A stretch of 64,000 bases of DNA, taken from contig NZ_OW711693.1 in assembly GCF_940670685.1 (NCBI RefSeq), forward strand, positions 1,364,001 to 1,428,000. Direction: 5' to 3'. The notes beneath the pieces were generated by a model that saw only the letters and a program-made list of their open reading frames with translations, did not search any database and was not told the origin of the DNA. The translations under genes were made by a program, and so were the position numbers. Source of the stretch: Anaeropeptidivorans aminofermentans (GTDB lineage Bacteria; Bacillota; Clostridia; Lachnospirales; UBA5962). Below, piece by piece: positions 1 to 64,000 of the stretch (within the stretch, counting starts at the first letter, position 1; each line of letters starts with the position of its first letter).

Positions 1-63
1 TTTTACAGGAGCAAAGGTCTTATACTTCTGTTATTTAATAATAGATGTTGATTCGATATGTCT

Positions 64-306
64 TATAGTAAATTTACTTTTCTTCCGGAATAAGTAACGG
101 GCTCCAAGAAGGTATATGGTAAATTTAAAATTAAAAGTAGCAAAGCCGTATATTCACACAGGTTCAAAAATGTACCGTTTCCGAAGGGAATCCGTATTTT
201 TGCGCCTGATGAGAATAGGCTTTTGCTACTTCTTTATATGAAATTTACTATAAAATCAAGGAAAAGCAAATTTACAACGCTGCTGTTTTACTTTTATTCG
301 AGTATA
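64..306 (-). repeat. Family B MITE-like repeat, interrupted by a family A copy
   Basis: The outer parts (64-116 and 249-306) match the uninterrupted copy at 39432-39538 almost base for base: both start TATAGTAAATTT, continue with GTAACGGGCTCC, and end with ATTCGAGTATA. The middle is replaced by a family A element. Family B copies share one TATAGTCAATTTACTTTT-like end and one TATACTYGAATT-like end. No coding capacity is seen, so a non-autonomous element is inferred. Confidence 0.75.
117..248. repeat. Family A palindromic MITE-like repeat nested in family B
   Basis: This is an imperfect palindrome of about 132 bp. Its left arm starts GGTAAATTT and runs through AGTAGCAAAGCC. Its right arm runs GGCTTTTGCTACTT to AAATTTAC. 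TATA flanks both sides (113-116 and 249-252), which fits a 4-bp target duplication, or a TA duplication with TA-ending termini. The uninterrupted B copy near 39.48 kb shows the pre-insertion arrangement. Confidence 0.75.
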
Positions 307-336
307 TGGGTTAATATAGGTGCTAATTAGATTACC

Positions 337-969
337 TTATGGGTTTAATATTTCCCAAAGCTCCAAAGGGCTTTCAGCATAGTATGTAGCTTTAATATGG
401 TCAATGCCTTCTCTTCCCCAAAGGGCGAGAACGCAGTCTACATTTGCCGATAGGGCGCACTCCATATCATAGATGCTATCCCCTATATATAAAGCCTTTT
501 CTGCTTTAATACCTGATAGTTCAAGCATTTTAATCATCGGCTCGGGGTGAGGCTTATGATGAGAGGTGCTTTCCGCAGTAACAATATGCTTAAAATACGG
601 CATGATACCAAGAGGCGCAAAATCCTTTTCAAATTCGATTTTGTCTTTTGATGTTAAAAGCCCCAAAGGAATCCCTTTATTATGAAGCTTTTCTATTAAT
701 GGCATAATACCGTCAAAGAGCTTTATTTGAGGAATATATCTTTCAAATTTCTTATTCCAAAGGTTATAGGCTTCAAGCAATTGAGCATTATCGATACTTA
801 GCTTCAGAAGGGCTTCTTCACTTGGAATTCCTAAGGCGAATTTAAGTTCCTTATCCTCATAGCGTATGCCCTTTAAATCAAAAATTGTATCCCGAAGGGA
901 GCTTAATACAGCAAATTCCGTATCTATTAATGTTCCGTCAATATCGAATATAACAAATGAATATCTCAT
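337..969 (-). CDS. HAD-family phosphatase, phosphoglycolate phosphatase/PpaX-like
   Basis: A 210-residue haloacid-dehalogenase hydrolase with a complete motif set: nucleophile motif DIDGT at residues 9-13, a LLTSKD motif II mid-protein, and the Mg-binding GDSIYDME motif near residue 163. An alpha-helical cap lies between motifs I and II, as in the Gph/PpaX/beta-phosphoglucomutase group. An AGAGGTGA ribosome site precedes the ATG. The family removes phosphate from small metabolites such as phosphoglycolate or pyrophosphate; the exact substrate cannot be read from sequence. It stands alone, with repeat-rich DNA on the left and an 840-nt gene-poor gap on the right. Confidence 0.85.
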   Translation of the reverse strand: MRYSFVIFDIDGTLIDTEFAVLSSLRDTIFDLKGIRYEDKELKFALGIPSEEALLKLSIDNAQLLEAYNLWNKKFERYIPQIKLFDGIMPLIEKLHNKGIPLGLLTSKDKIEFEKDFAPLGIMPYFKHIVTAESTSHHKPHPEPMIKMLELSGIKAEKALYIGDSIYDMECALSANVDCVLALWGREGIDHIKATYYAESPLELWEILNP

Positions 970-1115
970 AAATCACCTCTGATAAATATAGCAGCAGTCT
1001 CTTTTAAATATGCAGGACAAATAAAATAATTTTATCATACATAAAAGAGAATTCAATAAAAGAGCCAATTCATTATCAAATAGCAAAAGCTTCAATTATC
1101 ATGATATTTAATAAA

Positions 1116-1279
1116 ATGAAATATCAGTTACCCAAGAAGGATAAGGGCTTTTTAAAATGCCGTAAGATTACTTATTAAAGGCAGTTGCTGCTTTATGGAA
1201 TCTATATAAATATGAGGAAGATGGGTATAGGGTTACCATAACAGAATTTGTATTTAGAGATTCTGAAATATTTAAATAA
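1116..1279 (+). pseudogene. Short frameshifted coding remnant, unknown family
   Basis: An ATG at 1116 opens 20 codons. The coding-like character then continues in another frame (ending at the TAA at 1277), where a stretch reads LWNLYKYEEDGYRV. I do not recognise the family. It may be the trace of a decayed accessory gene, but coincidence is possible at this length. Confidence 0.2.
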
Positions 1280-1616
1280 GATGAGTTTGTATCTGTTCGC
1301 CTGTTGATGTCTTGTTGTATTGCGAATTTAGCGCCGGCTGGGTTACTGTGTAAATATGATAAGGCTTCCAGATTGGAAAAAGATGCATGGTAAGGGTTGA
1401 AGGAGTACTCTTTATAGAAAAATATGAATACTATGGATAAATATTTAATGATTGCAGATTTATGAATGGCATACTTGCGAATATTACTTTGAACTTATCT
1501 TAAGCATTCAGTTTGTGCTTGTGTGATTTCTATTATGTTGATGGAATTAATGGCTATGACGGGAGTTGATTGCACAACAAAAAACAACGCCACGAAAGGT
1601 GCCGTTTCTTAAAATT

Positions 1617-1724
1617 TATATACTTAAATAAATATGAAACAGTAACATGGTCAATTGCTTTTTTCTTATTTGATAGCTTTTAAAGCCAAATATCTGGGGC
1701 GGAATAAAAGTAAATTGACTATAT
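1617..1724 (+). repeat. Family B MITE-like repeat
   Basis: It begins TATACTTAAATAAATATG and ends AAAAGTAAATTGACTATA, the two conserved ends of family B. The internal segment GCTTTTAAAGCCAAATA is shared with the copies near 18.55 and 30.7 kb. Confidence 0.65.
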
Positions 1725-1812
1725 TTACTGTAAATTAAGATATGCATTCGGCATTATTTATCGAAAGAGCTTATAATTAATTATAAGCATTAATTTTAAT
1801 TACTGCTGTATA

Positions 1813-2469
1813 TTATGATAAGTTTTTATTGGTTTTGATTTCTTCAAGTTGCTTTTTTAATAATGCAATTTCTTTAGAAAGACGGGAAAGCTCTTGAGAA
1901 ATAGGGTCGGGTATATGCACGTGGTCAAGCTGACTGCCTACGTCTATTTTTTTGCCGTTTACTCTTACTATTCTTGCAGGAACGCCAACGGCAGTAGCTC
2001 CTGGAGGCAAAGACTGGAGAACTACGGCATTGGAAGCTATTTTTGCACCGTCTCCTATGGTAAAAGGTCCGAGGATTTTAGCGCCGCTGCCTACCAAAAC
2101 ATTATTTCCTAAAGTAGGATGCCTTTTCCCTGTATCTTTGCCTGTTCCGCCCAATGTGACCCCTTGGTATAAAGTACAGTTATCTCCTACCACGGCAGTT
2201 TCTCCTATTACTACACCGGCACCGTGGTCTATAAGGACTCCTTTGCCGATTTTAGCCCCGGGATGGATTTCTATGCCTGTAAAAAAGCGAGATAACTGTG
2301 ATATAAAGCGCGCGGGAAAGAAAAGCTTTTTTTTGTAAAGCCAGTGGGCCGGGCGATGAAGCCATATTGCGTGAAGTCCGGAATAAAGCAGCACAATTTC
2401 AAATGTATTGCGGGCAGCAGGATCACGTTCTTTGATTGCCTTAATATCTTGTATAATTCCATTGAACAT
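1813..2469 (-). CDS. cysE: Serine O-acetyltransferase
   Basis: Makes O-acetylserine from serine and acetyl-CoA, the first committed step of cysteine synthesis; the product feeds the cysK enzyme 12.7 kb away. The 218-residue protein has an N-terminal helical part (ERDPAARNTFEIVL) and a left-handed beta-helix of hexapeptide repeats. Signature pieces are IDHGAGVVIGETA and GVTLGGTGKD. The C-terminal ELSRLSKEIALLKKQLEEI stretch looks like a coiled coil. The ATG at 2469 is chosen because AGGAGG sits 6 nt upstream; an upstream in-frame methionine has no good ribosome site. The length fits short Gram-positive CysE/EpsC-type enzymes. Confidence 0.92.
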   Translation of the reverse strand: MFNGIIQDIKAIKERDPAARNTFEIVLLYSGLHAIWLHRPAHWLYKKKLFFPARFISQLSRFFTGIEIHPGAKIGKGVLIDHGAGVVIGETAVVGDNCTLYQGVTLGGTGKDTGKRHPTLGNNVLVGSGAKILGPFTIGDGAKIASNAVVLQSLPPGATAVGVPARIVRVNGKKIDVGSQLDHVHIPDPISQELSRLSKEIALLKKQLEEIKTNKNLS

Positions 2470-3033
2470 ATGCGTCCTCCTGATTAAATTAAGTATTAAT
2501 AAGTCTTTAATAATAGACAAATAAAGGGTCTCTATAGCTGTAGAGATATAGCTAATGTCTGTAAGTTACTTTTGATTTTTCTTTAGCAGTAAGGTTCTGG
2601 CTTATTATATTAGCATATTTATATTTTACTATATATAATTTATTAATATTTTTCCTTTTTGTGTATTTGATATATTCTTTTATTGGTTCTTGTTACCATT
2701 TATACGGAAGGGAATGAATTCAATTTATATGTCTGCATTTATACTATTTTTAATCATTTCGGAGCACAAAAAGATGTGTATTGATTAAGGGAAGGGTTAC
2801 AGAGCTTTTGCTTTGACAGACTTTTTATTTCCAGCCTGTTTTAAAACTCTACATAAGCGGTTTGTTTGCAAAAATTAGCCTGTAGCATCAGTTTTTTTAA
2901 CCCTTCACATGCTTTAACCTCTATTTTCTGGTAAAACCACTAAACCACTTGCCGAGGTGATTCGCTATAGTATAGGTCTCATAGTTTAAATAATCAGGCT
3001 CTGTCTTATATTTTAATATAAAATCAATTAAAA
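2470..3033. other. Intergenic region upstream of cysE
   Basis: An AT-rich, non-coding stretch. A small hairpin (TCTCTATAGCTGTAGAGA, near 2529-2546) lies in the predicted cysE leader. I searched by eye for T-box and S-box motifs on the minus strand and saw none. Confidence 0.5.
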
Positions 3034-3079
3034 GAAACCCCCTGACAAAAATTATTACTACTTTTGCCTGGGGTTTTTA
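3034..3079 (-). terminator. Intrinsic terminator of the opp operon
   Basis: On the minus strand a stem with arms AAACCCCAGGCAAAA and TTTTGTCAGGGGGTTT is followed by CTTTTAATT. It lies 30 nt beyond the stop of the last opp gene. Confidence 0.75.
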
Positions 3080-3108
3080 ATATGGAAACTTATTCAGGAA
3101 TAGTAAAA

Positions 3109-4047
3109 TTATTCTTTAATATTTGGATCAAGCGCATCGCGGAGACCATCGCCGATAAAATTAAATGACATTACGGTAAGCATAATCATAAGCCCGGGAT
3201 AAACCCATAAAGAAGGCGTATTGAGCAAAACAGTCAACGATTGTGTATTGTTAAGCATATTGCCCCAGCTTGCCGTCGGCGGCTGAACCCCCATGCCTAA
3301 AAAGCTTAAGGAGGCTTCTGTTATCATGGCCCTTGCTATGCTGAATGTAGCATTTACTATAATGGGCGCGGCAACGTTGGGTAATATATGAGATATAATG
3401 ATACGAGAACTGCTAAAACCCATGGAAATTCCCGCCCGCACATAATCCATCTTCTTTACTGAAAGAACGGAGCCTCTTACAAGCCTTGAAACCTGCGGCC
3501 AACCTAAAAATCCCATTACTGTAATAAGCGTCATAAGGCCGCCGCCGCTTAAAATACTCACCATAACCATAATCAGAAGCATACGGGGAAACGACATAAG
3601 TATATCCCCCATACGCATGAATATCATATCCAGCCAGCCCCCGAAATAGCCGCTTATTAAGCCGAAGGTAACGCCTATGGTTACGCTGATTGCTGTTGAG
3701 CCTACGCCTATCAGAAGAGATACCCGGGAAGCGTAAATAAGCCTGCTTAATACGTCGCGCCCCAGGGGATCCGTGCCTAAAAGATATTTTGACGTAGGTT
3801 CTCCCATAAAGGGATGATCGGTCATCATTTCATAAGGGTCAAAAGGTGCAACGAAGGGTGCGAAAATTGCTGTAAGCACTATAATAAAAACAAAACAAAG
3901 ACCTCCTAACGCCAATTTGTGCCGCATAAATCTTTTTACAACAAGCTTTAAAAGGCTGTCTGTTTTTATATCGGTCTTTTGGCCGGGGTCGTGTGCTTCC
4001 ATAACGAGTTCTTTTATATCGGAACCCTCTTTATTAAATGTATCCAT
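3109..4047 (-). CDS. oppC: Oligopeptide/dipeptide ABC transporter permease, OppC/DppC type
   Basis: Inner-membrane permease, 312 residues. A cytoplasmic N-terminus is followed by a transmembrane segment near residues 45-65, the OppC_N-type PFDPYEM motif and the BPD_transp_1 fold. The EAA-type loop (around DYVRAGISMGFSSSRII) contacts the ATPases. The C-terminus DALDPNIKE is typical of the family. It is the last gene of the minus-strand operon, 19 nt after oppB. It would pair with OppB to form the channel for peptides delivered by the lipoprotein encoded at 7646-9352. Confidence 0.9.
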   Translation of the reverse strand: MDTFNKEGSDIKELVMEAHDPGQKTDIKTDSLLKLVVKRFMRHKLALGGLCFVFIIVLTAIFAPFVAPFDPYEMMTDHPFMGEPTSKYLLGTDPLGRDVLSRLIYASRVSLLIGVGSTAISVTIGVTFGLISGYFGGWLDMIFMRMGDILMSFPRMLLIMVMVSILSGGGLMTLITVMGFLGWPQVSRLVRGSVLSVKKMDYVRAGISMGFSSSRIIISHILPNVAAPIIVNATFSIARAMITEASLSFLGMGVQPPTASWGNMLNNTQSLTVLLNTPSLWVYPGLMIMLTVMSFNFIGDGLRDALDPNIKE

Positions 4048-4066
4048 GCTGCAATCACTCCCTTAA

Positions 4067-5014
4067 TCAATATTTTATGCGCGGATCAAAAACAGAATAA
4101 AGGACATCTGCCAGCAGGCCTGATGCCAGCACTAAAAAAGCGGTAATGAAATTAACGGCCATTAAAACAGGATAATCTCTTCCGGAAATAGCACCCACGG
4201 CCAATTGGCCTATTCCCGGCCATGAAAAAAGCTGTTCGGTTATAATCGCTCCTCCGAAAAGTCCGGGTATCTCCAGGCCGAGCATCGTAATAATTGGAAT
4301 AACGGCATTTCTAAAGGAATGCTTCCCTATTACAAAGGCTTCGGAAAGACCCTTTGCCCTTGCGGTGCGAAGATAATCCTTTCCAAGCACCTCAAGCACA
4401 CTTGAGCGAACGTAACGGATAAACTGCCCCGCCGTACTAAGGCTCAAAACCGTAACAGGCAGTGCCATATGCCGTATACTGTCGATTAATGTTTTTTCGG
4501 AACCCAGAGACATCGTTCCGCTGGAAGGAAGCCATCCCAGCTTTAAAGAAAAAATATAAATTGCCAGAAGACCGAAAAAGAATGAGGGAACAGAAATGCC
4601 TAAAAAAGAGAATGTGGTGGAAATATAATCTATCCATGAATATTGCTTAACGGCGCTTAATACGCCAAGGGGCAGCGCAATCATAAGCCCCGCCAGAAGG
4701 GAAACTCCCATAAGCTGAATTGTGGGAAGGATTCTTTGGGCGATCATATCTTTTACAGGTTGATAGGTTTTGTAGGAATATCCGAAGTTTCCGTCTTTAA
4801 GATTCATAAGCCATTGAAAATAGCGGATATAAATCGGTTGATTTAATCCCAGCTTTTCTCGGGTTGCCTCCTGAATTTCCTTTGGCGTATTAGGGTCCAT
4901 CATCATATCTACGGGATCTCCCGGTGCCAGATTGATGATTAAAAAGCAAATAATTGTTACGCCTAAAAGCACAGGTATGGAAATCAATATCCTGCGCACG
5001 ATATACTGAAACAT
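4067..5014 (-). CDS. oppB: Oligopeptide/dipeptide ABC transporter permease, OppB/DppB type
   Basis: Permease of 315 residues with about six membrane segments. The N-terminal IVRRILISIPVLLG and the NLAPGDPVD motif are hallmarks of the OppB/DppB branch. The EAA loop reads KDYLRTARAKGLSE. The C-terminal DVLYSVFDPRIKY is also typical. The ATG at 5014 has GGGGAGGA upstream. It lies 17 nt after oppF and 19 nt before oppC, so they are almost certainly co-transcribed. Which peptides are carried cannot be told from permeases. Confidence 0.9.
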   Translation of the reverse strand: MFQYIVRRILISIPVLLGVTIICFLIINLAPGDPVDMMMDPNTPKEIQEATREKLGLNQPIYIRYFQWLMNLKDGNFGYSYKTYQPVKDMIAQRILPTIQLMGVSLLAGLMIALPLGVLSAVKQYSWIDYISTTFSFLGISVPSFFFGLLAIYIFSLKLGWLPSSGTMSLGSEKTLIDSIRHMALPVTVLSLSTAGQFIRYVRSSVLEVLGKDYLRTARAKGLSEAFVIGKHSFRNAVIPIITMLGLEIPGLFGGAIITEQLFSWPGIGQLAVGAISGRDYPVLMAVNFITAFLVLASGLLADVLYSVFDPRIKY

Positions 5015-5031
5015 ATCGATATCCTCCCCTT

Positions 5032-6114
5032 TTAAATATTATAATAATGGCCATTGTAGTAGGGCTGGGGCTTAAAGCAGGCTACCTGATGGCTATCAGA
5101 TGGATTAGGGCTTACAGAAGATAACAGGGGCATTTCCTTATAGCAGCGTTCTGATGCTATAGGGCAGCGCGATGCGAAACGGCATGCTTCGGGAGGGTTA
5201 ATAGAGCTTGGCACATCCCCTGATAAAACAATCCTTTTTTGTCCTCTAAGATGAGGATTGTGAACGGGATAAGCACTTAGCAGGGCCCTTGTATAAGGGT
5301 GGTAAGGGGAGCTGAAAATATCCTTGGTTGAAGCAATCTCAACAATTTTTCCCATATACATAACGGCTATGCGGTTGCTTACATATTTTACCGCGCCGAG
5401 TCCGTGGGCAATAAAAAGAAAAGTAAGATTAAATTCCGCCTGCAAGTCCTTTAAAAGGTTCAGTATTTGGGCCTGAATCGATACGTCAAGGGCCGATACG
5501 GGCTCATCGCATATAATCATCTTCGGGTCGAGAGCTAGGGCCCGGGCTATTCCGATACGCTGACGCTGGCCCCCTGAAAATTCATTGGGATAGCGGTTTT
5601 TATGCTCCGGCAAGAGCCCTACCGATGCAAGGAGGCTTTCAACCTTCATGTCTATCTTATTTTCGGGACATAAGTGATGTACTTTCAAAGGTTCCGATAT
5701 AATATCTATAACCCGCTTGCGGGGAGGCAGAGAGGAGAAGGGGTCCTGAAAAATCATCTGTATTTGGCGGCGCATGCTTAAGGCCTTTTTCCCTTTCATC
5801 CCGGAAATGTTTCCACCGGAAAACTTAATGGAACCGCTTATTTCGGCGTCAAAGTCAATATTAAGCACGCTACGCCCCAAGGTGGATTTTCCGCAGCCGG
5901 ATTCTCCTACGAGCCCAAGGGATTCCCCCGGATAAACCGAAAGGCTTACCCCATCTACAGCCTTTATGTATCCTACCATACGGGAAATAATTCCTTTCTT
6001 TATGGGATAATAGGATTTTACATCCTTAAGCTCCAATAACGGCTTCGATTCTTGGCTTTTTTGTATTATTTCAATTTGCTCTGAATATTCTTCAGGCTTT
6101 TTTACATCAAGCAT
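5032..6114 (-). CDS. oppF: Oligopeptide ABC transporter ATPase, OppF/DppF type
   Basis: Cytoplasmic ATPase of 360 residues that powers peptide import with OppD. Walker [10 protein letters not shown], signature FSGGQRQRIGIARAL, Walker B MIICDEPVSALD and the switch histidine in FIAHGLGAV are all present. The C-terminal peptide-transporter domain carries a Cys-rich segment (CRFASRCP, later CYKE and ACFKP). A DppDF pair of this family has been reported to hold an Fe-S cluster there; whether this one does is inference. Its ATG overlaps the end of oppD by 8 nt, which suggests translational coupling. Confidence 0.92.
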   Translation of the reverse strand: MLDVKKPEEYSEQIEIIQKSQESKPLLELKDVKSYYPIKKGIISRMVGYIKAVDGVSLSVYPGESLGLVGESGCGKSTLGRSVLNIDFDAEISGSIKFSGGNISGMKGKKALSMRRQIQMIFQDPFSSLPPRKRVIDIISEPLKVHHLCPENKIDMKVESLLASVGLLPEHKNRYPNEFSGGQRQRIGIARALALDPKMIICDEPVSALDVSIQAQILNLLKDLQAEFNLTFLFIAHGLGAVKYVSNRIAVMYMGKIVEIASTKDIFSSPYHPYTRALLSAYPVHNPHLRGQKRIVLSGDVPSSINPPEACRFASRCPIASERCYKEMPLLSSVSPNPSDSHQVACFKPQPYYNGHYYNI

Positions 6115-7117
6115 TGGGCGGACCCTCCTTTTCTTCCCATTGGGATTTGAAGCATCTTACAAAATGACCCTTCCTGATTTCTAAGAGAGGCGGAGTCTGA
6201 ATTTTGCATTTGTCCCGGCAAAATGCGCATCGATTATGGAAGCGGCAGCCTTTAGGCATATCCGTCAAAGGAGGAACGCTTCCCTTTATTGAACTGAGCC
6301 TTTTATTTTCTTCTGCCCAGACGTGGGGAACGGAATCCATAAGGCCTTGTGTATACGGATGCATGGGCCTGTCGAAAAGGGAGAAAACATCGGCCTCTTC
6401 TACTATTTGACCGGCATACATAATGATCACTCTATCTGCCATTTCCGCCAATACGCCTAAATCATGGGTAATCAAAAGTATGGATGTTCCCGTGTCTATT
6501 TGAAATTTTTTCATGAGACTAAGTATTTGCGCCTGAATTGTTACATCAAGGGCTGTAGTCGGCTCATCTGCAATCAAGAGCTCCGGATGGCAAAGCATCG
6601 CCATGGCAATCATAACCCTCTGCTGCATACCGCCGGAGAGCATATGGGGATAGCTTTTGAATATTGTATCGGGGTGGGGGATTCCGACCTCAGTAAGCAT
6701 ATGAAGTACGCGCAATTTGGCTTCTGCGGCGCTAAGATTCCTATGAATACGGATAGCTTCCGTAAGCTGACCGCCAATTGTAAAGACCGGATTAAGGGAA
6801 GTCATGGCTTCCTGAAATATCATGGCTATGCTGTCTCCGCGGATACGGCGCATTTGAGCATTGTTTTTTTTCAGCAGATCTTCGCCTTTAAAACGCACTT
6901 CTCCGCCGCGGATTTTCCCCTTTTTACCGAGAAGGCCCATAAGGGCCATAGAGGTTACGCTTTTCCCGCAGCCTGATTCTCCGGCCATCCCCAGAGTTTT
7001 TCCCTTTTCTATATCAAAGCTTACGCCGTCAATGACTGTAAGCTCTTTTTTATCTGATTTAAAGCTAACTTTAAGATTTTCCACTTCCAAAAGAGTATCT
7101 TCTTTGACCATTGGCAT
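6107..7117 (-). CDS. oppD: Oligopeptide ABC transporter ATPase, OppD/DppD type
   Basis: ATPase partner of OppF. Walker [10 protein letters not shown], signature [15 protein letters not shown] and Walker [13 protein letters not shown] mark the OppD/DppD branch. The C-terminal CRFHNRC and following cysteines mirror those of OppF. Three starts are possible: TTG 7129, ATG 7117 and ATG 7111. AAAGGG just upstream favours one of the ATGs; 7117 is given here. It is the first gene of the oppDFBC cluster. The binding-protein gene lies upstream, beyond a 528-nt repeat-containing gap, and may be transcribed separately. Confidence 0.9.
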
Positions 7118-7143
7118 AATCCCTTTCAAGTATTTTTGTAATA

Positions 7144-7431
7144 TATAGTTAAATTTAAGGCAAAACAGTAATAAAGCCCTATATTCAGATGTTCTAAATG
7201 CGTTTCAGAAGAAATATTAAATTTCATATTTTTCATGGGAGAATTATACCTTTGAGCAATATAAAAAGGCATGAATTTAAAGAACAGACGTATGGTTTAA
7301 AGATGTCCCGCGAGTTTAGGGGAGCGGAGTTAATAAATGCAGTTTTTATCCTTAAGGGAATAGGGTTTTGTTGCTTCTTCATAAAGGATTTGCCATGAAA
7401 TTTAGAAACGGCAAATTTAATTTGCTATAAA
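7144..7431. repeat. Degenerate family A-like repeat between oppA and oppD
   Basis: The left end TATAGTTAAATTT plus AACAGTAATAAAGCCC and the right end TTTTGTTGCTTCTTCAT resemble family A arms. The element is about 288 bp, twice the usual length, so it may be composite or badly decayed. The remaining gap (7432-7645) holds no gene or clear terminator. Confidence 0.4.
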
Positions 7432-7645
7432 CATATACAATATATTGTGCAGCTTTAAAATAAAGGGTATATTCTAAAGCTACACAAGCATAATTTTGAG
7501 TATGTGTAATCCGCTAAAGCAGTGATAAAGAAATTTTAGGAATTACTGTGTTCAAAGGAATTTATAAAATAAATGCTGTCCCAGACAAGTATTGCTTACG
7601 ATATCTGTTTTTATATGCTCTGTGGGATAAGCGGCAAAATGCCTG

Positions 7646-9352
7646 TTACTCCTCCTTTACAGTCCACTCAAAGGCATTGGCTATAATAATGGGGGATGAA
7701 TTGGCTATTCTTATATTTACTGCGCGTTTATTAACAGCCTGCAATTGGCTTTCTGCATAGATGCCTACGGAAGGGGAGCCGATTTCCTGAAGGCGAAGCT
7801 GAATATCGCTGATAATATCTGCCTGCTTGCTGTCGTCTTGCTCATGAAGAGCCTTTTCAAAAAGCTCATCCAATACACTGTCGCTTATATTTGATATGTT
7901 GTTGCCGCCGCCTGTGCCGTAAAGCCCCTTGAATCCGCTTATAGGATTATCCTCACTTGGCCCTGTGGAACGGATAAAAAATGCATAGTCTCCATTTTTT
8001 GCTTTTTGAGTAGATGTGGCAAAATCATATTTTTCTATTACAACCTTAATACCGATTTCCGTGAGGTTTTGAGTTATAACCTCTCCGGCCTGCTCACGCT
8101 TCTGATTTCCCGTTGGAACAATAAATATATATTCTTTATTAAAGTCGAAATTCGCCTCTTCCAACAGTGCTTTTGCCTTTTCCTTGTCATATTCAGGCTT
8201 AACAGCATCATTATTAAATTTTGCGCTTGGAGAAAAAGGATTATAAATAGGAGCGCCCATGCCCTTTAGCACCTGCTGTACAATCAAATCCCGATTTATG
8301 GCAAGGCTAATGGCCTGACGTACTTTTGCATCTTCGAATATATCGGTGTTAATTTCAAGTAGCTGGCACTGCACCGCTTCTTTTACGTGCAGTACGGCAT
8401 TGGGGAGATCCTTTAGGCTGTCATAATCGTCTATATTGATATTTCCTATTCCGTTAATATTAAAATCGATTTCACCGCTTTGAATCTGAACCGCAATATT
8501 AGATGCCGTTAATATTTTAAAATTCAGCTCGTCTAATTGAGGAGCCCCCTGATAATAAAGTTCGTTGGGGACAAATTGTATGTACTGGTCTACTTCGTAT
8601 TTTTTGAGCTTGTAAGCTCCGCTTGTTACATCGGGAGAAATATTGAAATTATTTGAAGCGAGATTTTCAAGATCGAATTTTTCAAAAATATGTTTTGGAA
8701 GGGGGCGAAGGTTGCAGCCTATATTGCCCAGAAAATAATTTGTTGATACAGGAAATTGTGTTGTAACAGAGAAGGTGCGGTCATCTATTTTTTTTATGCC
8801 GGGGATATCTGTTTTTCCCTCGTCAAGCCTTCCGGTGCTGTTAAGCCCCTCTATAACGCTGAAATACTGGGATTGGGTTGAATTTACTACAGGATTTGCA
8901 TAAAGATAAATTGTGTATATAGCATCGTCGGAAGTGATGGGGGTGTTATCTGTCCATAGAGCCTCTTTCAATTTAATTATGAAGGTTTGATTATCATCGG
9001 TAGTAACAGATTCTGCCAAAAACTTTTCGTAATTGGCATCCATATCAACCTTATAAAGGGTATCAAACATTAAGCTTGAAAGCCCCCACTGTACGGATTC
9101 AAAACTCGTATAAGCGGCAAAATTGCTTGCTGCATTGGTGATGCCCACATTCAGCACTCTCGGAGAAGTCGATGTTTTTGGAGACGCTTCCGGCCTATTT
9201 GTTTCGCTTTCCTTTGGAGAAGAAGCCTCTGTCTTCGCAGGCGTATTTGAGGATTGCTGTGGCTGTGTTGTATCAGAACTTTGGCAGGCCGTTATAAAAA
9301 GCGTTAATACAGCCAAAATAACGGGAACAATTTTTTTAGATTTAAAGTTCAT
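7646..9352 (-). CDS. oppA: Peptide ABC transporter substrate-binding lipoprotein (SBP_bac_5)
   Basis: Membrane-anchored extracellular receptor of about 568 residues in the OppA/DppA class. The N-terminus is MNFKSKKIVPV, then a hydrophobic core and lipobox ITAC. A Ser/Pro/Thr-rich linker follows before the folded part begins near residue 70. The ATG at 9352 follows AGGAGG directly; an upstream in-frame start lacks a ribosome site. Pieces such as KEALWTDNTPITSDD and QAISLAINRDLIVQQ are typical of cluster-5 binding proteins. It is the first gene in the opp direction, and its upstream region carries a half-site resembling the palindromes at the dipeptidase and cysK promoters. Confidence 0.9.
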   Translation of the reverse strand: MNFKSKKIVPVILAVLTLFITACQSSDTTQPQQSSNTPAKTEASSPKESETNRPEASPKTSTSPRVLNVGITNAASNFAAYTSFESVQWGLSSLMFDTLYKVDMDANYEKFLAESVTTDDNQTFIIKLKEALWTDNTPITSDDAIYTIYLYANPVVNSTQSQYFSVIEGLNSTGRLDEGKTDIPGIKKIDDRTFSVTTQFPVSTNYFLGNIGCNLRPLPKHIFEKFDLENLASNNFNISPDVTSGAYKLKKYEVDQYIQFVPNELYYQGAPQLDELNFKILTASNIAVQIQSGEIDFNINGIGNINIDDYDSLKDLPNAVLHVKEAVQCQLLEINTDIFEDAKVRQAISLAINRDLIVQQVLKGMGAPIYNPFSPSAKFNNDAVKPEYDKEKAKALLEEANFDFNKEYIFIVPTGNQKREQAGEVITQNLTEIGIKVVIEKYDFATSTQKAKNGDYAFFIRSTGPSEDNPISGFKGLYGTGGGNNISNISDSVLDELFEKALHEQDDSKQADIISDIQLRLQEIGSPSVGIYAESQLQAVNKRAVNIRIANSSPIIIANAFEWTVKEE

Positions 9353-9783
9353 ATATATTCCTCCTGAAATTATTAAATTGGTATGGTACAAGAAATCTTA
9401 ATTTCTTTCAACATCGACAGCAATCCCATAAAATTAAATTAAGTATAAGCATGGGTAACCTCCAATAAATTCATTGTTAACATATATGTTTTAATGGTAT
9501 TAAAATATAAATTATCACAACCCTTTACGTTTGTCAAATATTTTATTTAGTATAAAAGAGCAATTCTATTAGATTTAATTTTATGAGGATTAAAATTTTA
9601 TTTGAAAATCTTATGTATTATAAAGTGGAATTGTAAAAGTCAAAAAAATTGTATGGACGATAGGCGTAGATAGATACCATTTCCTAAAGAAAGCAGCGTT
9701 TTTGAGCCTGCTGGGAATAGGCTTTTGCTACTTCTTCATAGATTTACTTATAAAAATAAAGCTTAAAGTCTTTATGATAAATA
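9353..9783. other. Divergent intergenic region between oppA and the dipeptidase gene
   Basis: Non-coding and AT-rich. ATATGTTTTAATGGT at 9484-9498 resembles one arm of the operator at 9808-9842. A partial family A right arm lies at 9691-9752 (TTTTGAGCCTGCTGGG, then GGCTTTTGCTACTTC). Confidence 0.5.
9691..9752. repeat. Partial family A repeat (right arm)
   Basis: The sequence TTTTTGAGCCTGCTGGGAAT and the following GGCTTTTGCTACTTC match the right half of other A copies. The left half is decayed beyond recognition. Confidence 0.55.
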
Positions 9784-9842
9784 TTGACACCTGAATTATC
9801 ATATGATACCATAAAACATATTATACATATATGTTTTATGGT
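9784..9842 (+). promoter_or_regulatory. Dipeptidase promoter with overlapping palindromic operator
   Basis: TTGACA at 9784-9789 and TACCAT at 9807-9812 are spaced 17 bp. The -10 lies in the left arm of a perfect 14-bp inverted repeat (arms 9808-9821 and 9829-9842, 7-bp spacer). The arm core ATATGTTTT and its complement recur with the same 7-bp spacer at the cysK promoter. This layout fits a repressor site. The regulator is unknown; the CymR-like protein at 16509 is the obvious candidate. Confidence 0.6.
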
Positions 9843-9871
9843 AAACTAAATTATTAAAGGAGATATTGCAT

Positions 9872-11287
9872 ATGGAAGATTATTTAAAGGAGCGGCTTAG
9901 CAAATGGGTAAATGAGCATAGAAACGAGCTGGTTCAAGACCTTATATCAGTTGTGAACATCAGAAGTGTGCGCGAAGCGGCAGCTGGAAACTCACCTTTC
10001 GGTGAAGGCACTGCCCGCGTTATTGATAAAGGGCTGGAACTCGGAAATAAATACGGCTTTGAAACGGAAAATGATGATTATTATTCAGTTAGCTTTATAA
10101 GAAAAGGAAAAAGTAAAAGAGAATTAGGCATTATCGGGCATATAGATGTGGTTCATGAAGGTAATGACTGGACTTTTGCACCATATAATGCGGTTGAAAA
10201 AGACGGTTATGTTATCGGGCGGGGCGCCGGAGACAATAAAGGGCCTTCCGTTGCGGCTTTATATGTTCTCGGGGCCCTTGACGAGCTTAATATAGAGCTT
10301 GACCATTCCGTAAGAGTAATATGGGGGGCAAATGAGGAAAGCGGCATGGAGGATGTTAAGCATTATATAAAAACGCATCCTGATTTACCGGACTATACTT
10401 TAGTCTGCGACAGTGAATTTCCTGTAAGCATAGGAGAAAAAGGAAGCATATCGGCTGATTTGGTTTTTGATATCGGTGATGACAGCAATATACTTGATTT
10501 TTCCGGAGGATTGTCGTCTAATGCAGTTCCCGATTATGCGGCAATAGTATTAAACGCTAATCTGCAGGAAATAAAAAATGCTCTAAAAGATAAAGCGGTG
10601 GAAATATCAGGAGAGGACGGAAGAGTTCATATTTCTGCAAGGGGAATAGCAGGGCATGCCGCCCGCCCTGAAAACACTGGAAGCGCCATTCAAAAGCTTG
10701 CCCAATTTGTTACGGACGGTAATGTAATAAAGGGTAAAAAAGCTTATGATGCCGTTAAGTTTATAGCGGAAGCTTTTGCCGATTATTACGGGGAGGGAAT
10801 AGGTTTCGCTTTTGAAGATGAAATTTCCGGAAAAACCACACATATCGGAGGAATAATAAAGCTTGAGAACAGAAAGCTTCGCCAAAATTTCAATGCCCGC
10901 CGTTCAATTGGCAGTAATGCTGATGAACTGCTTAAAAATCTTTATAAAATAGGTGAGGAGAAGGGCTTTACTGTAGAAAATCTCCGTCAAAGCCCTACCC
11001 GTTATGATGATCCTGAAAGTCCGCAGATTAAAATATTGATAGAAAGCGCTAAAGAATTTTTAGGTGAGGATTTACAGCCGCCATTTACAACAGGGGGAGG
11101 CACCCATGCAAAACACTTTCCAAATTCTGTTCCTTATGGCGCAAGAGTTCCGCTAAAAGCAGGTGAAAAAAGTAAATTCGGAGGGGCCCATGCCGCTGAT
11201 GAAGCAGTTCGTATAGATGATCTGCTTGAGGCCATTAAAATATATATCAGTGCTATAGTAAGACTTGACGCGCTTTACAAAATATAA
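9872..11287 (+). CDS. M20 family dipeptidase, PepV-like
   Basis: Zinc-dependent peptidase of 471 residues in the PepV/dipeptidase branch, cleaving dipeptides in the cytoplasm. Metal-site motifs are in place: GHIDVVHEG, GAGDNKGPS, the catalytic EESGMED, and the C-terminal GGGTHAKHF. The ATG at 9872 has AAAGGAG 9 nt upstream; an earlier TTG is too close to it. It heads a four-gene run (dipeptidase, DUF1847, C-S lyase, amidohydrolase) divergent from the peptide importer. The context suggests it cleaves imported peptides, possibly Cys-containing ones (inference). A palindromic operator overlaps its promoter. Confidence 0.9.
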   Translation: MEDYLKERLSKWVNEHRNELVQDLISVVNIRSVREAAAGNSPFGEGTARVIDKGLELGNKYGFETENDDYYSVSFIRKGKSKRELGIIGHIDVVHEGNDWTFAPYNAVEKDGYVIGRGAGDNKGPSVAALYVLGALDELNIELDHSVRVIWGANEESGMEDVKHYIKTHPDLPDYTLVCDSEFPVSIGEKGSISADLVFDIGDDSNILDFSGGLSSNAVPDYAAIVLNANLQEIKNALKDKAVEISGEDGRVHISARGIAGHAARPENTGSAIQKLAQFVTDGNVIKGKKAYDAVKFIAEAFADYYGEGIGFAFEDEISGKTTHIGGIIKLENRKLRQNFNARRSIGSNADELLKNLYKIGEEKGFTVENLRQSPTRYDDPESPQIKILIESAKEFLGEDLQPPFTTGGGTHAKHFPNSVPYGARVPLKAGEKSKFGGAHAADEAVRIDDLLEAIKIYISAIVRLDALYKI

Positions 11288-11314
11288 ATATTGTTTTCAT
11301 GTGGGGGAATTGTT

Positions 11315-11989
11315 ATGAATGAAAAATTGCAGCTTAGCTGTGCAAATTGTACGGTTGGAAATTGCGCAAAGCGTGATAAAAAGTATCCGTCTTTTTGCCT
11401 GACGGAAAATACGGAGCAGTCTGTAATAGACGATGTGACAAAGAAATATTTTAACAGCCGTACAAATAAAAAAATTGCTTTGACTGCCGCGGGCATAGAG
11501 GGAGATTATTACGGAAAGCTGACAAGGGTTGAGGAAACATTGCTGTTTATTCAAAAAATGGGGTATAAAAAGGTTGGTGTTGCAACTTGTATCGGCCTTT
11601 TGAACGAATGCAATTTATTTGCAAAAGTGGCTCAGGCTAAAGGCATTGAGCTCTACGGCGTGGCATGCAAGGTAGGCTCCATTGACAAAACAGAAATCGG
11701 CATAGCCGAAGTTCAAAAAATCAGGCCGGGTAATCATGAAGCCATGTGCAACCCTATACTTCAGGCCGAGCTTTTAAATCAGGCTAAAACGGAGTTTAAT
11801 ATCATTATTGGACTGTGCGTAGGGCATGATACTCTTTTTATAAAGCATTCTAAAGCTCCGGTAACCTATCTCATAGTAAAAGACAGGGTATTATGCCATA
11901 ATCCTGCGTCGGCTCTTTATAATACAGGCTCCTACTATGGCCGCCTTTTAGGGCCGGATTTGCCTGCGCCCGTAGAAAAAAATAATTAG
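11315..11989 (+). CDS. DUF1847 cysteine-rich metal-binding protein
   Basis: A 224-residue protein of the DUF1847 family, whose function is not established. An N-terminal cysteine set CANCTVGNC followed by YPSFCLTEN looks like a zinc or Fe-S site. Further conserved cysteines occur in GVATCIGLL, ACKVG, AMCNP and GLCVGHD. The ATG at 11315 is preferred; the longer frame lacks a ribosome site. It lies 27 nt after the dipeptidase and 31 nt before the C-S lyase, so a role in the same peptide/cysteine salvage pathway is likely but unproven. Confidence 0.8.
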   Translation: MNEKLQLSCANCTVGNCAKRDKKYPSFCLTENTEQSVIDDVTKKYFNSRTNKKIALTAAGIEGDYYGKLTRVEETLLFIQKMGYKKVGVATCIGLLNECNLFAKVAQAKGIELYGVACKVGSIDKTEIGIAEVQKIRPGNHEAMCNPILQAELLNQAKTEFNIIIGLCVGHDTLFIKHSKAPVTYLIVKDRVLCHNPASALYNTGSYYGRLLGPDLPAPVEKNN

Positions 11990-12020
11990 TATAAATTATA
12001 AAAGAAAGGAAGCATATTAA

Positions 12021-13208
12021 ATGAGTTTTTTAGAACAGTTTAATATTCCGCCGGATTTTACAGGGATTCACGCTACAAAATGGGAGAGAGTCAAAAACAT
12101 TGGGTCGGAGGGAGTATTGCCCTTATGGATAGCGGATATGGATTTTGAAATTGCTCCTGAAATTAAAAAGGCCGTTTCCGAAAGAGCTCAAATCGGATTT
12201 TACGGGTATACAGAAAAAGAACCGGCCTATTTTGAAGCGGTAAAGAATTGGTTTTTAAAGCGTCATAATTGGGCAATCAATACGGAATGGATTCTTAACA
12301 CTCCGGGAGTAATCTGTGCAATACATACTGCAATCAATGCCTTCAGCGAAAAAGATGATTATATATTAATACAGCCGCCTGTATACCATCCCTTTTTCAG
12401 AGTTATAAAGCGAACAGAGCGGAAAGTCCTTGAAAGTCCTCTTATTGAAAGGGATGGAGATTATGAGATTGACTTTTCTGATTTTGAAGAAAAAATTAGA
12501 AAATATTCTCCCAAAATCTTTATTTTATGCAATCCTCACAACCCCATAGGAAAAATCTATACGAAAGAAGAGCTTCTGCGTTTTGGAGATCTATGTGATA
12601 AATATAATGTATTGATTCTATCGGATGAAATACACGCCGATTTAACAGCTCCGGGCATAGTTCATATTCCTCTTGGCTCATTGGGTGAAAAATATGCCTT
12701 AAATAGCATAATATGTACAGCGCCAAGTAAAACCTTCAATTTAGCAGGTCTGCATTTTTCAAATATAATGATACAAAATGAAGAACTGCGGAATAAATTT
12801 CAAACAGCTTTTCAGGCTGCGGGCATTCCCGATTCAAATCTTTTTGCTCTAACTGCGTCAAAGGCGGCATATCAATATGGCGGTCAATGGCTGGACAGCG
12901 TAAGAGAATATATTTTGCAAAACCGCCTTTATGCTGAACAATATCTTAAGGAAAACATTCCGTCTGTAAAGTTCGCCAAAGCTCAAGGTACGTATTTTAT
13001 TTGGCTTGATTTTCGTTCTCTTGGACTTGGCAATAAGGAACTTGAGGCATTTCTTTTAGATAAGGCAAAAATATGGCTTAACCAAGGCTATGAATTCGGA
13101 AAAGAAGGCGAGGGCTTTGCAAGACTTAACCTTGCCACCCAGCGGTCAATTTTAGAAAAGGCTCTGGAACAGTTAAAAGACGCAGTAAGCGCTTTTATAC
13201 TTGATTAA
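12021..13208 (+). CDS. patB: MalY/PatB-type pyridoxal-phosphate C-S beta-lyase
   Basis: Class I/II aminotransferase-fold enzyme of 395 residues. The family cleaves the C-S bond of cystathionine or S-substituted cysteines to a thiol, pyruvate and ammonia. The PLP lysine lies in APSKTFNLAGL. NPHNPIGKIY and SDEIHADL are typical of MalY/PatB. Upstream AAAGGAAGC supports the ATG. Downstream of a dipeptidase and a peptide importer, it would release sulfur from cysteine conjugates. The last codons and stop lie inside a family B repeat, so the C-terminus may have been reshaped by that insertion. Confidence 0.88.
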   Translation: MSFLEQFNIPPDFTGIHATKWERVKNIGSEGVLPLWIADMDFEIAPEIKKAVSERAQIGFYGYTEKEPAYFEAVKNWFLKRHNWAINTEWILNTPGVICAIHTAINAFSEKDDYILIQPPVYHPFFRVIKRTERKVLESPLIERDGDYEIDFSDFEEKIRKYSPKIFILCNPHNPIGKIYTKEELLRFGDLCDKYNVLILSDEIHADLTAPGIVHIPLGSLGEKYALNSIICTAPSKTFNLAGLHFSNIMIQNEELRNKFQTAFQAAGIPDSNLFALTASKAAYQYGGQWLDSVREYILQNRLYAEQYLKENIPSVKFAKAQGTYFIWLDFRSLGLGNKELEAFLLDKAKIWLNQGYEFGKEGEGFARLNLATQRSILEKALEQLKDAVSAFILD

Positions 13209-13282
13209 GTATGAAATAGTATCATTGTCAATTTGCTTTTTCTTATTTTAAGCTGTCTCAATCTAAAAGTAAATTGACTATA
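13196..13282 (+). repeat. Family B repeat overlapping the 3' end of the C-S lyase gene
   Basis: It starts TATACTTGATTAAGTATG and ends AAAAGTAAATTGACTATA. The first 13 bases supply the final Ile-Leu-Asp codons and TAA of the upstream gene. Confidence 0.65.
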
Positions 13283-13307
13283 AATCATAGGGAAAGGCGT
13301 CAATAGA

Positions 13308-14492
13308 ATGGATATAAACCGTAAAATTTTAGAACTGGGAGAGGTAATCTATCCTGAGATTATGGAAATCCGCCATGAATTGCACCGCCATCCGGAATTA
13401 AGTGAAAAAGAGTTTAATACGGCGGAAAGAGTGGAAAAGGCTTTAAGCCAATGGGGTATAAAATATAAACGAAATCCCCATGGAACCGCAGTCATTGCTT
13501 ATATAAAAGGCAAAGGCGAAGGAAAATGCGTTGGCCTGCGGGGGGATATGGATGCTCTGCCTATTCAGGAGCTTGGGAATCTTCCGTATAAATCAGAGGT
13601 GGACGGTGTTATGCATGCATGCGGTCATGATATACACACCGCTTCTCTTTTAGGCACCGCTTATGTTCTTTCACAAATTTCAGACATGTTTACAGGAACA
13701 GTGAAGCTATGCTTTCAGCCCGGTGAGGAAAAGGGCAGGGGATATGAGGAGCTTGTGGAAATGGGCATGCTGGAAGACCCTCCCGTTGATGCTTTTTTGG
13801 CTGCCCATACCTGCCCGGACACACCGGTAGGCTATATTCATGTAAAAGAAGGGCCGGCTATGTCTGCTTCAAGTCAGTTTTCAGTGACTTTTACAGGCTC
13901 TGGAGGCCATGCTGCCACACCGCATCTTTGCGGAGATACTATTGTAGCTTTATCTAAGTTTGTTCTGGAGATTCAATCTGTTGTTTCAAGAAGGATAAAT
14001 CCCATAGAGCCTGTTGTAATTACAGTGGGTAAAGTACAGTCGGGTGTACGAAGCAATATTATGCCGAAAGCAGCTTATATTGAGGGGACAATCCGTACAC
14101 CGAAACGGGAAACTCATACACTGGTCCATGAATATATGCGCCAGTGCATAAAAAGCATTAATCTTTCAACAGGTACCGAGGGAGAGATAAGCTTTATTAT
14201 GGGTTCCGATTCCATTATAAATGACGCAGAGCTTGTTGAGGCTTTTGTAAATGAACTGCGCCCGCTTCTAGGCACGGATAAAGTCATTAAGCCGGGTACA
14301 TTGTTTCTGGCTTCCGATAATTTCTTCCGTTTTACAGAAAATGCCCCTTCTGTATATTTTAGAGTTGGCGTTCGGCGCCCTGATGACAAAACTATATTTG
14401 CGTTGCACTCCCCGGAGTTTTATGCAGAGGATGGGGCTTTATTAACTAGCATACTGGCTCTCAGCCGCGGTGCAGTGACATTTTTAAAATAA
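13308..14492 (+). CDS. M20 family amidohydrolase (N-acyl amino acid hydrolase type)
   Basis: A 394-residue zinc hydrolase of the M20D amidohydrolase/aminoacylase group. Motifs in order: HELHRHPELSEKE, GLRGDMDALPI, MHACGHDIHTA, the catalytic QPGEEKGRG and AAHTCPD. The family removes N-acyl groups from amino acids and related conjugates. It is the fourth gene of the salvage run, but a family B repeat separates it from the C-S lyase gene, so it may have its own promoter. N-acyl S-substituted cysteines are a plausible substrate (inference from neighbours). Confidence 0.88.
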   Translation: MDINRKILELGEVIYPEIMEIRHELHRHPELSEKEFNTAERVEKALSQWGIKYKRNPHGTAVIAYIKGKGEGKCVGLRGDMDALPIQELGNLPYKSEVDGVMHACGHDIHTASLLGTAYVLSQISDMFTGTVKLCFQPGEEKGRGYEELVEMGMLEDPPVDAFLAAHTCPDTPVGYIHVKEGPAMSASSQFSVTFTGSGGHAATPHLCGDTIVALSKFVLEIQSVVSRRINPIEPVVITVGKVQSGVRSNIMPKAAYIEGTIRTPKRETHTLVHEYMRQCIKSINLSTGTEGEISFIMGSDSIINDAELVEAFVNELRPLLGTDKVIKPGTLFLASDNFFRFTENAPSVYFRVGVRRPDDKTIFALHSPEFYAEDGALLTSILALSRGAVTFLK

Positions 14493-14795
14493 AAATCAAT
14501 TTTAGAATCAGTATTTTAACAATAATCCTATTGTCATGGAGAAAATATATAAGAGCATTTATTTAAAAACTATTTAAAGCTTGGGCTTGGCAGCAATACG
14601 GGAACGAAACAGCAGAAGAGAATTTTGAAATCGCTGTGCTTTAAACTGTTTTACATTAAATACATTATTTTATACGATGCGTATTAGAATCGGCTGCTGA
14701 TGGATATACATACTACTATGCATGGTTTTATCGCTTCTTTAGGATATTATTAAATATATAGCCGGCTGAATTTAAAATATTATAAAAAGGAAAGT

Positions 14796-14835
14796 TTATA
14801 GTTAACAAGGATAAAATTATCCTTGTTAACTATAA
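14796..14835. repeat. 40-bp near-perfect palindrome
   Basis: Two 19-bp arms (14796-14814 starting TTATAGTTAACAAGG and 14817-14835 ending CCTTGTTAACTATAA) are complementary with only a 2-nt centre. It has no U-tract, so it is unlikely to be a terminator. It could be a protein-binding site or an element end. Confidence 0.7.
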
Positions 14836-14890
14836 TTGAAATGTAAAAATAAAAAGATTTGCAATTTCATTTTTATCTTTACCCAGCACT

Positions 14891-14930
14891 AAAAATCCTC
14901 TATGAAAAGTGAAATCATAGAGGATTTTTT
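14891..14930. terminator. Intrinsic terminator, probably bidirectional
   Basis: Stem AAAATCCTCTATGA pairs with TCATAGAGGATTTT around a 9-nt loop and is followed by T residues on both strands. It is placed between convergent genes. Confidence 0.7.
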
Positions 14931-14974
14931 GATTTTATGGCTGTTAAACTTAAAAGCCCTATATATAATGGGAG

Positions 14975-15114
14975 TATTGTCAATTTAATATAAAGAAGTA
15001 ACAAAAGCCTATTCCCGGCAGGCTCAAAAATACATGTTTTTTTCAGAAACAATACATTTTTGAGCCTGTGGGAATATACGGTTTTATTACGGTGTAACTT
15101 TAAATTTACGATAT
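14975..15114. repeat. Family A palindromic MITE-like repeat
   Basis: A well-preserved copy of about 140 bp. The left arm has AAGAAGTAACAAAAGCC and GGCAGGCTCAAAAATAC; the right arm has TTTTTGAGCCTG and GGAATATACGG, ending AAATTTACGATAT. Confidence 0.7.
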
Positions 15115-15158
15115 CGATTCCAACAGACCTATTTATGCATAAAATTTAATGCTTTGTT

Positions 15159-16091
15159 TTATTCGGAGAATAAAGGCGTAGACAAATATCTTTCACCGGT
15201 ATCAGGAAGAATTGCAACGATGACTTTGCCGGCATTTTCAGGCCGCTTGGCAATTTCAGATGCTGCCCAAATAGCTGCGCCTGAGGATATTCCAACCAGA
15301 AGGCCCTCGGTTTTTGAAAGCTCCTTGGCGGCTGCAAAAGAGTCTTCATTGGTTACACGGATTATTTCGTCATATATGGTTGTATCCAGAACCTGAGGCA
15401 CAAAGCCTGCTCCGATACCCTGTATCTTATGAGAGCCTGCTTTTCCTTCGGAAAGGACGGGAGATGCGTCCGGCTCTACGGCAATGATTTTTATATTGGG
15501 ATTTTTGGATTTAAGATATTCTCCTGCTCCTGTTATCGTTCCACCTGTACCTATTCCCGATATAAAAAAGTCAACCTTTCCGTCGGTATCGTTCCAGATT
15601 TCAGGGCCGGTAGTTTCTCGGTGGATTTTTGGATTGGCAGGATTTACGAATTGCCCCGGTATAAATGCATTGGGCGTTTCTTTGGCCAGCTCATCTGCCT
15701 TTGCTATGGCCCCAGACATACCCTTTGACCCATCTGTAAGAACAAGCTCCGCTCCGTATGCTTTAAGAAGGTTTCTTCTTTCAATGCTCATGGTTTCGGG
15801 CATGGTAAGAATTATTCTGTAGCCTCTTGCAGCAGCAACCGAAGCAAGGCCGATACCTGTGTTTCCGCTGGTAGGCTCTATAATTACCGAATTAGGAACC
15901 AAGAGCCCTTTTTCTTCCGCATCGTCTATCATGGCCTTAGCTATTCTGTCTTTCACGCTTCCGGCAGGATTAAAATATTCGAGCTTTCCTATTATAGTGG
16001 CGTTAAGAGCGTTATGCTTCTCGTAGTTTAGAAGCTCAAGCAAAGGCGTATTGCCGATAAGGTCCGTTAAATTCTTATAAATATTTGCCAC
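15159..16091 (-). CDS. cysK: Cysteine synthase (O-acetylserine sulfhydrylase)
   Basis: PLP enzyme of 310 residues converting O-acetylserine and sulfide to cysteine. The PLP lysine lies in [10 protein letters not shown]. The substrate loop [10 protein letters not shown], the phosphate-binding [10 protein letters not shown] and the C-terminal GISSGAAIW are present. The start is GTG at 16091, with AAGGAGG 8 nt upstream; it gives the usual family length, while longer in-frame extensions do not match. It is divergent from a CymR-like regulator. In Bacillus and Staphylococcus, CysK is also the signalling partner of CymR, so the pairing here is meaningful (known for the family; inferred here). Confidence 0.94.
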
Positions 16092-16229
16092 AATGTTACC
16101 TCCTTGAAATATTAAATAATTTTGTCTTAATATAAAACTGTTTCTATAGAATATCTGCCATTGAAATAATTGAAGGATAATAAGCTTATAACAAATCTCC
16201 ATAGAAAAGGTCTTAAATCCGGACAAGTC

Positions 16230-16293
16230 AAAACATATAATAAATATATGTTTTATATGATATAATATTAATACTTATATGAATTGTTGTCAA
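16230..16293 (-). promoter_or_regulatory. cysK promoter and palindromic operator
   Basis: On the minus strand TTGACA (16293-16288) and TAATAT (16270-16265) are spaced 17 bp. Just downstream, arms AAAACATAT (16230-16238) and ATATGTTTT (16246-16254) are separated by 7 nt. That is the same core and spacing as in the dipeptidase operator (9813-9837). A repressor there would block early transcription. Confidence 0.6.
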
Positions 16294-16440
16294 TACTTTA
16301 TTAAATAAAATTGGCATTTCTTTATTTTTATTTAGAATAGGTGATTGTTTCACTGTTATATGGTAATTTAATATTTTTATTCGCGGGCTGTCTTTAAATA
16401 TTTTCTGAGGGATTGATTTCATTTATATGTTTAGTATGCA

Positions 16441-16469
16441 TTGACAAAGCTTTAAATATATCTTATCAT
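16441..16469 (+). promoter_or_regulatory. Promoter of the CymR-like regulator gene
   Basis: TTGACA at 16441 and TATCAT at 16464 have 17-bp spacing. AAAACATA follows at 16472-16479, resembling one arm of the neighbouring operator. Autoregulation is possible. Confidence 0.55.
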
Positions 16470-16508
16470 TTAAAACATAGTGTTATAGTATGAAATGGAG
16501 GATTAGAT

Positions 16509-16955
16509 ATGAGAATATCAGCAAAAGGACGCTATGCTTTAGCCTCCGTAGTATTTATGGCTCAGCAGCATGAAAGCGGTGAATATATTACGATTTTAAG
16601 TATTTCCGAAAAACTCGGAATTTCAAAAATTTATCTTGAACAGGTTTTTTCACTCCTTAAAAGAGGCAATATAGTAAATTCCATAAAAGGTGCAATGGGC
16701 GGGTATCAGCTGACACGAATGCCTCAGCAGATAACCGTTCTGGACGTATTAAAGGCGGTGGAGCTTTCACTTTTTGAGCCTGCTCAGGATACGGTCTCTG
16801 AAAACAGCCCTGAAATAGAGGCTGCGTTGCGGTTATCTGCTTTTGATGTTTTGGATAAAGCCATTCATGATTCTTTATGCAAAGTAAGCCTTTTAGATAT
16901 TGTAAATGAAGCTGAAAAGCATAAAGGAGAAGAGGCGATAATGTACTATATATAA
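16509..16955 (+). CDS. cymR: Rrf2-family transcriptional regulator, CymR-like
   Basis: A 148-residue Rrf2 regulator. The N-terminal winged helix (MRISAKGRYALASVVFMA, then ILSISEKLGISKIYLEQ) and wing (GAMGGYQL) are typical. The three cysteines that bind an Fe-S cluster in IscR/NsrR are absent (only one Cys, in SLCKV), which favours CymR, the cysteine-metabolism repressor. The context agrees: divergent cysK, downstream cystathionine lyase/synthase. GGAGG lies 9 nt before the ATG. It probably controls cysK and perhaps the peptide/C-S lyase operon through the shared palindrome. Confidence 0.8.
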   Translation: MRISAKGRYALASVVFMAQQHESGEYITILSISEKLGISKIYLEQVFSLLKRGNIVNSIKGAMGGYQLTRMPQQITVLDVLKAVELSLFEPAQDTVSENSPEIEAALRLSAFDVLDKAIHDSLCKVSLLDIVNEAEKHKGEEAIMYYI

Positions 16956-17020
16956 TAGATTTATGAGGTATTCCTGTTTATTGAAATAAGAGGAAAGCCG
17001 TGAATGATAGGAGAATGATG

Positions 17021-18157
17021 ATGGACTTTAATACACGATGTATTCATGGAAGCAAAGATAAATATGATACAACAGGAGCAGTGAGCGTTCCTATTTTTCA
17101 ATCGGCAACATTTTCTCATCCCGGAGTAGGCGAGAGTACAGGCTATGATTATGCGCGCCTTCAGAACCCCACAAGAGAATATCTTGAAAAAACCGTGGCC
17201 GGCCTTGAGTGCGGCTGTGATGCCATGGCCTTTTCAACAGGAATGGCGGCTACTGCGACATTAATGGAAGTATTTTCTCCGGGGGATCATTTAATTTGTT
17301 CTTACGACCTTTACGGCGGCTCTCACCGCCTTTTCAATCATATTTCAGTAAAAAACGGGCTTTTGTTTGATTTTGCAGATACCGCCGATATTTCCGCCGT
17401 TAAAAATCTTATAAGACCTGAAACAAAGGCTGTATTTATTGAAACGCCAACGAATCCTATGATGCAGGTAACAGATATTGAGGAAATGGCAAAGCTTTGC
17501 AAAAAGCATTCTCTTTTGCTTATTGTAGATAATACATTTCTTACGCCTTATTTTCAAAAACCGCTGCTTCTTGGTGCAGATGTGGTAATACACAGCGGAA
17601 CAAAATATTTGGGCGGGCATAACGATACTTTAGCCGGATTTTTAATTGTAGCTGATAAAGAGCTTGCGGAACGTATGAGATTTATATATAAAACTACAGG
17701 TGCTTGTCTTTCAGCTTTTGACAGCTGGCTTTTAATACGAAGCATAAAAACACTTCCTGTGCGTATGGAACGGCAGCAGGAAACCGCAATGAAAATTGCT
17801 CAATGGCTTACTGAGCAGAAAAAAATAAAAAAAGTATATTATGTAGGCCTGGCTTCTCATCCGGGCATTGAAATATCCAAGAAACAATCCTCCGGCTTCG
17901 GTGCTATGATTTCTTTTGAAACTGAGTGCTGTGATACGGCAGTTCGTATACTTGAAAGAGTGGAGATTATTAAATATGCCGAGAGCCTTGGAGGGGTGGA
18001 AAGCTTGATTACTTACCCTATGCTTCAGACCCATGCGGATATACCCGAGGAGGAAAGGCTTGCAAAGGGCATAAATGACTGTCTGCTTAGATTTTCTGTA
18101 GGTTTGGAATCGGCGGAGGATATAATATCAGATTTAAAGCAGGCAATGGAAGGCTAG
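17021..18157 (+). CDS. Cys/Met metabolism PLP enzyme (cystathionine gamma-synthase or gamma-lyase)
   Basis: A 378-residue member of the cystathionine gamma-synthase/gamma-lyase family. It shows the N-terminal NTRCIHG, the YARLQNPTREYLE motif, ETPTNPMM, VDNTFLTPYFQKP and the PLP lysine in HSGTKYLGGHND. Family members interconvert cysteine and homocysteine through cystathionine; sequence alone does not separate synthase from lyase. The ATG at 17021 is chosen over an upstream GTG because GGAG is correctly spaced and the protein then starts as relatives do. It follows the regulator by 65 nt and probably shares its transcript. Confidence 0.88.
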   Translation: MDFNTRCIHGSKDKYDTTGAVSVPIFQSATFSHPGVGESTGYDYARLQNPTREYLEKTVAGLECGCDAMAFSTGMAATATLMEVFSPGDHLICSYDLYGGSHRLFNHISVKNGLLFDFADTADISAVKNLIRPETKAVFIETPTNPMMQVTDIEEMAKLCKKHSLLLIVDNTFLTPYFQKPLLLGADVVIHSGTKYLGGHNDTLAGFLIVADKELAERMRFIYKTTGACLSAFDSWLLIRSIKTLPVRMERQQETAMKIAQWLTEQKKIKKVYYVGLASHPGIEISKKQSSGFGAMISFETECCDTAVRILERVEIIKYAESLGGVESLITYPMLQTHADIPEEERLAKGINDCLLRFSVGLESAEDIISDLKQAMEG

Positions 18158-18187
18158 AATAAAGGCGTTTATAAGATGGAAAAATTT

Positions 18188-18212
18188 AAGGAGGAGGAAT
18201 ACCTCCTTTTTT
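18188..18212 (+). terminator. Intrinsic terminator after the cystathionine enzyme gene
   Basis: AAGGAGG pairs with CCTCCTT around a 7-nt loop and is followed by TTTTTTATTT. It lies 30 nt beyond the stop. Confidence 0.75.
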
Positions 18213-18712
18213 ATTTGCGTTTTAGTTAGAAAAACTACCAGATGTTTAGTCAATTTAACGGGAAAGTGTCTTTGCTTCACAAAAATCAGCTTTCAGATGA
18301 CAGGATTTTTTCTGATACCAATTGATTCCTGCAGAAATCTCCCCAAAAAAGATTTTTGCGTAGACAAAAGCTTTCACGTATTTATCCTATAAAATAAATT
18401 CATAATCATTGTAAATTATACAGTATAATGATAAAATACTAGTTATCTAAGGCTAACTGATATTTATACTGTGGAAGCAGAAACGAAAATATCATTATTA
18501 TACTTGAATTTATATGAAGTAGTAGCATTGTCAATTTGATTTTTTCTTTTTATGGCCTTTAAAATCAAATCTCATAGGGTCAAAAAAGCAAATTAAGTAT
18601 ATTATAGTGCGGCAGGCTAAAAGAAAGATTTTTAAACCTTCGCCTGCATCATTTTGGCTTCGCTTAGCAAGATTAATTTCATCAGAGATGCAATAATCAA
18701 GGAGAATATACT
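18213..18712. other. Intergenic region upstream of the AraC regulator
   Basis: Non-coding. A loose inverted pair ATAATCATT / AATGATAA (18402-18434) faintly recalls a Fur-type site, which would suit an iron locus, but the match is weak. A family B repeat fills 18499-18602. Confidence 0.35.
18499..18602 (+). repeat. Family B MITE-like repeat
   Basis: It begins TATACTTGAATTTATATG, contains GTAGCATTGTCAATTTG and ends GCAAATTAAGTATA, in the same orientation as the copies near 1.65 and 30.7 kb. Confidence 0.65.
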
Positions 18713-19564
18713 ATGGAAGTAGAACTAAACAGTCTTATAAGCCATTTTTCCAATAGCTTATTTAAAGTTAAGGGCGTATATCACTATACTATAAATCCCG
18801 GAACATTTCACAGTCAGAAAACGGCTCCTTTTCCCGGATTCATCTTTCCTTTAGGAGGGCATGCCCGATTTAATTTTAACGGAAGCCTCTATCAGGTATT
18901 TCCCGGAAGAATAATCCATGGAGGCGCTGAAATGCTTCTTGAGAAAAAAGTCTCTAAATTCCAGAGATGGGAATATATATCCGTTTTGTACGATATAAAA
19001 GACACACTGGCAGATGGAATATGTCTGACTGAAAGCCACTTTGAAATCTCCGTTGGAAAAAATTCAAAGTTATCGGAGCTGCTGTATAAATTATGGAGAA
19101 CCTATCAAAAGCCCGGACCTTTTCCGGCATTTCAAACGGAAACTCTTTTCAGATGTGTCCTTGAAGAACTTTTTATTTCTTCAAGAGGATTTAACAGTGA
19201 GGATTCACAGGTTCTTTTTGAAGAAATTGTCTCTTATATCCATGAGCATTATATGGATTCTCTTTCCGTAAGAGCATTGGCGGAGCAAAGCGGGGCAAAT
19301 GAAAACCGCCTTTATTATATTTTCAATAAATACTCGGGGATGGGGCCGGGAGATTATTTAACAACTTATAGATTAAACCGTGCCAAGGAGCTTCTTGTTA
19401 CGGAAAATACCCCTGTAGGAATAATAGCAAAAAGTGTAGGATATCCTGATCCTCTGTACTTCAGCCGTATATTCAGTAAGAAATTTGGCCTTCCTCCCAG
19501 CGGTTTCAGAGAAAAGTTCAGGAATAATCCATATAATATTCAGGATTGTACCATTCCGACATAG
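18713..19564 (+). CDS. AraC-family transcriptional regulator
   Basis: A 283-residue regulator. The N-terminal half looks like a cupin-type ligand domain. The C-terminal two-helix-turn-helix DNA-binding domain (about residues 165-270) includes SVRALAEQSGANENRLYYIF and VGIIAKSVGYPDPLYFSRIF. It stands directly upstream of an iron-siderophore-type ABC operon in the same direction. AraC proteins in this position, such as Btr of Bacillus, sense a siderophore and activate its uptake; that role here is inference. AAGGAGAA precedes the ATG. Confidence 0.85.
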   Translation: MEVELNSLISHFSNSLFKVKGVYHYTINPGTFHSQKTAPFPGFIFPLGGHARFNFNGSLYQVFPGRIIHGGAEMLLEKKVSKFQRWEYISVLYDIKDTLADGICLTESHFEISVGKNSKLSELLYKLWRTYQKPGPFPAFQTETLFRCVLEELFISSRGFNSEDSQVLFEEIVSYIHEHYMDSLSVRALAEQSGANENRLYYIFNKYSGMGPGDYLTTYRLNRAKELLVTENTPVGIIAKSVGYPDPLYFSRIFSKKFGLPPSGFREKFRNNPYNIQDCTIPT

Positions 19565-19636
19565 CAAAAGTTTTGCTATACTAACTTTGGTCTTATGCAG
19601 TGACAATAAAACCGTAGCAAATTTTGCAAAAGAGAG

Positions 19637-19774
19637 TATGGTGAATTTTAAATTAAACAGCAGCAAAAACCCTATATGCACAGGCTAAAAAATATATCGT
19701 TTCCAAAGAAAATTTGTATTTTCAGGTCAACTATAATTAGGTTTTTGTTCTTTCCTTAAATGAAATTTACTATA
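19637..19774. repeat. Family A palindromic MITE-like repeat
   Basis: The left end is TATGGTGAATTTTA plus CAGCAGCAAAAACCC; the right end is GAAATTTACTATA preceded by GGTTTTTGTTC. It occupies most of the 366-nt gap between the AraC gene and the binding-protein gene; the rest of the gap shows no clear promoter. Confidence 0.6.
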
Positions 19775-19930
19775 AATTCGAAAAACTCTGAAATACAGGA
19801 TGCATTTCAGGACGTTCTGCGAATAAGGCAATATGCATTTCAGCCATTTTCTACATCTCCATGCAAATACGATTGTTCTGTTTTCTTACTGCGAAGTTAG
19901 CTATATATAACAAAATTTGGAGGAATGTAC

Positions 19931-20953
19931 ATGAAAAAAATATTGGGGCTTTTTGTCCTTATGTCAATTATTACAGGTATACTATTTGGCTGTTCGGGAA
20001 ACAGCAGCACTAATCAGCCTTCTGCTGCACCGTCTCCGGCGGCTTCAATCCCTCCGGAAGAAAAAGAAGAGCCTTCGGAAGAAAAAAGCGCGGACGCAAG
20101 TCCTTCAGAAAATCAAGAATCTCAATGGCCCAGAACATTTACCGATTCAGCAGGGAATGAAATAACCCTTGAAAAAAAACCTGAAAAAATAGCGGTTCTT
20201 CACGCTACGTATCTTGAATATTTCTTTGCCCTTGATACGCCGCCTTACGCTTCGTCTGGCTCAAGAGCAGGAGATGCCATGGCAACCCTTGCTTCATGGG
20301 AAACGCTTAAACCTTATGCAGGAACTGCGAAACTTATCGATATAGGAAGCTCTCTTAATCTTGAAGCACTCCTTGAGGTAGGTCCAGACGTCATTGTAGC
20401 TGTTAAAGGCCAAAGGGGATTAGATGAAGTATACGACCGTTTAATTCAGATATGCCCTGTTGTTCAGGTGGATTTCAGTACCGCTTGGCAGGAGCAGACC
20501 CGTGCCTGTGCCCAGATAGTCGGTCAGGAGGAATATGCCGAAAGTCTTATAAAAGATGTAGAAGCCGGTATTGCTTCAGCCAGAGATGAGCTTGAAAATT
20601 ATGCTGATAAAACAATTGCTATTTTGCAGAGCACTGACGGAAAATCTGTTATTTCAAGAGGAACAAAGGCATATTATGATTCTTTTGCCCTTTCTAAGCC
20701 GGAAGGATACCCTGAGGATTATGCAGCCCTCTCTCTTGAAGCAATAGCGGATATGAACCCGGATTACATAGTTTTTCAGGGACTGGAATTTGCTCAGGTT
20801 TTTGTCGACAGCCAGGCGAATTCCACCGTATGGCAGTCAATGGACGCAGTTATAAATGATAATGTTTACTTTTTTGATGATTCTCTAAATACCTCCGGAC
20901 CTCTTGCCATGAAGCTGGTTGCGGAAAAGCTTCTGGATATTTATAAAAATTAA
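19931..20953 (+). CDS. Iron-siderophore-type ABC transporter substrate-binding lipoprotein
   Basis: Extracellular receptor of about 340 residues in the FecB/FhuD/BtuF fold family. Signal sequence ILGLFVLMSIITGIL with lipobox FGCS, a Pro/Ser/Glu-rich linker to about residue 65, then WPRTFTDSAGNEITL, the family's usual opening strand. Later pieces EALLEVGPDVIVA and EAIADMNPDYIVF are typical. The ATG at 19931 is preferred to the one at 19925, which sits only 1 nt from GGAGG. Ligands of the family are ferric siderophores, heme or corrinoids; the ligand here is unknown. A terminator follows at 21268. Confidence 0.88.
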   Translation: MKKILGLFVLMSIITGILFGCSGNSSTNQPSAAPSPAASIPPEEKEEPSEEKSADASPSENQESQWPRTFTDSAGNEITLEKKPEKIAVLHATYLEYFFALDTPPYASSGSRAGDAMATLASWETLKPYAGTAKLIDIGSSLNLEALLEVGPDVIVAVKGQRGLDEVYDRLIQICPVVQVDFSTAWQEQTRACAQIVGQEEYAESLIKDVEAGIASARDELENYADKTIAILQSTDGKSVISRGTKAYYDSFALSKPEGYPEDYAALSLEAIADMNPDYIVFQGLEFAQVFVDSQANSTVWQSMDAVINDNVYFFDDSLNTSGPLAMKLVAEKLLDIYKN

Positions 20954-20978
20954 GAGCCTGATGGAATCATCATCTGTA

Positions 20979-21079
20979 GCTGAATTCAAATGAAATCGTA
21001 TCCTTATATAGTTTATTTTATCTTATTTTATGCCTCTAAAGACAAATACTTACAGCGGTATAAAAGTAAATTGACTATA
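20979..21079 (+). repeat. Family B MITE-like repeat
   Basis: GAATTCAAATGAAAT at the left and AAAAGTAAATTGACTATA at the right are the family ends. It sits between the binding-protein and permease genes. The rest of the 419-nt gap holds a terminator at 21268-21303. Confidence 0.6.
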
Positions 21080-21267
21080 TGTACTGAATGAAGCAGAGAT
21101 TCTGCTGTTATTAAAGTATTATTAGGCAGCGACAGTCAAATCAATGGAAATAAATTTAAATACCATAATTTTTGCAAAGCAAAAGTTTTCAAAAAACTCT
21201 TGCATTTTCATGACAAAAGGGAATGAAGCTTTGGACTTTTAAAATATGCTGTAGACAGTATAACATG

Positions 21268-21303
21268 GAAAAAGTAAAAGTTTATTACGCTTTTACTTTT
21301 TCT
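21268..21303 (+). terminator. Intrinsic terminator after the binding-protein gene
   Basis: GAAAAAGTAAAAG pairs with CTTTTACTTTTTC around a 10-nt loop. It would separate, or give partial read-through between, the receptor gene and the permease genes 70 nt downstream. This could keep the receptor more abundant than the membrane parts. Confidence 0.6.
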
Positions 21304-21372
21304 CGCCTTTACGGGGAAAATTTTAAAATTTTTCCTGTAATGTAAATTTTTGACCTGAATGCGGTGAGATAA

Positions 21373-22431
21373 ATGATAGAGATAAATAAAAACAGAACAG
21401 TCCTTCCCGAGGCCTTAGAGAAGGAAAATAAAATAGGGCAAAGATTGGCTTTCGGGCTTATTCTTACCTTGGGAACAGCAATACTTCTTTTCATTATGGC
21501 CTTTTCCGTAACGAAGGGTGCTGCGGAAATCCCACTTGATACGGTTTTGAAAGCGCTTATGAGCGTTGACGAGAATAATACTCAGCATTTAATTGTAAGA
21601 GACCTTAGGCTTCCCAGAATAATCGCAAGCGCACTCATAGGCGCCTCGCTTGCGGTTGCCGGGGCTCTTATGCAGGGAACTACCCGCAATCCCCTTTCGG
21701 ATTCCGGTCTTATGGGGCTTAATGCCGGCGCGGGATTTGCCCTTGCCATATGCTTTGCATTCTTTCCCGGAGTCTCTTATATGAAAATTATAATGTTTTC
21801 CTTCGCAGGGGCGTTTTTTGGCGCCGCTTTGGTAAATTCTATAGCTTCTATGAGAAAAGGCGGGCCTTCGCCAATGCGCCTTGTACTGGCAGGAGCTGCC
21901 GTAAGCGCTCTTCTTTCCTCTTTGAGCCAAGGCTTTGCCCTTTATTTCGACGTAGCCCAGGATATTATGTTTTGGACTGTCGGCGGGGTTGCGGGAGCCA
22001 ATTGGGAGCAGATAAAAATAATGTCCCCCTTTATAGCGGCGGCGCTTTTAGGCGCTGTAATCATTTCTCCTTCCGTGTCTCTTTTAAGCCTCGGTGAAGA
22101 AGTGGCAAAAGGCCTTGGACTTAATACAAAGCTTGTAACTATTCTTTCTTCTCTTATAGTGCTTATGCTTGCGGGCATATCCGTATCCGTAGTAGGCGCC
22201 GTAGGCTTTGTAGGGCTTGTAATTCCTCATCTTTCAAGATTTCTTGTGGGCGTGGACTATAGAAAAATAATACCTGCCTCTGGGGTTCTGGGGGCCCTGC
22301 TTGTAGTTATGGCGGACCTTCTGGCGAGAACACTGAATCCTCCCTTTGAAACCCCTATAGGAGCTTTGATTTCCCTTGTGGGAGTTCCTTTTTTCCTATA
22401 TCTTGCCCGCAGACAAAGGAGGACGCTGTAG
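21373..22431 (+). CDS. FecCD-family ABC transporter permease (first)
   Basis: A 352-residue membrane permease of the BtuC/FecCD fold with about ten helices. Hallmarks are LRLPRIIASALIGASLAVAG, the NPLSDSGLMGLNAGAGF motif, and the C-terminal VGFVGLVIPHLSRFLVG that contacts the ATPase. It abuts the second permease with no gap (stop at 22431, next ATG at 22432), so both are translated from one message. It would form a heterodimer with the next gene product for uptake of a metal complex. Confidence 0.92.
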   Translation: MIEINKNRTVLPEALEKENKIGQRLAFGLILTLGTAILLFIMAFSVTKGAAEIPLDTVLKALMSVDENNTQHLIVRDLRLPRIIASALIGASLAVAGALMQGTTRNPLSDSGLMGLNAGAGFALAICFAFFPGVSYMKIIMFSFAGAFFGAALVNSIASMRKGGPSPMRLVLAGAAVSALLSSLSQGFALYFDVAQDIMFWTVGGVAGANWEQIKIMSPFIAAALLGAVIISPSVSLLSLGEEVAKGLGLNTKLVTILSSLIVLMLAGISVSVVGAVGFVGLVIPHLSRFLVGVDYRKIIPASGVLGALLVVMADLLARTLNPPFETPIGALISLVGVPFFLYLARRQRRTL

Positions 22432-23463
22432 ATGACGGATGAAATACAAATAGCCAAACGAAGAAAATATATACGAAACATTACGGTAATTTCAGTTCTT
22501 TCCCTGATGCTTGTGATTTCTTTTATTGTAAGCATGAATACAGGCTATTCAAAGCTTGCACCGGCGGATACCTTAAGAACCCTTTTCGGAGGGGGAAGCG
22601 CAAAGGAGAATCTTATTTTATTCCAATTTCGGCTTCCCCGTATCATAATATCCGTACTTATAGGGGCAGGCCTTGCTCTTTCAGGCTGTATTATTCAGGC
22701 AATATCAAAAAATCCCTTGACAGACCCGGGGCTTTTGGGGATTAATGCCGGGGCAGGCATTATGGTAATCCTTTATGTTCTTGTTTGGGGAGCGAATTCA
22801 TTCTTGTCTGTATTTACGCTGCCTGTGCTCGCCCTTGCAGGCGCTTTGGCAACGTCAATTGTGATTTATTCCCTGGCCTATAAAAAAGATAAAGGCATCT
22901 CTTCTATGGGGCTGATACTTACAGGAATTGCCGTTCAGGCAGGGCTTTCCGCCCTTACTACAGTACTTGTGGTAAAGCTTGACGATACGCAATATGATTT
23001 TGTTGCTCAATGGCAGGCCGGAAGCATCTGGGGAGCGAGTTGGAAATTTGTAGCGGCGCTTCTTCCCTGGCTTATATTTTTTATTCCCTATGTTTTTTCA
23101 AAAGCACAGATTTTGGATATTCTTAATCTGGGGGACGAAATAGCCGGAAGCCTTGGAGCATCTGTGGAAAAGGAGAAAAAGCTCCTTTTGGGAGCTGCTG
23201 TAGCTCTTGCGGTCTCTTGTGTAGCAGTAAGCGGAAGCATAAGCTTTGTGGGCCTTATTGCACCCCATCTTGCTAGAATGCTTGTGGGTCCCCGTCATAA
23301 GATTCTTCTTCCTGCCTGCGCTTTTACGGGGGCGTTTCTTGTATCGGCGGCAGATACTGTAGCAAGGGTAATCGTGCAGCCTTCGGAAATTCCCACCGGC
23401 ATAATGGTTGCTGTCATAGGCGCGCCCTATTTTCTGTATTTGCTGGCAAAGGGAAAACATTGA
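22432..23463 (+). CDS. FecCD-family ABC transporter permease (second)
   Basis: A 343-residue paralogue of the preceding permease, with the same hallmarks: FRLPRIIISVLIGAGLALSG, NPLTDPGLLGINAGAG and ISFVGLIAPHLARMLVG. Two non-identical FecCD permeases are usual for ferric-siderophore importers, whereas vitamin B12 and many heme importers use a homodimer; this mildly favours a siderophore-type ligand. The ATPase gene follows after 131 nt. Confidence 0.92.
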   Translation: MTDEIQIAKRRKYIRNITVISVLSLMLVISFIVSMNTGYSKLAPADTLRTLFGGGSAKENLILFQFRLPRIIISVLIGAGLALSGCIIQAISKNPLTDPGLLGINAGAGIMVILYVLVWGANSFLSVFTLPVLALAGALATSIVIYSLAYKKDKGISSMGLILTGIAVQAGLSALTTVLVVKLDDTQYDFVAQWQAGSIWGASWKFVAALLPWLIFFIPYVFSKAQILDILNLGDEIAGSLGASVEKEKKLLLGAAVALAVSCVAVSGSISFVGLIAPHLARMLVGPRHKILLPACAFTGAFLVSAADTVARVIVQPSEIPTGIMVAVIGAPYFLYLLAKGKH

Positions 23464-23594
23464 TAAATATAGTAAAGAAAGATTAAAAACCACCAGGTTT
23501 ATTTACTATAAAGCTTGAGAAAAAGATACTTCCCTTTAAGCGGACAGCTCGTTTTAAAGTGAACTACGCATGATTAAAAGAAAGGGGTGATTTT

Positions 23595-24383
23595 ATGAAC
23601 AGCATATCAGCGGAAAAACTAACGGTGGCTTATGATGATAAGATTATTATCGAGAATCTATTTATGGAAATACCCAAGGGAAAAATAACGACCATAATCG
23701 GTCCCAACGGCTGTGGAAAATCTACGGTTTTAAAAACAGTAGGCCGTATCCTTAAGCCTAAGGGCGGTCTTATATATTTAAATGGGGAGGACATAAAAAA
23801 TTTCAGCTCTAAGGAAATAGCCCGAAAAATGGCCATACTGCCCCAGTCTTCCCAGGCACCTTCGGGCCTTACAGTGGGAGAGCTTGTCTCCTACGGCAGA
23901 TTCCCCCATCAAAAAAGAGGGGGAAAGATAAGCCCGAAGGATAAGGAAATAATATCATGGGCTTTAGAAGCAACAATTCTTTCGGAACTGGAAATGACCC
24001 CTATCGACAGCCTTTCCGGTGGGCAGAGGCAAAGAGTATGGATAGCTATGGCCCTTGCCCAGCAGACGGAGCTTATCCTTCTCGACGAGCCTACCACATA
24101 TTTGGATATGGCCTATCAGCTTGAGGTTCTGGAGCTTCTTGAAAGCCTCAATAAAGAGCAGGGATGCACTATTGTTATGGTTTTGCATGACCTTAATCTT
24201 GCCGCAAGGTTTGCGGATTATATGATAGCCGTAAGAAACGGCGCCATTATCCGGCAGGGAAGCCCAGAAGAAGTCATGACGGCGGAGGTTTTAAGAAAAA
24301 CCTTTACGATTGATGCGGAGATAGGAAGAGACGTAAAAACCGGAAAGGCCGCTTGCATATCCTATAGCCTGATTAAAGACTAA
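23595..24383 (+). CDS. FepC/FecE-type ABC transporter ATPase
   Basis: A 262-residue ATPase of the iron-complex importer class. Walker A GPNGCGKST, Q-loop LPQSSQAPSG, signature LSGGQRQRVW, Walker B LILLDEPTTYLD and the switch His in VMVLHDLNLAARF are intact. The DEPTTYLDM form is characteristic of the FepC/FecE/FhuC group. AAAGGGGTGA precedes the ATG. It completes the importer begun at 19931. Confidence 0.93.
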   Translation: MNSISAEKLTVAYDDKIIIENLFMEIPKGKITTIIGPNGCGKSTVLKTVGRILKPKGGLIYLNGEDIKNFSSKEIARKMAILPQSSQAPSGLTVGELVSYGRFPHQKRGGKISPKDKEIISWALEATILSELEMTPIDSLSGGQRQRVWIAMALAQQTELILLDEPTTYLDMAYQLEVLELLESLNKEQGCTIVMVLHDLNLAARFADYMIAVRNGAIIRQGSPEEVMTAEVLRKTFTIDAEIGRDVKTGKAACISYSLIKD

Positions 24384-25042
24384 AGCTCCAGAGCCCGTTT
24401 GTAAACTCCAAATCTTAGTTTATTTCGTCTGAAAAAGTAATTTCTTCATTTAAAAAAGAAAAAGCTTAAAGAGAATTGCTACGTTTTTCTCAGAAATTTT
24501 ACTTTGCAAAACCGTAGAGCTAATATCAAAGGCATTATGATTACGGCAGGACTTATTGACTGTTCTACTCGAATTCTCCTTTTCCAGGCGAAATTTTCAC
24601 TGTTTTTAGATTTGCAACCACACTTTGATATATTTAACCCACGCTGATTTTTAAAATTGCCAATAACATATATAAATATAGACACACGACAAGTCAGTAT
24701 ACTTTACAGTTATAATAATATGTACATAAAACATCGCGGCAATTATAGTAAATTTCCCATAAAGAAGTAATAAAGCCCATTTCCGGCAGACTCAAAAATA
24801 TGGATTTTCTTCGAAAACAGGATAGTTTTGAGTTAAAGTGAATATACGGTTTTGTTCCTGTTTAGCTTTAAATTTACAATATCAGAGATAGTTTGGATTT
24901 TTTAATCCATAACGGATTTTCAGGATAATTCCTTTTCTTTAAAGAGATTTAAAAATTAATTGGTGTTTATTGATATGCATATTATAATTTTTATACTGAA
25001 TTTTCTTTAAAAATAGTCATCATCAGGAAAGCAGGTTTTATT
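24384..25042. other. Gap between the importer and the nitrogenase-like genes
   Basis: A 659-nt non-coding stretch with a family A repeat at 24744-24882. I see no convincing intrinsic terminator, so read-through from the importer into the nitrogenase-like genes is possible. A separate AT-rich promoter close to 25000 cannot be excluded. Confidence 0.5.
24744..24882. repeat. Family A palindromic MITE-like repeat
   Basis: Left arm TATAGTAAATTTCC and AAAGAAGTAATAAAGCCC; right arm GAATATACGGTTTTG and TTAAATTTACAATAT. It is about 139 bp, close in length and sequence to the copy at 14975-15114. Confidence 0.65.
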
Positions 25043-25798
25043 ATGAAAAAAATTGCCATTTACGGTAAAGGCGGTATAGGAAAGTCCACCACTGTTTCCA
25101 ACGTGGCGGCAGCTATGGCCTCCCTCGGCCTTACGGTTTTGCAGATAGGCTGTGACCCAAAGGCTGATTCCACAAGGAACCTTACAGGGGGCAAAAATAT
25201 CCGTACCGTTCTTGACACTTTAAGAGATAAAGGGGACGCAGAGCTTGAAGAGCTTGTGGTAAAAAGCCCTTCAGGGGTTTTATGTGTTGAATCCGGCGGC
25301 CCCGTTCCCGGGGTAGGCTGTGCCGGAAGAGGTATTATAACGGCCTTTGAAAAGCTTGAGGAGCTGGAGGCTTATGAAGTTTATAAGCCTGACGTAGTGC
25401 TTTACGACGTATTGGGGGACGTTGTATGCGGAGGATTCGCAATGCCCATAAGAGGGGGCTATGCAGATGAGGTCTGCATTGTTACTTCAGGAGAGATGAT
25501 GTCTCTTTATGCCGCCGCCAATATTGCTCATGCGGTTAAAAGCTTTGGGAAAAGAGGCTATGCTTCCTTAAGAGGGCTGATATTGAACGCAAAAAATATT
25601 GAAAATGAAGATGAGCTTGTAAATAAAGCCGCCGATGAAATAGGGACGGAGATAATCTACCGTATACCCAGAGATCCTGCGGTGCAGCAGGCTGAGGATG
25701 AAGGCAAAACCGTGGTGGAAGCATTTCCTTCCACCTCTATGGCAGCTCATTATATTAATCTTGCAAAAATATTATTAGAGGGAGGCGAAGCATCATAG
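25043..25798 (+). CDS. Nitrogenase-like iron protein (NifH/BchL/CfbC superfamily)
   Basis: A 251-residue ATP-dependent reductase. The P-loop GKGGIGKS (residues 8-15) and switch regions are intact. Cys93 (VGCAGRG) and Cys129 ([11 protein letters not shown]) match the two ligands each subunit gives to the bridging 4Fe-4S cluster, so a homodimer that reduces a partner by ATP hydrolysis is expected. It is shorter than a typical NifH (about 275-295). It is followed directly by NifD-like and NifK-like genes. The family also reduces tetrapyrroles (BchL, CfbC) and sulfur compounds (MarH). Its stop overlaps the inferred start of the next gene. Confidence 0.92.
25780..25794 (+). promoter_or_regulatory. 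Ribosome site and non-canonical start of the NifD-like gene
   Basis: GGGAGG at 25780-25785 is well spaced for a start at 25792, but the codon there is ATC. Conserved NifD-like sequence is in frame from this point. A single G at 25794 in place of C would create ATG and, at the same time, an ATGA overlap stopping the NifH-like frame. Confidence 0.5.
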
Positions 25799-27090
25799 AA
25801 AATTTAAACCATCTTAAACGCCTTTCGGCAATAAAAACAAACGCAGGCGTAAAATTTCTTACTCCTGCCGCTTTTCCGGGGAATCATTGTCCCCTGCATA
25901 CGGCTCTTGCTCTAAGTGCCAATATAAAGGGCATGTCTACTTTAGTAGTAGGCACGGCCGAATGCGGCACCTACAGCCGCAATATCATAGCAAAAACCCA
26001 TGTAAAAGAGGATACGTTCCACTGGATGTATATCCTTGACGCCAATGAAGTCGTTTTCGGCTGCCGAAAAGGCCTTATCGATGCCATAAAGGAAATGGAC
26101 AGGGCAGGTGCAGGCGCACTAATGATTATTCTTACATGTGTTCCCGAAGTAATAGGAGAAGATATAGAAGGGATTATTCATGAAATACAGCCCCGAATAA
26201 ATGCAAAGCTAAGCTTTGTTCAAATGGGTCATTTTAAATGCAACAGCCACCCTTCAGGCTACTGGAAAACCCTTTTAGCTTTCGGCGGGCTTATGGAAGC
26301 TTCAAAAACAAACCCTCATATAATCAATATTCTCGGCAGAAGCCCCCATGAGGACCATATACCTGTTCCCGAGCTTCTTCCGCTGCTTGAGGAAAAGGGC
26401 TTTACATTAAGAATGCTTGCCCCTAAATCGGATTTGCAGGATTTTGTAAAGGCCCCCGGGGGACGGCTTAATATTGTTCTTTCGCCTTTTATGAATCCTC
26501 TGGCGGAATTTATGAAGGACAAATTCAATATACCCTTTATAAGCTTTCACGAATATTACGCAATTTCTGAAATTGATAAAATATATGAGGATATTTCAAA
26601 AGAGCTTGATATAGATTTGAAAAAAGCATTGAACGAAAACCGGGAAGAAGCCCTTTTTCTTGAAAATAAAGCAAAGGAAATATTTAACGGTCTGAAATAT
26701 ATAGCAACCCACCGCAATTCTCTTATGCCGATACCCCTGGCCATTTACATAAGCTCCCTGGGCATGGAGCCCATACTCTTGCATATAGAGGAATTTTATC
26801 CTGATGATAAAAAATGGGCAAAAGCACTTAAGGAAAAAGGCTATAATCCCCTTATATGCCATATGGTTAACGAGGTTTCCGATGCTCCTCTGCTTGAAAG
26901 CCTTGATGTAGATTTTTCCTTTGGGGAAATCCCCTACGGAACGGGAAAAATCCCCGCTCTTAAGTATATGTATGAGTTTTACGGACAAATGGGCTATGAA
27001 AGAACCTCAAAGCTTATTTCCAGAATACTTAAAGTGGCAGAAGAAAGTAAAACAGATTCTGAAAGAGGTGAACGCATTGGGGCTTCATAG
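25792..27090 (+). CDS. Nitrogenase-like component 1, NifD-like alpha subunit
   Basis: About 432 residues when read from 25792. The first ATG (25933) would remove conserved sequence including Cys33 (NHCPLH). Cys33, Cys58 ([10 protein letters not shown]) and Cys116 ([13 protein letters not shown]) align with the three P-cluster cysteines of NifD (62, 88, 154). The block matching NifD Cys275 reads [11 protein letters not shown], without cysteine, and no histidine matches His442 near [11 protein letters not shown]. It therefore should not hold FeMo-cofactor, and nitrogen fixation is unlikely. It probably forms a heterotetramer with the next gene product, reduced by the NifH-like protein. The substrate is unknown; the importer context suggests a metal complex or tetrapyrrole. 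Confidence 0.85.
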
Positions 27091-28312
27091 ATTTAAACCG
27101 CCTATGTCAGGCAGAATGGGAACATTATGGACGCTTTCCACCATAAAAAATGCCGCTTTGATAGAATACGGCTGCATGGGCCATATGCTTTACGGCCGTG
27201 TATTCCTGAACAGGGCAAGCGTTACGGACGGCTGCAAGCTTTATTCAACTCATATAGACGAGGCGGATATTTCACTGGGGGATACGGGAAGGCTTGAGCG
27301 GGCCATTGGAGATATCATAAAAAAAGATCAGCCGGAAGTAATATTTCTTCTTCCCTCCGCTGTTCCTACAGTAATAGGAACAGACCTTCCCGCCATATGC
27401 AGAGAGCTTCAGCCGGAATATCCGGAGGTTCTTCTGCTTCCTTTCGGTTTTGGCGGCTTCGATATAGACGGCTACAGGGGCGTTCAGGAAGCACTCCTGC
27501 TTCTTGCAAAAAAGCTTCCCTATCCTATAGAGAAAACGACTTCTCCTACCTTTAATATCATAGGCTCCTGCGCCGATATGTTCCGCTTCCATGCAGATGC
27601 ATGGGAAATGGAACGTATAATGAAAGGCGCTTTTCATATGTCTCCTGTCTGCATTATGACATCCCATACAGATGTAGGCAGTCTCAGGAAAATGGGGAGC
27701 GCCCATATTAATCTCGTTATCCGGCGGGAAGGAGAGCCTGCGGCAAAGCACCTTAACAAAAGCTTCGGAACTCCTTATATTATGGGACGGCCTTACGGAA
27801 TAAAAGGAACTCTTAAATGGATCAATGAAATCTCTGAAACATTGGGCATTGCTCCTGATAAAGAGTTTATAGAACATGAGAAAAGGCTTGCCGAGCTTCA
27901 GCTTTTTCCATCGGAGCCTACATTCAGGCATATTGTACGCTCTCACCCGGAAGAATCGGTAATTACTTTAGGCGGACATGCCGATGTGGTAAAAGGTATT
28001 ATGGAATATGCCGTAAATGAAATTTACCTGAAAAAAGGTGATATTTGGTGCGACTGCCCTTCTATGGCAGACGAAAGCATACCTTATCTGGCAGAAGACC
28101 AGTGGACAAAGGTTATAAAGGAAAATAAAAAGAGCATTTTAATGGCAAGCGGTGAAGCCTTGTTATGGAGCGGCAGAAATACGGAGCTTCAAATATCAAA
28201 TCCTGATATAAAATGGCGGCTGAGCCCCTATGAGCCTCCCTTCACAGGATTTCGCGGAGCCATACACCTTTGTGATATCTGGCTTAACGATGCCCTTTCA
28301 AAGGAGGATTAA
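27077..28312 (+). CDS. Nitrogenase-like component 1, NifK-like beta subunit
   Basis: About 411 residues from TTG 27077, chosen because GAGGTG lies 7 nt upstream; GTG 27068 is the alternative. Either start overlaps the end of the NifD-like gene (14 or 23 nt). Cys33 (EYGCMGHMLYG) and Cys53 (TDGCKLYS) align with NifK Cys70 and, less surely, Cys95. The position of Cys153 is Ala95 (PSAVPTVIGTDL). The cluster between the subunits may thus be a simple 4Fe-4S or a modified P-cluster. GSCADMFRF mid-protein adds another conserved Cys. No nifB, nifE, nifN or nifV is in the window. Confidence 0.85.
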   Translation: MGLHRFKPPMSGRMGTLWTLSTIKNAALIEYGCMGHMLYGRVFLNRASVTDGCKLYSTHIDEADISLGDTGRLERAIGDIIKKDQPEVIFLLPSAVPTVIGTDLPAICRELQPEYPEVLLLPFGFGGFDIDGYRGVQEALLLLAKKLPYPIEKTTSPTFNIIGSCADMFRFHADAWEMERIMKGAFHMSPVCIMTSHTDVGSLRKMGSAHINLVIRREGEPAAKHLNKSFGTPYIMGRPYGIKGTLKWINEISETLGIAPDKEFIEHEKRLAELQLFPSEPTFRHIVRSHPEESVITLGGHADVVKGIMEYAVNEIYLKKGDIWCDCPSMADESIPYLAEDQWTKVIKENKKSILMASGEALLWSGRNTELQISNPDIKWRLSPYEPPFTGFRGAIHLCDIWLNDALSKED

Positions 28313-29155
28313 AGGATCCTTGCAAATAGGGAGGCATCAGATATTTCACAAAAAACAAAGTTTTAAAAAGAAAGGCGCAGCTTTATACTTTGGGTAAGGC
28401 TGCGCAGATTAATTTAAGGATTTTTAAAGATAATCCCTTACTTTTACGGTAAAACAGGCTAGGTTTTTAACTTTCGGATACGCAAATCAGAAAAAAATAC
28501 TGATAAAAGCTTTAAGGAGGAGCTTATGGAGTTTTCTAAAGAAAATTCTGCTTTAGAACAAAAATAATTTATGAGCTTTTTGCAGGCTTTACAAGGTGCC
28601 ATTGTTTTTAAATAAAATGCATTGACTAATGAAGAAAGTGAAAACTTTTATATCATAATAATTTTTTTGTAAAAATCAGCATATTTTTTATCCGTTTTCT
28701 TGATTTTTAGAAATAATCGATTAATTTTTGTAATATATCTCCTGATAGTAAGATTTGATAACCTTAACAACATATTATAAGAACAGCTTATAATATGTAT
28801 TTTTATGCGCAGAAATAAAAAGGCTAATGGATTAAATAAATAATAAAACGAATTTTATAAAAACAGGCAATTAATATTAATTCAAAATTTATGAAGTTAC
28901 TTAATTTTTTATCATAAATGAACATACTTTCGGAAAAAGAGTATTTTTAGGACATATTTCAATAATATGACAAAAGATACTCTGTATCTGTAATCAGACG
29001 GTATATGGAATTACGTTGAAAGTATAATTTTATAGTGTCAACATATAATGTTTTGTAGGTCATCTTAGCAATACGCTCAATGCATTATAAGACTCTAAAT
29101 CACTTCTAGTTTATAAGTATTTCTAAATTATTTTTAATTAATAGGAGGATAATTT
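28313..29155. other. Long AT-rich gap upstream of the DUF3798 importer
   Basis: Of the 843 nt, no substantial gene is visible. A hairpin (GCGCAGC paired with GCTGCGC, 28377-28408) follows the NifK-like gene by 65 nt but lacks a T-run. A 13-codon reading frame with a strong ribosome site lies at 28526. The rest is very AT-rich, consistent with a promoter region. Confidence 0.5.
28526..28567 (+). CDS. Possible 13-residue leader peptide
   Basis: ATG at 28526 with AAGGAGG 6 nt upstream encodes MEFSKENSALEQK and stops. The ribosome site is as good as any in the window, but the peptide has no known counterpart. No attenuator hairpin or run of one amino acid supports a leader role, so this may be chance. 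Confidence 0.2.
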   Translation: MEFSKENSALEQK

Positions 29156-30433
29156 ATGATGAAGAAATTTTGGGCGCTTTTATTAACTTCATGTTTGATA
29201 TTAACATTAGCAGCCTGCGGTAACCAAAACGCCAACTCAAGCGGTACAACCCCCCCAGAACAGCAGGCCTCTCAAGGCGAAGCCCCAGGGCAGCAGGCTT
29301 CTGAAGGCGAAGCGCCATTTCACATTGGAATAGTTACAGGTACAGTTTCTCAGTCGGAAGATGAACAAAGAGGTGCCGAAGCGATGATAGCCAAATACGG
29401 TGATGCAGATAGCGGAGGATATATAAGACATTTAAACTACCCAGACAACTTTATGCAAGAGCAGGAAACAACAATTCAGCAAATAGCTTCTCTTGCAGAC
29501 GACCCCTTAATGAAGGTTATTGTTGTGAACCAGTCAGTTCCGGGAACAACAGCAGCATTTAAGCAAATCCGGGAAAAAAATCCAGATATCATTTTATTGG
29601 CAGGAAATTCGCAGGAAGATACTGCAATGATAGAATCGGCAGCCGATTTTGTAGCCGACCCGGATAATACCAATAGAGGATATCTGATTCCTTTAGCTGC
29701 TCAAAAAATGGGCGCTAAGACTTTCGTCCATGTGTCTTTTCCGAGGCATATGAGCATTGAACTATTATCTTTGCGTAAAGATATTATGGAAGCTACCTGT
29801 GAGGAATTGGGAATCAAATTTGTTATGGAAACGGCTCCTGACCCTATGAGTGACGTTGGAATTCCAGGTGCTCAGCAGTTTATTCTTGAAAAAATGCCTG
29901 CATGGGTTGAAAAATACGGAAAGGATACGGCTTTCTTCGTGACAAACGATGCCCATACGGAGCCTACTTTAAAGAAGGTTGCGGAATTAGGGGCAATTTT
30001 CGTTGAGCAGGATTTGCCTTCTCCTATTTTAGGCTATCCCGGTGCATTTGGCATAGACCTTAAGGACGCGGCAGGAAACTGGCCTGAAATCCTTAAAAGA
30101 GTTGAAAGCGCTGTTGATGAGAAGGGCGGATCGGGAAGAATGGGAACATGGGCATTCTCTTTCGGTTTTACTACAACCCAGGCTTTAGCTGAATTCGGAA
30201 AACAGATTGCGGAAGGCACAATGAGCAAAGACAGTTTGGAAGACTTAATTAAAGCTTATGAAATATACACACCTGACGCTGCATGGAACGGTTCACTCTA
30301 TGTAGACAGGGTAAGCGGCGATTCAAAGGATAACCACGCTATGGTTTATCAGGATACATATGTGTTCGGAGAAGGATACTTAGGTATGACAGATGTTGAG
30401 ATACCCGATGTTTATAAGCTTCTTGAAAAATAA
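29156..30433 (+). CDS. DUF3798-family substrate-binding lipoprotein
   Basis: A 425-residue secreted lipoprotein. Signal FWALLLTSCLILTL with lipobox AACG, then a Gly/Ala/Gln/Glu-rich linker containing the near-duplicate blocks QQASQGEAP and QQASEGEAP, then a periplasmic-binding-protein fold starting HIGIVTGTVSQSEDEQ. This opening and FFVTNDAHTEPTL match my memory of the DUF3798 family, related to BMP/sugar receptors; that assignment is from recall. It is followed by an RbsA-like ATPase and two permeases. The ligand is not known for the family. GGAGG lies 8 nt before the ATG. Confidence 0.75.
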   Translation: MMKKFWALLLTSCLILTLAACGNQNANSSGTTPPEQQASQGEAPGQQASEGEAPFHIGIVTGTVSQSEDEQRGAEAMIAKYGDADSGGYIRHLNYPDNFMQEQETTIQQIASLADDPLMKVIVVNQSVPGTTAAFKQIREKNPDIILLAGNSQEDTAMIESAADFVADPDNTNRGYLIPLAAQKMGAKTFVHVSFPRHMSIELLSLRKDIMEATCEELGIKFVMETAPDPMSDVGIPGAQQFILEKMPAWVEKYGKDTAFFVTNDAHTEPTLKKVAELGAIFVEQDLPSPILGYPGAFGIDLKDAAGNWPEILKRVESAVDEKGGSGRMGTWAFSFGFTTTQALAEFGKQIAEGTMSKDSLEDLIKAYEIYTPDAAWNGSLYVDRVSGDSKDNHAMVYQDTYVFGEGYLGMTDVEIPDVYKLLEK

Positions 30434-30778
30434 ATAAAATGATTCCAGGCAGTGCCTGAAAACAGCCTAACTCATAAACTCAAAAGTTCATTTAGAACAT
30501 TTCAGACTGTCAGACACTGCCTAAAGCATGTTTGCAAACTTTAAACCTTAATTATTTCGCCTCAAACGGTAACAGGACAATTTCATTTTATCTGATTGAA
30601 TAATATGACCAGACCTATGTTTTCTTACAGTTTAAAATGAAATTGTCTATATATACTTGAATTACTCGAAAAATAACATTGTCAATTTATTTTATACTCT
30701 CTGAAACCAAATACCTACTGTGGAATAAACATAAATTGGCTCTATAGCAGCTTTAAAGAATGTTCAGGAGGTGTTTTC
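30434..30778. other. Gap between receptor and ATPase genes
   Basis: An inverted pair of 13-bp arms (30447-30459 and 30510-30522, core AGGCAGTG / CACTGCCT) encloses 50 nt but lacks a T-run. A family B repeat fills 30652-30746. Another loose pair (GACAATTTCATTTTA at 30577 and TAAAATGAAATTGTC at 30633) may be a third decayed repeat. Confidence 0.5.
30652..30746 (+). repeat. Family B MITE-like repeat
   Basis: It starts TATACTTGAATTACTCG, contains AACATTGTCAATTT and ends ATAAATTGGCTCTATA. It lies just upstream of the ATPase ribosome site. Confidence 0.6.
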
Positions 30779-32401
30779 TTGGAAGACGAAAATATACTTC
30801 TCCGAGTTGAAAATGTAAGTAAAAATTTTGATGGTAATGTGGTTTTGAAAAGCGTTAATTTTTTCCTTGCCAAGGGGGAAATTCTCGGTCTTGTAGGAGA
30901 AAATGGAGCCGGCAAATCTACATTGATGAATATTCTCTTTGGTATGAACTTCATCCATGAAACAGGAGGGTATGAAGGTAATATTATTTTCGACGGTAAA
31001 AAAATCAATTTTAAGAATCCGGTAGAAGCGCTGAATGCCGGTATTGGAATGGTCCATCAGGAATTTTCCCTTATTCCCGGGTTTAGTGTCATGGAGAATA
31101 TTTTGCTTAACATGGAGTTTACAAAAAGCAATTGGATATCTAAAATTTTAGGCAAAAACGGTAAAAAGCTTGAAACCTTGGATCAGGAGAAGATGCACAA
31201 GGATGCTCAGGCCGCCATAAATACTTTAGGCATACATATCAATCCAAATATTCTGGTAGAAGAAATGCCGGTAGGCCATAAGCAGTTTATAGAGATTGCC
31301 AGGGAAATTAACAGAAGAAATGTTAAGCTTATTATCATGGATGAGCCGACTGCCGTTTTAACAGAATCTGAGGCCGATATTCTCATAAAAGCCATGAAGA
31401 CCCTTGCAAAAATGGGAATTTCAATCATATTTATTTCCCACAGGCTTAGAGAAATAACGGACGTATGTGATAAAATCGTCGTTTTAAGAGACGGAGCAGT
31501 TGTTGAGGAGCGTTCTACGGAAGGCGTCACTATAAAGGATATGGCCAGCTGGATGGTTGGCAGAGATGTGGAGAGAGAAAAGGAAGAGGGCAGTCAATCC
31601 GGCTTCGAAAGGACCATAGACGATTCAGAATTCATTATGGAAATAAAAAACCTCTGGGTAGATATGCCGGGGGAAATCGTAAAGGATGTTTCTCTTAAGG
31701 TAAAGCGCGGGGAAATCCTCGGTATAGGCGGCCTTGCCGGACAGGGAAAGCTTGGCATACCAAACGGCATTATGGGGCTATACGCTTCCGGAGGAGAAGT
31801 TCTATATAATGGAAAGCCTCTTGATATTACAAACACCAGAGAGGTTCTTCAAAATAATATAGCCTTCGTTTCCGAGGACAGAAGGGGCGTCGGACTGCTT
31901 CTAGATGAGGGAATTGATTGGAATATCTCCTTTAACGCAATGCAGGTACAGGATAAATATCTAAAAAAATATAAGCTCTTCTCTATAAGAGACGATAAAA
32001 AAATGGCTGAATTGGCAAACCAATACATAGACGAGCTTCAAATAAGATGCACAGGGCCTCAGCAGAGAGCAAGAAATCTTTCAGGGGGAAACCAGCAGAA
32101 GGTATGCCTTGCAAAAGCTTTTGCCATGCATCCCAAATTATTATTTGTTTCGGAGCCTACCCGAGGTATTGACGTCGGCGCAAAGCAGTTGGTTTTAGGC
32201 GCCCTTAAAAGATATAATGAGGCAAATGGAACGACGATTGTGATGGTTTCTTCCGAATTAGAGGAGCTCAGAAGTATTTGCGACCGTATTGCCATAGTTT
32301 ATGACGGAAGGATATTCGGAATCTTGTCTCCGGATGCCCAAACCCACAACTTTGGACTTATGATGGCCGGAGAAGAAGCTGGAGAAGGGGGTAATGATTA
32401 A
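30779..32401 (+). CDS. RbsA/YufO-like dual-domain ABC transporter ATPase
   Basis: A 540-residue ATPase with two nucleotide-binding halves. The first has Walker A GENGAGKST and LIIMDEPTAVL; its usual LSGG signature is replaced by MPVGHKQFIE, as often in this class. The second has a degenerate Walker A (GLAGQGKLG) but an intact LSGGNQQKVCLAKA signature and SEPTRGIDVG. This asymmetry is typical of RbsA/MglA/BMP-type importers. The start is TTG at 30779, with AGGAGGTG 6 nt upstream. It overlaps nothing and is 2 nt from the first permease. Confidence 0.9.
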   Translation: MEDENILLRVENVSKNFDGNVVLKSVNFFLAKGEILGLVGENGAGKSTLMNILFGMNFIHETGGYEGNIIFDGKKINFKNPVEALNAGIGMVHQEFSLIPGFSVMENILLNMEFTKSNWISKILGKNGKKLETLDQEKMHKDAQAAINTLGIHINPNILVEEMPVGHKQFIEIAREINRRNVKLIIMDEPTAVLTESEADILIKAMKTLAKMGISIIFISHRLREITDVCDKIVVLRDGAVVEERSTEGVTIKDMASWMVGRDVEREKEEGSQSGFERTIDDSEFIMEIKNLWVDMPGEIVKDVSLKVKRGEILGIGGLAGQGKLGIPNGIMGLYASGGEVLYNGKPLDITNTREVLQNNIAFVSEDRRGVGLLLDEGIDWNISFNAMQVQDKYLKKYKLFSIRDDKKMAELANQYIDELQIRCTGPQQRARNLSGGNQQKVCLAKAFAMHPKLLFVSEPTRGIDVGAKQLVLGALKRYNEANGTTIVMVSSELEELRSICDRIAIVYDGRIFGILSPDAQTHNFGLMMAGEEAGEGGND

Positions 32402-32403
32402 TT

Positions 32404-33426
32404 ATGGCATATATTAAAAAATTTGGCTGGCCAAGAGTTATAATTGCAGTATTTCTTATAATTCTTTTTATAATAGCCCCTTTCGTAGGACTGGATATGA
32501 CCCGCTCCTTTTCAGACGTTATGACCCGCTTTGGTATGAACGCCATTTTGGTTCTGTCTATGATATTTATGATTCAATCAGGTTGTGGGCTTAACTTTGG
32601 CCTTCCTGTAGGGCTTATAGCCGGAATGCTGGGAGCCGTTATCTCCATAGAATTTCAGCTGACGGGTCTTTTCGGTGCATTTGCCGCCATGCTTATAGGC
32701 GTATTTTTTGCATTGATTTTCGGATTGCTCTACGGCCTTTTATTAAATAAGGTTAAAGGGGACGAAATGATAATCGCAACCTACGTTGGATACTCCTTTG
32801 TTGCGTTTATGAATATGATGTGGATTGTTCTTCCCTTTAAAAACCCCTCTTCTGTACAGGGCTTCAAAGGAGAGGGTCTTAGAACTACCATAGACTTAAG
32901 CGCTTACTGGGATAAGGCCATAAGCTATTTTCCTTTCAAAGTAGCGATTAAATCGGATATTATAATGCCTGTGGGAATGTTTATTTTATTTGCTGTGCTG
33001 GCTTTTTTTGTTTATCTGTTCTTTAAGACAAAAATAGGAACGGCTATAACAGCTGTAGGCTCCAACCCCGATTATGCAAGGGCTTCAGGAATAAATGTCA
33101 ATAAAATGAGGCTTTATTCCGTTATGCTTTCCTCTGCCGTTGCCGCCATCGGAATGATTGCTTATGAGCAAAGTTTTGGTTTTGTACAGATGTTTAATGC
33201 TCCTCTGGCTTTCGCTTTTCCTGCAGTCGCTTCTATTTTGTTAGGCGGAGCGTCTATTAACAAGGCAAATATAGCGAATGTCTTTGTAGGCGCATTCCTT
33301 TTTCAAGGTATTTTAACCATGACGCCTTCCGTTATCAATAGTGCTATTAATATTGATATCAGTGAAGTTCTTCGTATTATTATCTCAAACGGAATGATTG
33401 TTTACGCATTAACGAGAAAGGAGTAG
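32404..33426 (+). CDS. BPD_transp_2 ABC transporter permease (first)
   Basis: A 340-residue membrane protein of the RbsC/YufP type with about 8-10 helices. It contains GCGLNFGLPVGLIAGMLGA, the LLNKVKGDEMIIATYVGY loop and AVGSNPDYARASGINV, the family's cytoplasmic coupling segment. With the next gene it would form a heterodimeric channel. It follows the ATPase by 2 nt, so they are co-translated. Confidence 0.9.
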   Translation: MAYIKKFGWPRVIIAVFLIILFIIAPFVGLDMTRSFSDVMTRFGMNAILVLSMIFMIQSGCGLNFGLPVGLIAGMLGAVISIEFQLTGLFGAFAAMLIGVFFALIFGLLYGLLLNKVKGDEMIIATYVGYSFVAFMNMMWIVLPFKNPSSVQGFKGEGLRTTIDLSAYWDKAISYFPFKVAIKSDIIMPVGMFILFAVLAFFVYLFFKTKIGTAITAVGSNPDYARASGINVNKMRLYSVMLSSAVAAIGMIAYEQSFGFVQMFNAPLAFAFPAVASILLGGASINKANIANVFVGAFLFQGILTMTPSVINSAINIDISEVLRIIISNGMIVYALTRKE

Positions 33427-33431
33427 GATTG

Positions 33432-34568
33432 ATGAATAAGGATAAAACAAAGCTTATAAAAACCATAAACAGCTTTATAATTCCTGTTATGTTCTTGATT
33501 ATCATTATCATTGCAATCCCTCTTTCCGGATTTTCAATCCCCTATCTGACAGAGCAGATGGTAACAAGGCTTGCAAGAAATGCTTTCCTTGTTATTTCAC
33601 TTCTTTTGCCTATTATGGCCGGTATGGGAATTAACTTCGGTATGACTTTGGGGGCTATGGCAGGGCAGATAGGGCTGATTTTTGTAACGGACTGGGGTGT
33701 TACAGGAATCCCCGGGCTTCTCCTGGCCATGCTTCTATCTACTCCTATCGCTATGTTGCTGGGTGAATTTGCAGGAAGGGTGTTAAACCGGGTAAAAGGC
33801 AAAGAAATGATTACTTCTATGATGCTTTCCTTCTTTATTTCAGGCGTTTATTTGGCATTTACTCTTTATATCTGCGGCTACATCATTCCCTTTAAAAATC
33901 CTGCGCTTATTCTTTCAAGAGGATATGGGGTAAGAAATGCGCTGAACCTTGATGTTGCAGGGGGATTTGATAATTTCTTTGATAATATTTTGGGGCAAAA
34001 AATTGCAATAGGCGGTGTACATATCCCCATTATGACATTTTTAATCATTGTTCTCGTTTGTATCTTTACCCAGTGGTTTAAAAGGACAAAGCTGGGGCAA
34101 GATATGCGTGCCGTAGGCCAGGACATGAAGGTTGCCGACAGCGCGGGAATTAACGTGGAAAAGGTCAGAATACAGTCTATCGTAATTTCAACGGTTCTTG
34201 CCGCCTACGGGCAAATCATTTACCTGCAAAATATCGGAACCTTAAATACCTATAACGGAGCAGACCAAGCTGCATTATTTGCAGCTGCCGCCTTACTTAT
34301 AGGCGGAGCCACTGTTTCAAAAGCAAGTATAATAAATGCATTGGTAGGGACCATATTATTTCATTTAATGTTTATAGTTATGCCTGTCGCGGGAAAAAAT
34401 GTTACAGGGCAGGCAATGATAGGAGAATATTTCAGAACCTTCGTATCGTATGCAATCGTAACGTTAACTCTTGTAATCCATTCGTGGAAAAGGGCAAGAG
34501 AAAAAGAACTGGATAGACAGTCCCTCAGGTTAGAAAGCAAAGATAAGCCGCCTGCTAAAACTTCATAG
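33432..34568 (+). CDS. BPD_transp_2 ABC transporter permease (second)
   Basis: A 378-residue paralogue of the preceding permease. Matching pieces are GMGINFGMTLGAMAG, NRVKGKEMITSMMLSFF and AVGQDMKVADSAGINVEK. The ATG at 33432 is preferred to the TTG one codon earlier; GGAG lies upstream. Last gene of the importer operon; a strong terminator follows at 34827. Confidence 0.9.
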   Translation: MNKDKTKLIKTINSFIIPVMFLIIIIIAIPLSGFSIPYLTEQMVTRLARNAFLVISLLLPIMAGMGINFGMTLGAMAGQIGLIFVTDWGVTGIPGLLLAMLLSTPIAMLLGEFAGRVLNRVKGKEMITSMMLSFFISGVYLAFTLYICGYIIPFKNPALILSRGYGVRNALNLDVAGGFDNFFDNILGQKIAIGGVHIPIMTFLIIVLVCIFTQWFKRTKLGQDMRAVGQDMKVADSAGINVEKVRIQSIVISTVLAAYGQIIYLQNIGTLNTYNGADQAALFAAAALLIGGATVSKASIINALVGTILFHLMFIVMPVAGKNVTGQAMIGEYFRTFVSYAIVTLTLVIHSWKRAREKELDRQSLRLESKDKPPAKTS

Positions 34569-34574
34569 AAAGTA

Positions 34575-34725
34575 TTGGATTGACAGTAAATTTAAAGAAA
34601 TAATAAGACTTCTTATAATAAATTTAAGAATGCGGATTTCCTGTGGGAATAGAATATTTTTAACCATTTTGATATACGGTTTTCATGGCTGGTTTATTTT
34701 TATGTATTATAGCCGATTTAAATTG
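34575..34725. repeat. Degenerate family A-like repeat
   Basis: GACAGTAAATTTAAAGAAAT at the left, TTTCCTGTGGGAATAG in the middle and ATATACGGTTTTCATGG to the right recall family A, but the arms no longer pair well. Confidence 0.35.
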
Positions 34726-34826
34726 AAATAGTAGGGGATTTCTGCTGTAGAACATGGTGCCCTTTGGGTGAATACCTATATCATTCAGCTATGGTTTTAT
34801 ACGAAATTTATTATAGATAGGCTAAG

Positions 34827-34880
34827 AGGACTGGCAGAAGCTGCTGAAATAGAGGCGGCTTTTGCAGTCCTTTTTATTTG
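34827..34880 (+). terminator. Intrinsic terminator of the DUF3798 importer operon
   Basis: AGGACTG with GCAGAAGC pairs with GCTTTTGC and AGTCCT, followed by TTTTATTT. It lies 260 nt past the last permease gene. Confidence 0.7.
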
Positions 34881-35194
34881 GAAGACGGATATAATTTTTT
34901 CTTTTCTATAGAGTTAAAAAATCCAGCCGTAAAGCATAATGCTCATGCATTATACTTGAGTTTTTGCAGAGCAAGCATACTTCCCATCAAATCAAGCAAA
35001 GTCTTAGTTGCTAAAATCAAACTTTTATTCAGTATTTTTTCATACATTTGTCATGATGCAACGCCCTCCTTGTATTGTTTGCCGCTCTTTTGTGTGATAT
35101 AATTTGTCATATAATTCTTCCGTTCTGTTTAACATAACTCATTTTAATCTCTATTTTTGGAGAACTTTGCAGAGCTATTATCATATTAAGTTGA

Positions 35195-35391
35195 TGGCAG
35201 GGTACTTTTGAAATTCACCTCAAAAGCGGAATGTTTACAAATCATCGGAAGATGATAATTAACCAGTTCCCAGAGCAGATGACTGTATTAAGGGATACTG
35301 TATCAAAAAACAAAGGCTTCAATTACCTGAAATGTTCCAGAATCAGAATTTTTAGCCTGCGCTTGCGTAGAGCGGTTTCCGCAGTTTAGCA
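35195..35391 (+). pseudogene. Possible transposase remnant
   Basis: A 65-codon open frame without a start reads through NQFPEQMTVLRDTVSKNKG and FNYLKCSRIRIFSLRLRR. Its basic, tryptophan- and arginine-bearing composition looks like part of a transposase, but I cannot assign a family. It ends at a stop followed by non-coding DNA. Confidence 0.3.
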
Positions 35392-35745
35392 AAATAAGCC
35401 ATACAGTATTAGATGATTATATTTAAATATCAACATCTGTTTTTTACAGGAATACCGGAACCATAATTATTTTTGTATCTGCATGAGCAAAACAACACCA
35501 GAGCAAATGAATGGCAGCATTCCAAAGTCATTTCGCCGATAGAAAAATTCACTTTCCAATCAAAGCGAAACATAGAATTTATACTACGTTTTAGTCAAAA
35601 TTCGTTAAGTGCAAGCAGGAATTTATATAAATATCTGATGTATTCTGTAGGTATCCTGCTTTGGGGGTTGGTATCAGAAGTGCTTTTGTTATCAAGTTTC
35701 TTCGGATTAATAAGTTTAAGTTTTCTAATTAAAATCCATAGCAAA

Positions 35746-35776
35746 GCATCTGTGCTATTACAGATGCCTTTTTTTC
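35746..35776 (+). terminator. Terminator-like hairpin 110 nt upstream of the FAD-oxidase gene
   Basis: GCATCTGT pairs with ACAGATGC around a 6-nt loop, then C and seven T. No gene ends shortly before it, so it may be an attenuator in the downstream operon's leader or the terminator of lost DNA. Confidence 0.6.
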
Positions 35777-35886
35777 ATATTGCGATTGGCATTAAACAAT
35801 AGTAACATAATACAGGAGTGTTAGTGAACATATTTGTTATTACAATGGGCAGCGTTGGAGAGCATGTATAAAATGGAGGCAAGTTT

Positions 35887-37416
35887 ATGGAAAAACTAAT
35901 TTTAAAACTAGGGGATGAATTTTCAGACTATTTAAGGGACGAAAGCCGTAATGTGGGAGTGGCCGGCAGTATCTCTTTTCCCGAAAACATTGAACAGTTG
36001 GAAAAAATTATAAAAGTCTGTTCCGAAAATAATTGGAGCGTTACGGTCCAATGTGCCAGAACAGGCATATCCGGGGGAGCTTGTCCCAACAGTGAACACA
36101 TAATTAATTTAAGCAAGATGAACAAAGTCATTAATTATGAAAACAAGGGCAGCAAAACCACTGTAACGGTAGAGCCGGGTTTGGCCCTTACGGAACTGAG
36201 AAAATATATAGATGAAAATATAAACACCAAACTTGAAAATAAAGTGTTTTTCCCGACAGACCCCACAGAAGCAACTGCCGGAATAGGGGGCATTGTAGCT
36301 TGCAATGCATCAGGAGCTAAAAGCTATTTATACGGTTCTGTCAGGCAGTATGTTGAATCTTTAAAAATAATATTATCTGACGGCAGAAAAATACATATAA
36401 AGCGGGGGGAAGTGTTTGCCAACGGAAGGCAGTTTAAAATTAAGGCGGAAGACGGTTCTTTTATAGAAGGGTTTTTGCCCGGTTATCATATGCCTGAGGT
36501 TAAAAATGCCGCGGGATATTATGCGGCTGATAATATGGATATGATAGAACTGTTTATCGGCTCTGATGGAACATTAGGAATTATTTATGAAATAGAACTT
36601 GGGCTGATTGGCCAGCCTGAATATACATGGGGGATTACGGCGTTTTTTGATTCTGAAAAAGATTCCTTAAAGTTTGTTAATGAATTAAAATTAAGTTCCG
36701 GTGTAAATCCTGCCGCCATTGAATTTTTTAACGAAAGGGCAATCGATATTTTAAGAAAGCAAAGACAGATAAATCCGGCATTTGCTAAAATAAGGCCCAT
36801 TGAAGACTCCTATAATACGGCAATTTACATAGAACTGCATGGAAATAGTTATGACGAAATGGTCCAGCGGGTTTTAAACTGCGGGGATATTTTAGAAAAA
36901 AGCGGCGGAAAAAAGGAGCAGTCATGGTTTGCCTCTAATGCCAATGATTTAGATAATCTATTGTTTTTCAGGCATGGTATCCCTGAATGTGTAAATATGT
37001 TTATTGATGAAAGGAAGAAAAAAGACTCTCAGATAACAAAGCTTGGAACCGATATTGCTGTTCCCGATGGTGTTTTTGGCCATTTTGTGGATTCATATAA
37101 TAATGATTTAAAAAACGCCGATCTGGAATACGCTATTTGGGGGCATATCGGCAATAATCATCTGCATGTGAATATTCTTCCAAATAACGGTGAGGAATAT
37201 AAAAAAGGCAAGACACTGCATGAAAAATGGGCGAAAGCCGCAGGAGAAAACGGGGGGACGGTTTCTGCGGAGCATGGCGTCGGCAAAACAAAGGCTCCTT
37301 ATTTAAAATATATGTATGGGGAAGAAAGCTATAATGAAATGCGTTTACTAAAAGCCGCTTTCGACCTAGGATATATGTTTAATCAGGGTAATATGTTTAA
37401 CAGGGGGGACAGATAA
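35887..37416 (+). CDS. FAD-binding 2-hydroxyacid dehydrogenase (LctD/GlcD-like)
   Basis: A 509-residue flavoprotein of the GlcD/D-lactate dehydrogenase family. The N-terminal FAD_binding_4 domain has TARTGISGG-like ARTGISGGACP and TAGIGGIVACNASGAKS. The C-terminal FAD-oxidase_C domain has WGHIGNNHLHVN and the end motif SAEHGVGKTKAP. It overlaps etfB by 1 nt; etfA follows. In Acetobacterium, LctD with EtfAB oxidises lactate with NAD by confurcating electrons from reduced ferredoxin; the same scheme is inferred here. Lactate is the likeliest substrate, but other 2-hydroxyacids fit. It is about 40 residues longer than I recall for LctD. Confidence 0.85.
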   Translation: MEKLILKLGDEFSDYLRDESRNVGVAGSISFPENIEQLEKIIKVCSENNWSVTVQCARTGISGGACPNSEHIINLSKMNKVINYENKGSKTTVTVEPGLALTELRKYIDENINTKLENKVFFPTDPTEATAGIGGIVACNASGAKSYLYGSVRQYVESLKIILSDGRKIHIKRGEVFANGRQFKIKAEDGSFIEGFLPGYHMPEVKNAAGYYAADNMDMIELFIGSDGTLGIIYEIELGLIGQPEYTWGITAFFDSEKDSLKFVNELKLSSGVNPAAIEFFNERAIDILRKQRQINPAFAKIRPIEDSYNTAIYIELHGNSYDEMVQRVLNCGDILEKSGGKKEQSWFASNANDLDNLLFFRHGIPECVNMFIDERKKKDSQITKLGTDIAVPDGVFGHFVDSYNNDLKNADLEYAIWGHIGNNHLHVNILPNNGEEYKKGKTLHEKWAKAAGENGGTVSAEHGVGKTKAPYLKYMYGEESYNEMRLLKAAFDLGYMFNQGNMFNRGDR

Positions 37417-38189
37417 TGAATATCATAGTATGCATAAAACAAGTACCTTCCAGCAACAAAGTTATTATGGACCCTGAAACTCATACTATCGTAAGGGACG
37501 GCAAAAAATCTGTTGTGAATCCGTATGATTCCTTTGCGCTGGAGGAGGCACTGAAGCTTAAGGATAAGCATGGCGGCAAAGTTATGGGCCTTAGTATGGG
37601 CATTATGGATACGAAGCGTATCCTGAAGGAAGCCCAGGCCCAGGGGGCGGACGAATGCTATTTGCTTTCAGACAGAGCCTTTGCCGGTGCGGATACGCTG
37701 GCTACATCCTACGCCCTTTCTCTGGGGGCTAACTATATTCATCATTATGACCTTATTATTTGCGGTAAAATGGCTATAGACGGGGATACGGCGCAAATAG
37801 GGCCGGAGCTTGCAGAATGGCTTCATATACCCCATGTAAGCGATGTAAGCGAAATTATCGATTCAACGGAAACGGATGTTACTGTTCGCAAAACAGGGGA
37901 TTTTGGCGAAGAAATTATTAAACTTAAACTGCCTTCTTTGATAACTGTGAATAAGGACATTAATCTGCCCAGGCTCGCAAGCCTTGACGGGTTTGAAAAA
38001 AGCCTCCATAAGCCGGTTAAAGTTTTGACCGCTCTGGATTTAAACGCAGATTTGAATTTGTGCGGTTTAAAAGGGTCTCCAACACAAGTAGTCAGAACCT
38101 ATGTGCCTGAAAACCAGTCTCAGTGTAAGTTTATTCATCAGGAGGAAGCCGCTGGTCTGCTTAAAACATATGTTGGGGGTATAAAATAA
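37416..38189 (+). CDS. etfB: Electron transfer flavoprotein beta subunit
   Basis: A 257-residue EtfB that would bind the flavin/NAD site of the complex. It opens MNIIVCIKQVPSSNKV, as EtfBs do, and contains YDSFALEEALKLKD, the ADECYLLSDRAFAGADT nucleotide loop and GKMAIDGDTAQIGPELAE. It overlaps both neighbours by 1 nt (TAATG junctions), a sign of tight translational coupling and fixed stoichiometry with the oxidase and EtfA. Confidence 0.93.
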   Translation: MNIIVCIKQVPSSNKVIMDPETHTIVRDGKKSVVNPYDSFALEEALKLKDKHGGKVMGLSMGIMDTKRILKEAQAQGADECYLLSDRAFAGADTLATSYALSLGANYIHHYDLIICGKMAIDGDTAQIGPELAEWLHIPHVSDVSEIIDSTETDVTVRKTGDFGEEIIKLKLPSLITVNKDINLPRLASLDGFEKSLHKPVKVLTALDLNADLNLCGLKGSPTQVVRTYVPENQSQCKFIHQEEAAGLLKTYVGGIK

Positions 38190-39346
38190 TGGCTTTTGTG
38201 GTAATTGAAAATAAATGCGTAGGCTGTAGCCTTTGTAAAAAGACCTGCTCCTTTGGGGCGATTGAAATAAATAACCGTAAAGCGTATATTAATTCCAATT
38301 GTACATCTTGCGGAATGTGCGTTAATAGCTGTAAGTTTGACGCTATAGAGTTTAGCGCTGGTTCTTCCCATCGTGAAGACAACAAAGATATTCTTGTTTT
38401 TGCGGAAGTTCACAGTGGGGAAATTCTTGATGTTACCTACGAACTGGTTTCAAAGGCAAAAGAAATAGCCTCACAGGACCAGCGTAAAATTTATGTTATG
38501 GCCGCAGGGAATATATGCAGAGAAAGTTTAGAGAAGCTGGCTCATTACGGTGCAGACAGGATATACTATTATAAAATCGAAGAAAAGCTTTTTGATGAGG
38601 ACTATGCCGATATTTTGGAAAATCTTAACCGGGAGCTTAAGCCGTCTATCATACTTTTTGGTGCTACGGCAGAGGGAAGAAGCATTGCGCCGCGGCTGGC
38701 ATCAAAGCTTAAAACGGGCTTAACTGCCGATTGCACCCAGCTTTTTATAGATGACAATAATTTGCTTAACCAGGTTCGGCCGGCCTTCGGCGGTAATCTT
38801 ATGGCGGCTATTGTTTGCCCCAATCAGAGGCCCCAGATGGCAACGGTACGCCCCGGTGTTATGCAAAAGAGTGAACCGAATGAATCTTATCAGGCGGAAA
38901 TAACAGAGCGTTGTATTAAGCCTGCGGGCGGGCAGAACAAAGAACTTATTGAAATCATAAAAACTGCCGCCAAAGATAATTTAAGCAGCGCGGAAATTGT
39001 TGTTGCTGCGGGAAAAGGCATAGGTCCGCGGAAAAATATGGAGCTTATTCATAAATTGGCAGACTTATTAGGCGGAAAAGTTGCTTTAAGCAGACCTCTT
39101 GTTGATATGGGTTATGGCGATTATACACAGCAGGTCGGCCAAACAGGCCAAACCATAAGCCCGAAATTATACATATCTTTTGGCGTATCCGGCGCTATAC
39201 AGCATATAGCGGGTATTGGCGGGGCTGAAACAATTATTGCCGTTAATACTGATAAAAAAGCGCCGATTTTTAATATCGCAAATTTTGGTATTATAGGTGA
39301 AGCAGGACAGGTGCTTAAAGAATTGATAGCGGCTTTAGAAAATTAG
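38189..39346 (+). CDS. etfA: Electron transfer flavoprotein alpha subunit with N-terminal ferredoxin domain
   Basis: A 385-residue EtfA with an added ferredoxin module (residues 1-60) bearing two 4Fe-4S motifs, CVGCSLCKKTC and CTSCGMCVNSC. The EtfA core follows, with the FAD-binding GRPLVDMGY-like segment SRPLVDMGYGDYTQQVGQTG and the C-terminal SGAIQHIAGI and VNTDKKAPIF. Ferredoxin-fused EtfA is found in LctBCD-type and some other bifurcating complexes, where ferredoxin takes part in the reaction. Last gene of the operon; the terminator is at 39657. Confidence 0.93.
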   Translation: MAFVVIENKCVGCSLCKKTCSFGAIEINNRKAYINSNCTSCGMCVNSCKFDAIEFSAGSSHREDNKDILVFAEVHSGEILDVTYELVSKAKEIASQDQRKIYVMAAGNICRESLEKLAHYGADRIYYYKIEEKLFDEDYADILENLNRELKPSIILFGATAEGRSIAPRLASKLKTGLTADCTQLFIDDNNLLNQVRPAFGGNLMAAIVCPNQRPQMATVRPGVMQKSEPNESYQAEITERCIKPAGGQNKELIEIIKTAAKDNLSSAEIVVAAGKGIGPRKNMELIHKLADLLGGKVALSRPLVDMGYGDYTQQVGQTGQTISPKLYISFGVSGAIQHIAGIGGAETIIAVNTDKKAPIFNIANFGIIGEAGQVLKELIAALEN

Positions 39347-39431
39347 ATAAAATATATTATTGCTTAATAATTTCGGCAGTTCAATAAGCTTGCTCTGCTG
39401 TTTGAATTTTAGAATAAAACAGGTGAGTATA

Positions 39432-39538
39432 TATAGTAAATTTGCTTTTCTTCCGCAGTAAGTAACGGGCTCCCCAAAGGCATAAAATCAAGGAAAAGTA
39501 AATTTACGACGCTACTATTTTATTTTAATTCGAGTATA
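39432..39538 (-). repeat. Uninterrupted family B repeat (empty site for the nested copy)
   Basis: TATAGTAAATTTGCTTTTC at the left, GTAACGGGCTCCCC, GGCATAAAATCAAGG in the middle and AATTCGAGTATA at the right. It matches the flanks of the interrupted copy at 64-306, without the family A insert. Confidence 0.75.
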
Positions 39539-39656
39539 GTCAAATGAATAAAAAATAGTAGAAAAATCTATCCATCAAAAGGTCTTACTGCCTTGGTTTT
39601 CTTATATTGGGGCACGTTTTGTAAGGGAATCATCAGATATTTATTCTGAAATGAAG

Positions 39657-39690
39657 AAGGACTTCTGCCTAAGGCGGAAGTCCTTTTCTA
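39657..39690 (+). terminator. Intrinsic terminator of the Etf operon
   Basis: AAGGACTTCTGCC pairs with GGCGGAAGTCCTT around TAA, followed by TTCTAAT. It lies about 310 nt past etfA and 70 nt from the convergent transporter gene. Confidence 0.75.
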
Positions 39691-39760
39691 ATATTACCAT
39701 GCGATTATAAAATCCTAAGGTTAGTCTATAGCAAGCAAATTTAAAGACAAATTTATTTGC

Positions 39761-41041
39761 TTATGCTGCTTTTGCATAGATATTTCTTGTAAACTTATGT
39801 GCAAAATAGAAACAGAATATGGAAAGGATTGAAATTACGATACATGCAGTCCAGCCAAGAGTATAAGTACCTGTAATATCAAATATACCGGATACAAGGA
39901 TACCGCCTAAGGACATCCCGGCCTGAAGAGGGCTTTGGGTTATGCCCCTCATAAGGTTGAAATTCTTTGTTCCGAAGGTGGCGCTTATAAGAAGAGGCGC
40001 AGAAACGGTACCTACCCCTGCGGCGAAGGAATAAAGAATGATATATACATAGAACAAATTCTGGCCCATATCTTTACCGAGTATGGCTGAAGCAAAGGCC
40101 AAAGCGAAAACAATGAAGGCTATGGCAGAGGATTTCATGGTTCCCATGGTGTCGTGCATCCAGCCCAGAAGGAGTTTTCCAAATACACTTATAAGAGAAG
40201 ACATGCCGATTACGCTGGCTGCAAATTCAGCCCCATAAATATCTGAAATATACGGGTTCATCTGACGCATGGGGGCAGAGCATACAAGGCCCATTCCAAA
40301 GAAGCCTATCATATGCAGCCAAAAAAACAGATGACCTTTTGCATCACTTACGTCTATTTCTATATTTCCTTCTGAAAGTTTTTTAGCCTCTTTAAGTGCG
40401 TTTTTCTCTGCTTCCTTGGCATCTATTTTGGCATCTTCACCGAAGGGCTTAAGGCCCATGGATTCGGGCGTAGGTTTAAGCAAAAAGAAAACGATAGGGC
40501 ATGTGATTACCATTATTATTATGCCTACATATTGATAGGAGGTTCTCCATCCATAGGTTTCGATAAAATATCCGATTAAAGGCGCAAGTATAGAGCCGCC
40601 GAAGCCTATTCCGGCGAGGGTTATGCTCATTGCAATCCCTCTTTTTTGTTTAAACCATGCGGTTATCATCATAGATACAGGCATAAAGCATGCGCCTGCC
40701 CAGAATATTCCCAAAATGAGGGCGGATATGTAAAAATGAGTTATATTTTTTGCAAGAGAATAGGACATATAAGAAAGCCCGAAGCCTATCATGGTAAGTG
40801 TAAGAGTAAGCCGCATTCTTTCTTTATTTGAATATATTTTTCCCCAAAGAGGAGATGTGAAAAGGCCGCAAAGGGCAACGATTGTTGTTGTAAGAGTAAA
40901 GGCACTTCTGCTTATGCCGAATTCTTCCACTACAGACTTAAGATAGAGCGTAGCTGTAGCATTTATAATAGGTGATGTAAGTGCGCAAATAAAAGCGCAT
41001 CCAATACAAATGATCCAAGCATAATGCTTGTAATTTCTCAC
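39761..41041 (-). CDS. MFS transporter, oxalate/formate-antiporter (OFA) type
   Basis: A 426-residue, twelve-helix transporter. It has the RSAFTLTTTIVALCGLF segment, the PLWGKIYSNKERMRL loop 2-3, the GICWAGACF-like LGIFWAGACFMP and the central acidic cytoplasmic loop (residues about 195-235). The C-terminal FGTKNFNLMRGITQSPLQAG is shared with the next gene. OFA proteins move carboxylates, but many members are uncharacterised. It is third in a minus-strand operon after an M20 amidohydrolase and a close paralogue. Confidence 0.85.
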   Translation of the reverse strand: MRNYKHYAWIICIGCAFICALTSPIINATATLYLKSVVEEFGISRSAFTLTTTIVALCGLFTSPLWGKIYSNKERMRLTLTLTMIGFGLSYMSYSLAKNITHFYISALILGIFWAGACFMPVSMMITAWFKQKRGIAMSITLAGIGFGGSILAPLIGYFIETYGWRTSYQYVGIIIMVITCPIVFFLLKPTPESMGLKPFGEDAKIDAKEAEKNALKEAKKLSEGNIEIDVSDAKGHLFFWLHMIGFFGMGLVCSAPMRQMNPYISDIYGAEFAASVIGMSSLISVFGKLLLGWMHDTMGTMKSSAIAFIVFALAFASAILGKDMGQNLFYVYIILYSFAAGVGTVSAPLLISATFGTKNFNLMRGITQSPLQAGMSLGGILVSGIFDITGTYTLGWTACIVISILSIFCFYFAHKFTRNIYAKAA

Positions 41042-41168
41042 GGGTATTCCTCCCCCTAAATATTAAGATGAATTTTTATATCAAGTGTAATTAGTATAAG
41101 ATAATTGGTTTAGCAAGACACGAAATATTTGTACCTGAAGCGAATATATAAAGGAACATTTTCAAATA

Positions 41169-42431
41169 TCAGTCTATGGTTTTGTACAGCTTCCTTGCAT
41201 CTCTATATGCCCATACAAAAAGAAGAGCACATAAGATACAAAGAATTATGCAGGATACCCATCCGGAATTATAGGTCCCGGTAGCATCATATATGGTAGC
41301 CATAAACAATCCGCCGAGAGACATACCAAGCTGCATGGGGCTCTGGGTGATTCCTCTCATGATATTGAAGTTTTTGGTGCCAAAGGTAGCGCTTGTAAGA
41401 AGAGGTGCGAATACAGTGCCTATTCCGTTGCCGATACCATAAAATAAAGCCATAACAAAAAACATGATAGGATTCGCCCCTAAAATCAGGCATATGAAGC
41501 TGATACTCATCATCATAAAGGCAAACAAGGAGCCTTTTACCGTTCCAAACTTATCGTTTAATCCGCCAAGAATAAGCTTGCCGAATATACCCACGAAAGA
41601 GTACGCTGAAACTACGCTTGCGCCGAAGGCAGCCCCATGGAGATCCGATGCATAGGGATTAATGTGCCGTAAAGGAGATGAGCATACGATACCCAGAATG
41701 AACATAGCAACCAGATGCATCCAAAAGAAGGTTTTTTTCTTTGCATCTGAAAGGGAAACATCTATTTCCCCATTGACAGATTTCTTTGTATTTCCATTTT
41801 GGGCCGGCGAGGCGCTTCCTTCACCGTAAGGCTTTAACCCCATAGCTTCAGGGCTTTGCCTTAATATAAGAAATGCCATTGGTACGGCTATAATAAGTAC
41901 CATGAGCCCTATTATCTGATACGTATTTCTCCAGCCGTAGATCGATAGAAATTTTGAAACGATAGGGCTTAAAATCAAACCGCCTATGCTTACGCCGCTG
42001 AGAGAAAGGCTCATGGCAAGCCCCCTTTTTTCTTTAAACCATGAGGTTATCAATATGGAAGAAGGGATAAAGGAGCAGCCGGAATAAGCTATGCCTACAC
42101 AAACGGACGAAATATACAGGTGATATTTATTTTGGGCAAGAGAATAGGACATATAGGCAAGGCCAAAGAAAACCAATCCCACAGTAAGAATTATTCTCAT
42201 ATTTCCTTTAGAAAACAACTTTCCCCAGAAGGGTGAAAGCACCATACCACATACGGCAACCAAAGTGCTTGTTAAAGTAAAAGCGCTTCTTGAAATTTCA
42301 AATTCCTCCGTAACCGATCTCATAAACATGCTTCCCAAAGCATTAATCAGAGGTGTTGTGAGGCTTGAAAGAACAAAGCATCCAAAACAAATCACCCAAC
42401 CATAATGAATTGTCTTCTTACCTACTGTCAT
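41169..42431 (-). CDS. MFS transporter, OFA type, paralogue of the neighbouring gene
   Basis: A 420-residue, twelve-helix transporter clearly duplicated relative to 39761-41041: both start with a YAWI/YGWVICFGC segment and share FGTKNFN.MRGITQSP and RSAFTLT. It lies 13 nt after the M20 amidohydrolase gene. One may import the amidohydrolase's N-acyl substrate and the other export or exchange a product; this is inference. The ATG at 42431 has AGGAGGA upstream. Confidence 0.85.
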   Translation of the reverse strand: MTVGKKTIHYGWVICFGCFVLSSLTTPLINALGSMFMRSVTEEFEISRSAFTLTSTLVAVCGMVLSPFWGKLFSKGNMRIILTVGLVFFGLAYMSYSLAQNKYHLYISSVCVGIAYSGCSFIPSSILITSWFKEKRGLAMSLSLSGVSIGGLILSPIVSKFLSIYGWRNTYQIIGLMVLIIAVPMAFLILRQSPEAMGLKPYGEGSASPAQNGNTKKSVNGEIDVSLSDAKKKTFFWMHLVAMFILGIVCSSPLRHINPYASDLHGAAFGASVVSAYSFVGIFGKLILGGLNDKFGTVKGSLFAFMMMSISFICLILGANPIMFFVMALFYGIGNGIGTVFAPLLTSATFGTKNFNIMRGITQSPMQLGMSLGGLFMATIYDATGTYNSGWVSCIILCILCALLFVWAYRDARKLYKTID

Positions 42432-42444
42432 GATTATTGTCCTC

Positions 42445-43611
42445 CTAGTGGTTTTTAAGATAATTTAAGGCACATTGCGCATGGATAGCAGCACCTATGG
42501 GCAGCGCATCCTCATTGAATATGATTTTAGGATTGTGAGCGGGGTAGAGGGGAACATCTCCGTAAGGTTTGCAGCCGATGCTGTAAAATACGCTTGGAAC
42601 TAATTCCGTAATCCTTGCAAAGTCATCGGAAGCACTTGAAGGGGGATAGGGAATAAATTCCACATCTAAATCTTTAACATATTCATTCATGATGTCAAGA
42701 AGCTCAGGGTCTGTAACGAGCGAAGGCACGTCTGAAAGAACCTCGTATTCTGTTTCAGCGCCGAAGGTCTTTGCAGAATATTCCACTACCTCATGAACGC
42801 GTTTTTTAAGCTTTGCTCTTAAATCCTTATCAAAGGTTCTCATGGTTCCCTGCATAATTACTTGTTCCGGAATAATATTTGCAGATGTTCCGCCGGCGAA
42901 CTGGCCGAAGGTAAGGGTAGCCATAAGCTCCGGAGGTGTTTCTCTTGCAATAAGCTCCTGAAGCGATAAATACGTATGGGCAGCTACATTTATAGGATCT
43001 ATTCCGTTATGAGGCCATGCGCCATGGCAGCCTTTGCCCTTTACTGTAAGCTTCATGCCGTCACAGGAAGCACAGGTATAGCCTTTGCAGATGGCAACCG
43101 TTCCTACTGGATTTTTTGCATTCATATGCATGTCAACGGCTACATCTACTTTCGGGTTTTCAAGAACGCCGGCTTCTATCATAGCCTTGGAGCCTATGAA
43201 ATACTCTTCTCCCGGTTGAAACATGAGTTTTACTGTTCCTTTAAGCTCGTCTTCCCGTTCTTTAAGCATTTTGGCAGCTCCCAGAAGCATAGCGGTATGG
43301 AGGTCGTGCCCGCAGCAGTGAGCATATGGGGTTTTTGAACTAAAGGGAAGCCCGGATTCTTCCGTCATATCCAATCCGTCCATATCGGCTCTTAAAAGAA
43401 CGGTTTTTCCTTCTTTTTTTTCGCCTATTAAGCCAACAATACCGCATTTGCTTATTTCTACGGGTTCTATTCCCATTTCTTTAAGCTTTTCTTTGACAAA
43501 TCCGGCGGTTATGGGGAGATCATCACGAATTTCAGGATGCTGATGAAGATAGCGCCTGTTTTCGATTAATTCATCTTTCAGCTCATTTGCCCTTTCTAAA
43601 AATTCATTCAT
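42445..43611 (-). CDS. M20 family amidohydrolase/carboxypeptidase
   Basis: A 388-residue zinc hydrolase of the M20D group. Motifs: RRYLHQHPEIRDDLP, LLRADMDGLDM, HCCGHDLHTAM with metal-binding Cys and His, catalytic QPGEEYFIG and DMHMNAKNP. It is a paralogue of the enzyme at 13308-14492 and leads an operon with two OFA transporters. The family cleaves N-acyl amino acids or similar amides. The AGGAGGA site lies just before the ATG. It is divergent from the Crp/Fnr-type regulator gene beyond a 790-nt gap. Confidence 0.87.
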   Translation of the reverse strand: MNEFLERANELKDELIENRRYLHQHPEIRDDLPITAGFVKEKLKEMGIEPVEISKCGIVGLIGEKKEGKTVLLRADMDGLDMTEESGLPFSSKTPYAHCCGHDLHTAMLLGAAKMLKEREDELKGTVKLMFQPGEEYFIGSKAMIEAGVLENPKVDVAVDMHMNAKNPVGTVAICKGYTCASCDGMKLTVKGKGCHGAWPHNGIDPINVAAHTYLSLQELIARETPPELMATLTFGQFAGGTSANIIPEQVIMQGTMRTFDKDLRAKLKKRVHEVVEYSAKTFGAETEYEVLSDVPSLVTDPELLDIMNEYVKDLDVEFIPYPPSSASDDFARITELVPSVFYSIGCKPYGDVPLYPAHNPKIIFNEDALPIGAAIHAQCALNYLKNH

Positions 43612-44401
43612 TTTTTATCCTCCTTTATAGCGAAGCTAACGATTATACTAAATTGCTCCTGCAAAATTCTTGTCAATTGCTTACCGTTAAATCTTGACCG
43701 ATATCTAATTAAAAATAAGAGGCCAAGGCCACGGCAATGGTACAGAATGAATAAAATTACAAAAATTAATATTATGTATAGTATACTATAAATCAATATT
43801 ATCATTAGGAGCCATTAAGCAACTGTAACATATGCTACAGACGGCTAAAATCTGCAATACTGCTATATTTTCATATCGTTTTAGGTTATACTTACAAGGG
43901 TGTTTTGCAAGGTTTTGTATAAAGTAAACAAAAGCCTTGCAAAAGAAAAAAATAAAATAACGGAAGAAGTTGTTAATAAATTATCGTAATTCGCTTGTAT
44001 ATAGTCATTTTAGCGTTAGTTATTAAGAGTTTTCATTGAAATTCATATGTGCTAATTGTTTACCTTTTTTAGAATATGGAGACTTCTAACTTCGTCAGTA
44101 TACAGTGTGTCATACGTTACAGAGCTGTTTTATATAACCAAAAGATAAATTTCAATATGAATAATCAGTTGTACAATTTTTGGCATCGGCAAAATATAGA
44201 AAAATATTTTAAAAATTAGAAATATTCTCCATGGTGTTTTGAACCGAGGGGTTTGCATAGATTTTTGTATAATTTTTAAATTTAACTTTATTTACTGTAT
44301 ACTGGCATATATAATATTTTGTTATAGAAATTGCAGGTTTACAAAACCGAAGTTTTAATTTGCTAAGGTTTTAAAGCTTATCATAAAGGGAAGGGATCTA
44401 T
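43612..44401. other. Long divergent control region
   Basis: 790 nt, AT-rich, with no gene I can support. It separates the minus-strand amidohydrolase operon from the Crp/Fnr-type regulator, so promoters of both and regulator sites are expected. I see no clear TGTGA-type or FNR-type palindrome. Confidence 0.5.
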
Positions 44402-45091
44402 ATGGCATTGCCAAGATACTACATGTACGGAGATTTTTTTGAATTTAAGGATATTTTTACGGAAAGATTCAAAGAAAGAAAGTTTAAAAAGGGAGATAAA
44501 TTAAAGAATGTAGGCGAAATAGTTAAAAGCCTGTATTATTCCGTTCACGGCCTTACGAAGGTCTCCTTTATTCATGAAAGCGGAGAAAGCAAGACCACAT
44601 TTATTTCAGGTGCAGGAGTCATACAGCCTTTATATTATCCTTCCCAGTTTCCTGTCTGGGAAAAAAGGTTTCGATTGGAAGCATATACCAGTATGACGGT
44701 ATTGGAAATAAGCAAGGAGGAATTCAAGGCTCTTGCGGAAGAATATCCTAGGCTTATGGAAATAATGCTGGATGTTACGGCGAGAAACCTCTATACCATG
44801 ACGGCAGATGCCATGAGCCATATTTATGATGAGGGAATAACCCGAATATGTAATTTGATGTATGCCCATATTTCAAATTTAGATGTTAAGCATAATCATG
44901 ATATAAATCAGATAACCATAACTCAAAGTGATATATCCGCAATAGTAGGCCTTAATAGGGTAAACACCAATAAAATACTGCAGCAGTTGAAAGACATGGG
45001 TATTATAGCTCTTGAAAGACGCAGAATAAGGATAATAGACAGAAAAAAACTGATTAGTTATTGCAGTACAGATATCGTTTTAGGAGAATAA
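44402..45091 (+). CDS. Crp/Fnr-family transcriptional regulator
   Basis: A 229-residue regulator. The N-terminal cyclic-nucleotide-binding-like beta-roll (about 15-125) lacks the conserved cAMP-binding arginine-serine phosphate cassette and Fnr cysteines. The C-terminal winged helix has ITQSDISAIVGLNRVNTNKILQQL. It probably responds to another small effector. It stands next to the amidohydrolase/OFA operon, a likely target, and is followed by a terminator at 45164. AAGGGAAGGGA precedes the ATG. Confidence 0.85.
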   Translation: MALPRYYMYGDFFEFKDIFTERFKERKFKKGDKLKNVGEIVKSLYYSVHGLTKVSFIHESGESKTTFISGAGVIQPLYYPSQFPVWEKRFRLEAYTSMTVLEISKEEFKALAEEYPRLMEIMLDVTARNLYTMTADAMSHIYDEGITRICNLMYAHISNLDVKHNHDINQITITQSDISAIVGLNRVNTNKILQQLKDMGIIALERRRIRIIDRKKLISYCSTDIVLGE

Positions 45092-45163
45092 TCAGGTAAG
45101 AATTCAGCCTATAAATAAAAACCTTAAAAGAATCCCATAAGGCTACCGCAAAAAATACTGATA

Positions 45164-45195
45164 AAAATCATCCTTTAAAGGGTGATTTTCTGTTT
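45164..45195 (+). terminator. Intrinsic terminator after the Crp/Fnr gene
   Basis: AAAATCATCC pairs with GGGTGATTTT (one mismatch) around TTTAAA, then CTGTTT. It lies 73 nt past the stop. Confidence 0.65.
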
Positions 45196-45354
45196 ATAAT
45201 AAACGAAATCCGCTCATTAGACTATCAGACAATATCTTTTGCAAAACGATGACCTCGGCTTGAATAGAGAGATGGATTTAAGTATAAACCCTCCATCATA
45301 ACACCATACTTTTAATTCGTAATAATATACTTCTTGTGAACGGAGGTACAATCG

Positions 45355-46095
45355 ATGAATGTATACAAAACTGCTGAAATAGCAGAAATGATAGGGATAC
45401 ATCCGAATACAGTTCGGTTGTATGAGGAACTAGCGTTAATTCCAAAGCCGGAGCGTCAGCCAAACGGATATCGCGTTTTTACGGATCTTCATATTGAACA
45501 ATTCAAACTTGCCCGGCTTGCATTTGAAGTAGAAGTCTTGCAGAATGGTTTGCGAAAGAAAATTGTCCAAATGGTAAAGGTATCTGCAAGCGGTGATTTT
45601 GATGCCGCTCTCGCTCTTACACAAGACTATCTGGAACAACTCAGGCAGGAGCGTGATAATGCAGAGGAAGCTATTAAAATTGTAAAACAGATTTTATCCG
45701 GTGGTTCAAAAGAGAATAATCTTTCGCTGAAACGGAAAGAAGTGTCCGATTATTTGAATATTTCTATGGACACCCTGCGGAACTGGGAAATGAACGGGCT
45801 TTTCGATGTTAAACGGAAGCAAAACGGGTACCGCGTGTATACCGATGAAGATATAAAGCGCCTGAAAATAATTCGTTCTTTACGATGTGCAAATTATTCT
45901 TTGGAGGCAATTTTGCGTATGCTTCTGCAATTATCCGAAAATCCCAACATTGATATAAAAAAGGTGCTGAATACGCCTCAGGAAGATACGGATATTATTA
46001 CGGTATGCGATAAGCTTATCGTCTCTTTGACGAAAGCCGAGCATAATGCCCAGGAAATGATTCTGAAACTGCAAAATATGAAAATTAGATTTTAA
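45355..46095 (+). CDS. Regulator with two tandem MerR-type DNA-binding domains
   Basis: A 246-residue protein. The first MerR helix-turn-helix (residues 4-70, EMIGIHPNTVRLYEE, NGYRVFTDLHIEQFK) is followed by a helical stretch, then a second MerR domain (about 125-195, VSDYLNISMDTLRNWE, NGYRVYTDEDIKRLK). Ordinary MerR proteins have one such domain and dimerise. It sits 85 nt upstream of an efflux-type MFS gene and probably controls it. CGGAGG lies before the ATG. DNA from here to about 51 kb is somewhat GC-richer than the left part, suggesting acquisition. Confidence 0.85.
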   Translation: MNVYKTAEIAEMIGIHPNTVRLYEELALIPKPERQPNGYRVFTDLHIEQFKLARLAFEVEVLQNGLRKKIVQMVKVSASGDFDAALALTQDYLEQLRQERDNAEEAIKIVKQILSGGSKENNLSLKRKEVSDYLNISMDTLRNWEMNGLFDVKRKQNGYRVYTDEDIKRLKIIRSLRCANYSLEAILRMLLQLSENPNIDIKKVLNTPQEDTDIITVCDKLIVSLTKAEHNAQEMILKLQNMKIRF

Positions 46096-46179
46096 ATAAA
46101 GACTCCATTTTGCCACCAGAGTTTCCGCTTGATTTATACTTTACATTGTAAAAAATCAAGGCCTAAAAGGAGGCTCAAT

Positions 46180-47445
46180 ATGAACACAGACAAAAACCAG
46201 CGACGCTGGGAAGGAAAAGTTGCGGTATTTCTGTTCGGGCAGGGCATTTCACTGTTCGGCTCACAACTTGTGCAGATGGCAATCATTTGGCATGTGACAT
46301 TGGAAACCTCATCAGGAATTTGGGTCACGATGCTGACCGTGGCATCTTTCCTGCCTCAAATGCTGATTTCACCAATTGCGGGAGTATGGGCAGATAGACA
46401 CAGCCGCAAAGTGATTATGATTTTATCCGATGGGATTATTGCAGTTACAACCCTGCTGCTTGCACTGTTTATGATGTCGGGCAACACAGGAACGGCAACC
46501 CTGCCGGTAATTATTATCGTGTCGGCTATTCGTTCCCTTGGCGGAGGAGTTCATTCACCGGCGGTTAACGCCGCCCTTCCTCAAATTGTACCTGAAAATA
46601 AGCTATCCCGTATAAACGGATACAATGGAACGATTCAGTCAGTTGTGCAGTTTGTTTCCCCTATAGCGGCCGGTGCAATTATGGCCGCCGGCCCGATCTA
46701 TAATATCCTTTTAATTGATGTTGTGACTGCAATCATCGGAATCGGTATCCTTGCCATGTTAAAAATACCAAAGCATCAGCTCGCCCTCAAGTCAGAAAAA
46801 ACATCTGCATTTGCAGAAATGCAGGAAGGCTTTCGCTTCATATGGACTCACAGATTTCTAAAAAAGCTGTTTGCTACTTACGGCTTGTATATTTTCCTCT
46901 GTGTTCCTTCGGGTTTTCTCTCAGCCCTTATGATAAAGCGAACCTTTGGCGATAATATCATGTTCTTGACTATGAATGAAGCGGTTGGATTCGCCGGATC
47001 GGTGTTTGCCAGTCTGCTGCTCGGTATGACCGGCGGATTCAAGAACAGAGCTAAAACCCTTTTCTTGGGAATACTGGTTTATGGTACCGCATCTCTTGCC
47101 ATTGGCTTCACAAACGTGTTTTGGCTGTTTGCAGTACTTATGTTCTTTATCGGCTTTACGATACCCGTCGTTCAAACAGCAGTTTTTACACTGGTGCAGG
47201 AAAAGGTCGAGCCTGCGATGATGGGCAGGGTTTTCAGCTTGCTGAATGTTATGTTCAGCGGATTTATGCCCCTTGGCATGGTCATCTTTGGCCCTTTGGC
47301 TGATGTAATACGAATTCAGACAATGGTAATTGTGTGTGCTGTGCCGATTATCCTTCTTGCCATGAATCTTCTCCTGCCCCGAAGCTTCTATCGAGAGGGC
47401 ATCTATACACCGGAAGCCGGAGGAACAGGCGATAAACCAATGTAG
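46180..47445 (+). CDS. MFS efflux transporter, macrolide-efflux (Mef/MFS_3) type
   Basis: A 421-residue, twelve-helix transporter. It has FLFGQGISLFGSQLVQMAI at helix 1, GVWADRHSRKVIMI as the conserved loop 2-3, and ALPQIVPENKLSRING, all typical of the MFS_3/Mef branch that includes macrolide and siderophore exporters. The ATG at 46180 is chosen because AAAGGAGG is well placed; a longer frame from 46129 is not needed. It pairs with the upstream MerR-type regulator, so drug- or toxin-induced efflux is likely; the substrate is not known. Confidence 0.87.
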   Translation: MNTDKNQRRWEGKVAVFLFGQGISLFGSQLVQMAIIWHVTLETSSGIWVTMLTVASFLPQMLISPIAGVWADRHSRKVIMILSDGIIAVTTLLLALFMMSGNTGTATLPVIIIVSAIRSLGGGVHSPAVNAALPQIVPENKLSRINGYNGTIQSVVQFVSPIAAGAIMAAGPIYNILLIDVVTAIIGIGILAMLKIPKHQLALKSEKTSAFAEMQEGFRFIWTHRFLKKLFATYGLYIFLCVPSGFLSALMIKRTFGDNIMFLTMNEAVGFAGSVFASLLLGMTGGFKNRAKTLFLGILVYGTASLAIGFTNVFWLFAVLMFFIGFTIPVVQTAVFTLVQEKVEPAMMGRVFSLLNVMFSGFMPLGMVIFGPLADVIRIQTMVIVCAVPIILLAMNLLLPRSFYREGIYTPEAGGTGDKPM

Positions 47446-47493
47446 CGAACTTGTTTACTGGTGGCCTATGAAATAAAAGCTGAGATGCCGATG

Positions 47494-47550
47494 AATGGTA
47501 AAAATGAAGGCCAGACACGATTCAAGTGTCTGGTCTTCGTTTTTACCATT
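47494..47550 (+). terminator. Long-stem intrinsic terminator after the MFS gene
   Basis: Arms of about 25 bp (AATGGTAAAAATGAAG plus CCAGACAC) pair almost perfectly around a 7-nt loop. The strong inner stem CCAGACAC/GTGTCTGG is followed on the plus strand by TCTTCGTTTTT. Confidence 0.8.
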
Positions 47551-47589
47551 GAAAGTCTTTTTATCCTGCTCTTAGGAGCGAATTTCTGG

Positions 47590-47837
47590 TCCATTGTTCC
47601 AGTGTGCCGGCTACTCCGGTGTGTGAAACCAGTATTCTCCCTTTTCTATAACAGTCAATCCGCTGCCGAAAAGCTGCCGCCATAATCCATCGTCAGATAG
47701 CCTTGATAGAAATAGCTGATATCGCTTTTATAGATTGCCCTTTGCCCCTTGGCATATTCAATGGAGCATTTTGAAAAGCCAATGCCGGCAACCGAATGCC
47801 CGGCATTGCTGAAACGCTCCCATATAGCCCTGGCCAC
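47590..47837 (-). pseudogene. Remnant of a SAM-dependent methyltransferase gene
   Basis: The frame 47655-47837 reads GHSVAGIGFSKCSIEYAKGQ, resembling the GxDxSxxxIxxA region of class I methyltransferases (the usual Asp of GIDFS is replaced by Gly), followed by DISYFYQGYLTMDY. A further piece (GLTVIEKGEYWFHTPE) continues in another frame to about 47590. No start, N-terminus or intact C-terminus remains. Confidence 0.55.
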
Positions 47838-47913
47838 AGTCTAAATTAAGCAGACGACGAAATTATGACGGCAGCCCAACCGAAGTAATCCAATCCACCG
47901 ATTGAACAATAAA

Positions 47914-48297
47914 TTAAGGCTTTCTACCTGCCATGCCTATATCCGGATTCAAATGAGAATATAATACATATGTAGAGATATATTCGTCATTCCAAAATTG
48001 GTTTGTACGCGGCTCATAAAGCGATGGTTTATTTAAATACTTGTTTGGTTCTTTAGGCAAGGTGTTTCCCATACTGCACGCCGTTGGCTTAATTCCAGGT
48101 TGTATAACTGCTGCCGAGTCAATCAAAAGAGCGGCAGTTACCATGTCGGATTCGTCCATGCTTGCAGCATAATCAAAAACAGGCTTTGTGCCGTAGAGAA
48201 TATTGTTTTCTATGCAAAAGTTCTTCACCAGCTTGCCCGGTACCTTTCCTTTTGAGCTTTTAATCCCATAGGACGAGCCAAAGTACCCATATATTGA
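47914..48297 (-). pseudogene. Unassigned coding remnant
   Basis: An open frame of 128 codons without ATG or ribosome site. It reads YGYFGSSYGIKSSKGK near its start and LYEPRTNQFWNDEYISTY near its end. The composition looks like real protein, but I cannot name the family. It lies between two recognisable remnants on the same strand, so it is probably decayed as well. Confidence 0.4.
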
Positions 48298-48870
48298 TTA
48301 TTCTAATTCAGGAAAATAAGTTTCCAATTGTTTGCAGAAATACTCACGCTTGCCACTACGAAGAGTTATGCCAATATCGAAGGCGAGGAGGCCATGTGCT
48401 CCTGTTTCAAGGCAGTAATCAAGTAGCCTTCTGATATTTTCCGCGGTGTCGTTGATAAAGGGAAGAATAGGCGTCATCCAAACAATGGTGAGGATTCCTG
48501 CCTTTTGCGGTTTTTTTAGCACCTCAAAGCGTCTGTGCACACATTTCACTTTACGGTGAATGCTTTGCAAGAGCTCAATATCCCACAGAATCAAATCCGA
48601 CTTGATAATACGGAAAATCTGAAGCTATATTGGTGGACAATTTCCAAGCATTACGGGTAAGCAGTTCGTTTTCTTCGATTGGCAGATACGGATCACTCAT
48701 CGTACCCGTGCCAATCATACAGCAGCGGCGCTTTTTCCGAAGTACTTTCTCAAAAGCTGCGAAGCATTGCTTTTAACCTCTACATCCTCAAATGTGTAGG
48801 TCATGCCGACACTCACTGCGAGAATTCCAGTAGATACAGCCGCGATGGAGATTCATTCCGGTTTTAGGGG
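48298..48870 (-). pseudogene. Frameshifted radical SAM (spore photolyase-like, Rv2578c-type) gene remnant
   Basis: Reading the minus strand, fragments in different frames align with the family. First a degenerate CxxxCxYC region, then MIGTGTMSDPYLPIEENELLT, then LWDIELLQSIHRKVK, then GILTIVWMTPILPFINDTAEN and LRSGKREYFCKQLE to a stop at 48298. At least two frameshifts and an internal deletion (the region between LLQSIHRKVK and RRFEVLKKPQ) make it non-functional. Its upstream end merges into the DUF3788 gene's 3' end. Confidence 0.65.
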
Positions 48871-49347
48871 AGAGGATGGACTTTGCTTCTTTATAGTGCA
48901 CGGAGATGAACTCCCTTTCTTATCTCTTTTTCTTACACGCAGGGAAATCAGTGCCTTGACATCTTCTAGAACTTTCGGCGAGGTAACGTTAATCATCAGC
49001 CAGCGTCCGCCGTTGAAAAGTTTGGTATTTTTGTAAACTTCCCGAACATAGTCAGTGCAGGTTGCAAGCAGCAGTTCTGCTTCCATAATCTCCTTGCCGC
49101 CCACGGATACAAGGCAGGTAAAAAATCCCTCAGTAGGGTAGAGCGTGCAGAGTGCGCGTCCGCTTTTTTTATATTTGATGTTCCAACCGGGCGCACCGGA
49201 ACAGACACTATATTCCACTATGGGAGAAATCTCGTAGGTGTCTTCCAGATGGCGGCATAATTCATCCCATAAAGGGCTGCCGATATATGCAGATACCTCA
49301 GATAAATCCGGCTGGTTATCTTTGGCATAAAACTCATTCCAGTTCAT
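48853..49347 (-). CDS. DUF3788 family protein
   Basis: A 164-residue protein of the DUF3788 family (function unknown). Recognisable pieces are PLWDELCRHLEDTYEISP, APGWNIKYKKSGRALCTLYP and NGGRWLMINVTS. The last 20 or so residues, a Ser/Pro/Lys-rich run, do not look like the family and probably come from read-through into the adjacent decayed radical SAM sequence. The ATG overlaps the stop of the DUF3795 gene by 4 nt (ATGA). Small soluble proteins of this group often accompany DUF3795 and WYL regulators. Confidence 0.75.
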   Translation of the reverse strand: MNWNEFYAKDNQPDLSEVSAYIGSPLWDELCRHLEDTYEISPIVEYSVCSGAPGWNIKYKKSGRALCTLYPTEGFFTCLVSVGGKEIMEAELLLATCTDYVREVYKNTKLFNGGRWLMINVTSPKVLEDVKALISLRVRKRDKKGSSSPCTIKKQSPSSPLKPE

Positions 49348-49772
49348 TTGTTTACGCTCCTCTTTCCGAGTGGATATTCAGCTCCACATCTGATGCAATC
49401 GCCATCATGCAAAGAAATGATACCACCACAGGCAGAACAGGTATACATCTCCTTTTGCTGCACCATTAAAGTCCGTATCCCATGTTCCTTTGCAATAAGG
49501 CTGTTTGCAATCAGACTGATGCCGTAACGAGCACGATAACTTTTATCCAATACTTTAATTTGTTTGCATGGAAAGAGCGAACAGTTAAAACAATAACCGA
49601 CACTCTTTTCTATTGCACAAGCCTTAATGCGGCATTGGCGGCAATGTTCTGGTTTGGTATCGTCCTCCAAGCTGCATCCGGGGCAAGGATTTTTCCCTAA
49701 ATGCTTATAGCATATGGTGCAGTTCATGCCACAGGGTGAAAATGTACATTCTATAAAATCTGGCTGTGGCAT
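49344..49772 (-). CDS. DUF3795 cysteine-rich protein
   Basis: A 142-residue protein with the DUF3795 cysteine pattern: CGMNCTICY, NPCPGCS, HCRQCRIKACA, CFNCSLFPC. An additional C-terminal zinc ribbon (CSACGGIISLHDGDCIRCGA) ends the protein. Metal binding is almost certain; function is unknown. It overlaps the DUF3788 gene by 4 nt and lies 16 nt after the zinc-ribbon gene. AAAGGAGGC precedes the ATG. Confidence 0.8.
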   Translation of the reverse strand: MPQPDFIECTFSPCGMNCTICYKHLGKNPCPGCSLEDDTKPEHCRQCRIKACAIEKSVGYCFNCSLFPCKQIKVLDKSYRARYGISLIANSLIAKEHGIRTLMVQQKEMYTCSACGGIISLHDGDCIRCGAEYPLGKRSVNK

Positions 49773-49788
49773 GAACTACCGCCTCCTT

Positions 49789-50067
49789 TTACTGCGCTTT
49801 CCAACGCTTTAGCATTGGAAAAAACTGCTGCATCATTTCTCGCGCTTTCTTCTCGGTCATGCCGGGATTGTTCTCCACCATTGGTGCGATGCAGATTTCA
49901 ATCATCTCATCCATCGTGCTGTTTGAAGTAAAGCACCCATTTTCATAACAGTATTTGCAGTAGTCGGTGTTCTTGCTGCCGTCGGATTCTGCACCGTACA
50001 AAGTATCCGAGTCCCCCATAGGCATACCACAGCTTTGGCAGAATTTCTGATTTTCGTAGTTCATCAT
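49789..50067 (-). CDS. Small zinc-ribbon protein
   Basis: A 92-residue protein with an N-terminal putative zinc ribbon: CQSCGMPMGDS and, after a loop, YCKYCYENG. The C-terminal half is helical (MTEKKAREMMQQFFPMLKRW). This matches the 'putative zinc ribbon domain' family of small proteins. It is second in the operon behind the WYL regulator gene. The ATG has GGAGG 5 nt upstream. Confidence 0.8.
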   Translation of the reverse strand: MMNYENQKFCQSCGMPMGDSDTLYGAESDGSKNTDYCKYCYENGCFTSNSTMDEMIEICIAPMVENNPGMTEKKAREMMQQFFPMLKRWKAQ

Positions 50068-50125
50068 AATTTCCTCCTTAATTTTAATAATCCTATGATA
50101 TCAAACAAAAGATGACAACTATATG

Positions 50126-51031
50126 TCATGTTCTGTGATGGTCCGCAATTTTTTGTGCGTACTTTGATAATTCCTGCCGCAGTTCGGAAGGTTCCAGAAC
50201 CTGAATCTCAGAACCGAAAGAAAGCAGATAATCAATCACCCAACTGTCCATTGGAAAATCTACTTCTACCAAGAAGCTGCCCTCCGGCTGCGAAGTAACG
50301 CTGGTGCGGTCGAACTCGTCGTAGACTCGAAAGGCAAGGCGGCTTGATATGCACAGCTTCAAATGTACCGTTGAAAAAGGCGGCAATTCTGCTTCGATGG
50401 GTGGGATTTCATCCTCGTAATCCTCGGTAAATATCTGGCCTGTTGGCGATACCTCAATGATTCGCCCAACTTTAAAAAGGCGAAAATCATCAGCCTTGAG
50501 ACAAAATGCCTGCAAGTACCAGTGCTTATCTTTATAGACTAGCTTAAGGGGGCAGATGACGCGATTATTTGTTTTACCTGACACACCGCAATAGGTAAGG
50601 GCGAGCATCTGCCGCCCCATAATTGCAGTCTTTAGCAGTTCGAATCTGGCGGTATCCGTCGGGCCCATTCCCCAACGAGAGAAATCCACTTCAATCCAAT
50701 TACGGCGCGGCTTTCGGAATGCTGTTCCGAGCTTTTGCAGCAAGGTATCCACATTTCGGTCAGCCACTTTCAAGCTCTGTATGGCAAAGAGCAGCTCATT
50801 CTGCTCATCATCGGAAAGAAGCGTTTTGTCAAATGTATAACCGGGCATCAAAGAGATGCCGCCGCCCTTTCCTGCCGAGGCGTAAATAGGAACACCCGCC
50901 ATAGAGAGCGTTTCCACATCTCGATAGATGGTCCGTACTGAAACCTCTAAAATGTGGGAAAGTTCAGGGGCAGTCATCATCCCCTTTTCCAACAGTAGGT
51001 AAAGAATCCGAAACAGACGGTCATTCTTCAT
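50126..51031 (-). CDS. YafY-type HTH/WYL-domain transcriptional regulator
   Basis: A 301-residue regulator from the MKNDRLFRIL start at 51031, the usual family start; 51046 (TTG) is possible. The N-terminal HTH_11 (APELSHILEVSVRTIYRDVETL) is followed by a WYL domain with CPLKLVYKDKHWYLQAFC and a C-terminal WCX extension ending SKYAQKIADHHR. WYL domains sense nucleic acids or nucleotides in the studied cases. It leads the zinc-ribbon/DUF3795/DUF3788 operon, which it may control. Confidence 0.88.
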   Translation of the reverse strand: MKNDRLFRILYLLLEKGMMTAPELSHILEVSVRTIYRDVETLSMAGVPIYASAGKGGGISLMPGYTFDKTLLSDDEQNELLFAIQSLKVADRNVDTLLQKLGTAFRKPRRNWIEVDFSRWGMGPTDTARFELLKTAIMGRQMLALTYCGVSGKTNNRVICPLKLVYKDKHWYLQAFCLKADDFRLFKVGRIIEVSPTGQIFTEDYEDEIPPIEAELPPFSTVHLKLCISSRLAFRVYDEFDRTSVTSQPEGSFLVEVDFPMDSWVIDYLLSFGSEIQVLEPSELRQELSKYAQKIADHHRT

Positions 51032-51278
51032 ATTCCTCATCCCCAAGATTTATCATTACACACTAGTATAGCACAAAAGTTTGACAGGTTATATGTCGAG
51101 TTTCTGAACTTTTATAAATTATAATCCTCCGAAATAAAAGTACAATATTTCCATATTTTCATTTTCAGACCTTCTTATGATCCGGGATTAATAGCAGAGG
51201 ATTTTGCATGTCAAAATTTGATTGGTTCAAGCCTTATCTGAAACTGAATATATAGTAGGGTGACTTTTCAGTTAAACC

Positions 51279-51425
51279 AAGGAAGAAAAATTAAATGGGC
51301 ATGTAAAAGATTTTACTATTATAAATATAAAAGGAACCTATGGAGATGGAGCTCTTGCCGGCTCAGGGGATAAAGGCACTTTAATTGATAATGTAAAGCT
51401 TCATGGAGAAATTAATTTTACTTAA
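51279..51425 (+). pseudogene. C-terminal fragment of a GLUG-repeat-like surface protein
   Basis: A 48-codon open frame without a start. It reads GTYGDGALAGSGDKGTLIDN, resembling GLUG-type repeats (GxxGxLAGxxxGxIxN) of surface and secreted proteins, and ends FT-stop at 51425. It abuts a truncated TIR gene tail-to-tail, suggesting a deletion junction. Confidence 0.35.
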
Positions 51426-51427
51426 AA

Positions 51428-51610
51428 CTATAATTTCATATTGAGGCTTAGCAATATCATATCTATAAATTTGCAAATACTATCTCCAGATTTTAAAGCA
51501 AACTTGTCATACCAGGCTTCTATATGATTATCCCTTAACCTTTTTACTAATGGGGGGACAAACTTATCTTTGTCCCCCCTTGTATGACTAATAAAAATAT
51601 CATATAGCAT
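51428..51610 (-). pseudogene. Truncated TIR-domain gene
   Basis: It starts normally: AAAGAGGTG ribosome site, ATG, then YDIFISHTRGDKDKFVPPLV and AWYDKFALKSGDSI, the first half of a bacterial TIR domain. After about residue 47 the family sequence is lost and the frame stops at 60 residues, so the catalytic glutamate region and all further domains are missing. Bacterial TIR proteins commonly act in phage defence by NAD cleavage; this one cannot be active. Confidence 0.6.
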
Positions 51611-51740
51611 AGAACACCTCTTTCATTTCATCCTTTATGCTATTATAATACACTCAATAGATTTTATGTAAATACTGCTTGCAGCTACTTATAAAGCTCT
51701 GATTATACCGTAAATCCTATTTAGATACTTGGCCTAATTT

Positions 51741-51802
51741 AAACGACGGTTGATGTTCGGGAACATTCTTTTTGAGATGTCCGAACATCGGTCGTCGTTT
51801 TC
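51741..51802. terminator. Strong terminator-like hairpin
   Basis: AACGACG plus GATGTTCGG pairs with CCGAACATC plus CGTCGTT; the plus-strand side is followed by TTCT. No complete gene ends next to it; it may be left over from lost DNA. Confidence 0.5.
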
Positions 51803-51859
51803 TATAACCAACTGTGCTTATTTGTGAGAATTCATTGTTTTTAGCTTTAGCAATTAATT

Positions 51860-52108
51860 TTACATCTGGATTTGAAATCTTAAGTCTGGCAATAAAAAGT
51901 AAAAAAGAACTTCTGAACGCCAGTATCTAATTTGCTTTTCGATTTTTTTGTTATAAAACAAGTGTTTGTGCATATTGAATTCCTTATAATCTGAAGTTGC
52001 ATATGGATGTCCCATAACGGGCAAGTAATATATAAGTAAGCCTGTTTCAAAAAATCTAAAGAGCAATACCATACAAGAATGCCATGGCGGCAATATATTG
52101 CATATCAA
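51860..52108 (-). pseudogene. Possible tyrosine-recombinase remnant
   Basis: The frame contains HSCMVLLFRFFETG and IYYLPVMGH, which loosely recall the RHxxA and LGH boxes of tyrosine recombinases. The catalytic tyrosine region is not recognisable. It would fit the idea that mobile DNA passed through here, but the match is weak. Confidence 0.22.
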
Positions 52109-52216
52109 TAATAGTCTTGTTTAAGTTTATGTTGGTATATTATCTTTTTTAAAATGACGATTCTGATTCATCGTCTAAAAATCAAGAGATACCCAATATG
52201 ATTTTGATTGCAGTTA

Positions 52217-53812
52217 TTATATAGCCCTGTTTTCCATCAATTGCTTAGCAATTGTATAGCCGGCAAAATACGACGGTGCCGAGGTATTTCCATCGACCGG
52301 AAACGGAAAGATTGATGCATCCGCAACAATCAGGCCCTGTACGCCATGTACTCTTCCATACTGGTCGACCACGCCTCTCTGATTAAGCGGCGCCATCCGT
52401 AGAGAACATTGTTGGTGATGGTTGTGTGCAAAATCGGACCGGATAAAATTTTCAAGCTGTTCGTCATCATCAATAACTTCTATAGCAGGAGACAGCAGCT
52501 GATAAGCCGGATCTATCAAAGAAAGATGGATAGCGATATTTTTGATATAGTTTCTGTAAATAGCCTTGGTAACTTCCATATCGGCAGGGTTTTCAAGAAG
52601 CCCCTCGTTTGCAAGCACGATTTTCAGCGGATCGTTACTCTGTATCCGAATGGACCCACGGCTTTCAGGTAATAAGTCCTGAATGACAATCGTTAGTATT
52701 TCATGTGAATAAGACCCTATGAGCTGTATACGGCGGTGGTCCTTGCTGCTGCCTTCAAGAGGATTGGGCAAAAACGCACCCCCGGCATATAATGCGTTGG
52801 GTTCTTCCAGCATTTCCGAAATATTATCGCTGTTGACTGTGAAAAATGAGAAATTCAATGTGTGATTTGTCAGGTTCTTACCCACATTAGGATTATCAAA
52901 GATAATAGGTATCCCTGCTCTTTTAAGATCGGCAGAAGGCCCGATGCCTGAGAGCAATAAAAGCTGGGTGCTATTAATGCCTGCCGATACAATAATCTTT
53001 TTACGTGCAGATGCCTGCAGGCATCTGCCTTCATATAAAAACTCAATACCGGCAGCCCTGCGATTGCCTTTAAATCTAATACGCAGTGCCGTCGACTTAT
53101 AAAGCACCCTCAGCTTTCGCCCGTTTATGCCAAAGCCGTCTGGGGTCATCACATCGGATGAAAAAAATGCGGTAGAGGAACTTTCCCGAAATCCGTCGGG
53201 CGTTTGATATAATTGCCATTGAGTAAAGGCACCCATAGGCGTTTGCGGATTATTGTAATCAAGTATTCGACTCAAGCCGGTGGCACGTTCCGTGGCGAGC
53301 GCTAGTTTTTCCGTCATTGCAGGGATATGAATGGGCATCTGCCTGATTGCAATCCGTCCATCATAACCACGAGTGTCAGAATTATCTGTGTTCCCATTAT
53401 AATTCTCTAATTGAGTAAAGCTTTCAGTCGCTTTCAAAGGGCCCCATTGAGGGCCTAAAAGATTTTCCCATTGCCTGAGTGCATGGGGCGTCGGCCGTAC
53501 ATATTGCTGTCCGTTAACAGAAGAACCGCCGCCAGACAATCTTCCCGTTGTCCAGTCAAATATTCTGTTTTCCACGCTCTGCTGCGGAACTCCGAAACCT
53601 TGCCAAAAATACTGCGGATAAAGATCGGCCATATTTGTGGCTGGTTCTCTCACTAATTTATCTTGATCGTTATTTTCTCCCGCTTCTAACACAAGAACGG
53701 AGTCTCTTCTATTATCTGAGAGTAATTTTGCTATAACAGCACCGGCAGGGCCTGTGCCCACTATAATGTAATCAAAAATCATATTTGAAGAATACGGCAA
53801 AGAGTTTCTCAT
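52217..53812 (-). CDS. GMC-family FAD oxidoreductase
   Basis: A 531-residue flavoprotein of the glucose-methanol-choline family, oxidising alcohols or sugars. The N-terminal FAD motif IVGTGPAGAVIAKLL, the GRLSGGGSSVNGQQYVRP signature and the second GMC signature around SAGINSTQLLLLSGIGP are clear. At the C-terminus the usual HPxGTCxMG is replaced by HHQQCSLRMAP, and the final GNTSAPSYFAGYTIA carries the Asn that often pairs with the catalytic His. No signal peptide. TGGAGGTG precedes the ATG. GMC enzymes are uncommon in strict anaerobes; the electron acceptor and substrate are unknown. It stands alone. Confidence 0.85.
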   Translation of the reverse strand: MRNSLPYSSNMIFDYIIVGTGPAGAVIAKLLSDNRRDSVLVLEAGENNDQDKLVREPATNMADLYPQYFWQGFGVPQQSVENRIFDWTTGRLSGGGSSVNGQQYVRPTPHALRQWENLLGPQWGPLKATESFTQLENYNGNTDNSDTRGYDGRIAIRQMPIHIPAMTEKLALATERATGLSRILDYNNPQTPMGAFTQWQLYQTPDGFRESSSTAFFSSDVMTPDGFGINGRKLRVLYKSTALRIRFKGNRRAAGIEFLYEGRCLQASARKKIIVSAGINSTQLLLLSGIGPSADLKRAGIPIIFDNPNVGKNLTNHTLNFSFFTVNSDNISEMLEEPNALYAGGAFLPNPLEGSSKDHRRIQLIGSYSHEILTIVIQDLLPESRGSIRIQSNDPLKIVLANEGLLENPADMEVTKAIYRNYIKNIAIHLSLIDPAYQLLSPAIEVIDDDEQLENFIRSDFAHNHHQQCSLRMAPLNQRGVVDQYGRVHGVQGLIVADASIFPFPVDGNTSAPSYFAGYTIAKQLMENRAI

Positions 53813-54630
53813 TAAAACACCTCCATTTAATCCAATATATGCAACTATAAAACCTACGGAGATAGAATCAAATTAAAAAGATGTTGGTATAAAATGCAGG
53901 TGTTAAACAATTCTTTCCAAAATTAGTTGAAATATTCTCAGCGCTTATTCAATTGATTTTTAGCAAAGGGTTAGAAGTTACTCAATGCTCTTAAAATCTG
54001 CTCAATATGTTTTAATAAGAAAAACTCTAAATTTAAACTGAAATGAAGGCTAAAAGTATTCGTTCTTGATGGCAGAGTATGTCTTCAAGGAGAATAGCTA
54101 CCATCAAAAGCAAAGAATGCTTATGTATATCCTTTAGCTGTCTTAAATGTTGTAATAGTCAAAAAACTTATAAGTATTATGCGAAGACGAATTTGGAAAT
54201 TAAAAATATCAATGTGGATTTATAAAGCGCAAACTTGTACATTATATGTAAGTACAAAAAAGTCATGTAGGGTTTTTATAGTATCGATTTGTTTATAAGA
54301 TTTTAGAAAATAGATTGTATGCTTTAGCAACAGATGGTTAATGCATATACAATGCTTATTTGCGTAATGTGCTGTGATGTGTATAAATATATAAATAAAA
54401 AATAATTAAATTTAAGCAGTAATGAGATTAAAGACGTTTCTCTGTTAAGCAGTCATCTAAATTTAAAAGAGACAGTTATTAGAAAAAATTATATGTTTGA
54501 TGGCCATGCTTTTTAAAAGAGAAGAGTAGGGCTTATTCATGATGAACATTGATAAAAACATCTAAATAATTCCTAAATAAAGGATAGTAAAAAGAGATGA
54601 AATCTTGGAACTTAATATTCTTTCTAATTT
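53813..54630. other. AT-rich gap at the border of the GC-rich block
   Basis: 818 nt with no supported gene. It is very AT-rich up to about 54640, after which composition changes abruptly to GC-rich coding sequence. Confidence 0.55.
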
Positions 54631-56118
54631 CTATTCATTAGTAATATTAAGGGCTAAATAGCTGAGCGTGATACCACGGATATAGTTTTCAAGTTCCTCA
54701 CAGTGTCCTTCTCCGGCCAGTGTCATCAGGGTGCGTAAGTGATGGCGGAAGTCATGGCGCAGCTTTGCACTTTCTTCCACCTTCTGATTCATCTGCCGCA
54801 GATGCTCCACCTGCATGGTAAGCTGTCGTTTCATCTGCCGCTGTTCCTCGGCGTATACAAGGCTGTGGCGGTAACCCATGGTAATATCATACCCCAGCAC
54901 CACTCCGGTTGCGATGACAAGGCTTAAGCTGCCCCATTCCTGAAACCAGCCGCTAAGGATTGGCTCGTAGTTTGGGAGAAGGCGGTCCCAGACAAAAGCG
55001 CAGGCATAGATGATATCTGCATAGAGCAGTATGGTCGCTTTTTCTATCGTACGGCGTACCGCCATAGCGGCGGTAAACAGAAGATAAATAGCGGTAAGCA
55101 GCTTGAAACCGAAAACCAGATTGGAAAAGGCAAGCATCACCGGCAGTGTAAGATGCGCAGCAAATACCCCGTAAAGAAGCACCAACATACAGACAACTCC
55201 GGAGGCGGCACCGCTGATTACCTGCATAGTTCTTTTTGTGTCGCAGATGCGATTGTGGAGAATGATCACAAGCAGCGTTACCAGATATCCGCTGACCAGT
55301 TCTACCGTGTACCACGGCTGGATCGGCAGCGGAAGAATACCATGCACCACGCTGTAGGAAGTAAATACTGCGGTCGAAAGGCACAAAAGAAAAAAGAGCC
55401 AGATATTGTTCCCACGGCGGGTACGGATGGCAAGATAAAAGCTAAAAATGGCAAGCATCAATGTTACCGTGACCAAAATCAGGCAAATCCCGAACCGCAG
55501 TCCCCGGATGGTGTAAGTATTCAGAGGTTCGCCAAAGGAAGGCGGATAAACAAGACCGCTGTATAAAAAGGAGTGGTCACTGACCGCAAGCAGAAGTGTC
55601 ACCTTGCCGGAAGCTTCAAAGGTAATGACACGGCATTGGGTCTGGTCCTGATAATCGTCTGGCTCCGGTTCGCCCATTTGCAGCTTCAGTTTATCATCAA
55701 TGTAAAACCGGTAAGCGGAATAGATTTCAGGCAGTTCAATGGCATAGGTATGTTCCTCCTCCGGCAGGTACAGTGTTAAGGCATAGCTGGCGCTTCCATG
55801 AGGGGAGCGGCGGGAGTCGCCCATGGCAAAATTAGACTGTTCTCCAATGGACAGGTACTGATAATTGTCACCCTGTTGTATTAAGGTTTCCGGTGTCAGC
55901 AGGCGGTCTGCATAGAAACGCCAGCCGTCCCGCAGATAGCGGATGGGTGTGTCTGTCCAGTCTGCTTCTGAAACATACAGCGCACCGTTAATGGCCTGAG
56001 GTGCTGCCTTTGTGTACTTATTGTCAAAGTGGTATAGGGCAAGAAACAGAGCGGAGGAAAGGGCAACCATCAGAAGCAGCGCCAAAGATCGCCGTAATAC
56101 AAAAGGTTTTTTATCCAT
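54631..56118 (-). CDS. Sensor histidine kinase lacking its ATPase domain (7TM-DISM/GHKL type)
   Basis: A 495-residue protein. One N-terminal membrane segment ([19 protein letters not shown]), an extracellular 7TMR-DISM-like beta domain (about 50-200), seven membrane helices (about 205-400), then a helix with the phosphoacceptor box [14 protein letters not shown] (about 451-464). The GHKL ATPase domain (N, G1 and G2 boxes) that should follow is absent. The frame ends about 30 residues after the H-box, just where base composition drops, so it is most likely truncated by a deletion or element boundary. It starts 8 nt inside the surface-protein gene. Confidence 0.75.
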
Positions 56119-58369
56119 GGCGTTTCCTCCTGAAAAGTGTAATTCCTCCCGCAGCTAAAAGCAAGCCGCCAGATACGGGAAGCAGAGGCGATGTACTTTT
56201 CCCAGTCTCCTGTGTATTTGATAGTTCTGTAATGGTATAAGTTCCTGCCGTATCTGCTGCAAAGCGCAGAAGTTCCCCGTCATAGGAAACATCTGTAATA
56301 TGTTCCCCAGCTTCATTTTGAATGGTGATATCAGTCTGTTCCGACTTCGGCATGTATCGAAGCCGCAATACTGTTCCCGAAAGCTGCGTAACCGGTTTGC
56401 CTGAAACCTCCACTGCAAGCACAATCTGATTGCTTTCCGGCTGGGTCAGCATAACAGTCAGAGTATCCGCATCCGACAGGTTCAGTGCTAAAAGCAGCTT
56501 GCTTGGAATACTGACGGTTACATCGCCGGAACCAAATACGACGCTTTCTTCCTCTTTACAGAGATCCTTTAGACGCAGACCGGAAATGACCGTTTGGGTC
56601 GGAGAATAGGATTCTGTAACAGTGGTAGATACCTGAGATTCTAAGCTTTTCTCCGACTGTGTAGTGTTATCGTCCGGTACTGGGCTGCCTACTGTTTGGG
56701 TACTGTCCTTCGGTTTGGGTACTGTATCGTTTTTTTGCTCAACAGAAGTACTCTCTGCTTCCCGTGAAAAGAAAGCATCGGAAAACACTGGTACCGCTGA
56801 TTCAGTCGGAGTGGCAGGAGTCACGGCTGTCGGTTTCTCTGTTACAGGAACCTGAGCCTGTGAATTGCCTTCGCTGTTATGACTGTCATTACTTTGAGAG
56901 TCACTGGGTGATTGTGGCGCAGATGGAGACGGCTCATCTTCATCTGTTGAGGAATTCTGTCCTCCCTGCGGTTTCTGTTGTTCTCCTGATGAGGATGAAT
57001 CCTGTGAGGGCTCATCTGTATCTGAGGAGGAATCGCTCGTATCAGGTGAATCATTATTATTACCTGAATTGTTATCCTCATTGGAATTATTGGGCGGATT
57101 GGTTGGAGGTGGAGCAGGTTGTGTACCGGTTCCTGAACCTCCTCCATTTACATCGCCGCCATCTCGGTCACCACCGGAATAATCAAGAATACTAAGCTCC
57201 CCGTCATATTGAAAGGTCAGAACACCGGTCTGACCGCCGGGATAGGTCACCTTAAGCTCATAAGTGCTTCCATAGGTAAGTACTCGCTGAGAAAGCTGGA
57301 GACCATCGGAGACAGACAGAAAGCCATCATTTAGGCTTGCCCATTCTCCGCCATCTTGCCGTAGCCATACAGCAAACTCCTCCAGTTGTTTCTCCTGTGC
57401 GGCAGAAAGCACCCACGGAAAGCGCAGAAAGCCACGTCCCGCTACACAGCAGTTAATATCCGGCTTACCGGGAACCTGAATGGAAACCGCACAAAGCTGC
57501 CGGGGCAGAGAAACACCGTTTGCCAGAGTATACTCTGTTCCAAGGTCAGGTGATGTAAAAGCATAGTACACGCCTGCCGTGACAGTGTCTACGGCATCCA
57601 AAGACCATGCACCTGAGATTAAGTCATAGGGATTGCCATCTGCATCATAGCCGGTAAAGCCTGCGATGGTATCGGCAAACCAATTGGAAAGCTCCTCCTG
57701 CGTGGTTCCTACGGGGAATGCCACGGCATCTGTCCGGTAGGGTTCATCAAAGCTGGTCAGAGTGATTGCAGCAGGCGTTACGGTAAGTAGCGGAGCAGTT
57801 ACCTGTACAGAAACGGCGACCGTATTTTCTAGTCCTTCGGAAAGCGTTGCTCCGGCTGGAATGGAAATGTTTCCAATCACAGTGTAAGTACCGGGTGTCT
57901 CTGCATCCACTGTGCTGAAATCCCATGCAACAGACAATGTAAGCGGATAGGAAGAACCATCCTTTTCTGCTGTGGTGGGAATGCTGATAGAATCCAGTTC
58001 ATTCTGTAACTGCGTAAAGTCGGTATCGCCGTAATCCGTATTGAACGTACTTGTGAAAGCATCTGGGGTAGTATAGGAAATGATACTGCCGGTATAGTCA
58101 AAGGTGTCAGGAATGGCACTGTCTTCAGTTCCGCCCGCTCTGACAGTGCTGTCGCCTGTACCTCTGGTTTCATCACCATCTGTGACCATATCTGCATCGG
58201 AAGGAGTCGTGGTGTCTATGCTGTCATCCGAAACAGAACCGCTGCCGTAATCGGTAACAGTATCTGTGGTTTCGGCAGGTACAACCGGTTCCACTGCCGC
58301 CAGTACAGGCGGTGCAAGTGCTGTACAAACCAGAAAAGCGGTTAAAATCAGTGCAAGTATCTGCTTCAT
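56111..58369 (-). CDS. Secreted surface protein with Ig-like domains and C-terminal anchor
   Basis: A 752-residue protein. Signal peptide ILALILTAFLVCTALAPPVLA, Thr/Asp-rich spacer, then two bacterial Ig-like (BIG4-type) domains around residues 88-190 and 195-300 with the PGTYTVIG motif. A Ser/Asn/Asp/Pro low-complexity stalk (about 410-565) follows, then another folded segment (about 600-715). The end has a hydrophobic helix and RRKRHG tail preceded by SPLLPVSGG, sortase-like but not LPXTG. It is sandwiched between response regulator (4-nt overlap) and kinase (8-nt overlap), so it may be the extracellular sensor of that system (inference). Confidence 0.75.
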   Translation of the reverse strand: MKQILALILTAFLVCTALAPPVLAAVEPVVPAETTDTVTDYGSGSVSDDSIDTTTPSDADMVTDGDETRGTGDSTVRAGGTEDSAIPDTFDYTGSIISYTTPDAFTSTFNTDYGDTDFTQLQNELDSISIPTTAEKDGSSYPLTLSVAWDFSTVDAETPGTYTVIGNISIPAGATLSEGLENTVAVSVQVTAPLLTVTPAAITLTSFDEPYRTDAVAFPVGTTQEELSNWFADTIAGFTGYDADGNPYDLISGAWSLDAVDTVTAGVYYAFTSPDLGTEYTLANGVSLPRQLCAVSIQVPGKPDINCCVAGRGFLRFPWVLSAAQEKQLEEFAVWLRQDGGEWASLNDGFLSVSDGLQLSQRVLTYGSTYELKVTYPGGQTGVLTFQYDGELSILDYSGGDRDGGDVNGGGSGTGTQPAPPPTNPPNNSNEDNNSGNNNDSPDTSDSSSDTDEPSQDSSSSGEQQKPQGGQNSSTDEDEPSPSAPQSPSDSQSNDSHNSEGNSQAQVPVTEKPTAVTPATPTESAVPVFSDAFFSREAESTSVEQKNDTVPKPKDSTQTVGSPVPDDNTTQSEKSLESQVSTTVTESYSPTQTVISGLRLKDLCKEEESVVFGSGDVTVSIPSKLLLALNLSDADTLTVMLTQPESNQIVLAVEVSGKPVTQLSGTVLRLRYMPKSEQTDITIQNEAGEHITDVSYDGELLRFAADTAGTYTITELSNTQETGKSTSPLLPVSGGLLLAAGGITLFRRKRHG

Positions 58370-59091
58370 ATTCCCTCCCCCCGTAGCGAACCGGCGGAGA
58401 GACTCAGGCGCTGCCCTTGTACCTGCCGTTGCAGGCGACGGCTGACCGGCAGCTGCTCCCCGTTTTTCAGGATAAGATAATCGCTGCCAAGCTCCCGCAC
58501 TTCCTTTAGGTTGATTACAATACCCTTAAAGCAGGACATAAACTGCGGATAGGAGCAAAGCTTATCGGAAAGCTCCGAGAAGCTGCCGGATACCGGAACG
58601 AGACAGTCCTTTAAATGGATACAAGCAAAGCGGTTCTGATAATCCGCATAGAGAATCCTGTCCAGCGTGATTTCCAGCAGCTGATTCCTTGTGGTAACCG
58701 TGATGGAGGGAACGCTCTGCGGCTCTGCAATCTTGCAATAGTGCAGTGCCCTTGAGAGTTTGTCCAATGTGGCTGGTTTTACGATGTAATCCGCAGCACG
58801 GACATCGTAGCTTTTTACACCAAATTCTGAGCTGGTGGTAAGGAAAATAAGATTGAGATTCTCGTCCAGCTGTCGCAGCTTCAAGGCGCAGTCCACGCCG
58901 TTTTCGTTGTTCAGATAAATATCCATAAAGACAACATCATAGCTGCCCGGTATGTAATCGGCAAGTAATTCCCTGCCACTGTGGAATTCTGTAATTTTCA
59001 TTGGTTGATGCTGATTGGTTTCATATTGCTTCAAAAGGTTGCGGAGTATTTCACACTCAGTAGCCATATCATCTACGATTGCCGCATTCAT
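58366..59091 (-). CDS. LytTR-family response regulator
   Basis: A 241-residue regulator from the ATG at 59091 (AAGGAGG 8-9 nt upstream). The receiver domain has acidic DD near residues 7-8, the phosphoacceptor in VVFMDIYLN, LTTSSEFGV and the lysine in YIVKPATLD. The C-terminal LytTR DNA-binding domain (about 135-235) has ILYADYQNRFACIHL and FKGIVINLKEVREL. First gene of the minus-strand operon with the surface protein and kinase. Candidate binding repeats lie in the divergent promoter region (59159-59187). Confidence 0.9.
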   Translation of the reverse strand: MNAAIVDDMATECEILRNLLKQYETNQHQPMKITEFHSGRELLADYIPGSYDVVFMDIYLNNENGVDCALKLRQLDENLNLIFLTTSSEFGVKSYDVRAADYIVKPATLDKLSRALHYCKIAEPQSVPSITVTTRNQLLEITLDRILYADYQNRFACIHLKDCLVPVSGSFSELSDKLCSYPQFMSCFKGIVINLKEVRELGSDYLILKNGEQLPVSRRLQRQVQGQRLSLSAGSLRGEGI

Positions 59092-59129
59092 TTGAAATTC
59101 CTCCTTCTGTACATAATTATCCAATTAAC

Positions 59130-59158
59130 ATTATACCATATATTTCAGGAAAAAAATA
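59130..59158 (-). promoter_or_regulatory. Promoter of the LytTR operon
   Basis: On the minus strand a perfect TATAAT (59135-59130) has a weak -35 (TATTTT, 59158-59153) at 17-bp spacing. A weak -35 next to a regulator site fits activation by the LytTR protein. Confidence 0.5.
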
Positions 59159-59187
59159 ACCGCTTGTGCAGATTTTCGACCGCTTGA
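59159..59187. promoter_or_regulatory. Candidate LytTR binding site (direct repeat)
   Basis: Two direct repeats ACCGCTTGT (59159-59167) and ACCGCTTGA (59179-59187), 20 bp start to start, match the 9-bp LytTR half-site pattern and 11-12-bp spacing as I recall it, with one or two deviations each. It sits 10 bp upstream of the plus-strand -35 and adjoins the minus-strand -35. Confidence 0.55.
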
Positions 59188-59197
59188 TCATAACCCA

Positions 59198-59226
59198 TTG
59201 AAAAACAATTGACAAAATGCTACCCT
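59198..59226 (+). promoter_or_regulatory. Promoter of the small-protein/giant-adhesin operon
   Basis: TTGAAA (59198) and TACCCT (59221) with 17-bp spacing. The weak -10 fits a regulator-dependent promoter. A nearby TTGACA at 59209 has no well-spaced -10. Confidence 0.4.
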
Positions 59227-59230
59227 AATA

Positions 59231-59275
59231 AAAACTACCAGACTTCCTGAAAAAGGGGGTCTCGGTAGTTTTTTA
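59231..59275 (+). terminator. Terminator-like hairpin in the leader of the adhesin operon
   Basis: AAAACTACC-AGAC pairs with GTCT-GGTAGTTTT, followed by TTAATTTCC. No plus-strand gene ends upstream, so it would be transcribed right after the promoter and could act as an attenuator. Confidence 0.65.
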
Positions 59276-59305
59276 ATTTCCAAAAAGGGAAAGGAGGACT
59301 CTATT

Positions 59306-59695
59306 TTGAATGTGGCGTTATGCGGTGTAGATGAGAAAACCGCCTGTGAACTGGAACGATACGGTGAATACCGTATTCTGCGTTTTTCTGACGAGCCGGA
59401 ACGGCGCGGTGATGTAAAGCTGGCCTATTATCTGCGGGACGGTCCCCGTGTGTCGCTTACCGTTGTGGGCTATCCCGGAGCCGAGGGGCTTTCCGCCTGT
59501 GATTATCTTCGGGCGCAGAGCCGTGCGCTGCCCATCATTTGGCTGTGTAACCGGCGGGAATTTGAATCGGAAGCAAAGCGGCTGAATGTCTGTTTTTGCA
59601 GCACCGGCCCACCCGGAAAGAAGAACCTTTTTGCAATGCTGATGCATGTCGGCTTTTTGTCCAGTACCGAATTGGATGTTTGCAGCGGCAGATAA
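59306..59695 (+). CDS. Small receiver-like protein preceding the giant surface protein
   Basis: 129 residues from a TTG start with AAGGAGG 8 nt upstream. The layout (a central TVVGYPGAEGLSACDYLRAQ, then LPIIWLCNRREFESEA, then a glycine/lysine turn) recalls the second half of a receiver domain, but the phosphoacceptor Asp is absent and the N-terminal acidic pair is missing. It is likely a non-phosphorylated pseudo-receiver or an unrelated look-alike. It lies 74 nt before the giant gene and is probably co-transcribed. I cannot assign a function. Confidence 0.6.
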   Translation: MNVALCGVDEKTACELERYGEYRILRFSDEPERRGDVKLAYYLRDGPRVSLTVVGYPGAEGLSACDYLRAQSRALPIIWLCNRREFESEAKRLNVCFCSTGPPGKKNLFAMLMHVGFLSSTELDVCSGR

Positions 59696-59769
59696 GCAAA
59701 AGGAAACAAGAAAGAACGAATAACAAACAATGCCGCTTCAAAAGAAGGGCATTGAGCATGGAGGTATTT

Positions 59770-62700
59770 ATGGAAATACAACAAATGGCGGAGCGCATCA
59801 CCAGTGTTTCCGCCCGAAAAAAGGCAAAGCGGCTGCTGGCGGCATCGCTGGCTGTGCTGATGATCAATCCGGTTACCGGCTATGGCGTTGCGGCCCAGGC
59901 GAGGGAATCGGAAATCATCACGGCCTTTGTGGAGCTGCCCGGAGAGATTACTGCCCAGCAGCTGGAGGTAGGCGCGGCGGAATCGGGAATCCGACTGCCG
60001 GATACGCTGGATGTGACAGTCCGTGTTGCGGCGACAGACACCGCTGACGGCAATGAGGAAGCAGCTCAGTCCGAGCGAAGCACTACGGAAGAACCGGCGG
60101 CAGATGAAAATTCATCCGGGGATGCGTCAGTTTCTGGAAATGAATCGGTTGAGCCTGAAAATCAGGACAACAGTACAGCGGATAGTCTCGCTACAGGCAG
60201 TGAAGCCGAGCTTATTTTGGACAGCGGCGCAGAACCTGTTCCGGGTAACAGTAGCGCTGACCCGTCTGTAGAAACCACCACCGGCTCCGCCACCATCACA
60301 AATTTAGACGATGCGGATACCGAGCAGACAGAACCCGAAGCATTCACCTCGGAAGAGCGGACGCTGGTGGGCATCACATGGCAAATCAATGCGGATAACA
60401 GCACTTCCCAATCCTTTGATTCCAGTGAAAACGGCGCGTACTATACCTATGTGCCTGTTTTGCCGGAGGGTTATACCCTCGCGGACGGCGTGAGCTTGCC
60501 GGAAATCAACGTGCTGATTGGCAGCGCTATGATGATGCGTACATTATCTGGCGATTCGCCAATTTCCATCGGCGGCACAGCCGTTGAGACTGACGACTGG
60601 TACGCCCTCACGGACGAAAGCGGTACGGTAAGCACCGCGGACGCGAACGCGGACAATTGGAATGTCCATGTGACGAAAGACGATACCGATACAACCGTTA
60701 CCGTGACACTAAAGGATGCCACCATTGCAAACAATTCTTATTCTACCCATGCCATTGATGTCAGCGGGTATGATTTAGAGATTGTATTGGAAGGCACAAG
60801 CAACCGAATCGGAACAGGTACCACGAACGACAACGGCTATGCCGTATATAACAGAACTGACGGTAAGGATATCACCATTGGCGGCGCCGGGGATTTAACC
60901 CTGATGGGCTATTATGGCATATCCATCAACGGAACAGGCAACGTGGCCGTTGAAGTTGACGGCAGTCTGACCGTTCAATCCCAATGGCAAATGATCAGCT
61001 GCGGAGGGCAGCTTGATGTAACCGCAAAAAGTATCACTATGAATGGATATTACATTAATTGCGGTAACGGCGGCGTAAGCCTTGTTGCCGAGGACGGAGA
61101 TGTCAATATCAACGGCACCGGGGATTATGGTATCAAAGTTGATTCTGACATTTTGATATCCGTTCCAGAAGGTGCGATTTCCATAAGCGGCGAGAAATAT
61201 TCCTTGTATACGTCGGCAGGCACCCAAATTTCTGTTTACGCGAAAAACGACGTTTCCCTGACGGAATGTGTGCAAGGGGGTGACGGAATCGAGTCACAGA
61301 TTACCCTCACATCGCAAACTGGGGACATCACCGTCAACAGCGAAGATTATCAAGCCATTGCCGGCGCCAAAACGTATCTGGGGCTTTCAGCGCCAGAGGG
61401 GGATATTACGCTGACGGCGGAATCCTTAGGTCACAATGTGATTGCCGGAAGCAGTTATGAACTGAGCATTCTCGCGCGCGGCACGCTGGACGTGCAAGGG
61501 CAAGACGGTATTACTGGCTTCAGCACGGCGAATATCAAGGCGGAAAAGGTCAATATTGCCGCCACCGGCGACGGATATGGCATGAGCGGCGAAATCGTGT
61601 CCGTTACCAACCCCGAGGGCGGAAACTGCACGGATATCAGCATTTCCGGTGGGGGCGGCAGCCGGAATGCGCTTAACACGGGAGATCTTACCCTCAAGGC
61701 GGATAGGGTGATTGTCGCCGTCGCAAGCAACGCATCCTCCGCCATTTCTGCATACGGCGATGTCAGCATCGGCGACGCGGGAATGATTATCGGAGGAACG
61801 ATCGCTTCCGGCACAACAACCATTGCGGACGGTGTTCTGCAGGTGCAGGCGTCCGGCCCTGACGCGTCAAGCGGTCTGGATTTAAAAACCAATACGCCTG
61901 TTTATTCCACCTATTACAAGGCAGGGAACGGCTATGCGCTGTTTACACCGGCGCAGGATGATACGCCCGCCGTGCTGACGCTGCACAACGCGGAAATCGA
62001 AAACAATGACACTCCTCTGCAGCTGGTCGCGGATACAACCATTAAGCTGGAAGGCACGAACTATTTGACCAACACAAATACAACAAACGGCACGGTAGGG
62101 ATTCGTGCAAGCGGGACTGACGGCGCTTCTCACTCAGTTACCTTCCAAGGCGGTAATGACGATTCGCTGTACGTTTCCGCATGGCAATGCACCTCAGGCA
62201 TTGAGGAGATGACTATTTCCGGCGGAAAAGTCACTGTGTACGGCAGCTGCTATGGAATAACTGACACCGGGAATGTGCTGCTGGAAAACGGCGCACAGGT
62301 ATCCGTTACAGGCGGAGAAGACGGCGATGCGCTTTCGCTTGGTTTTCTTGAAGATGACGAATATGAGAGTGCCGCAAGGAACCTCACCATCAGCGGTGGA
62401 AGCTCCCTTGCCGCCTACGGCTATGTCATGATTCCCGGCAATTTAATAATGAGCGGCGAAAGCTCATCATATACCGCCGAAGAGGAACGTAGCGTTGTTT
62501 TAGGCGACCTGACAATTGGCAACGGAAGCACTTTGACCGTTCAGTCGGGCAGTGAGTTTAATGTGCGAAATTCCTCCTCCGCTGTTACCAACGAGGGAAC
62601 CCTCATCAACAACGGCATACTTCTGCTGCCTTACGAATACAACGCCGCTAAAGTCGCGGCATTGAACATCACCGGTAGCGGCGTTGTCAAGCTGTACTCC

Positions 62701-64000
62701 ATGGGCGAATTCCCTGAGGACGACCGCTACAAGGTCTATGTAAACGGCGAATTTTACGCGGACGGCGGAGAGCTGAATGCTCAAGGCTCATTGAATCTTA
62801 TCGACCCGCCTGAGGAAGCCACCTATTATAAATCGTCGGCAGACGACGCATATATCATTTACACCCCGTCATCCGGCAGTGCAGACGCCGTTGTGACGTT
62901 GCACGGCATGAATAATACAGGTTATCTGCAAGGCGGCATTGTTCTGCCAAATGCACCGGTTACCATTCGTGTGGAGGGAAATAATGAAATAATCTGGATA
63001 AGCGTTTCGGAAGCTGTTCACATTACCGGAAGCGGACACATTACCGGAAGAATTGAAAACGCTTCCTCCTCCGCCGAGCTGACCATCGACAGCGGCGTGA
63101 TTGCGAACGTCATGTATTCGACAACGACAGGCGGCGTTATCACGAATACAGTGTACGGCAATTATTTGACTAATGATGTTTATGTAACTGCAACCGATAA
63201 GCTGGTACTGATGCCCGGCACGGTTTTGACCGTGAATGCCGGATATGGGGAACTTGCTTTCAGCGAGGGAGCCAGCCTTTCTGATATGGGCATCGGAACA
63301 GGCGCGTCCATCGTGAATAATAACTACATCACTCTGCCTAAGGGTACAACAGCGGCGCAGATTGCGGTACTGCCCCTTTCCGGCAGCGGCGTTGTGCGGG
63401 TTGCGACGGCATATGATGATGGTTCGCCTTCCGCATGGGACACCTACACCAACGACGGCGTAGCCGTGAAACAAATCGGCGATGGGGGTTCTGGTCTTGA
63501 CCTGACAAGCGGCGACCACAGCGGCAAAACCGTAGCAAACGACGGCTATGCTTGGAACACCGACAGCAAAACATTAACCCTTGGTAACGCCTACATTGCC
63601 GGAAATCTGACGCTGCCTGCCGGAGCAATTGTCAACACGACTGCCGCTGCAATAATAAGCGAACGGCTTGAGGGCGAGTCCGGCGTGGCGATGAACATAA
63701 CCCTTGGCGGCACGGCGCCTTTGACCGTCGGCGGAGGCATCAGCGGGGGAGCAAATGGAGATCTTGTAACCGTTCAGGGCGGCGCGCAGGTTACGGTGGG
63801 CGGTTCCGTGTTTTTAGGAGCCTCCGGCGGAACAGACGGCACATTGACTGTCACCGGCGCGGGAACCCGACTGAGCGTTTCATCCCGTTACGGCTACGCG
63901 GTGATGTGCGATACGGTGAATGTGGGAAGCGGCGCGTCCATGACCGCCAACGGCGATTCCATCGGCGTGGAAGCACTGACCGGCGTGAACGTCACCGGCG
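59770..64000 (+). CDS. Giant repetitive secreted surface protein (partial, runs off the window)
   Basis: Open from ATG 59770 to the last base: at least 1,410 codons with no stop, translated line by line. GGAGG lies 5 nt before this ATG; an in-frame ATG at 59758 is less well placed. A basic N-terminus (SARKKAKR), hydrophobic stretch and AAQA give a signal peptide. An acidic Glu/Thr/Ser region follows (about 90-195). The rest is Gly/Ser/Thr/Asn-rich beta-strand repeats like a beta-helix adhesin. Related modules restart near residues 276, 712, 1017 and 1257 (YY-K, Y-L/I-YTP, A-VTL-, then IxLEGxN). Adhesion or surface-coat role is inferred; the C-terminal anchor is outside the window. Confidence 0.85.
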   Translation, partial: MEIQQMAERITSVSARKKAKRLLAASLAVLMINPVTGYGVAAQARESEIITAFVELPGEITAQQLEVGAAESGIRLPDTLDVTVRVAATDTADGNEEAAQSERSTTEEPAADENSSGDASVSGNESVEPENQDNSTADSLATGSEAELILDSGAEPVPGNSSADPSVETTTGSATITNLDDADTEQTEPEAFTSEERTLVGITWQINADNSTSQSFDSSENGAYYTYVPVLPEGYTLADGVSLPEINVLIGSAMMMRTLSGDSPISIGGTAVETDDWYALTDESGTVSTADANADNWNVHVTKDDTDTTVTVTLKDATIANNSYSTHAIDVSGYDLEIVLEGTSNRIGTGTTNDNGYAVYNRTDGKDITIGGAGDLTLMGYYGISINGTGNVAVEVDGSLTVQSQWQMISCGGQLDVTAKSITMNGYYINCGNGGVSLVAEDGDVNINGTGDYGIKVDSDILISVPEGAISISGEKYSLYTSAGTQISVYAKNDVSLTECVQGGDGIESQITLTSQTGDITVNSEDYQAIAGAKTYLGLSAPEGDITLTAESLGHNVIAGSSYELSILARGTLDVQGQDGITGFSTANIKAEKVNIAATGDGYGMSGEIVSVTNPEGGNCTDISISGGGGSRNALNTGDLTLKADRVIVAVASNASSAISAYGDVSIGDAGMIIGGTIASGTTTIADGVLQVQASGPDASSGLDLKTNTPVYSTYYKAGNGYALFTPAQDDTPAVLTLHNAEIENNDTPLQLVADTTIKLEGTNYLTNTNTTNGTVGIRASGTDGASHSVTFQGGNDDSLYVSAWQCTSGIEEMTISGGKVTVYGSCYGITDTGNVLLENGAQVSVTGGEDGDALSLGFLEDDEYESAARNLTISGGSSLAAYGYVMIPGNLIMSGESSSYTAEEERSVVLGDLTIGNGSTLTVQSGSEFNVRNSSSAVTNEGTLINNGILLLPYEYNAAKVAALNITGSGVVKLYSMGEFPEDDRYKVYVNGEFYADGGELNAQGSLNLIDPPEEATYYKSSADDAYIIYTPSSGSADAVVTLHGMNNTGYLQGGIVLPNAPVTIRVEGNNEIIWISVSEAVHITGSGHITGRIENASSSAELTIDSGVIANVMYSTTTGGVITNTVYGNYLTNDVYVTATDKLVLMPGTVLTVNAGYGELAFSEGASLSDMGIGTGASIVNNNYITLPKGTTAAQIAVLPLSGSGVVRVATAYDDGSPSAWDTYTNDGVAVKQIGDGGSGLDLTSGDHSGKTVANDGYAWNTDSKTLTLGNAYIAGNLTLPAGAIVNTTAAAIISERLEGESGVAMNITLGGTAPLTVGGGISGGANGDLVTVQGGAQVTVGGSVFLGASGGTDGTLTVTGAGTRLSVSSRYGYAVMCDTVNVGSGASMTANGDSIGVEALTGVNVTG

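Follow-up and report, generated by a model that had tools for sequence, protein, structure and literature searches.

A putative horizontally mobile LytTR signalling cassette linked to giant surface proteins in Clostridia

The DNA stretch of 64,000 nt analysed here (the window) contains genes that are probably best understood as a horizontally mobile, three-component LytTR signalling cassette controlling giant surface proteins. In the proposed circuit, a GHKL-type membrane kinase equipped with an extracytoplasmic domain would act together with a membrane-held Ig-like protein to control a LytTR regulator. The regulator would bind a single direct-repeat box between two divergent promoters and would activate its own operon, the operon for pseudo-receiver and giant SLH protein, and any further copy of the latter cassette in the genome. 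The wiring from regulator to giant protein appears well supported by comparative sequence evidence, whereas in the source genome the local kinase is probably unable to relay signals in the proposed circuit.

Gene layout and recurrence in Clostridia

The source genome consists of one contig of 3.76 Mb, and the features of the locus are compiled in Table 1. Regulator, Ig-like and sensor genes overlap by exactly 4 and 8 nt, as had been stated in the original prediction. All eight of the closest related loci share the 8-nt overlap, and most of them the 4-nt overlap as well. The regulator matches PF00072 with 59.8 bits and PF04397 with 39 bits, both above the curated cut-offs. Its phospho-acceptor residues (DD, D, T, and K), as read from the window sequence, are intact, and phosphorylation of the regulator is predicted.

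Table 1. Features of the LytTR locus and of the adjoining giant-protein operon
Feature	Position	Strand	Basis
Truncated sensor kinase, 495 aa	54631..56118	-	domain searches, comparison with intact orthologues
Kinase breakpoint	54631..54667	-	similarity to intact kinases ends at 54667; unrelated AT-rich DNA beyond
Ig-like surface protein, 752 aa	56111..58369	-	domain searches, structure model, gene overlaps
LytTR response regulator, 241 aa	58366..59091	-	domain scores and residues read from the sequence
Regulator-side -10 region (TATAAT, conserved), 23 bp away from the box	59130..59135	-	cross-locus comparison
LytTR-type box ACCGCTTG-N12-ACCGCTTG between the divergent operons	59159..59186	+	comparison of intergenic regions
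Predicted adhesin-side promoter TTGAAA, 17 bp, extended TGC-TACCCT	59198..59226	+	conserved spacing
Hairpin with T run where the adhesin-side transcript is predicted to begin	59233..59274	+	folding
Stand-alone pseudo-receiver, dREC2 type, 129 aa	59306..59695	+	fold model, alignment, profile search
Giant repeat surface protein, 2,082 aa	59770..64000, on to 66018 beyond the window	+	reading on in the genome, domain search

The giant beta-repeat protein, of which more than 1,410 residues had been recognized within the window, could be completed by reading on in the genome from the ATG at 59770 to the end at 66018. Its C-terminal end harbors three SLH domains (PF00395, 107 bits over three stretches, above the cut-off) and choline-binding-type repeats. 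About 100 bp after this gene, and about 2 kb past the end of the window, a second cassette opens with the same box and promoter, followed by the genes for dREC1, dREC2, and a second giant protein (window-extended positions 66119-78390; L007/L008). The designations dREC1 and dREC2 refer to two related types of small pseudo-receivers, which usually occur in series; the cassette in the window has dREC2 only. Beyond the second giant gene, a sigma-like gene is followed by genes for an AgrC-like GHKL kinase and another LytTR regulator.

A search for this gene arrangement located the trio of regulator, surface protein, and kinase genes in about 15 loci of Clostridia. It recurs across Clostridia and is therefore not unique to this strain. 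Matches to the Ig-like protein were obtained in 10 of 392 genomes sampled from the order, four of them clear besides the source genome itself (G031, G290, G348, and G330), and a kinase profile scan of 84,980 species genomes yielded 22 loci. The trio is present in two Anaerovorax, Anaerotignum, Fusibacter, Anaeromicropila, Proteocatella, Anoxynatronum, Marasmitruncus, Clostridium fessum, Roseburia faecis, a Lachnospiraceae MAG, and two deeper loci (L048 and L049). In an Agathobaculum MAG its frames are broken, and in Blautia wexlerae the regulator gene has moved to the other side. Divergent pseudo-receivers, a giant protein, or both are found in most loci with the trio. Four loci (L045, L046, L048, and L049) contain the trio without either, and the adhesin therefore cannot be the sole target of the family. 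Three more distant kinase loci, L050 to L052, represent a sister layout with a swapped regulator: a different exported protein is encoded beside the kinase, the regulator is of the OmpR type in both loci tested (L050 and L052), and L052 also specifies a surface protein of 1,303 aa. Full-text searches of the open-access literature, the coverage of which is incomplete, returned no paper describing the layout.

The LytTR-type box and its divergent promoters

Comparison of the regulator intergenic regions revealed a pair of direct repeats with a period of 20 bp, recognisable in 13 out of 15. Taken individually, several of these boxes, including the one in the window, are only mildly improbable, with a chance rate of 1-2% in shuffled sequences. 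The weight of the evidence lies rather in the fact that period and place recur although the lineages differ in their repeats, of which there are three distinct sequences. On the adhesin side, 10 bp separate the end of the second repeat from a TTGAAA-like -35 region, which is followed after 17 bp by an extended -10 region, TG-n-TAYNNT. The -10 region is weak and the promoter was missed by a simple promoter scan; such weakness is expected of an activator-dependent promoter but is no proof of one. Published LytTR repeats from Staphylococcus carnosus are nearly identical, ACCGCTTGT-12 bp-ACCGCTTAT, and are likewise located 10 bp before the -35 region, which is the published activating position of such repeats (PMC6193735). 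Facing the regulator operon, a TATAAT or TATACT sequence is located 22-24 bp from the box in 11 of 13 loci. There is no -35 consensus on this side, and the box thus lies directly behind the position where a -35 region would be. Another minus-strand promoter suggested by the scan, TTGTCA-N17-TATGAT, on visual inspection lacked conservation in L034 and L038, and the nearer TATAAT was preferred.

The exact 16-base box is present in two copies in the source genome, both before pseudo-receiver/giant-protein cassettes, once in G031, and twice in Anaerotignum (G290). The second Anaerotignum box is located on another contig, directly before a second set of genes for dREC1, dREC2, and a giant protein of 2,151 aa. 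In Marasmitruncus (L040), a second box precedes a second dREC pair as well. The position of these boxes in front of such cassettes constitutes the strongest evidence that the targets of the regulator belong to the dREC/giant-protein class. The original prediction had an outer protein sensing a surface or partner and switching on the putative adhesin. The link between the regulator and the adhesin promoter is borne out at the sequence level by LytTR-type direct repeats conserved before adhesin cassettes, an unlinked one included, but the signalling part of the claim probably does not hold locally, where the kinase has no ATPase domain.

In the adhesin-side leaders, a strong hairpin followed by a T run was detected in 9 of 13 sequences folded, representing two lineages, and by eye some of its pairs change on both sides between species. 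Its absence from L034, L036, L038, and L084 rules out a universal control element, and a search of the leader for known RNA families gave no match. The hairpin may be an early, promoter-proximal terminator or a protective 5' stem.

Horizontal mobility and the truncated kinase

G031, which belongs to another GTDB family, carries a copy of the locus with 95% identity over 54667-59246. While DNA identity between the two loci is 94-96%, it is 73% for the C-terminal part of rpoB. Because of this discrepancy across families, the locus is, by the measure of sequence identity, mobile and has been passed between distant Clostridia.

The gene described originally as a 7TM sensor does encode a membrane sensor, but the 7TM label reflects a sub-threshold Pfam match and the catalytic half is missing. 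The 7TMR-DISM_7TM model gave 18.4 and 21.7 bits, 18.4 for the window protein, against a cut-off of 29. In the window, the product consists of an extracytoplasmic domain, a multi-pass membrane part, and the His-box region. Intact orthologous kinases carry in addition a HATPase_c_5 (GHKL) domain, which is missing from the window protein; the G031 counterpart is full-length, 644 aa, and includes the GHKL ATPase domain. Similarity ends just past the phospho-acceptor region RHDFRHHL...ENYIRGIT, and the frame closes about 11 residues later. The DNA past the breakpoint is AT-rich, with about 27-37% GC. Coding capacity for the ATPase domain was absent from all three frames downstream of the breakpoint and from the rest of the genome, where the best match, 29% identical, belongs to another kinase. 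A simple frameshift is thereby ruled out. A search of 854 bp of the replacing DNA in seven relatives revealed no meaningful match indicating its origin. Immediately behind the breakpoint, at 51000-54666, a GMC oxidoreductase gene is surrounded by low-GC stretches, which look like DNA gained or rearranged in the event that truncated the kinase.

With the ATPase domain missing, the switch in the source genome is probably broken or rewired, and the cassette probably either remains locked in a single state or depends on a different kinase. A serious contender, to which we give somewhat less than even chances, is that in this genome the mobile cassette is a remnant in decay and has no role in regulation. 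The loss of the kinase ATPase domain from the genome would fit decay, as would the frame of the second giant gene, which is split near 72302-72403, the lack of dREC1 in the first cassette, and the existence of a decayed copy in Sporanaerobium (L033). However, regulator, Ig-like protein, and the giant protein of 2,082 aa all have uninterrupted frames, and the differences between the regulator genes of the window and G031 are mostly synonymous (23 versus 6), although these changes may predate the truncation.

As to the surroundings of other copies, the one in G031 is flanked by genes for a relaxase and a large serine recombinase, and annotation by eye placed serine recombinases near those in L033 and L041.

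The Ig-like protein, the pseudo-receivers, and related systems

In the signalling cassette favored here, the Ig-like protein would act together with the kinase. It starts with a signal peptide followed by Ig-like domains, a GDRDGGD motif, a disordered linker, and a final beta domain, and ends with LPVSGG, a transmembrane segment, and a basic tail. Ig-like sandwiches, the linker, and the last beta domain were also apparent in the structure model; Foldseek matches were at class level only, with low TM-scores. The Asp-rich GDRDGGD-type motif (57152-57174), located just ahead of the linker, is near-invariant in the family and is perhaps a metal site. Similarity to the giant protein was confined to one Ig-type stretch of 48 residues (E 0.006), and no weight is placed on it as a sign of homology between the two proteins.

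The protein had been described as an Ig-like wall protein; its Ig-like nature stands, but wall anchoring is uncertain, as the sorting motif is lost in several orthologues. In the window protein, LPVSGG scored 21.4 bits with the NCBIfam LPXTG_anchor model, above the cut-off, and stayed below the cut-off of the Pfam model. The orthologues have LPVTGG (L040) or LPISGG (L032) at this position, and elsewhere LPASMG, FPIASG, LLTSWG, or LLLIPA, which rules out LPXTG anchoring as a trait of the family. The C-terminal membrane segment and the basic tail are mostly kept. Their retention despite loss of the LPXTG-like motif suggests that the Ig-like protein is held in the membrane beside the kinase, where it might modulate kinase activity by analogy to QseG, which has been shown to bind and stimulate the kinase QseE (PMC6075780). 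It is also conceivable, though rather unlikely, that the protein is a purely structural surface protein riding in the operon without any part in signalling, while the regulator still controls the giant protein. Such a role would be in line with its position as the least conserved member of the trio in the comparison with G031 (90.7% protein identity versus 97.5% and 97.7% for the other two), with its long disordered linker, and with a sorting-like signal in a genome encoding two sortases. Yet the gene stays with that of the kinase even in the four loci devoid of the giant protein (L045, L046, L048, and L049), and it is the membrane segment rather than the sorting motif that is mostly conserved.

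The small protein encoded divergently, predicted to be receiver-like, proved to have a receiver fold. AlphaFold models it as a (beta-alpha)5 receiver (pLDDT 83), and the nearest solved structures are the REC domains of XynC and ComE (TM about 0.68). A profile of the family of small proteins finds the receivers of LytTR-type regulators, among them one in the source genome. According to the alignment, the small proteins lack both the Asp that is phosphorylated in receivers and the acidic pair, and thus fit the published definition of pseudo-receivers, a receiver fold with the phosphorylation residues lost (PMC12632262). They share this combination with the pseudo-receivers described there but differ in being one or two stand-alone, single-domain proteins, without output domain, that head a surface-protein operon. 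As a guess, they could feed back on kinase or regulator. In an extended version, doubtful as a whole, the circuit would be a self-contained mobile surface-display switch: Ig-like protein and kinase would keep watch on the cell surface, possibly on the giant protein or on the target of the latter, the regulator would drive its own operon and every dREC-giant-protein cassette via the shared box, and the two co-expressed, phosphorylation-dead receivers would report the expression of the giant protein back to kinase or regulator. It is improbable that the regulator represses the adhesin-side operon or that the box only autoregulates the regulator operon, since the location of the box between two promoters, abutting the regulator-side -35 position, is outweighed by second boxes before dREC-giant-protein cassettes without an adjoining regulator gene and by the distance of 10 bp to the -35 region known for activation (PMC6193735); activation is thus the inferred mode.

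The signalling cassette proposed here is a variant of LytTR two-component control and not a new category. Systems of the AgrCA, ComDE, and VirSR type combine a receiver-LytTR regulator with a GHKL kinase and paired direct repeats upstream of target promoters. The present type of locus shares the regulator architecture and has such repeats before its predicted target promoters, and the GHKL domain is found in its intact kinases. It differs by the surface protein gene between regulator and kinase genes, by the large extracytoplasmic kinase domain, and by targets that are apparently pseudo-receiver/giant SLH-protein operons, and no peptide pheromone gene was noticed at the locus. LytTR Regulatory Systems are defined by regulators without receiver domain (PMC6193735). 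With two of them, HdrRM and BrsRM, the locus has in common near-identical ACCNCTTR-type repeats 10 bp before the -35 region and a membrane protein encoded with the regulator. Here, however, the regulator contains a complete receiver and is paired with a cognate histidine kinase, and the partner is an exported Ig-like protein instead of a multi-pass inhibitor (PMC6193735). An accessory envelope gene conserved in a kinase/regulator operon, as in the trio loci, is also typical of the three-gene operon QseE-QseG-QseF, but its envelope protein is a Gram-negative lipoprotein and its regulator a sigma-54 regulator; the likeness is one of layout only (PMC6075780).

For the giant surface proteins of anaerobic and gut Clostridia, the locus offers a concrete candidate scheme of regulation. 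It brings together three themes seldom met in one cassette, namely a surface protein co-encoded with its sensor, a target operon headed by stand-alone, phosphorylation-dead receivers, and horizontal mobility. The box can be used as a search motif for the regulon. In G031, an imperfect box-like pair with three mismatches is located upstream of an amine-oxidase/mutase-like gene (L085 about 9720; G031:C1:4312719), which may be a further member of the regulon or a chance occurrence.

What the first reader, a model, noticed from the sequence alone, without database searches (positions are those of the whole stretch)
59130..59275. Shared LytTR site between divergent promoters, followed by a leader hairpin
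Direct repeats ACCGCTTGT/ACCGCTTGA with 20-bp periodicity lie 10 bp from the plus -35 and next to the minus -35. This is suited to co-activating both operons. Directly after the plus start region comes a terminator-like hairpin ending in a T-run, suggesting a second control step before the adhesin genes.
Basis: partly seen in the sequence, partly recalled or inferred. Interest (0 to 1): 0.5.

Follow-up and report, generated by a model that had tools for sequence, protein, structure and literature searches.

The report
LytTR promoter with built-in leader hairpin
A regulator-binding DNA site sits between two oppositely directed operons for cell-surface proteins, and the mRNA of one of them is predicted to begin exactly with a terminator-like hairpin that keeps its pairing in relatives, so these surface genes may have a second switch after transcription has started.

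Summary
Perfect repeats ACCGCTTG (59159, 59179; 20-bp period) lie 10 bp upstream of a plus promoter, TTGAAA-17-TACCCT with extended TG: the published LytTR geometry. The arrangement recurs ungapped in 18 aligned sites from Clostridia, including a second copy 7 kb downstream in the same genome. The minus promoter is an extended TGGTATAAT at a fixed distance from the repeats in 9 of 9 regulator-linked sites. It has no recognisable -35 and the repeats face the wrong way for canonical activation, so co-activation of both operons is unproven. The hairpin is real: its stem begins at the predicted +1 and is followed by a U-tract in 10 of 10 intact sites folded. It keeps pairing through compensatory changes. 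It is absent from 8 sites that keep repeats and promoter, so it is an optional module. I favour a promoter-proximal intrinsic terminator acting as a throttle. A 5' mRNA stabiliser is a serious rival, because the stem is 5'-terminal, which also leaves no room for an antiterminator fold. The window's sensor kinase gene has lost its ATPase domain. No binding, start-site or termination data were available.

The parts
59159..59167 (+). LytTR direct repeat 1, ACCGCTTGT
   Evidence: conserved in 18 of 18 aligned sites with single-letter variants
59179..59187 (+). LytTR direct repeat 2, ACCGCTTGA, 11 bp after repeat 1 and 10 bp before -35
59198..59203 (+). plus -35 element TTGAAA
   Evidence: Position and letters kept across sites
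59209..59219 (+). TTGACAAAATG in the -35/-10 spacer, kept in hairpin-bearing promoters
   Evidence: At most 1 mismatch in 12 of 12 hairpin-bearing and 0 of 8 hairpin-lacking sites; the contrast is not specific to this stretch
59218..59226 (+). plus extended -10, TGC-TACCCT
   Evidence: TGnTAnnnT in 18 of 18 aligned sites, hairpin or not
59233..59270 (+). 5'-terminal hairpin (5' arm 59233-59248, loop 59249-59253, 3' arm 59254-59270 with a bulged C at 59263); predicted +1 at 59233
59269..59274 (+). T-run (U-tract) of the terminator-like element
   Evidence: T-run of 5-8 in 10 of 10 intact sites
59130..59138 (-). minus extended -10, TGG-TATAAT, of the regulator operon
   Evidence: Fixed distance to repeat 1 in 9 of 9 regulator-linked sites (8 at 29, 1 at 28 bp)
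58366..59091 (-). receiver-LytTR response regulator gene
   Evidence: Response_reg E 3.6e-16, LytTR E 9.5e-10
56111..58369 (-). surface protein with LPXTG-type anchor, second gene of the regulator operon
   Evidence: TIGR01167 21.4 bits, cut-off 15.9
54631..56118 (-). sensor kinase gene, truncated: ATPase domain missing
   Evidence: Matches 1-485 of 644 residues of the A. odorimutans relative; intact relative in G031 has HATPase_c_5
59306..59695 (+). small gene (129 aa, TTG start), first gene behind the hairpin
   Evidence: no Pfam match
59770..64000 (+). large surface protein gene (runs past the window to 66018 in joined coordinates) with SLH and choline-binding repeats

Best explanation
The repeats are the binding site of the neighbouring receiver-LytTR response regulator, which activates the plus promoter from the canonical position 10 bp upstream of -35. 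RNA polymerase starts at about 59233 and at once makes a 16-pair hairpin followed by a U-tract. This hairpin works as a promoter-proximal intrinsic terminator: a share of transcripts ends after about 40-45 nt, so leaky initiation gives little surface-protein mRNA, and only strong, activated initiation (or an unidentified factor) gives useful read-through. The stem fills the 5' end, so no upstream RNA exists to form an antiterminator; regulation at this step would have to come from polymerase-bound factors, or the step is a fixed throttle. On the minus strand an extended -10 promoter drives the regulator operon; the same bound regulator touches its -35 position and either activates or represses it. 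Shown by sequence: repeats, geometry, both promoters by conservation, pairing of the hairpin by covariation. Inferred: binding, start site, termination, direction of autoregulation.
For: Regulator has receiver and LytTR domains. Repeat geometry matches the published LytTR pattern. 18 sites align ungapped from repeat 1 to +1, hairpin or not. The second copy in the same genome keeps the promoter and re-pairs the stem. Covariation: 93.9% of 180 cells paired, 4 of 15 pairs changed on both sides, slid controls 34-56%. T-run of 5-8 in 10 of 10 intact sites although spelled differently, e.g. GTTTTTTTT, ATTTTTTTT, TTTTAATTT. In Anoxynatronum, where about 50 nt separate the outer 5' arm from the rest, the inner stem plus T8 survives at +57, away from the 5' end.
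Against: No start-site, binding or termination data. The stem begins exactly at +1 in all 10 sites, which a terminator does not need and a 5' stabiliser does. 8 sites with the same repeats and promoter have no hairpin, so it is not needed for LytTR control. In this genome the kinase gene is truncated. The Anoxynatronum case is a single one.
Confidence: 0.5

Rival explanations
1. The hairpin is a 5'-terminal mRNA stabiliser. With the first transcribed bases already paired, RppH-type and RNase J-type enzymes cannot engage, and the long (over 6 kb) surface-protein mRNA lives longer. The T-run is incidental or read through.
For: The stem starts at the predicted +1 in 10 of 10 intact sites. A hairpin at or near the 5' end is known to stabilise long downstream mRNA in Bacilli, and RppH needs a single-stranded 5' end (PMC3997798, passages).
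Against: The T-run is kept in all 10 sites in different spellings and in Anoxynatronum, where the surviving stem is no longer 5'-terminal; a stabiliser needs no T-run.
Confidence: 0.25
2. The hairpin is an insulator: a (bidirectional) terminator that stops transcription entering from outside, from the upstream surface gene at tandem copies and antisense transcripts at copy 1. The promoter start lies a little further downstream than predicted, so it does not burden its own promoter.
For: At copy 2 and at the Marasmitruncus copies the unit stands directly behind an upstream surface-protein gene. The minus strand of the hairpin also folds well (-18.2 kcal/mol, z -5.0) and ends in U's.
Against: At copy 1 the upstream gene runs the other way. 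The extended -10 is fixed by hairpin-lacking relatives and puts the start before or at the stem, not behind it.
Confidence: 0.12
3. A further minus promoter, TTGTCA-17-TATGAT (59215 to 59187), drives the regulator operon, and the regulator shuts it by binding the repeats over its start.
For: It is the best promoter-like match of the region scanned (10 of 12 letters), and both hexamers are unchanged in 8 of the 10 intact hairpin sites.
Against: It is kept at copy 2, Mar2 and Mar3, where no regulator gene was seen in that direction, and not kept in the hairpin-lacking regulator loci.
Confidence: 0.05
4. The inverted arms are a DNA operator for a repressor rather than an RNA structure.
For: The outer arms AACTACC/GGTAGTT are nearly constant in letters.
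Against: The inner arms drift while pairing is kept, arm spacing varies by site, and a T-run follows.
Confidence: 0.05

Closest known systems
LytTR direct-repeat promoters (AgrA at agr P2/P3, VirR boxes, HdrR/BrsR)
   Same: Regulator with LytTR domain; two 9-bp direct repeats 11-12 bp apart, 10 bp upstream of -35; divergent operons as at agr
   Different: One repeat pair between the two operons; the plus transcript starts with a terminator-like hairpin
Promoter-proximal attenuators / intrinsic terminators
   Same: Stable stem with a U-tract between promoter and first gene
   Different: The stem begins at +1, so no competing antiterminator can form; no leader peptide or Rfam element
AlpA and lambda Q antitermination promoters
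   Same: Promoter with a terminator directly downstream; conserved letters between -35 and -10
   Different: No antiterminator protein known here; the regulator site lies upstream of -35; the spacer letters may be ancestry only
5' stabilising stem-loops of Bacilli
   Same: Hairpin at the very 5' end of a long mRNA
   Different: Followed by a conserved U-tract
LytTR Regulatory Systems (LRS)
   Same: LytTR DNA-binding domain and the same repeat geometry
   Different: This regulator has a receiver domain and a kinase-type partner, not a membrane inhibitor

Membership tests
LytTR-activated promoter | Adjacent regulator with a LytTR DNA-binding domain | tested here: met
   LytTR E 9.5e-10, 39 bits, cut-off 22.6
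LytTR-activated promoter | Two 9-bp direct repeats separated by 11-13 bp | tested here: met
   59159-59167 and 59179-59187, 11-bp gap; standard from PMC6193735 passages
LytTR-activated promoter | Repeats about 10 bp upstream of -35 | tested here: met
   10 bp on the plus side, spacing constant in 18 aligned sites
LytTR-activated promoter | Same geometry on the minus side (co-activation) | tested here: not met
   Repeats reversed, repeat 1 abuts the -35 position, no recognisable -35; this does not exclude another mode of control
LytTR-activated promoter | Binding of the regulator to the repeats | not testable with these tools
   needs a gel shift or footprint
Intrinsic terminator | Stable stem, more stable than shuffles | tested here: met
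   z -6.0
Intrinsic terminator | U-tract directly after the stem | tested here: met
   T-run of 5-8 in 10 of 10 intact sites
Intrinsic terminator | RNA ends at the U-tract | not testable with these tools
   needs 3'-end mapping or in vitro transcription
Attenuator with switching RNA (riboswitch, leader peptide) | Alternative antiterminator structure upstream of the terminator | tested here: not met
   The stem starts at the predicted +1; no Rfam family above chance
AlpA/Q-type antitermination | Specific element between -35 and -10 tied to a downstream terminator | tested here: inconclusive
   12 of 12 against 0 of 8, but neighbouring windows split the same way
AlpA/Q-type antitermination | A protein that loads at the promoter and suppresses termination | not tested
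   no candidate tested
LytTR Regulatory System (LRS) | LytTR regulator paired with a membrane inhibitor rather than a kinase | tested here: not met
   Receiver domain present; the partner gene is kinase-like and intact in G031 with HATPase_c_5. That LRS regulators lack a receiver is recalled

The most novel reading that the evidence does not exclude
The hairpin-bearing promoters are a two-step switch in which a factor loaded at the promoter (the LytTR regulator itself, one of the small receiver-like proteins encoded right behind the hairpin, or a protein reading TTGACAAAATG in the spacer) lets RNA polymerase pass the terminator at +35 to +45: a lambda-Q/AlpA-like antitermination step joined to a two-component LytTR system for surface proteins. 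The receiver-like first gene would then feed back on its own operon.
Probability: 0.1. Interest if true: 0.75.

Novelty: new variant of a known kind. Interest (0 to 1): 0.45.

Why it matters
As far as I recall, LytTR promoters are studied as switches of transcription initiation. Here a family of them, patchily distributed across Clostridia, carries a hairpin fused to the transcription start that covaries like RNA and can be missing without loss of the promoter. That gives natural pairs (with and without hairpin, even within Anaerovorax odorimutans) in which to ask whether large surface proteins have a post-initiation control step. It also gives a clean motif for finding the regulon.

Tried and rejected
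Rfam: only a chance-level rliE match. An overlapping minus promoter TTGTCA-17-TATGAT, top hit of the consensus scan, is not kept in the hairpin-lacking regulator loci. TTGACA at 59209 as the plus -35: no usable -10 at the right spacing, and hairpin-lacking relatives keep a TTGA-type -35 and TGnTAnnnT instead. Spacer element tied to the hairpin: the contrast holds (12 of 12 against 0 of 8; nominal Fisher p 8e-6, sites not independent), but the positional control shows that the whole block from 59186 on behaves alike, so I treat it as mostly ancestry. Trees of the regulator and of the first small protein were too poorly resolved to say whether the hairpin was gained once (on the DNA tree 3 changes against 3.3 for shuffled labels). 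The AlphaFold model of the first small receiver-like protein (9-sequence alignment) has mean pLDDT 50 and was not used for a fold search. Literature: searches combining LytTR with terminator, leader and readthrough (no paper), with antiterminat- (12 papers, 10 listed; titles and abstract starts seen, none on this) and with stem-loop terms (3 papers, listing seen, none on this) found no account of such a hairpin; only that open-licence library was searched. Weak matches L068, L069 and L070 show no such repeat pair and were dropped. AntC3 is a decayed site without a -10; it is in the pair count but not among the 10 intact sites. Sporanaerobium L025 has a hairpin remnant fused to a truncated regulator gene and was counted in no group. 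L065 and L066 were found later: they are but not in the pair count or the folds.

Full report
WHAT IS THERE. The window lies at G000:C1:1364001-1428000 of a single-contig 3.76-Mb genome. Between the regulator gene (minus strand, ATG at 59091) and the first plus-strand gene (TTG at 59306) lie, on the plus strand: ACCGCTTGT (59159-59167), 11 bp, ACCGCTTGA (59179-59187), 10 bp, TTGAAA (59198-59203), 17 bp, TACCCT (59221-59226) preceded by TGC. The predicted start is about 59233 (7 bases after the -10, a rule of thumb recalled). From that base a hairpin runs to 59270, followed by T's. Upstream, on the minus strand, TGGTATAAT (59138 to 59130) is the -10 of the regulator operon.

MORE THAN CHANCE. 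The zero-mismatch repeat pair is unique in the window; at up to 3 mismatches 2 matches are found where 0.24 are expected. The genome holds exactly two zero-mismatch pairs, and the next match has 2 mismatches. The second pair, 7 kb downstream and outside the window, belongs to a second copy of the whole promoter-hairpin unit in front of a second small-gene/surface-protein operon. The promoter part is nearly identical between the copies, while the inner stem and loop differ but still pair. The hairpin of the window folds with z -6.0.

DISTRIBUTION. The degenerate repeat pattern (up to 1 mismatch allowed) was found in 4 of 392 genomes of the order and 1 of 391 drawn from the class (the own genome); every match listed had 0 mismatches and the reversed control pattern had none. 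A DNA search found 3 of 96 relatives, 2 of 24 in the family of G007, 3 of 148 in the family of A. odorimutans, 3 of 197 in the family of Marasmitruncus (the match in G1062 shows no repeat pair) and 7 of 247 in the order of Fusibacter (the matches in G1218 and G1239 show no such pair). The regulator has relatives of 63-90% identity in nine named genomes, from Anaerovorax to Fusibacter, Proteocatella and Anoxynatronum. Sparse presence with high identity suggests horizontal spread; this is inference. From identical match tables I take G007 to be Sporanaerobium hydrogeniformans and G290 to be Anaerotignum neopropionicum.

THE PROMOTER. Eighteen sites align without a gap from repeat 1 to +1. Constant features are both repeats, a TTGA-like -35 (TAGA in the two Anaerotignum sites), and TGnTAnnnT. 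The extended -10 is the same in relatives whose hairpin is missing, which fixes the start independently of the hairpin. A distant site in G952 (L067) has the same repeats and a TATACT -10 in front of a small plus-strand gene, without the TGn and without a hairpin. Repeat length, gap and the 10-bp distance match the LytTR pattern described in PMC6193735 (passages); VirR boxes likewise sit just upstream of -35, in helical phase (PMC2838878, passages).

THE MINUS SIDE. ATTATA (the minus -10 read on plus) starts 29 bp before repeat 1 in 8 and 28 bp in 1 of 9 regulator-linked sites. It is absent from 8 of 9 sites not linked to the regulator, and the ninth (SpC2) has a remnant. So this promoter is real and its distance to the repeats is kept although the letters between drift. 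But the hexamer at the -35 place is TATTTT in the window, the repeats are reversed, and in Anoxynatronum no repeat pair was found in the 1.1 kb searched upstream of the regulator gene.

THE HAIRPIN. In 10 of 10 intact sites folded, the stem starts with the AAC at the predicted +1, has 13-17 pairs and -13.1 to -25.3 kcal/mol, and is followed by a T-run of 5-8. On 12 sequences (the 10, plus decayed AntC3 and the split Anoxynatronum site) 93.9% of 180 cells pair; 4 of 15 pairs have changes on both sides, 8 cells in all; shuffles reach the covariation score in 0 of 500; slid versions pair 34-56%. Against: the pair at columns 142-161 fails in 5 of 12 sequences, and 4 of 15 pairs depart only by non-pairs, 3 of them in the inner helix. 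Many of the 12 are close relatives, so the counts are not independent events. Two further sites (L065, L066) carry nearly the same hairpin as copy 2 and were not folded. Sites with repeats and promoter but no such hairpin: FusC9, FusC27, Prot, AntC9, AntC4, AodC9, Anmic and G952, 8 in all. In Anoxynatronum about 50 nt separate the outer 5' arm from the rest; the inner stem with T8 survives at +57.

WHAT IT DOES. Three readings compete. Terminator: supported by the T-run kept in different spellings and by Anoxynatronum. Stabiliser: supported by the blunt 5' position; 5' hairpins are known to protect mRNA in Bacilli (PMC3997798, passages). Insulator: weaker, since at copy 1 the upstream gene runs the other way. 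Classical attenuation is disfavoured because no RNA lies upstream to form an antiterminator. I put a functional terminator at about one half and a stabiliser at one quarter; both could hold at once. A promoter-loaded antiterminator as at alpB (PMC7969949, passages) is the boldest reading. It gains a little from TTGACAAAATG in the spacer (12 of 12 against 0 of 8), but the positional control shows the same kind of split for the windows from 59186 on.

CONTEXT. The plus operon encodes a small protein and then a large surface protein with SLH and choline-binding repeats; 'adhesin' is a guess. At copy 2 and nine other sites the first small gene is a receiver-like protein (found; the copy-2 protein scores Response_reg E 4e-4, below the curated cut-off). 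The first gene of the window's operon has no Pfam match. The cognate kinase gene of this window matches only residues 1-485 of 644 and lacks the ATPase domain; no close second half was found in the genome. The switch may therefore be unregulated or cross-regulated in this strain, and bench work should use a relative with an intact kinase. One site stands before a histidine kinase gene (SpC1) and one before a YibE/F gene (AodC9), so the regulon can reach beyond the surface operons.

Noticed in passing
54631-56118 (minus): Sensor kinase gene is truncated: it matches residues 1-485 of a 644-residue relative and lacks the HATPase domain that the G031 relative has; no close second half in the genome.
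   Followed up: yes
joined coordinates 66122-75135, past the window end (L003): Second copy of promoter, hairpin, two small genes and a surface-protein gene; that large gene reads as two open frames (1732 and 910 aa), so it may be broken.
   Followed up: partly
joined coordinates 76363-78390 (minus), past the window end: Another LytTR-type regulator with an adjacent kinase-like gene right behind the second surface-protein operon, a possible cross-talk partner given the truncated kinase.
   Followed up: no
L034 1500-3026 (Sporanaerobium contig C1): The complete repeat-promoter-hairpin unit stands alone before a HisKA_3 histidine kinase gene, so the module works or travels outside the surface-protein locus.
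   Followed up: partly
L025 about 6000-6215: In Sporanaerobium a regulator gene that lacks its first 70 residues is fused to the 3' half of a hairpin, as if a deletion joined the regulator to the leader.
   Followed up: partly
59306-59695: The small first gene in the window resembles the second of the two small genes found behind copy 2; the first, receiver-like one is missing here. It starts with TTG where relatives have GTG or ATG.
   Followed up: partly
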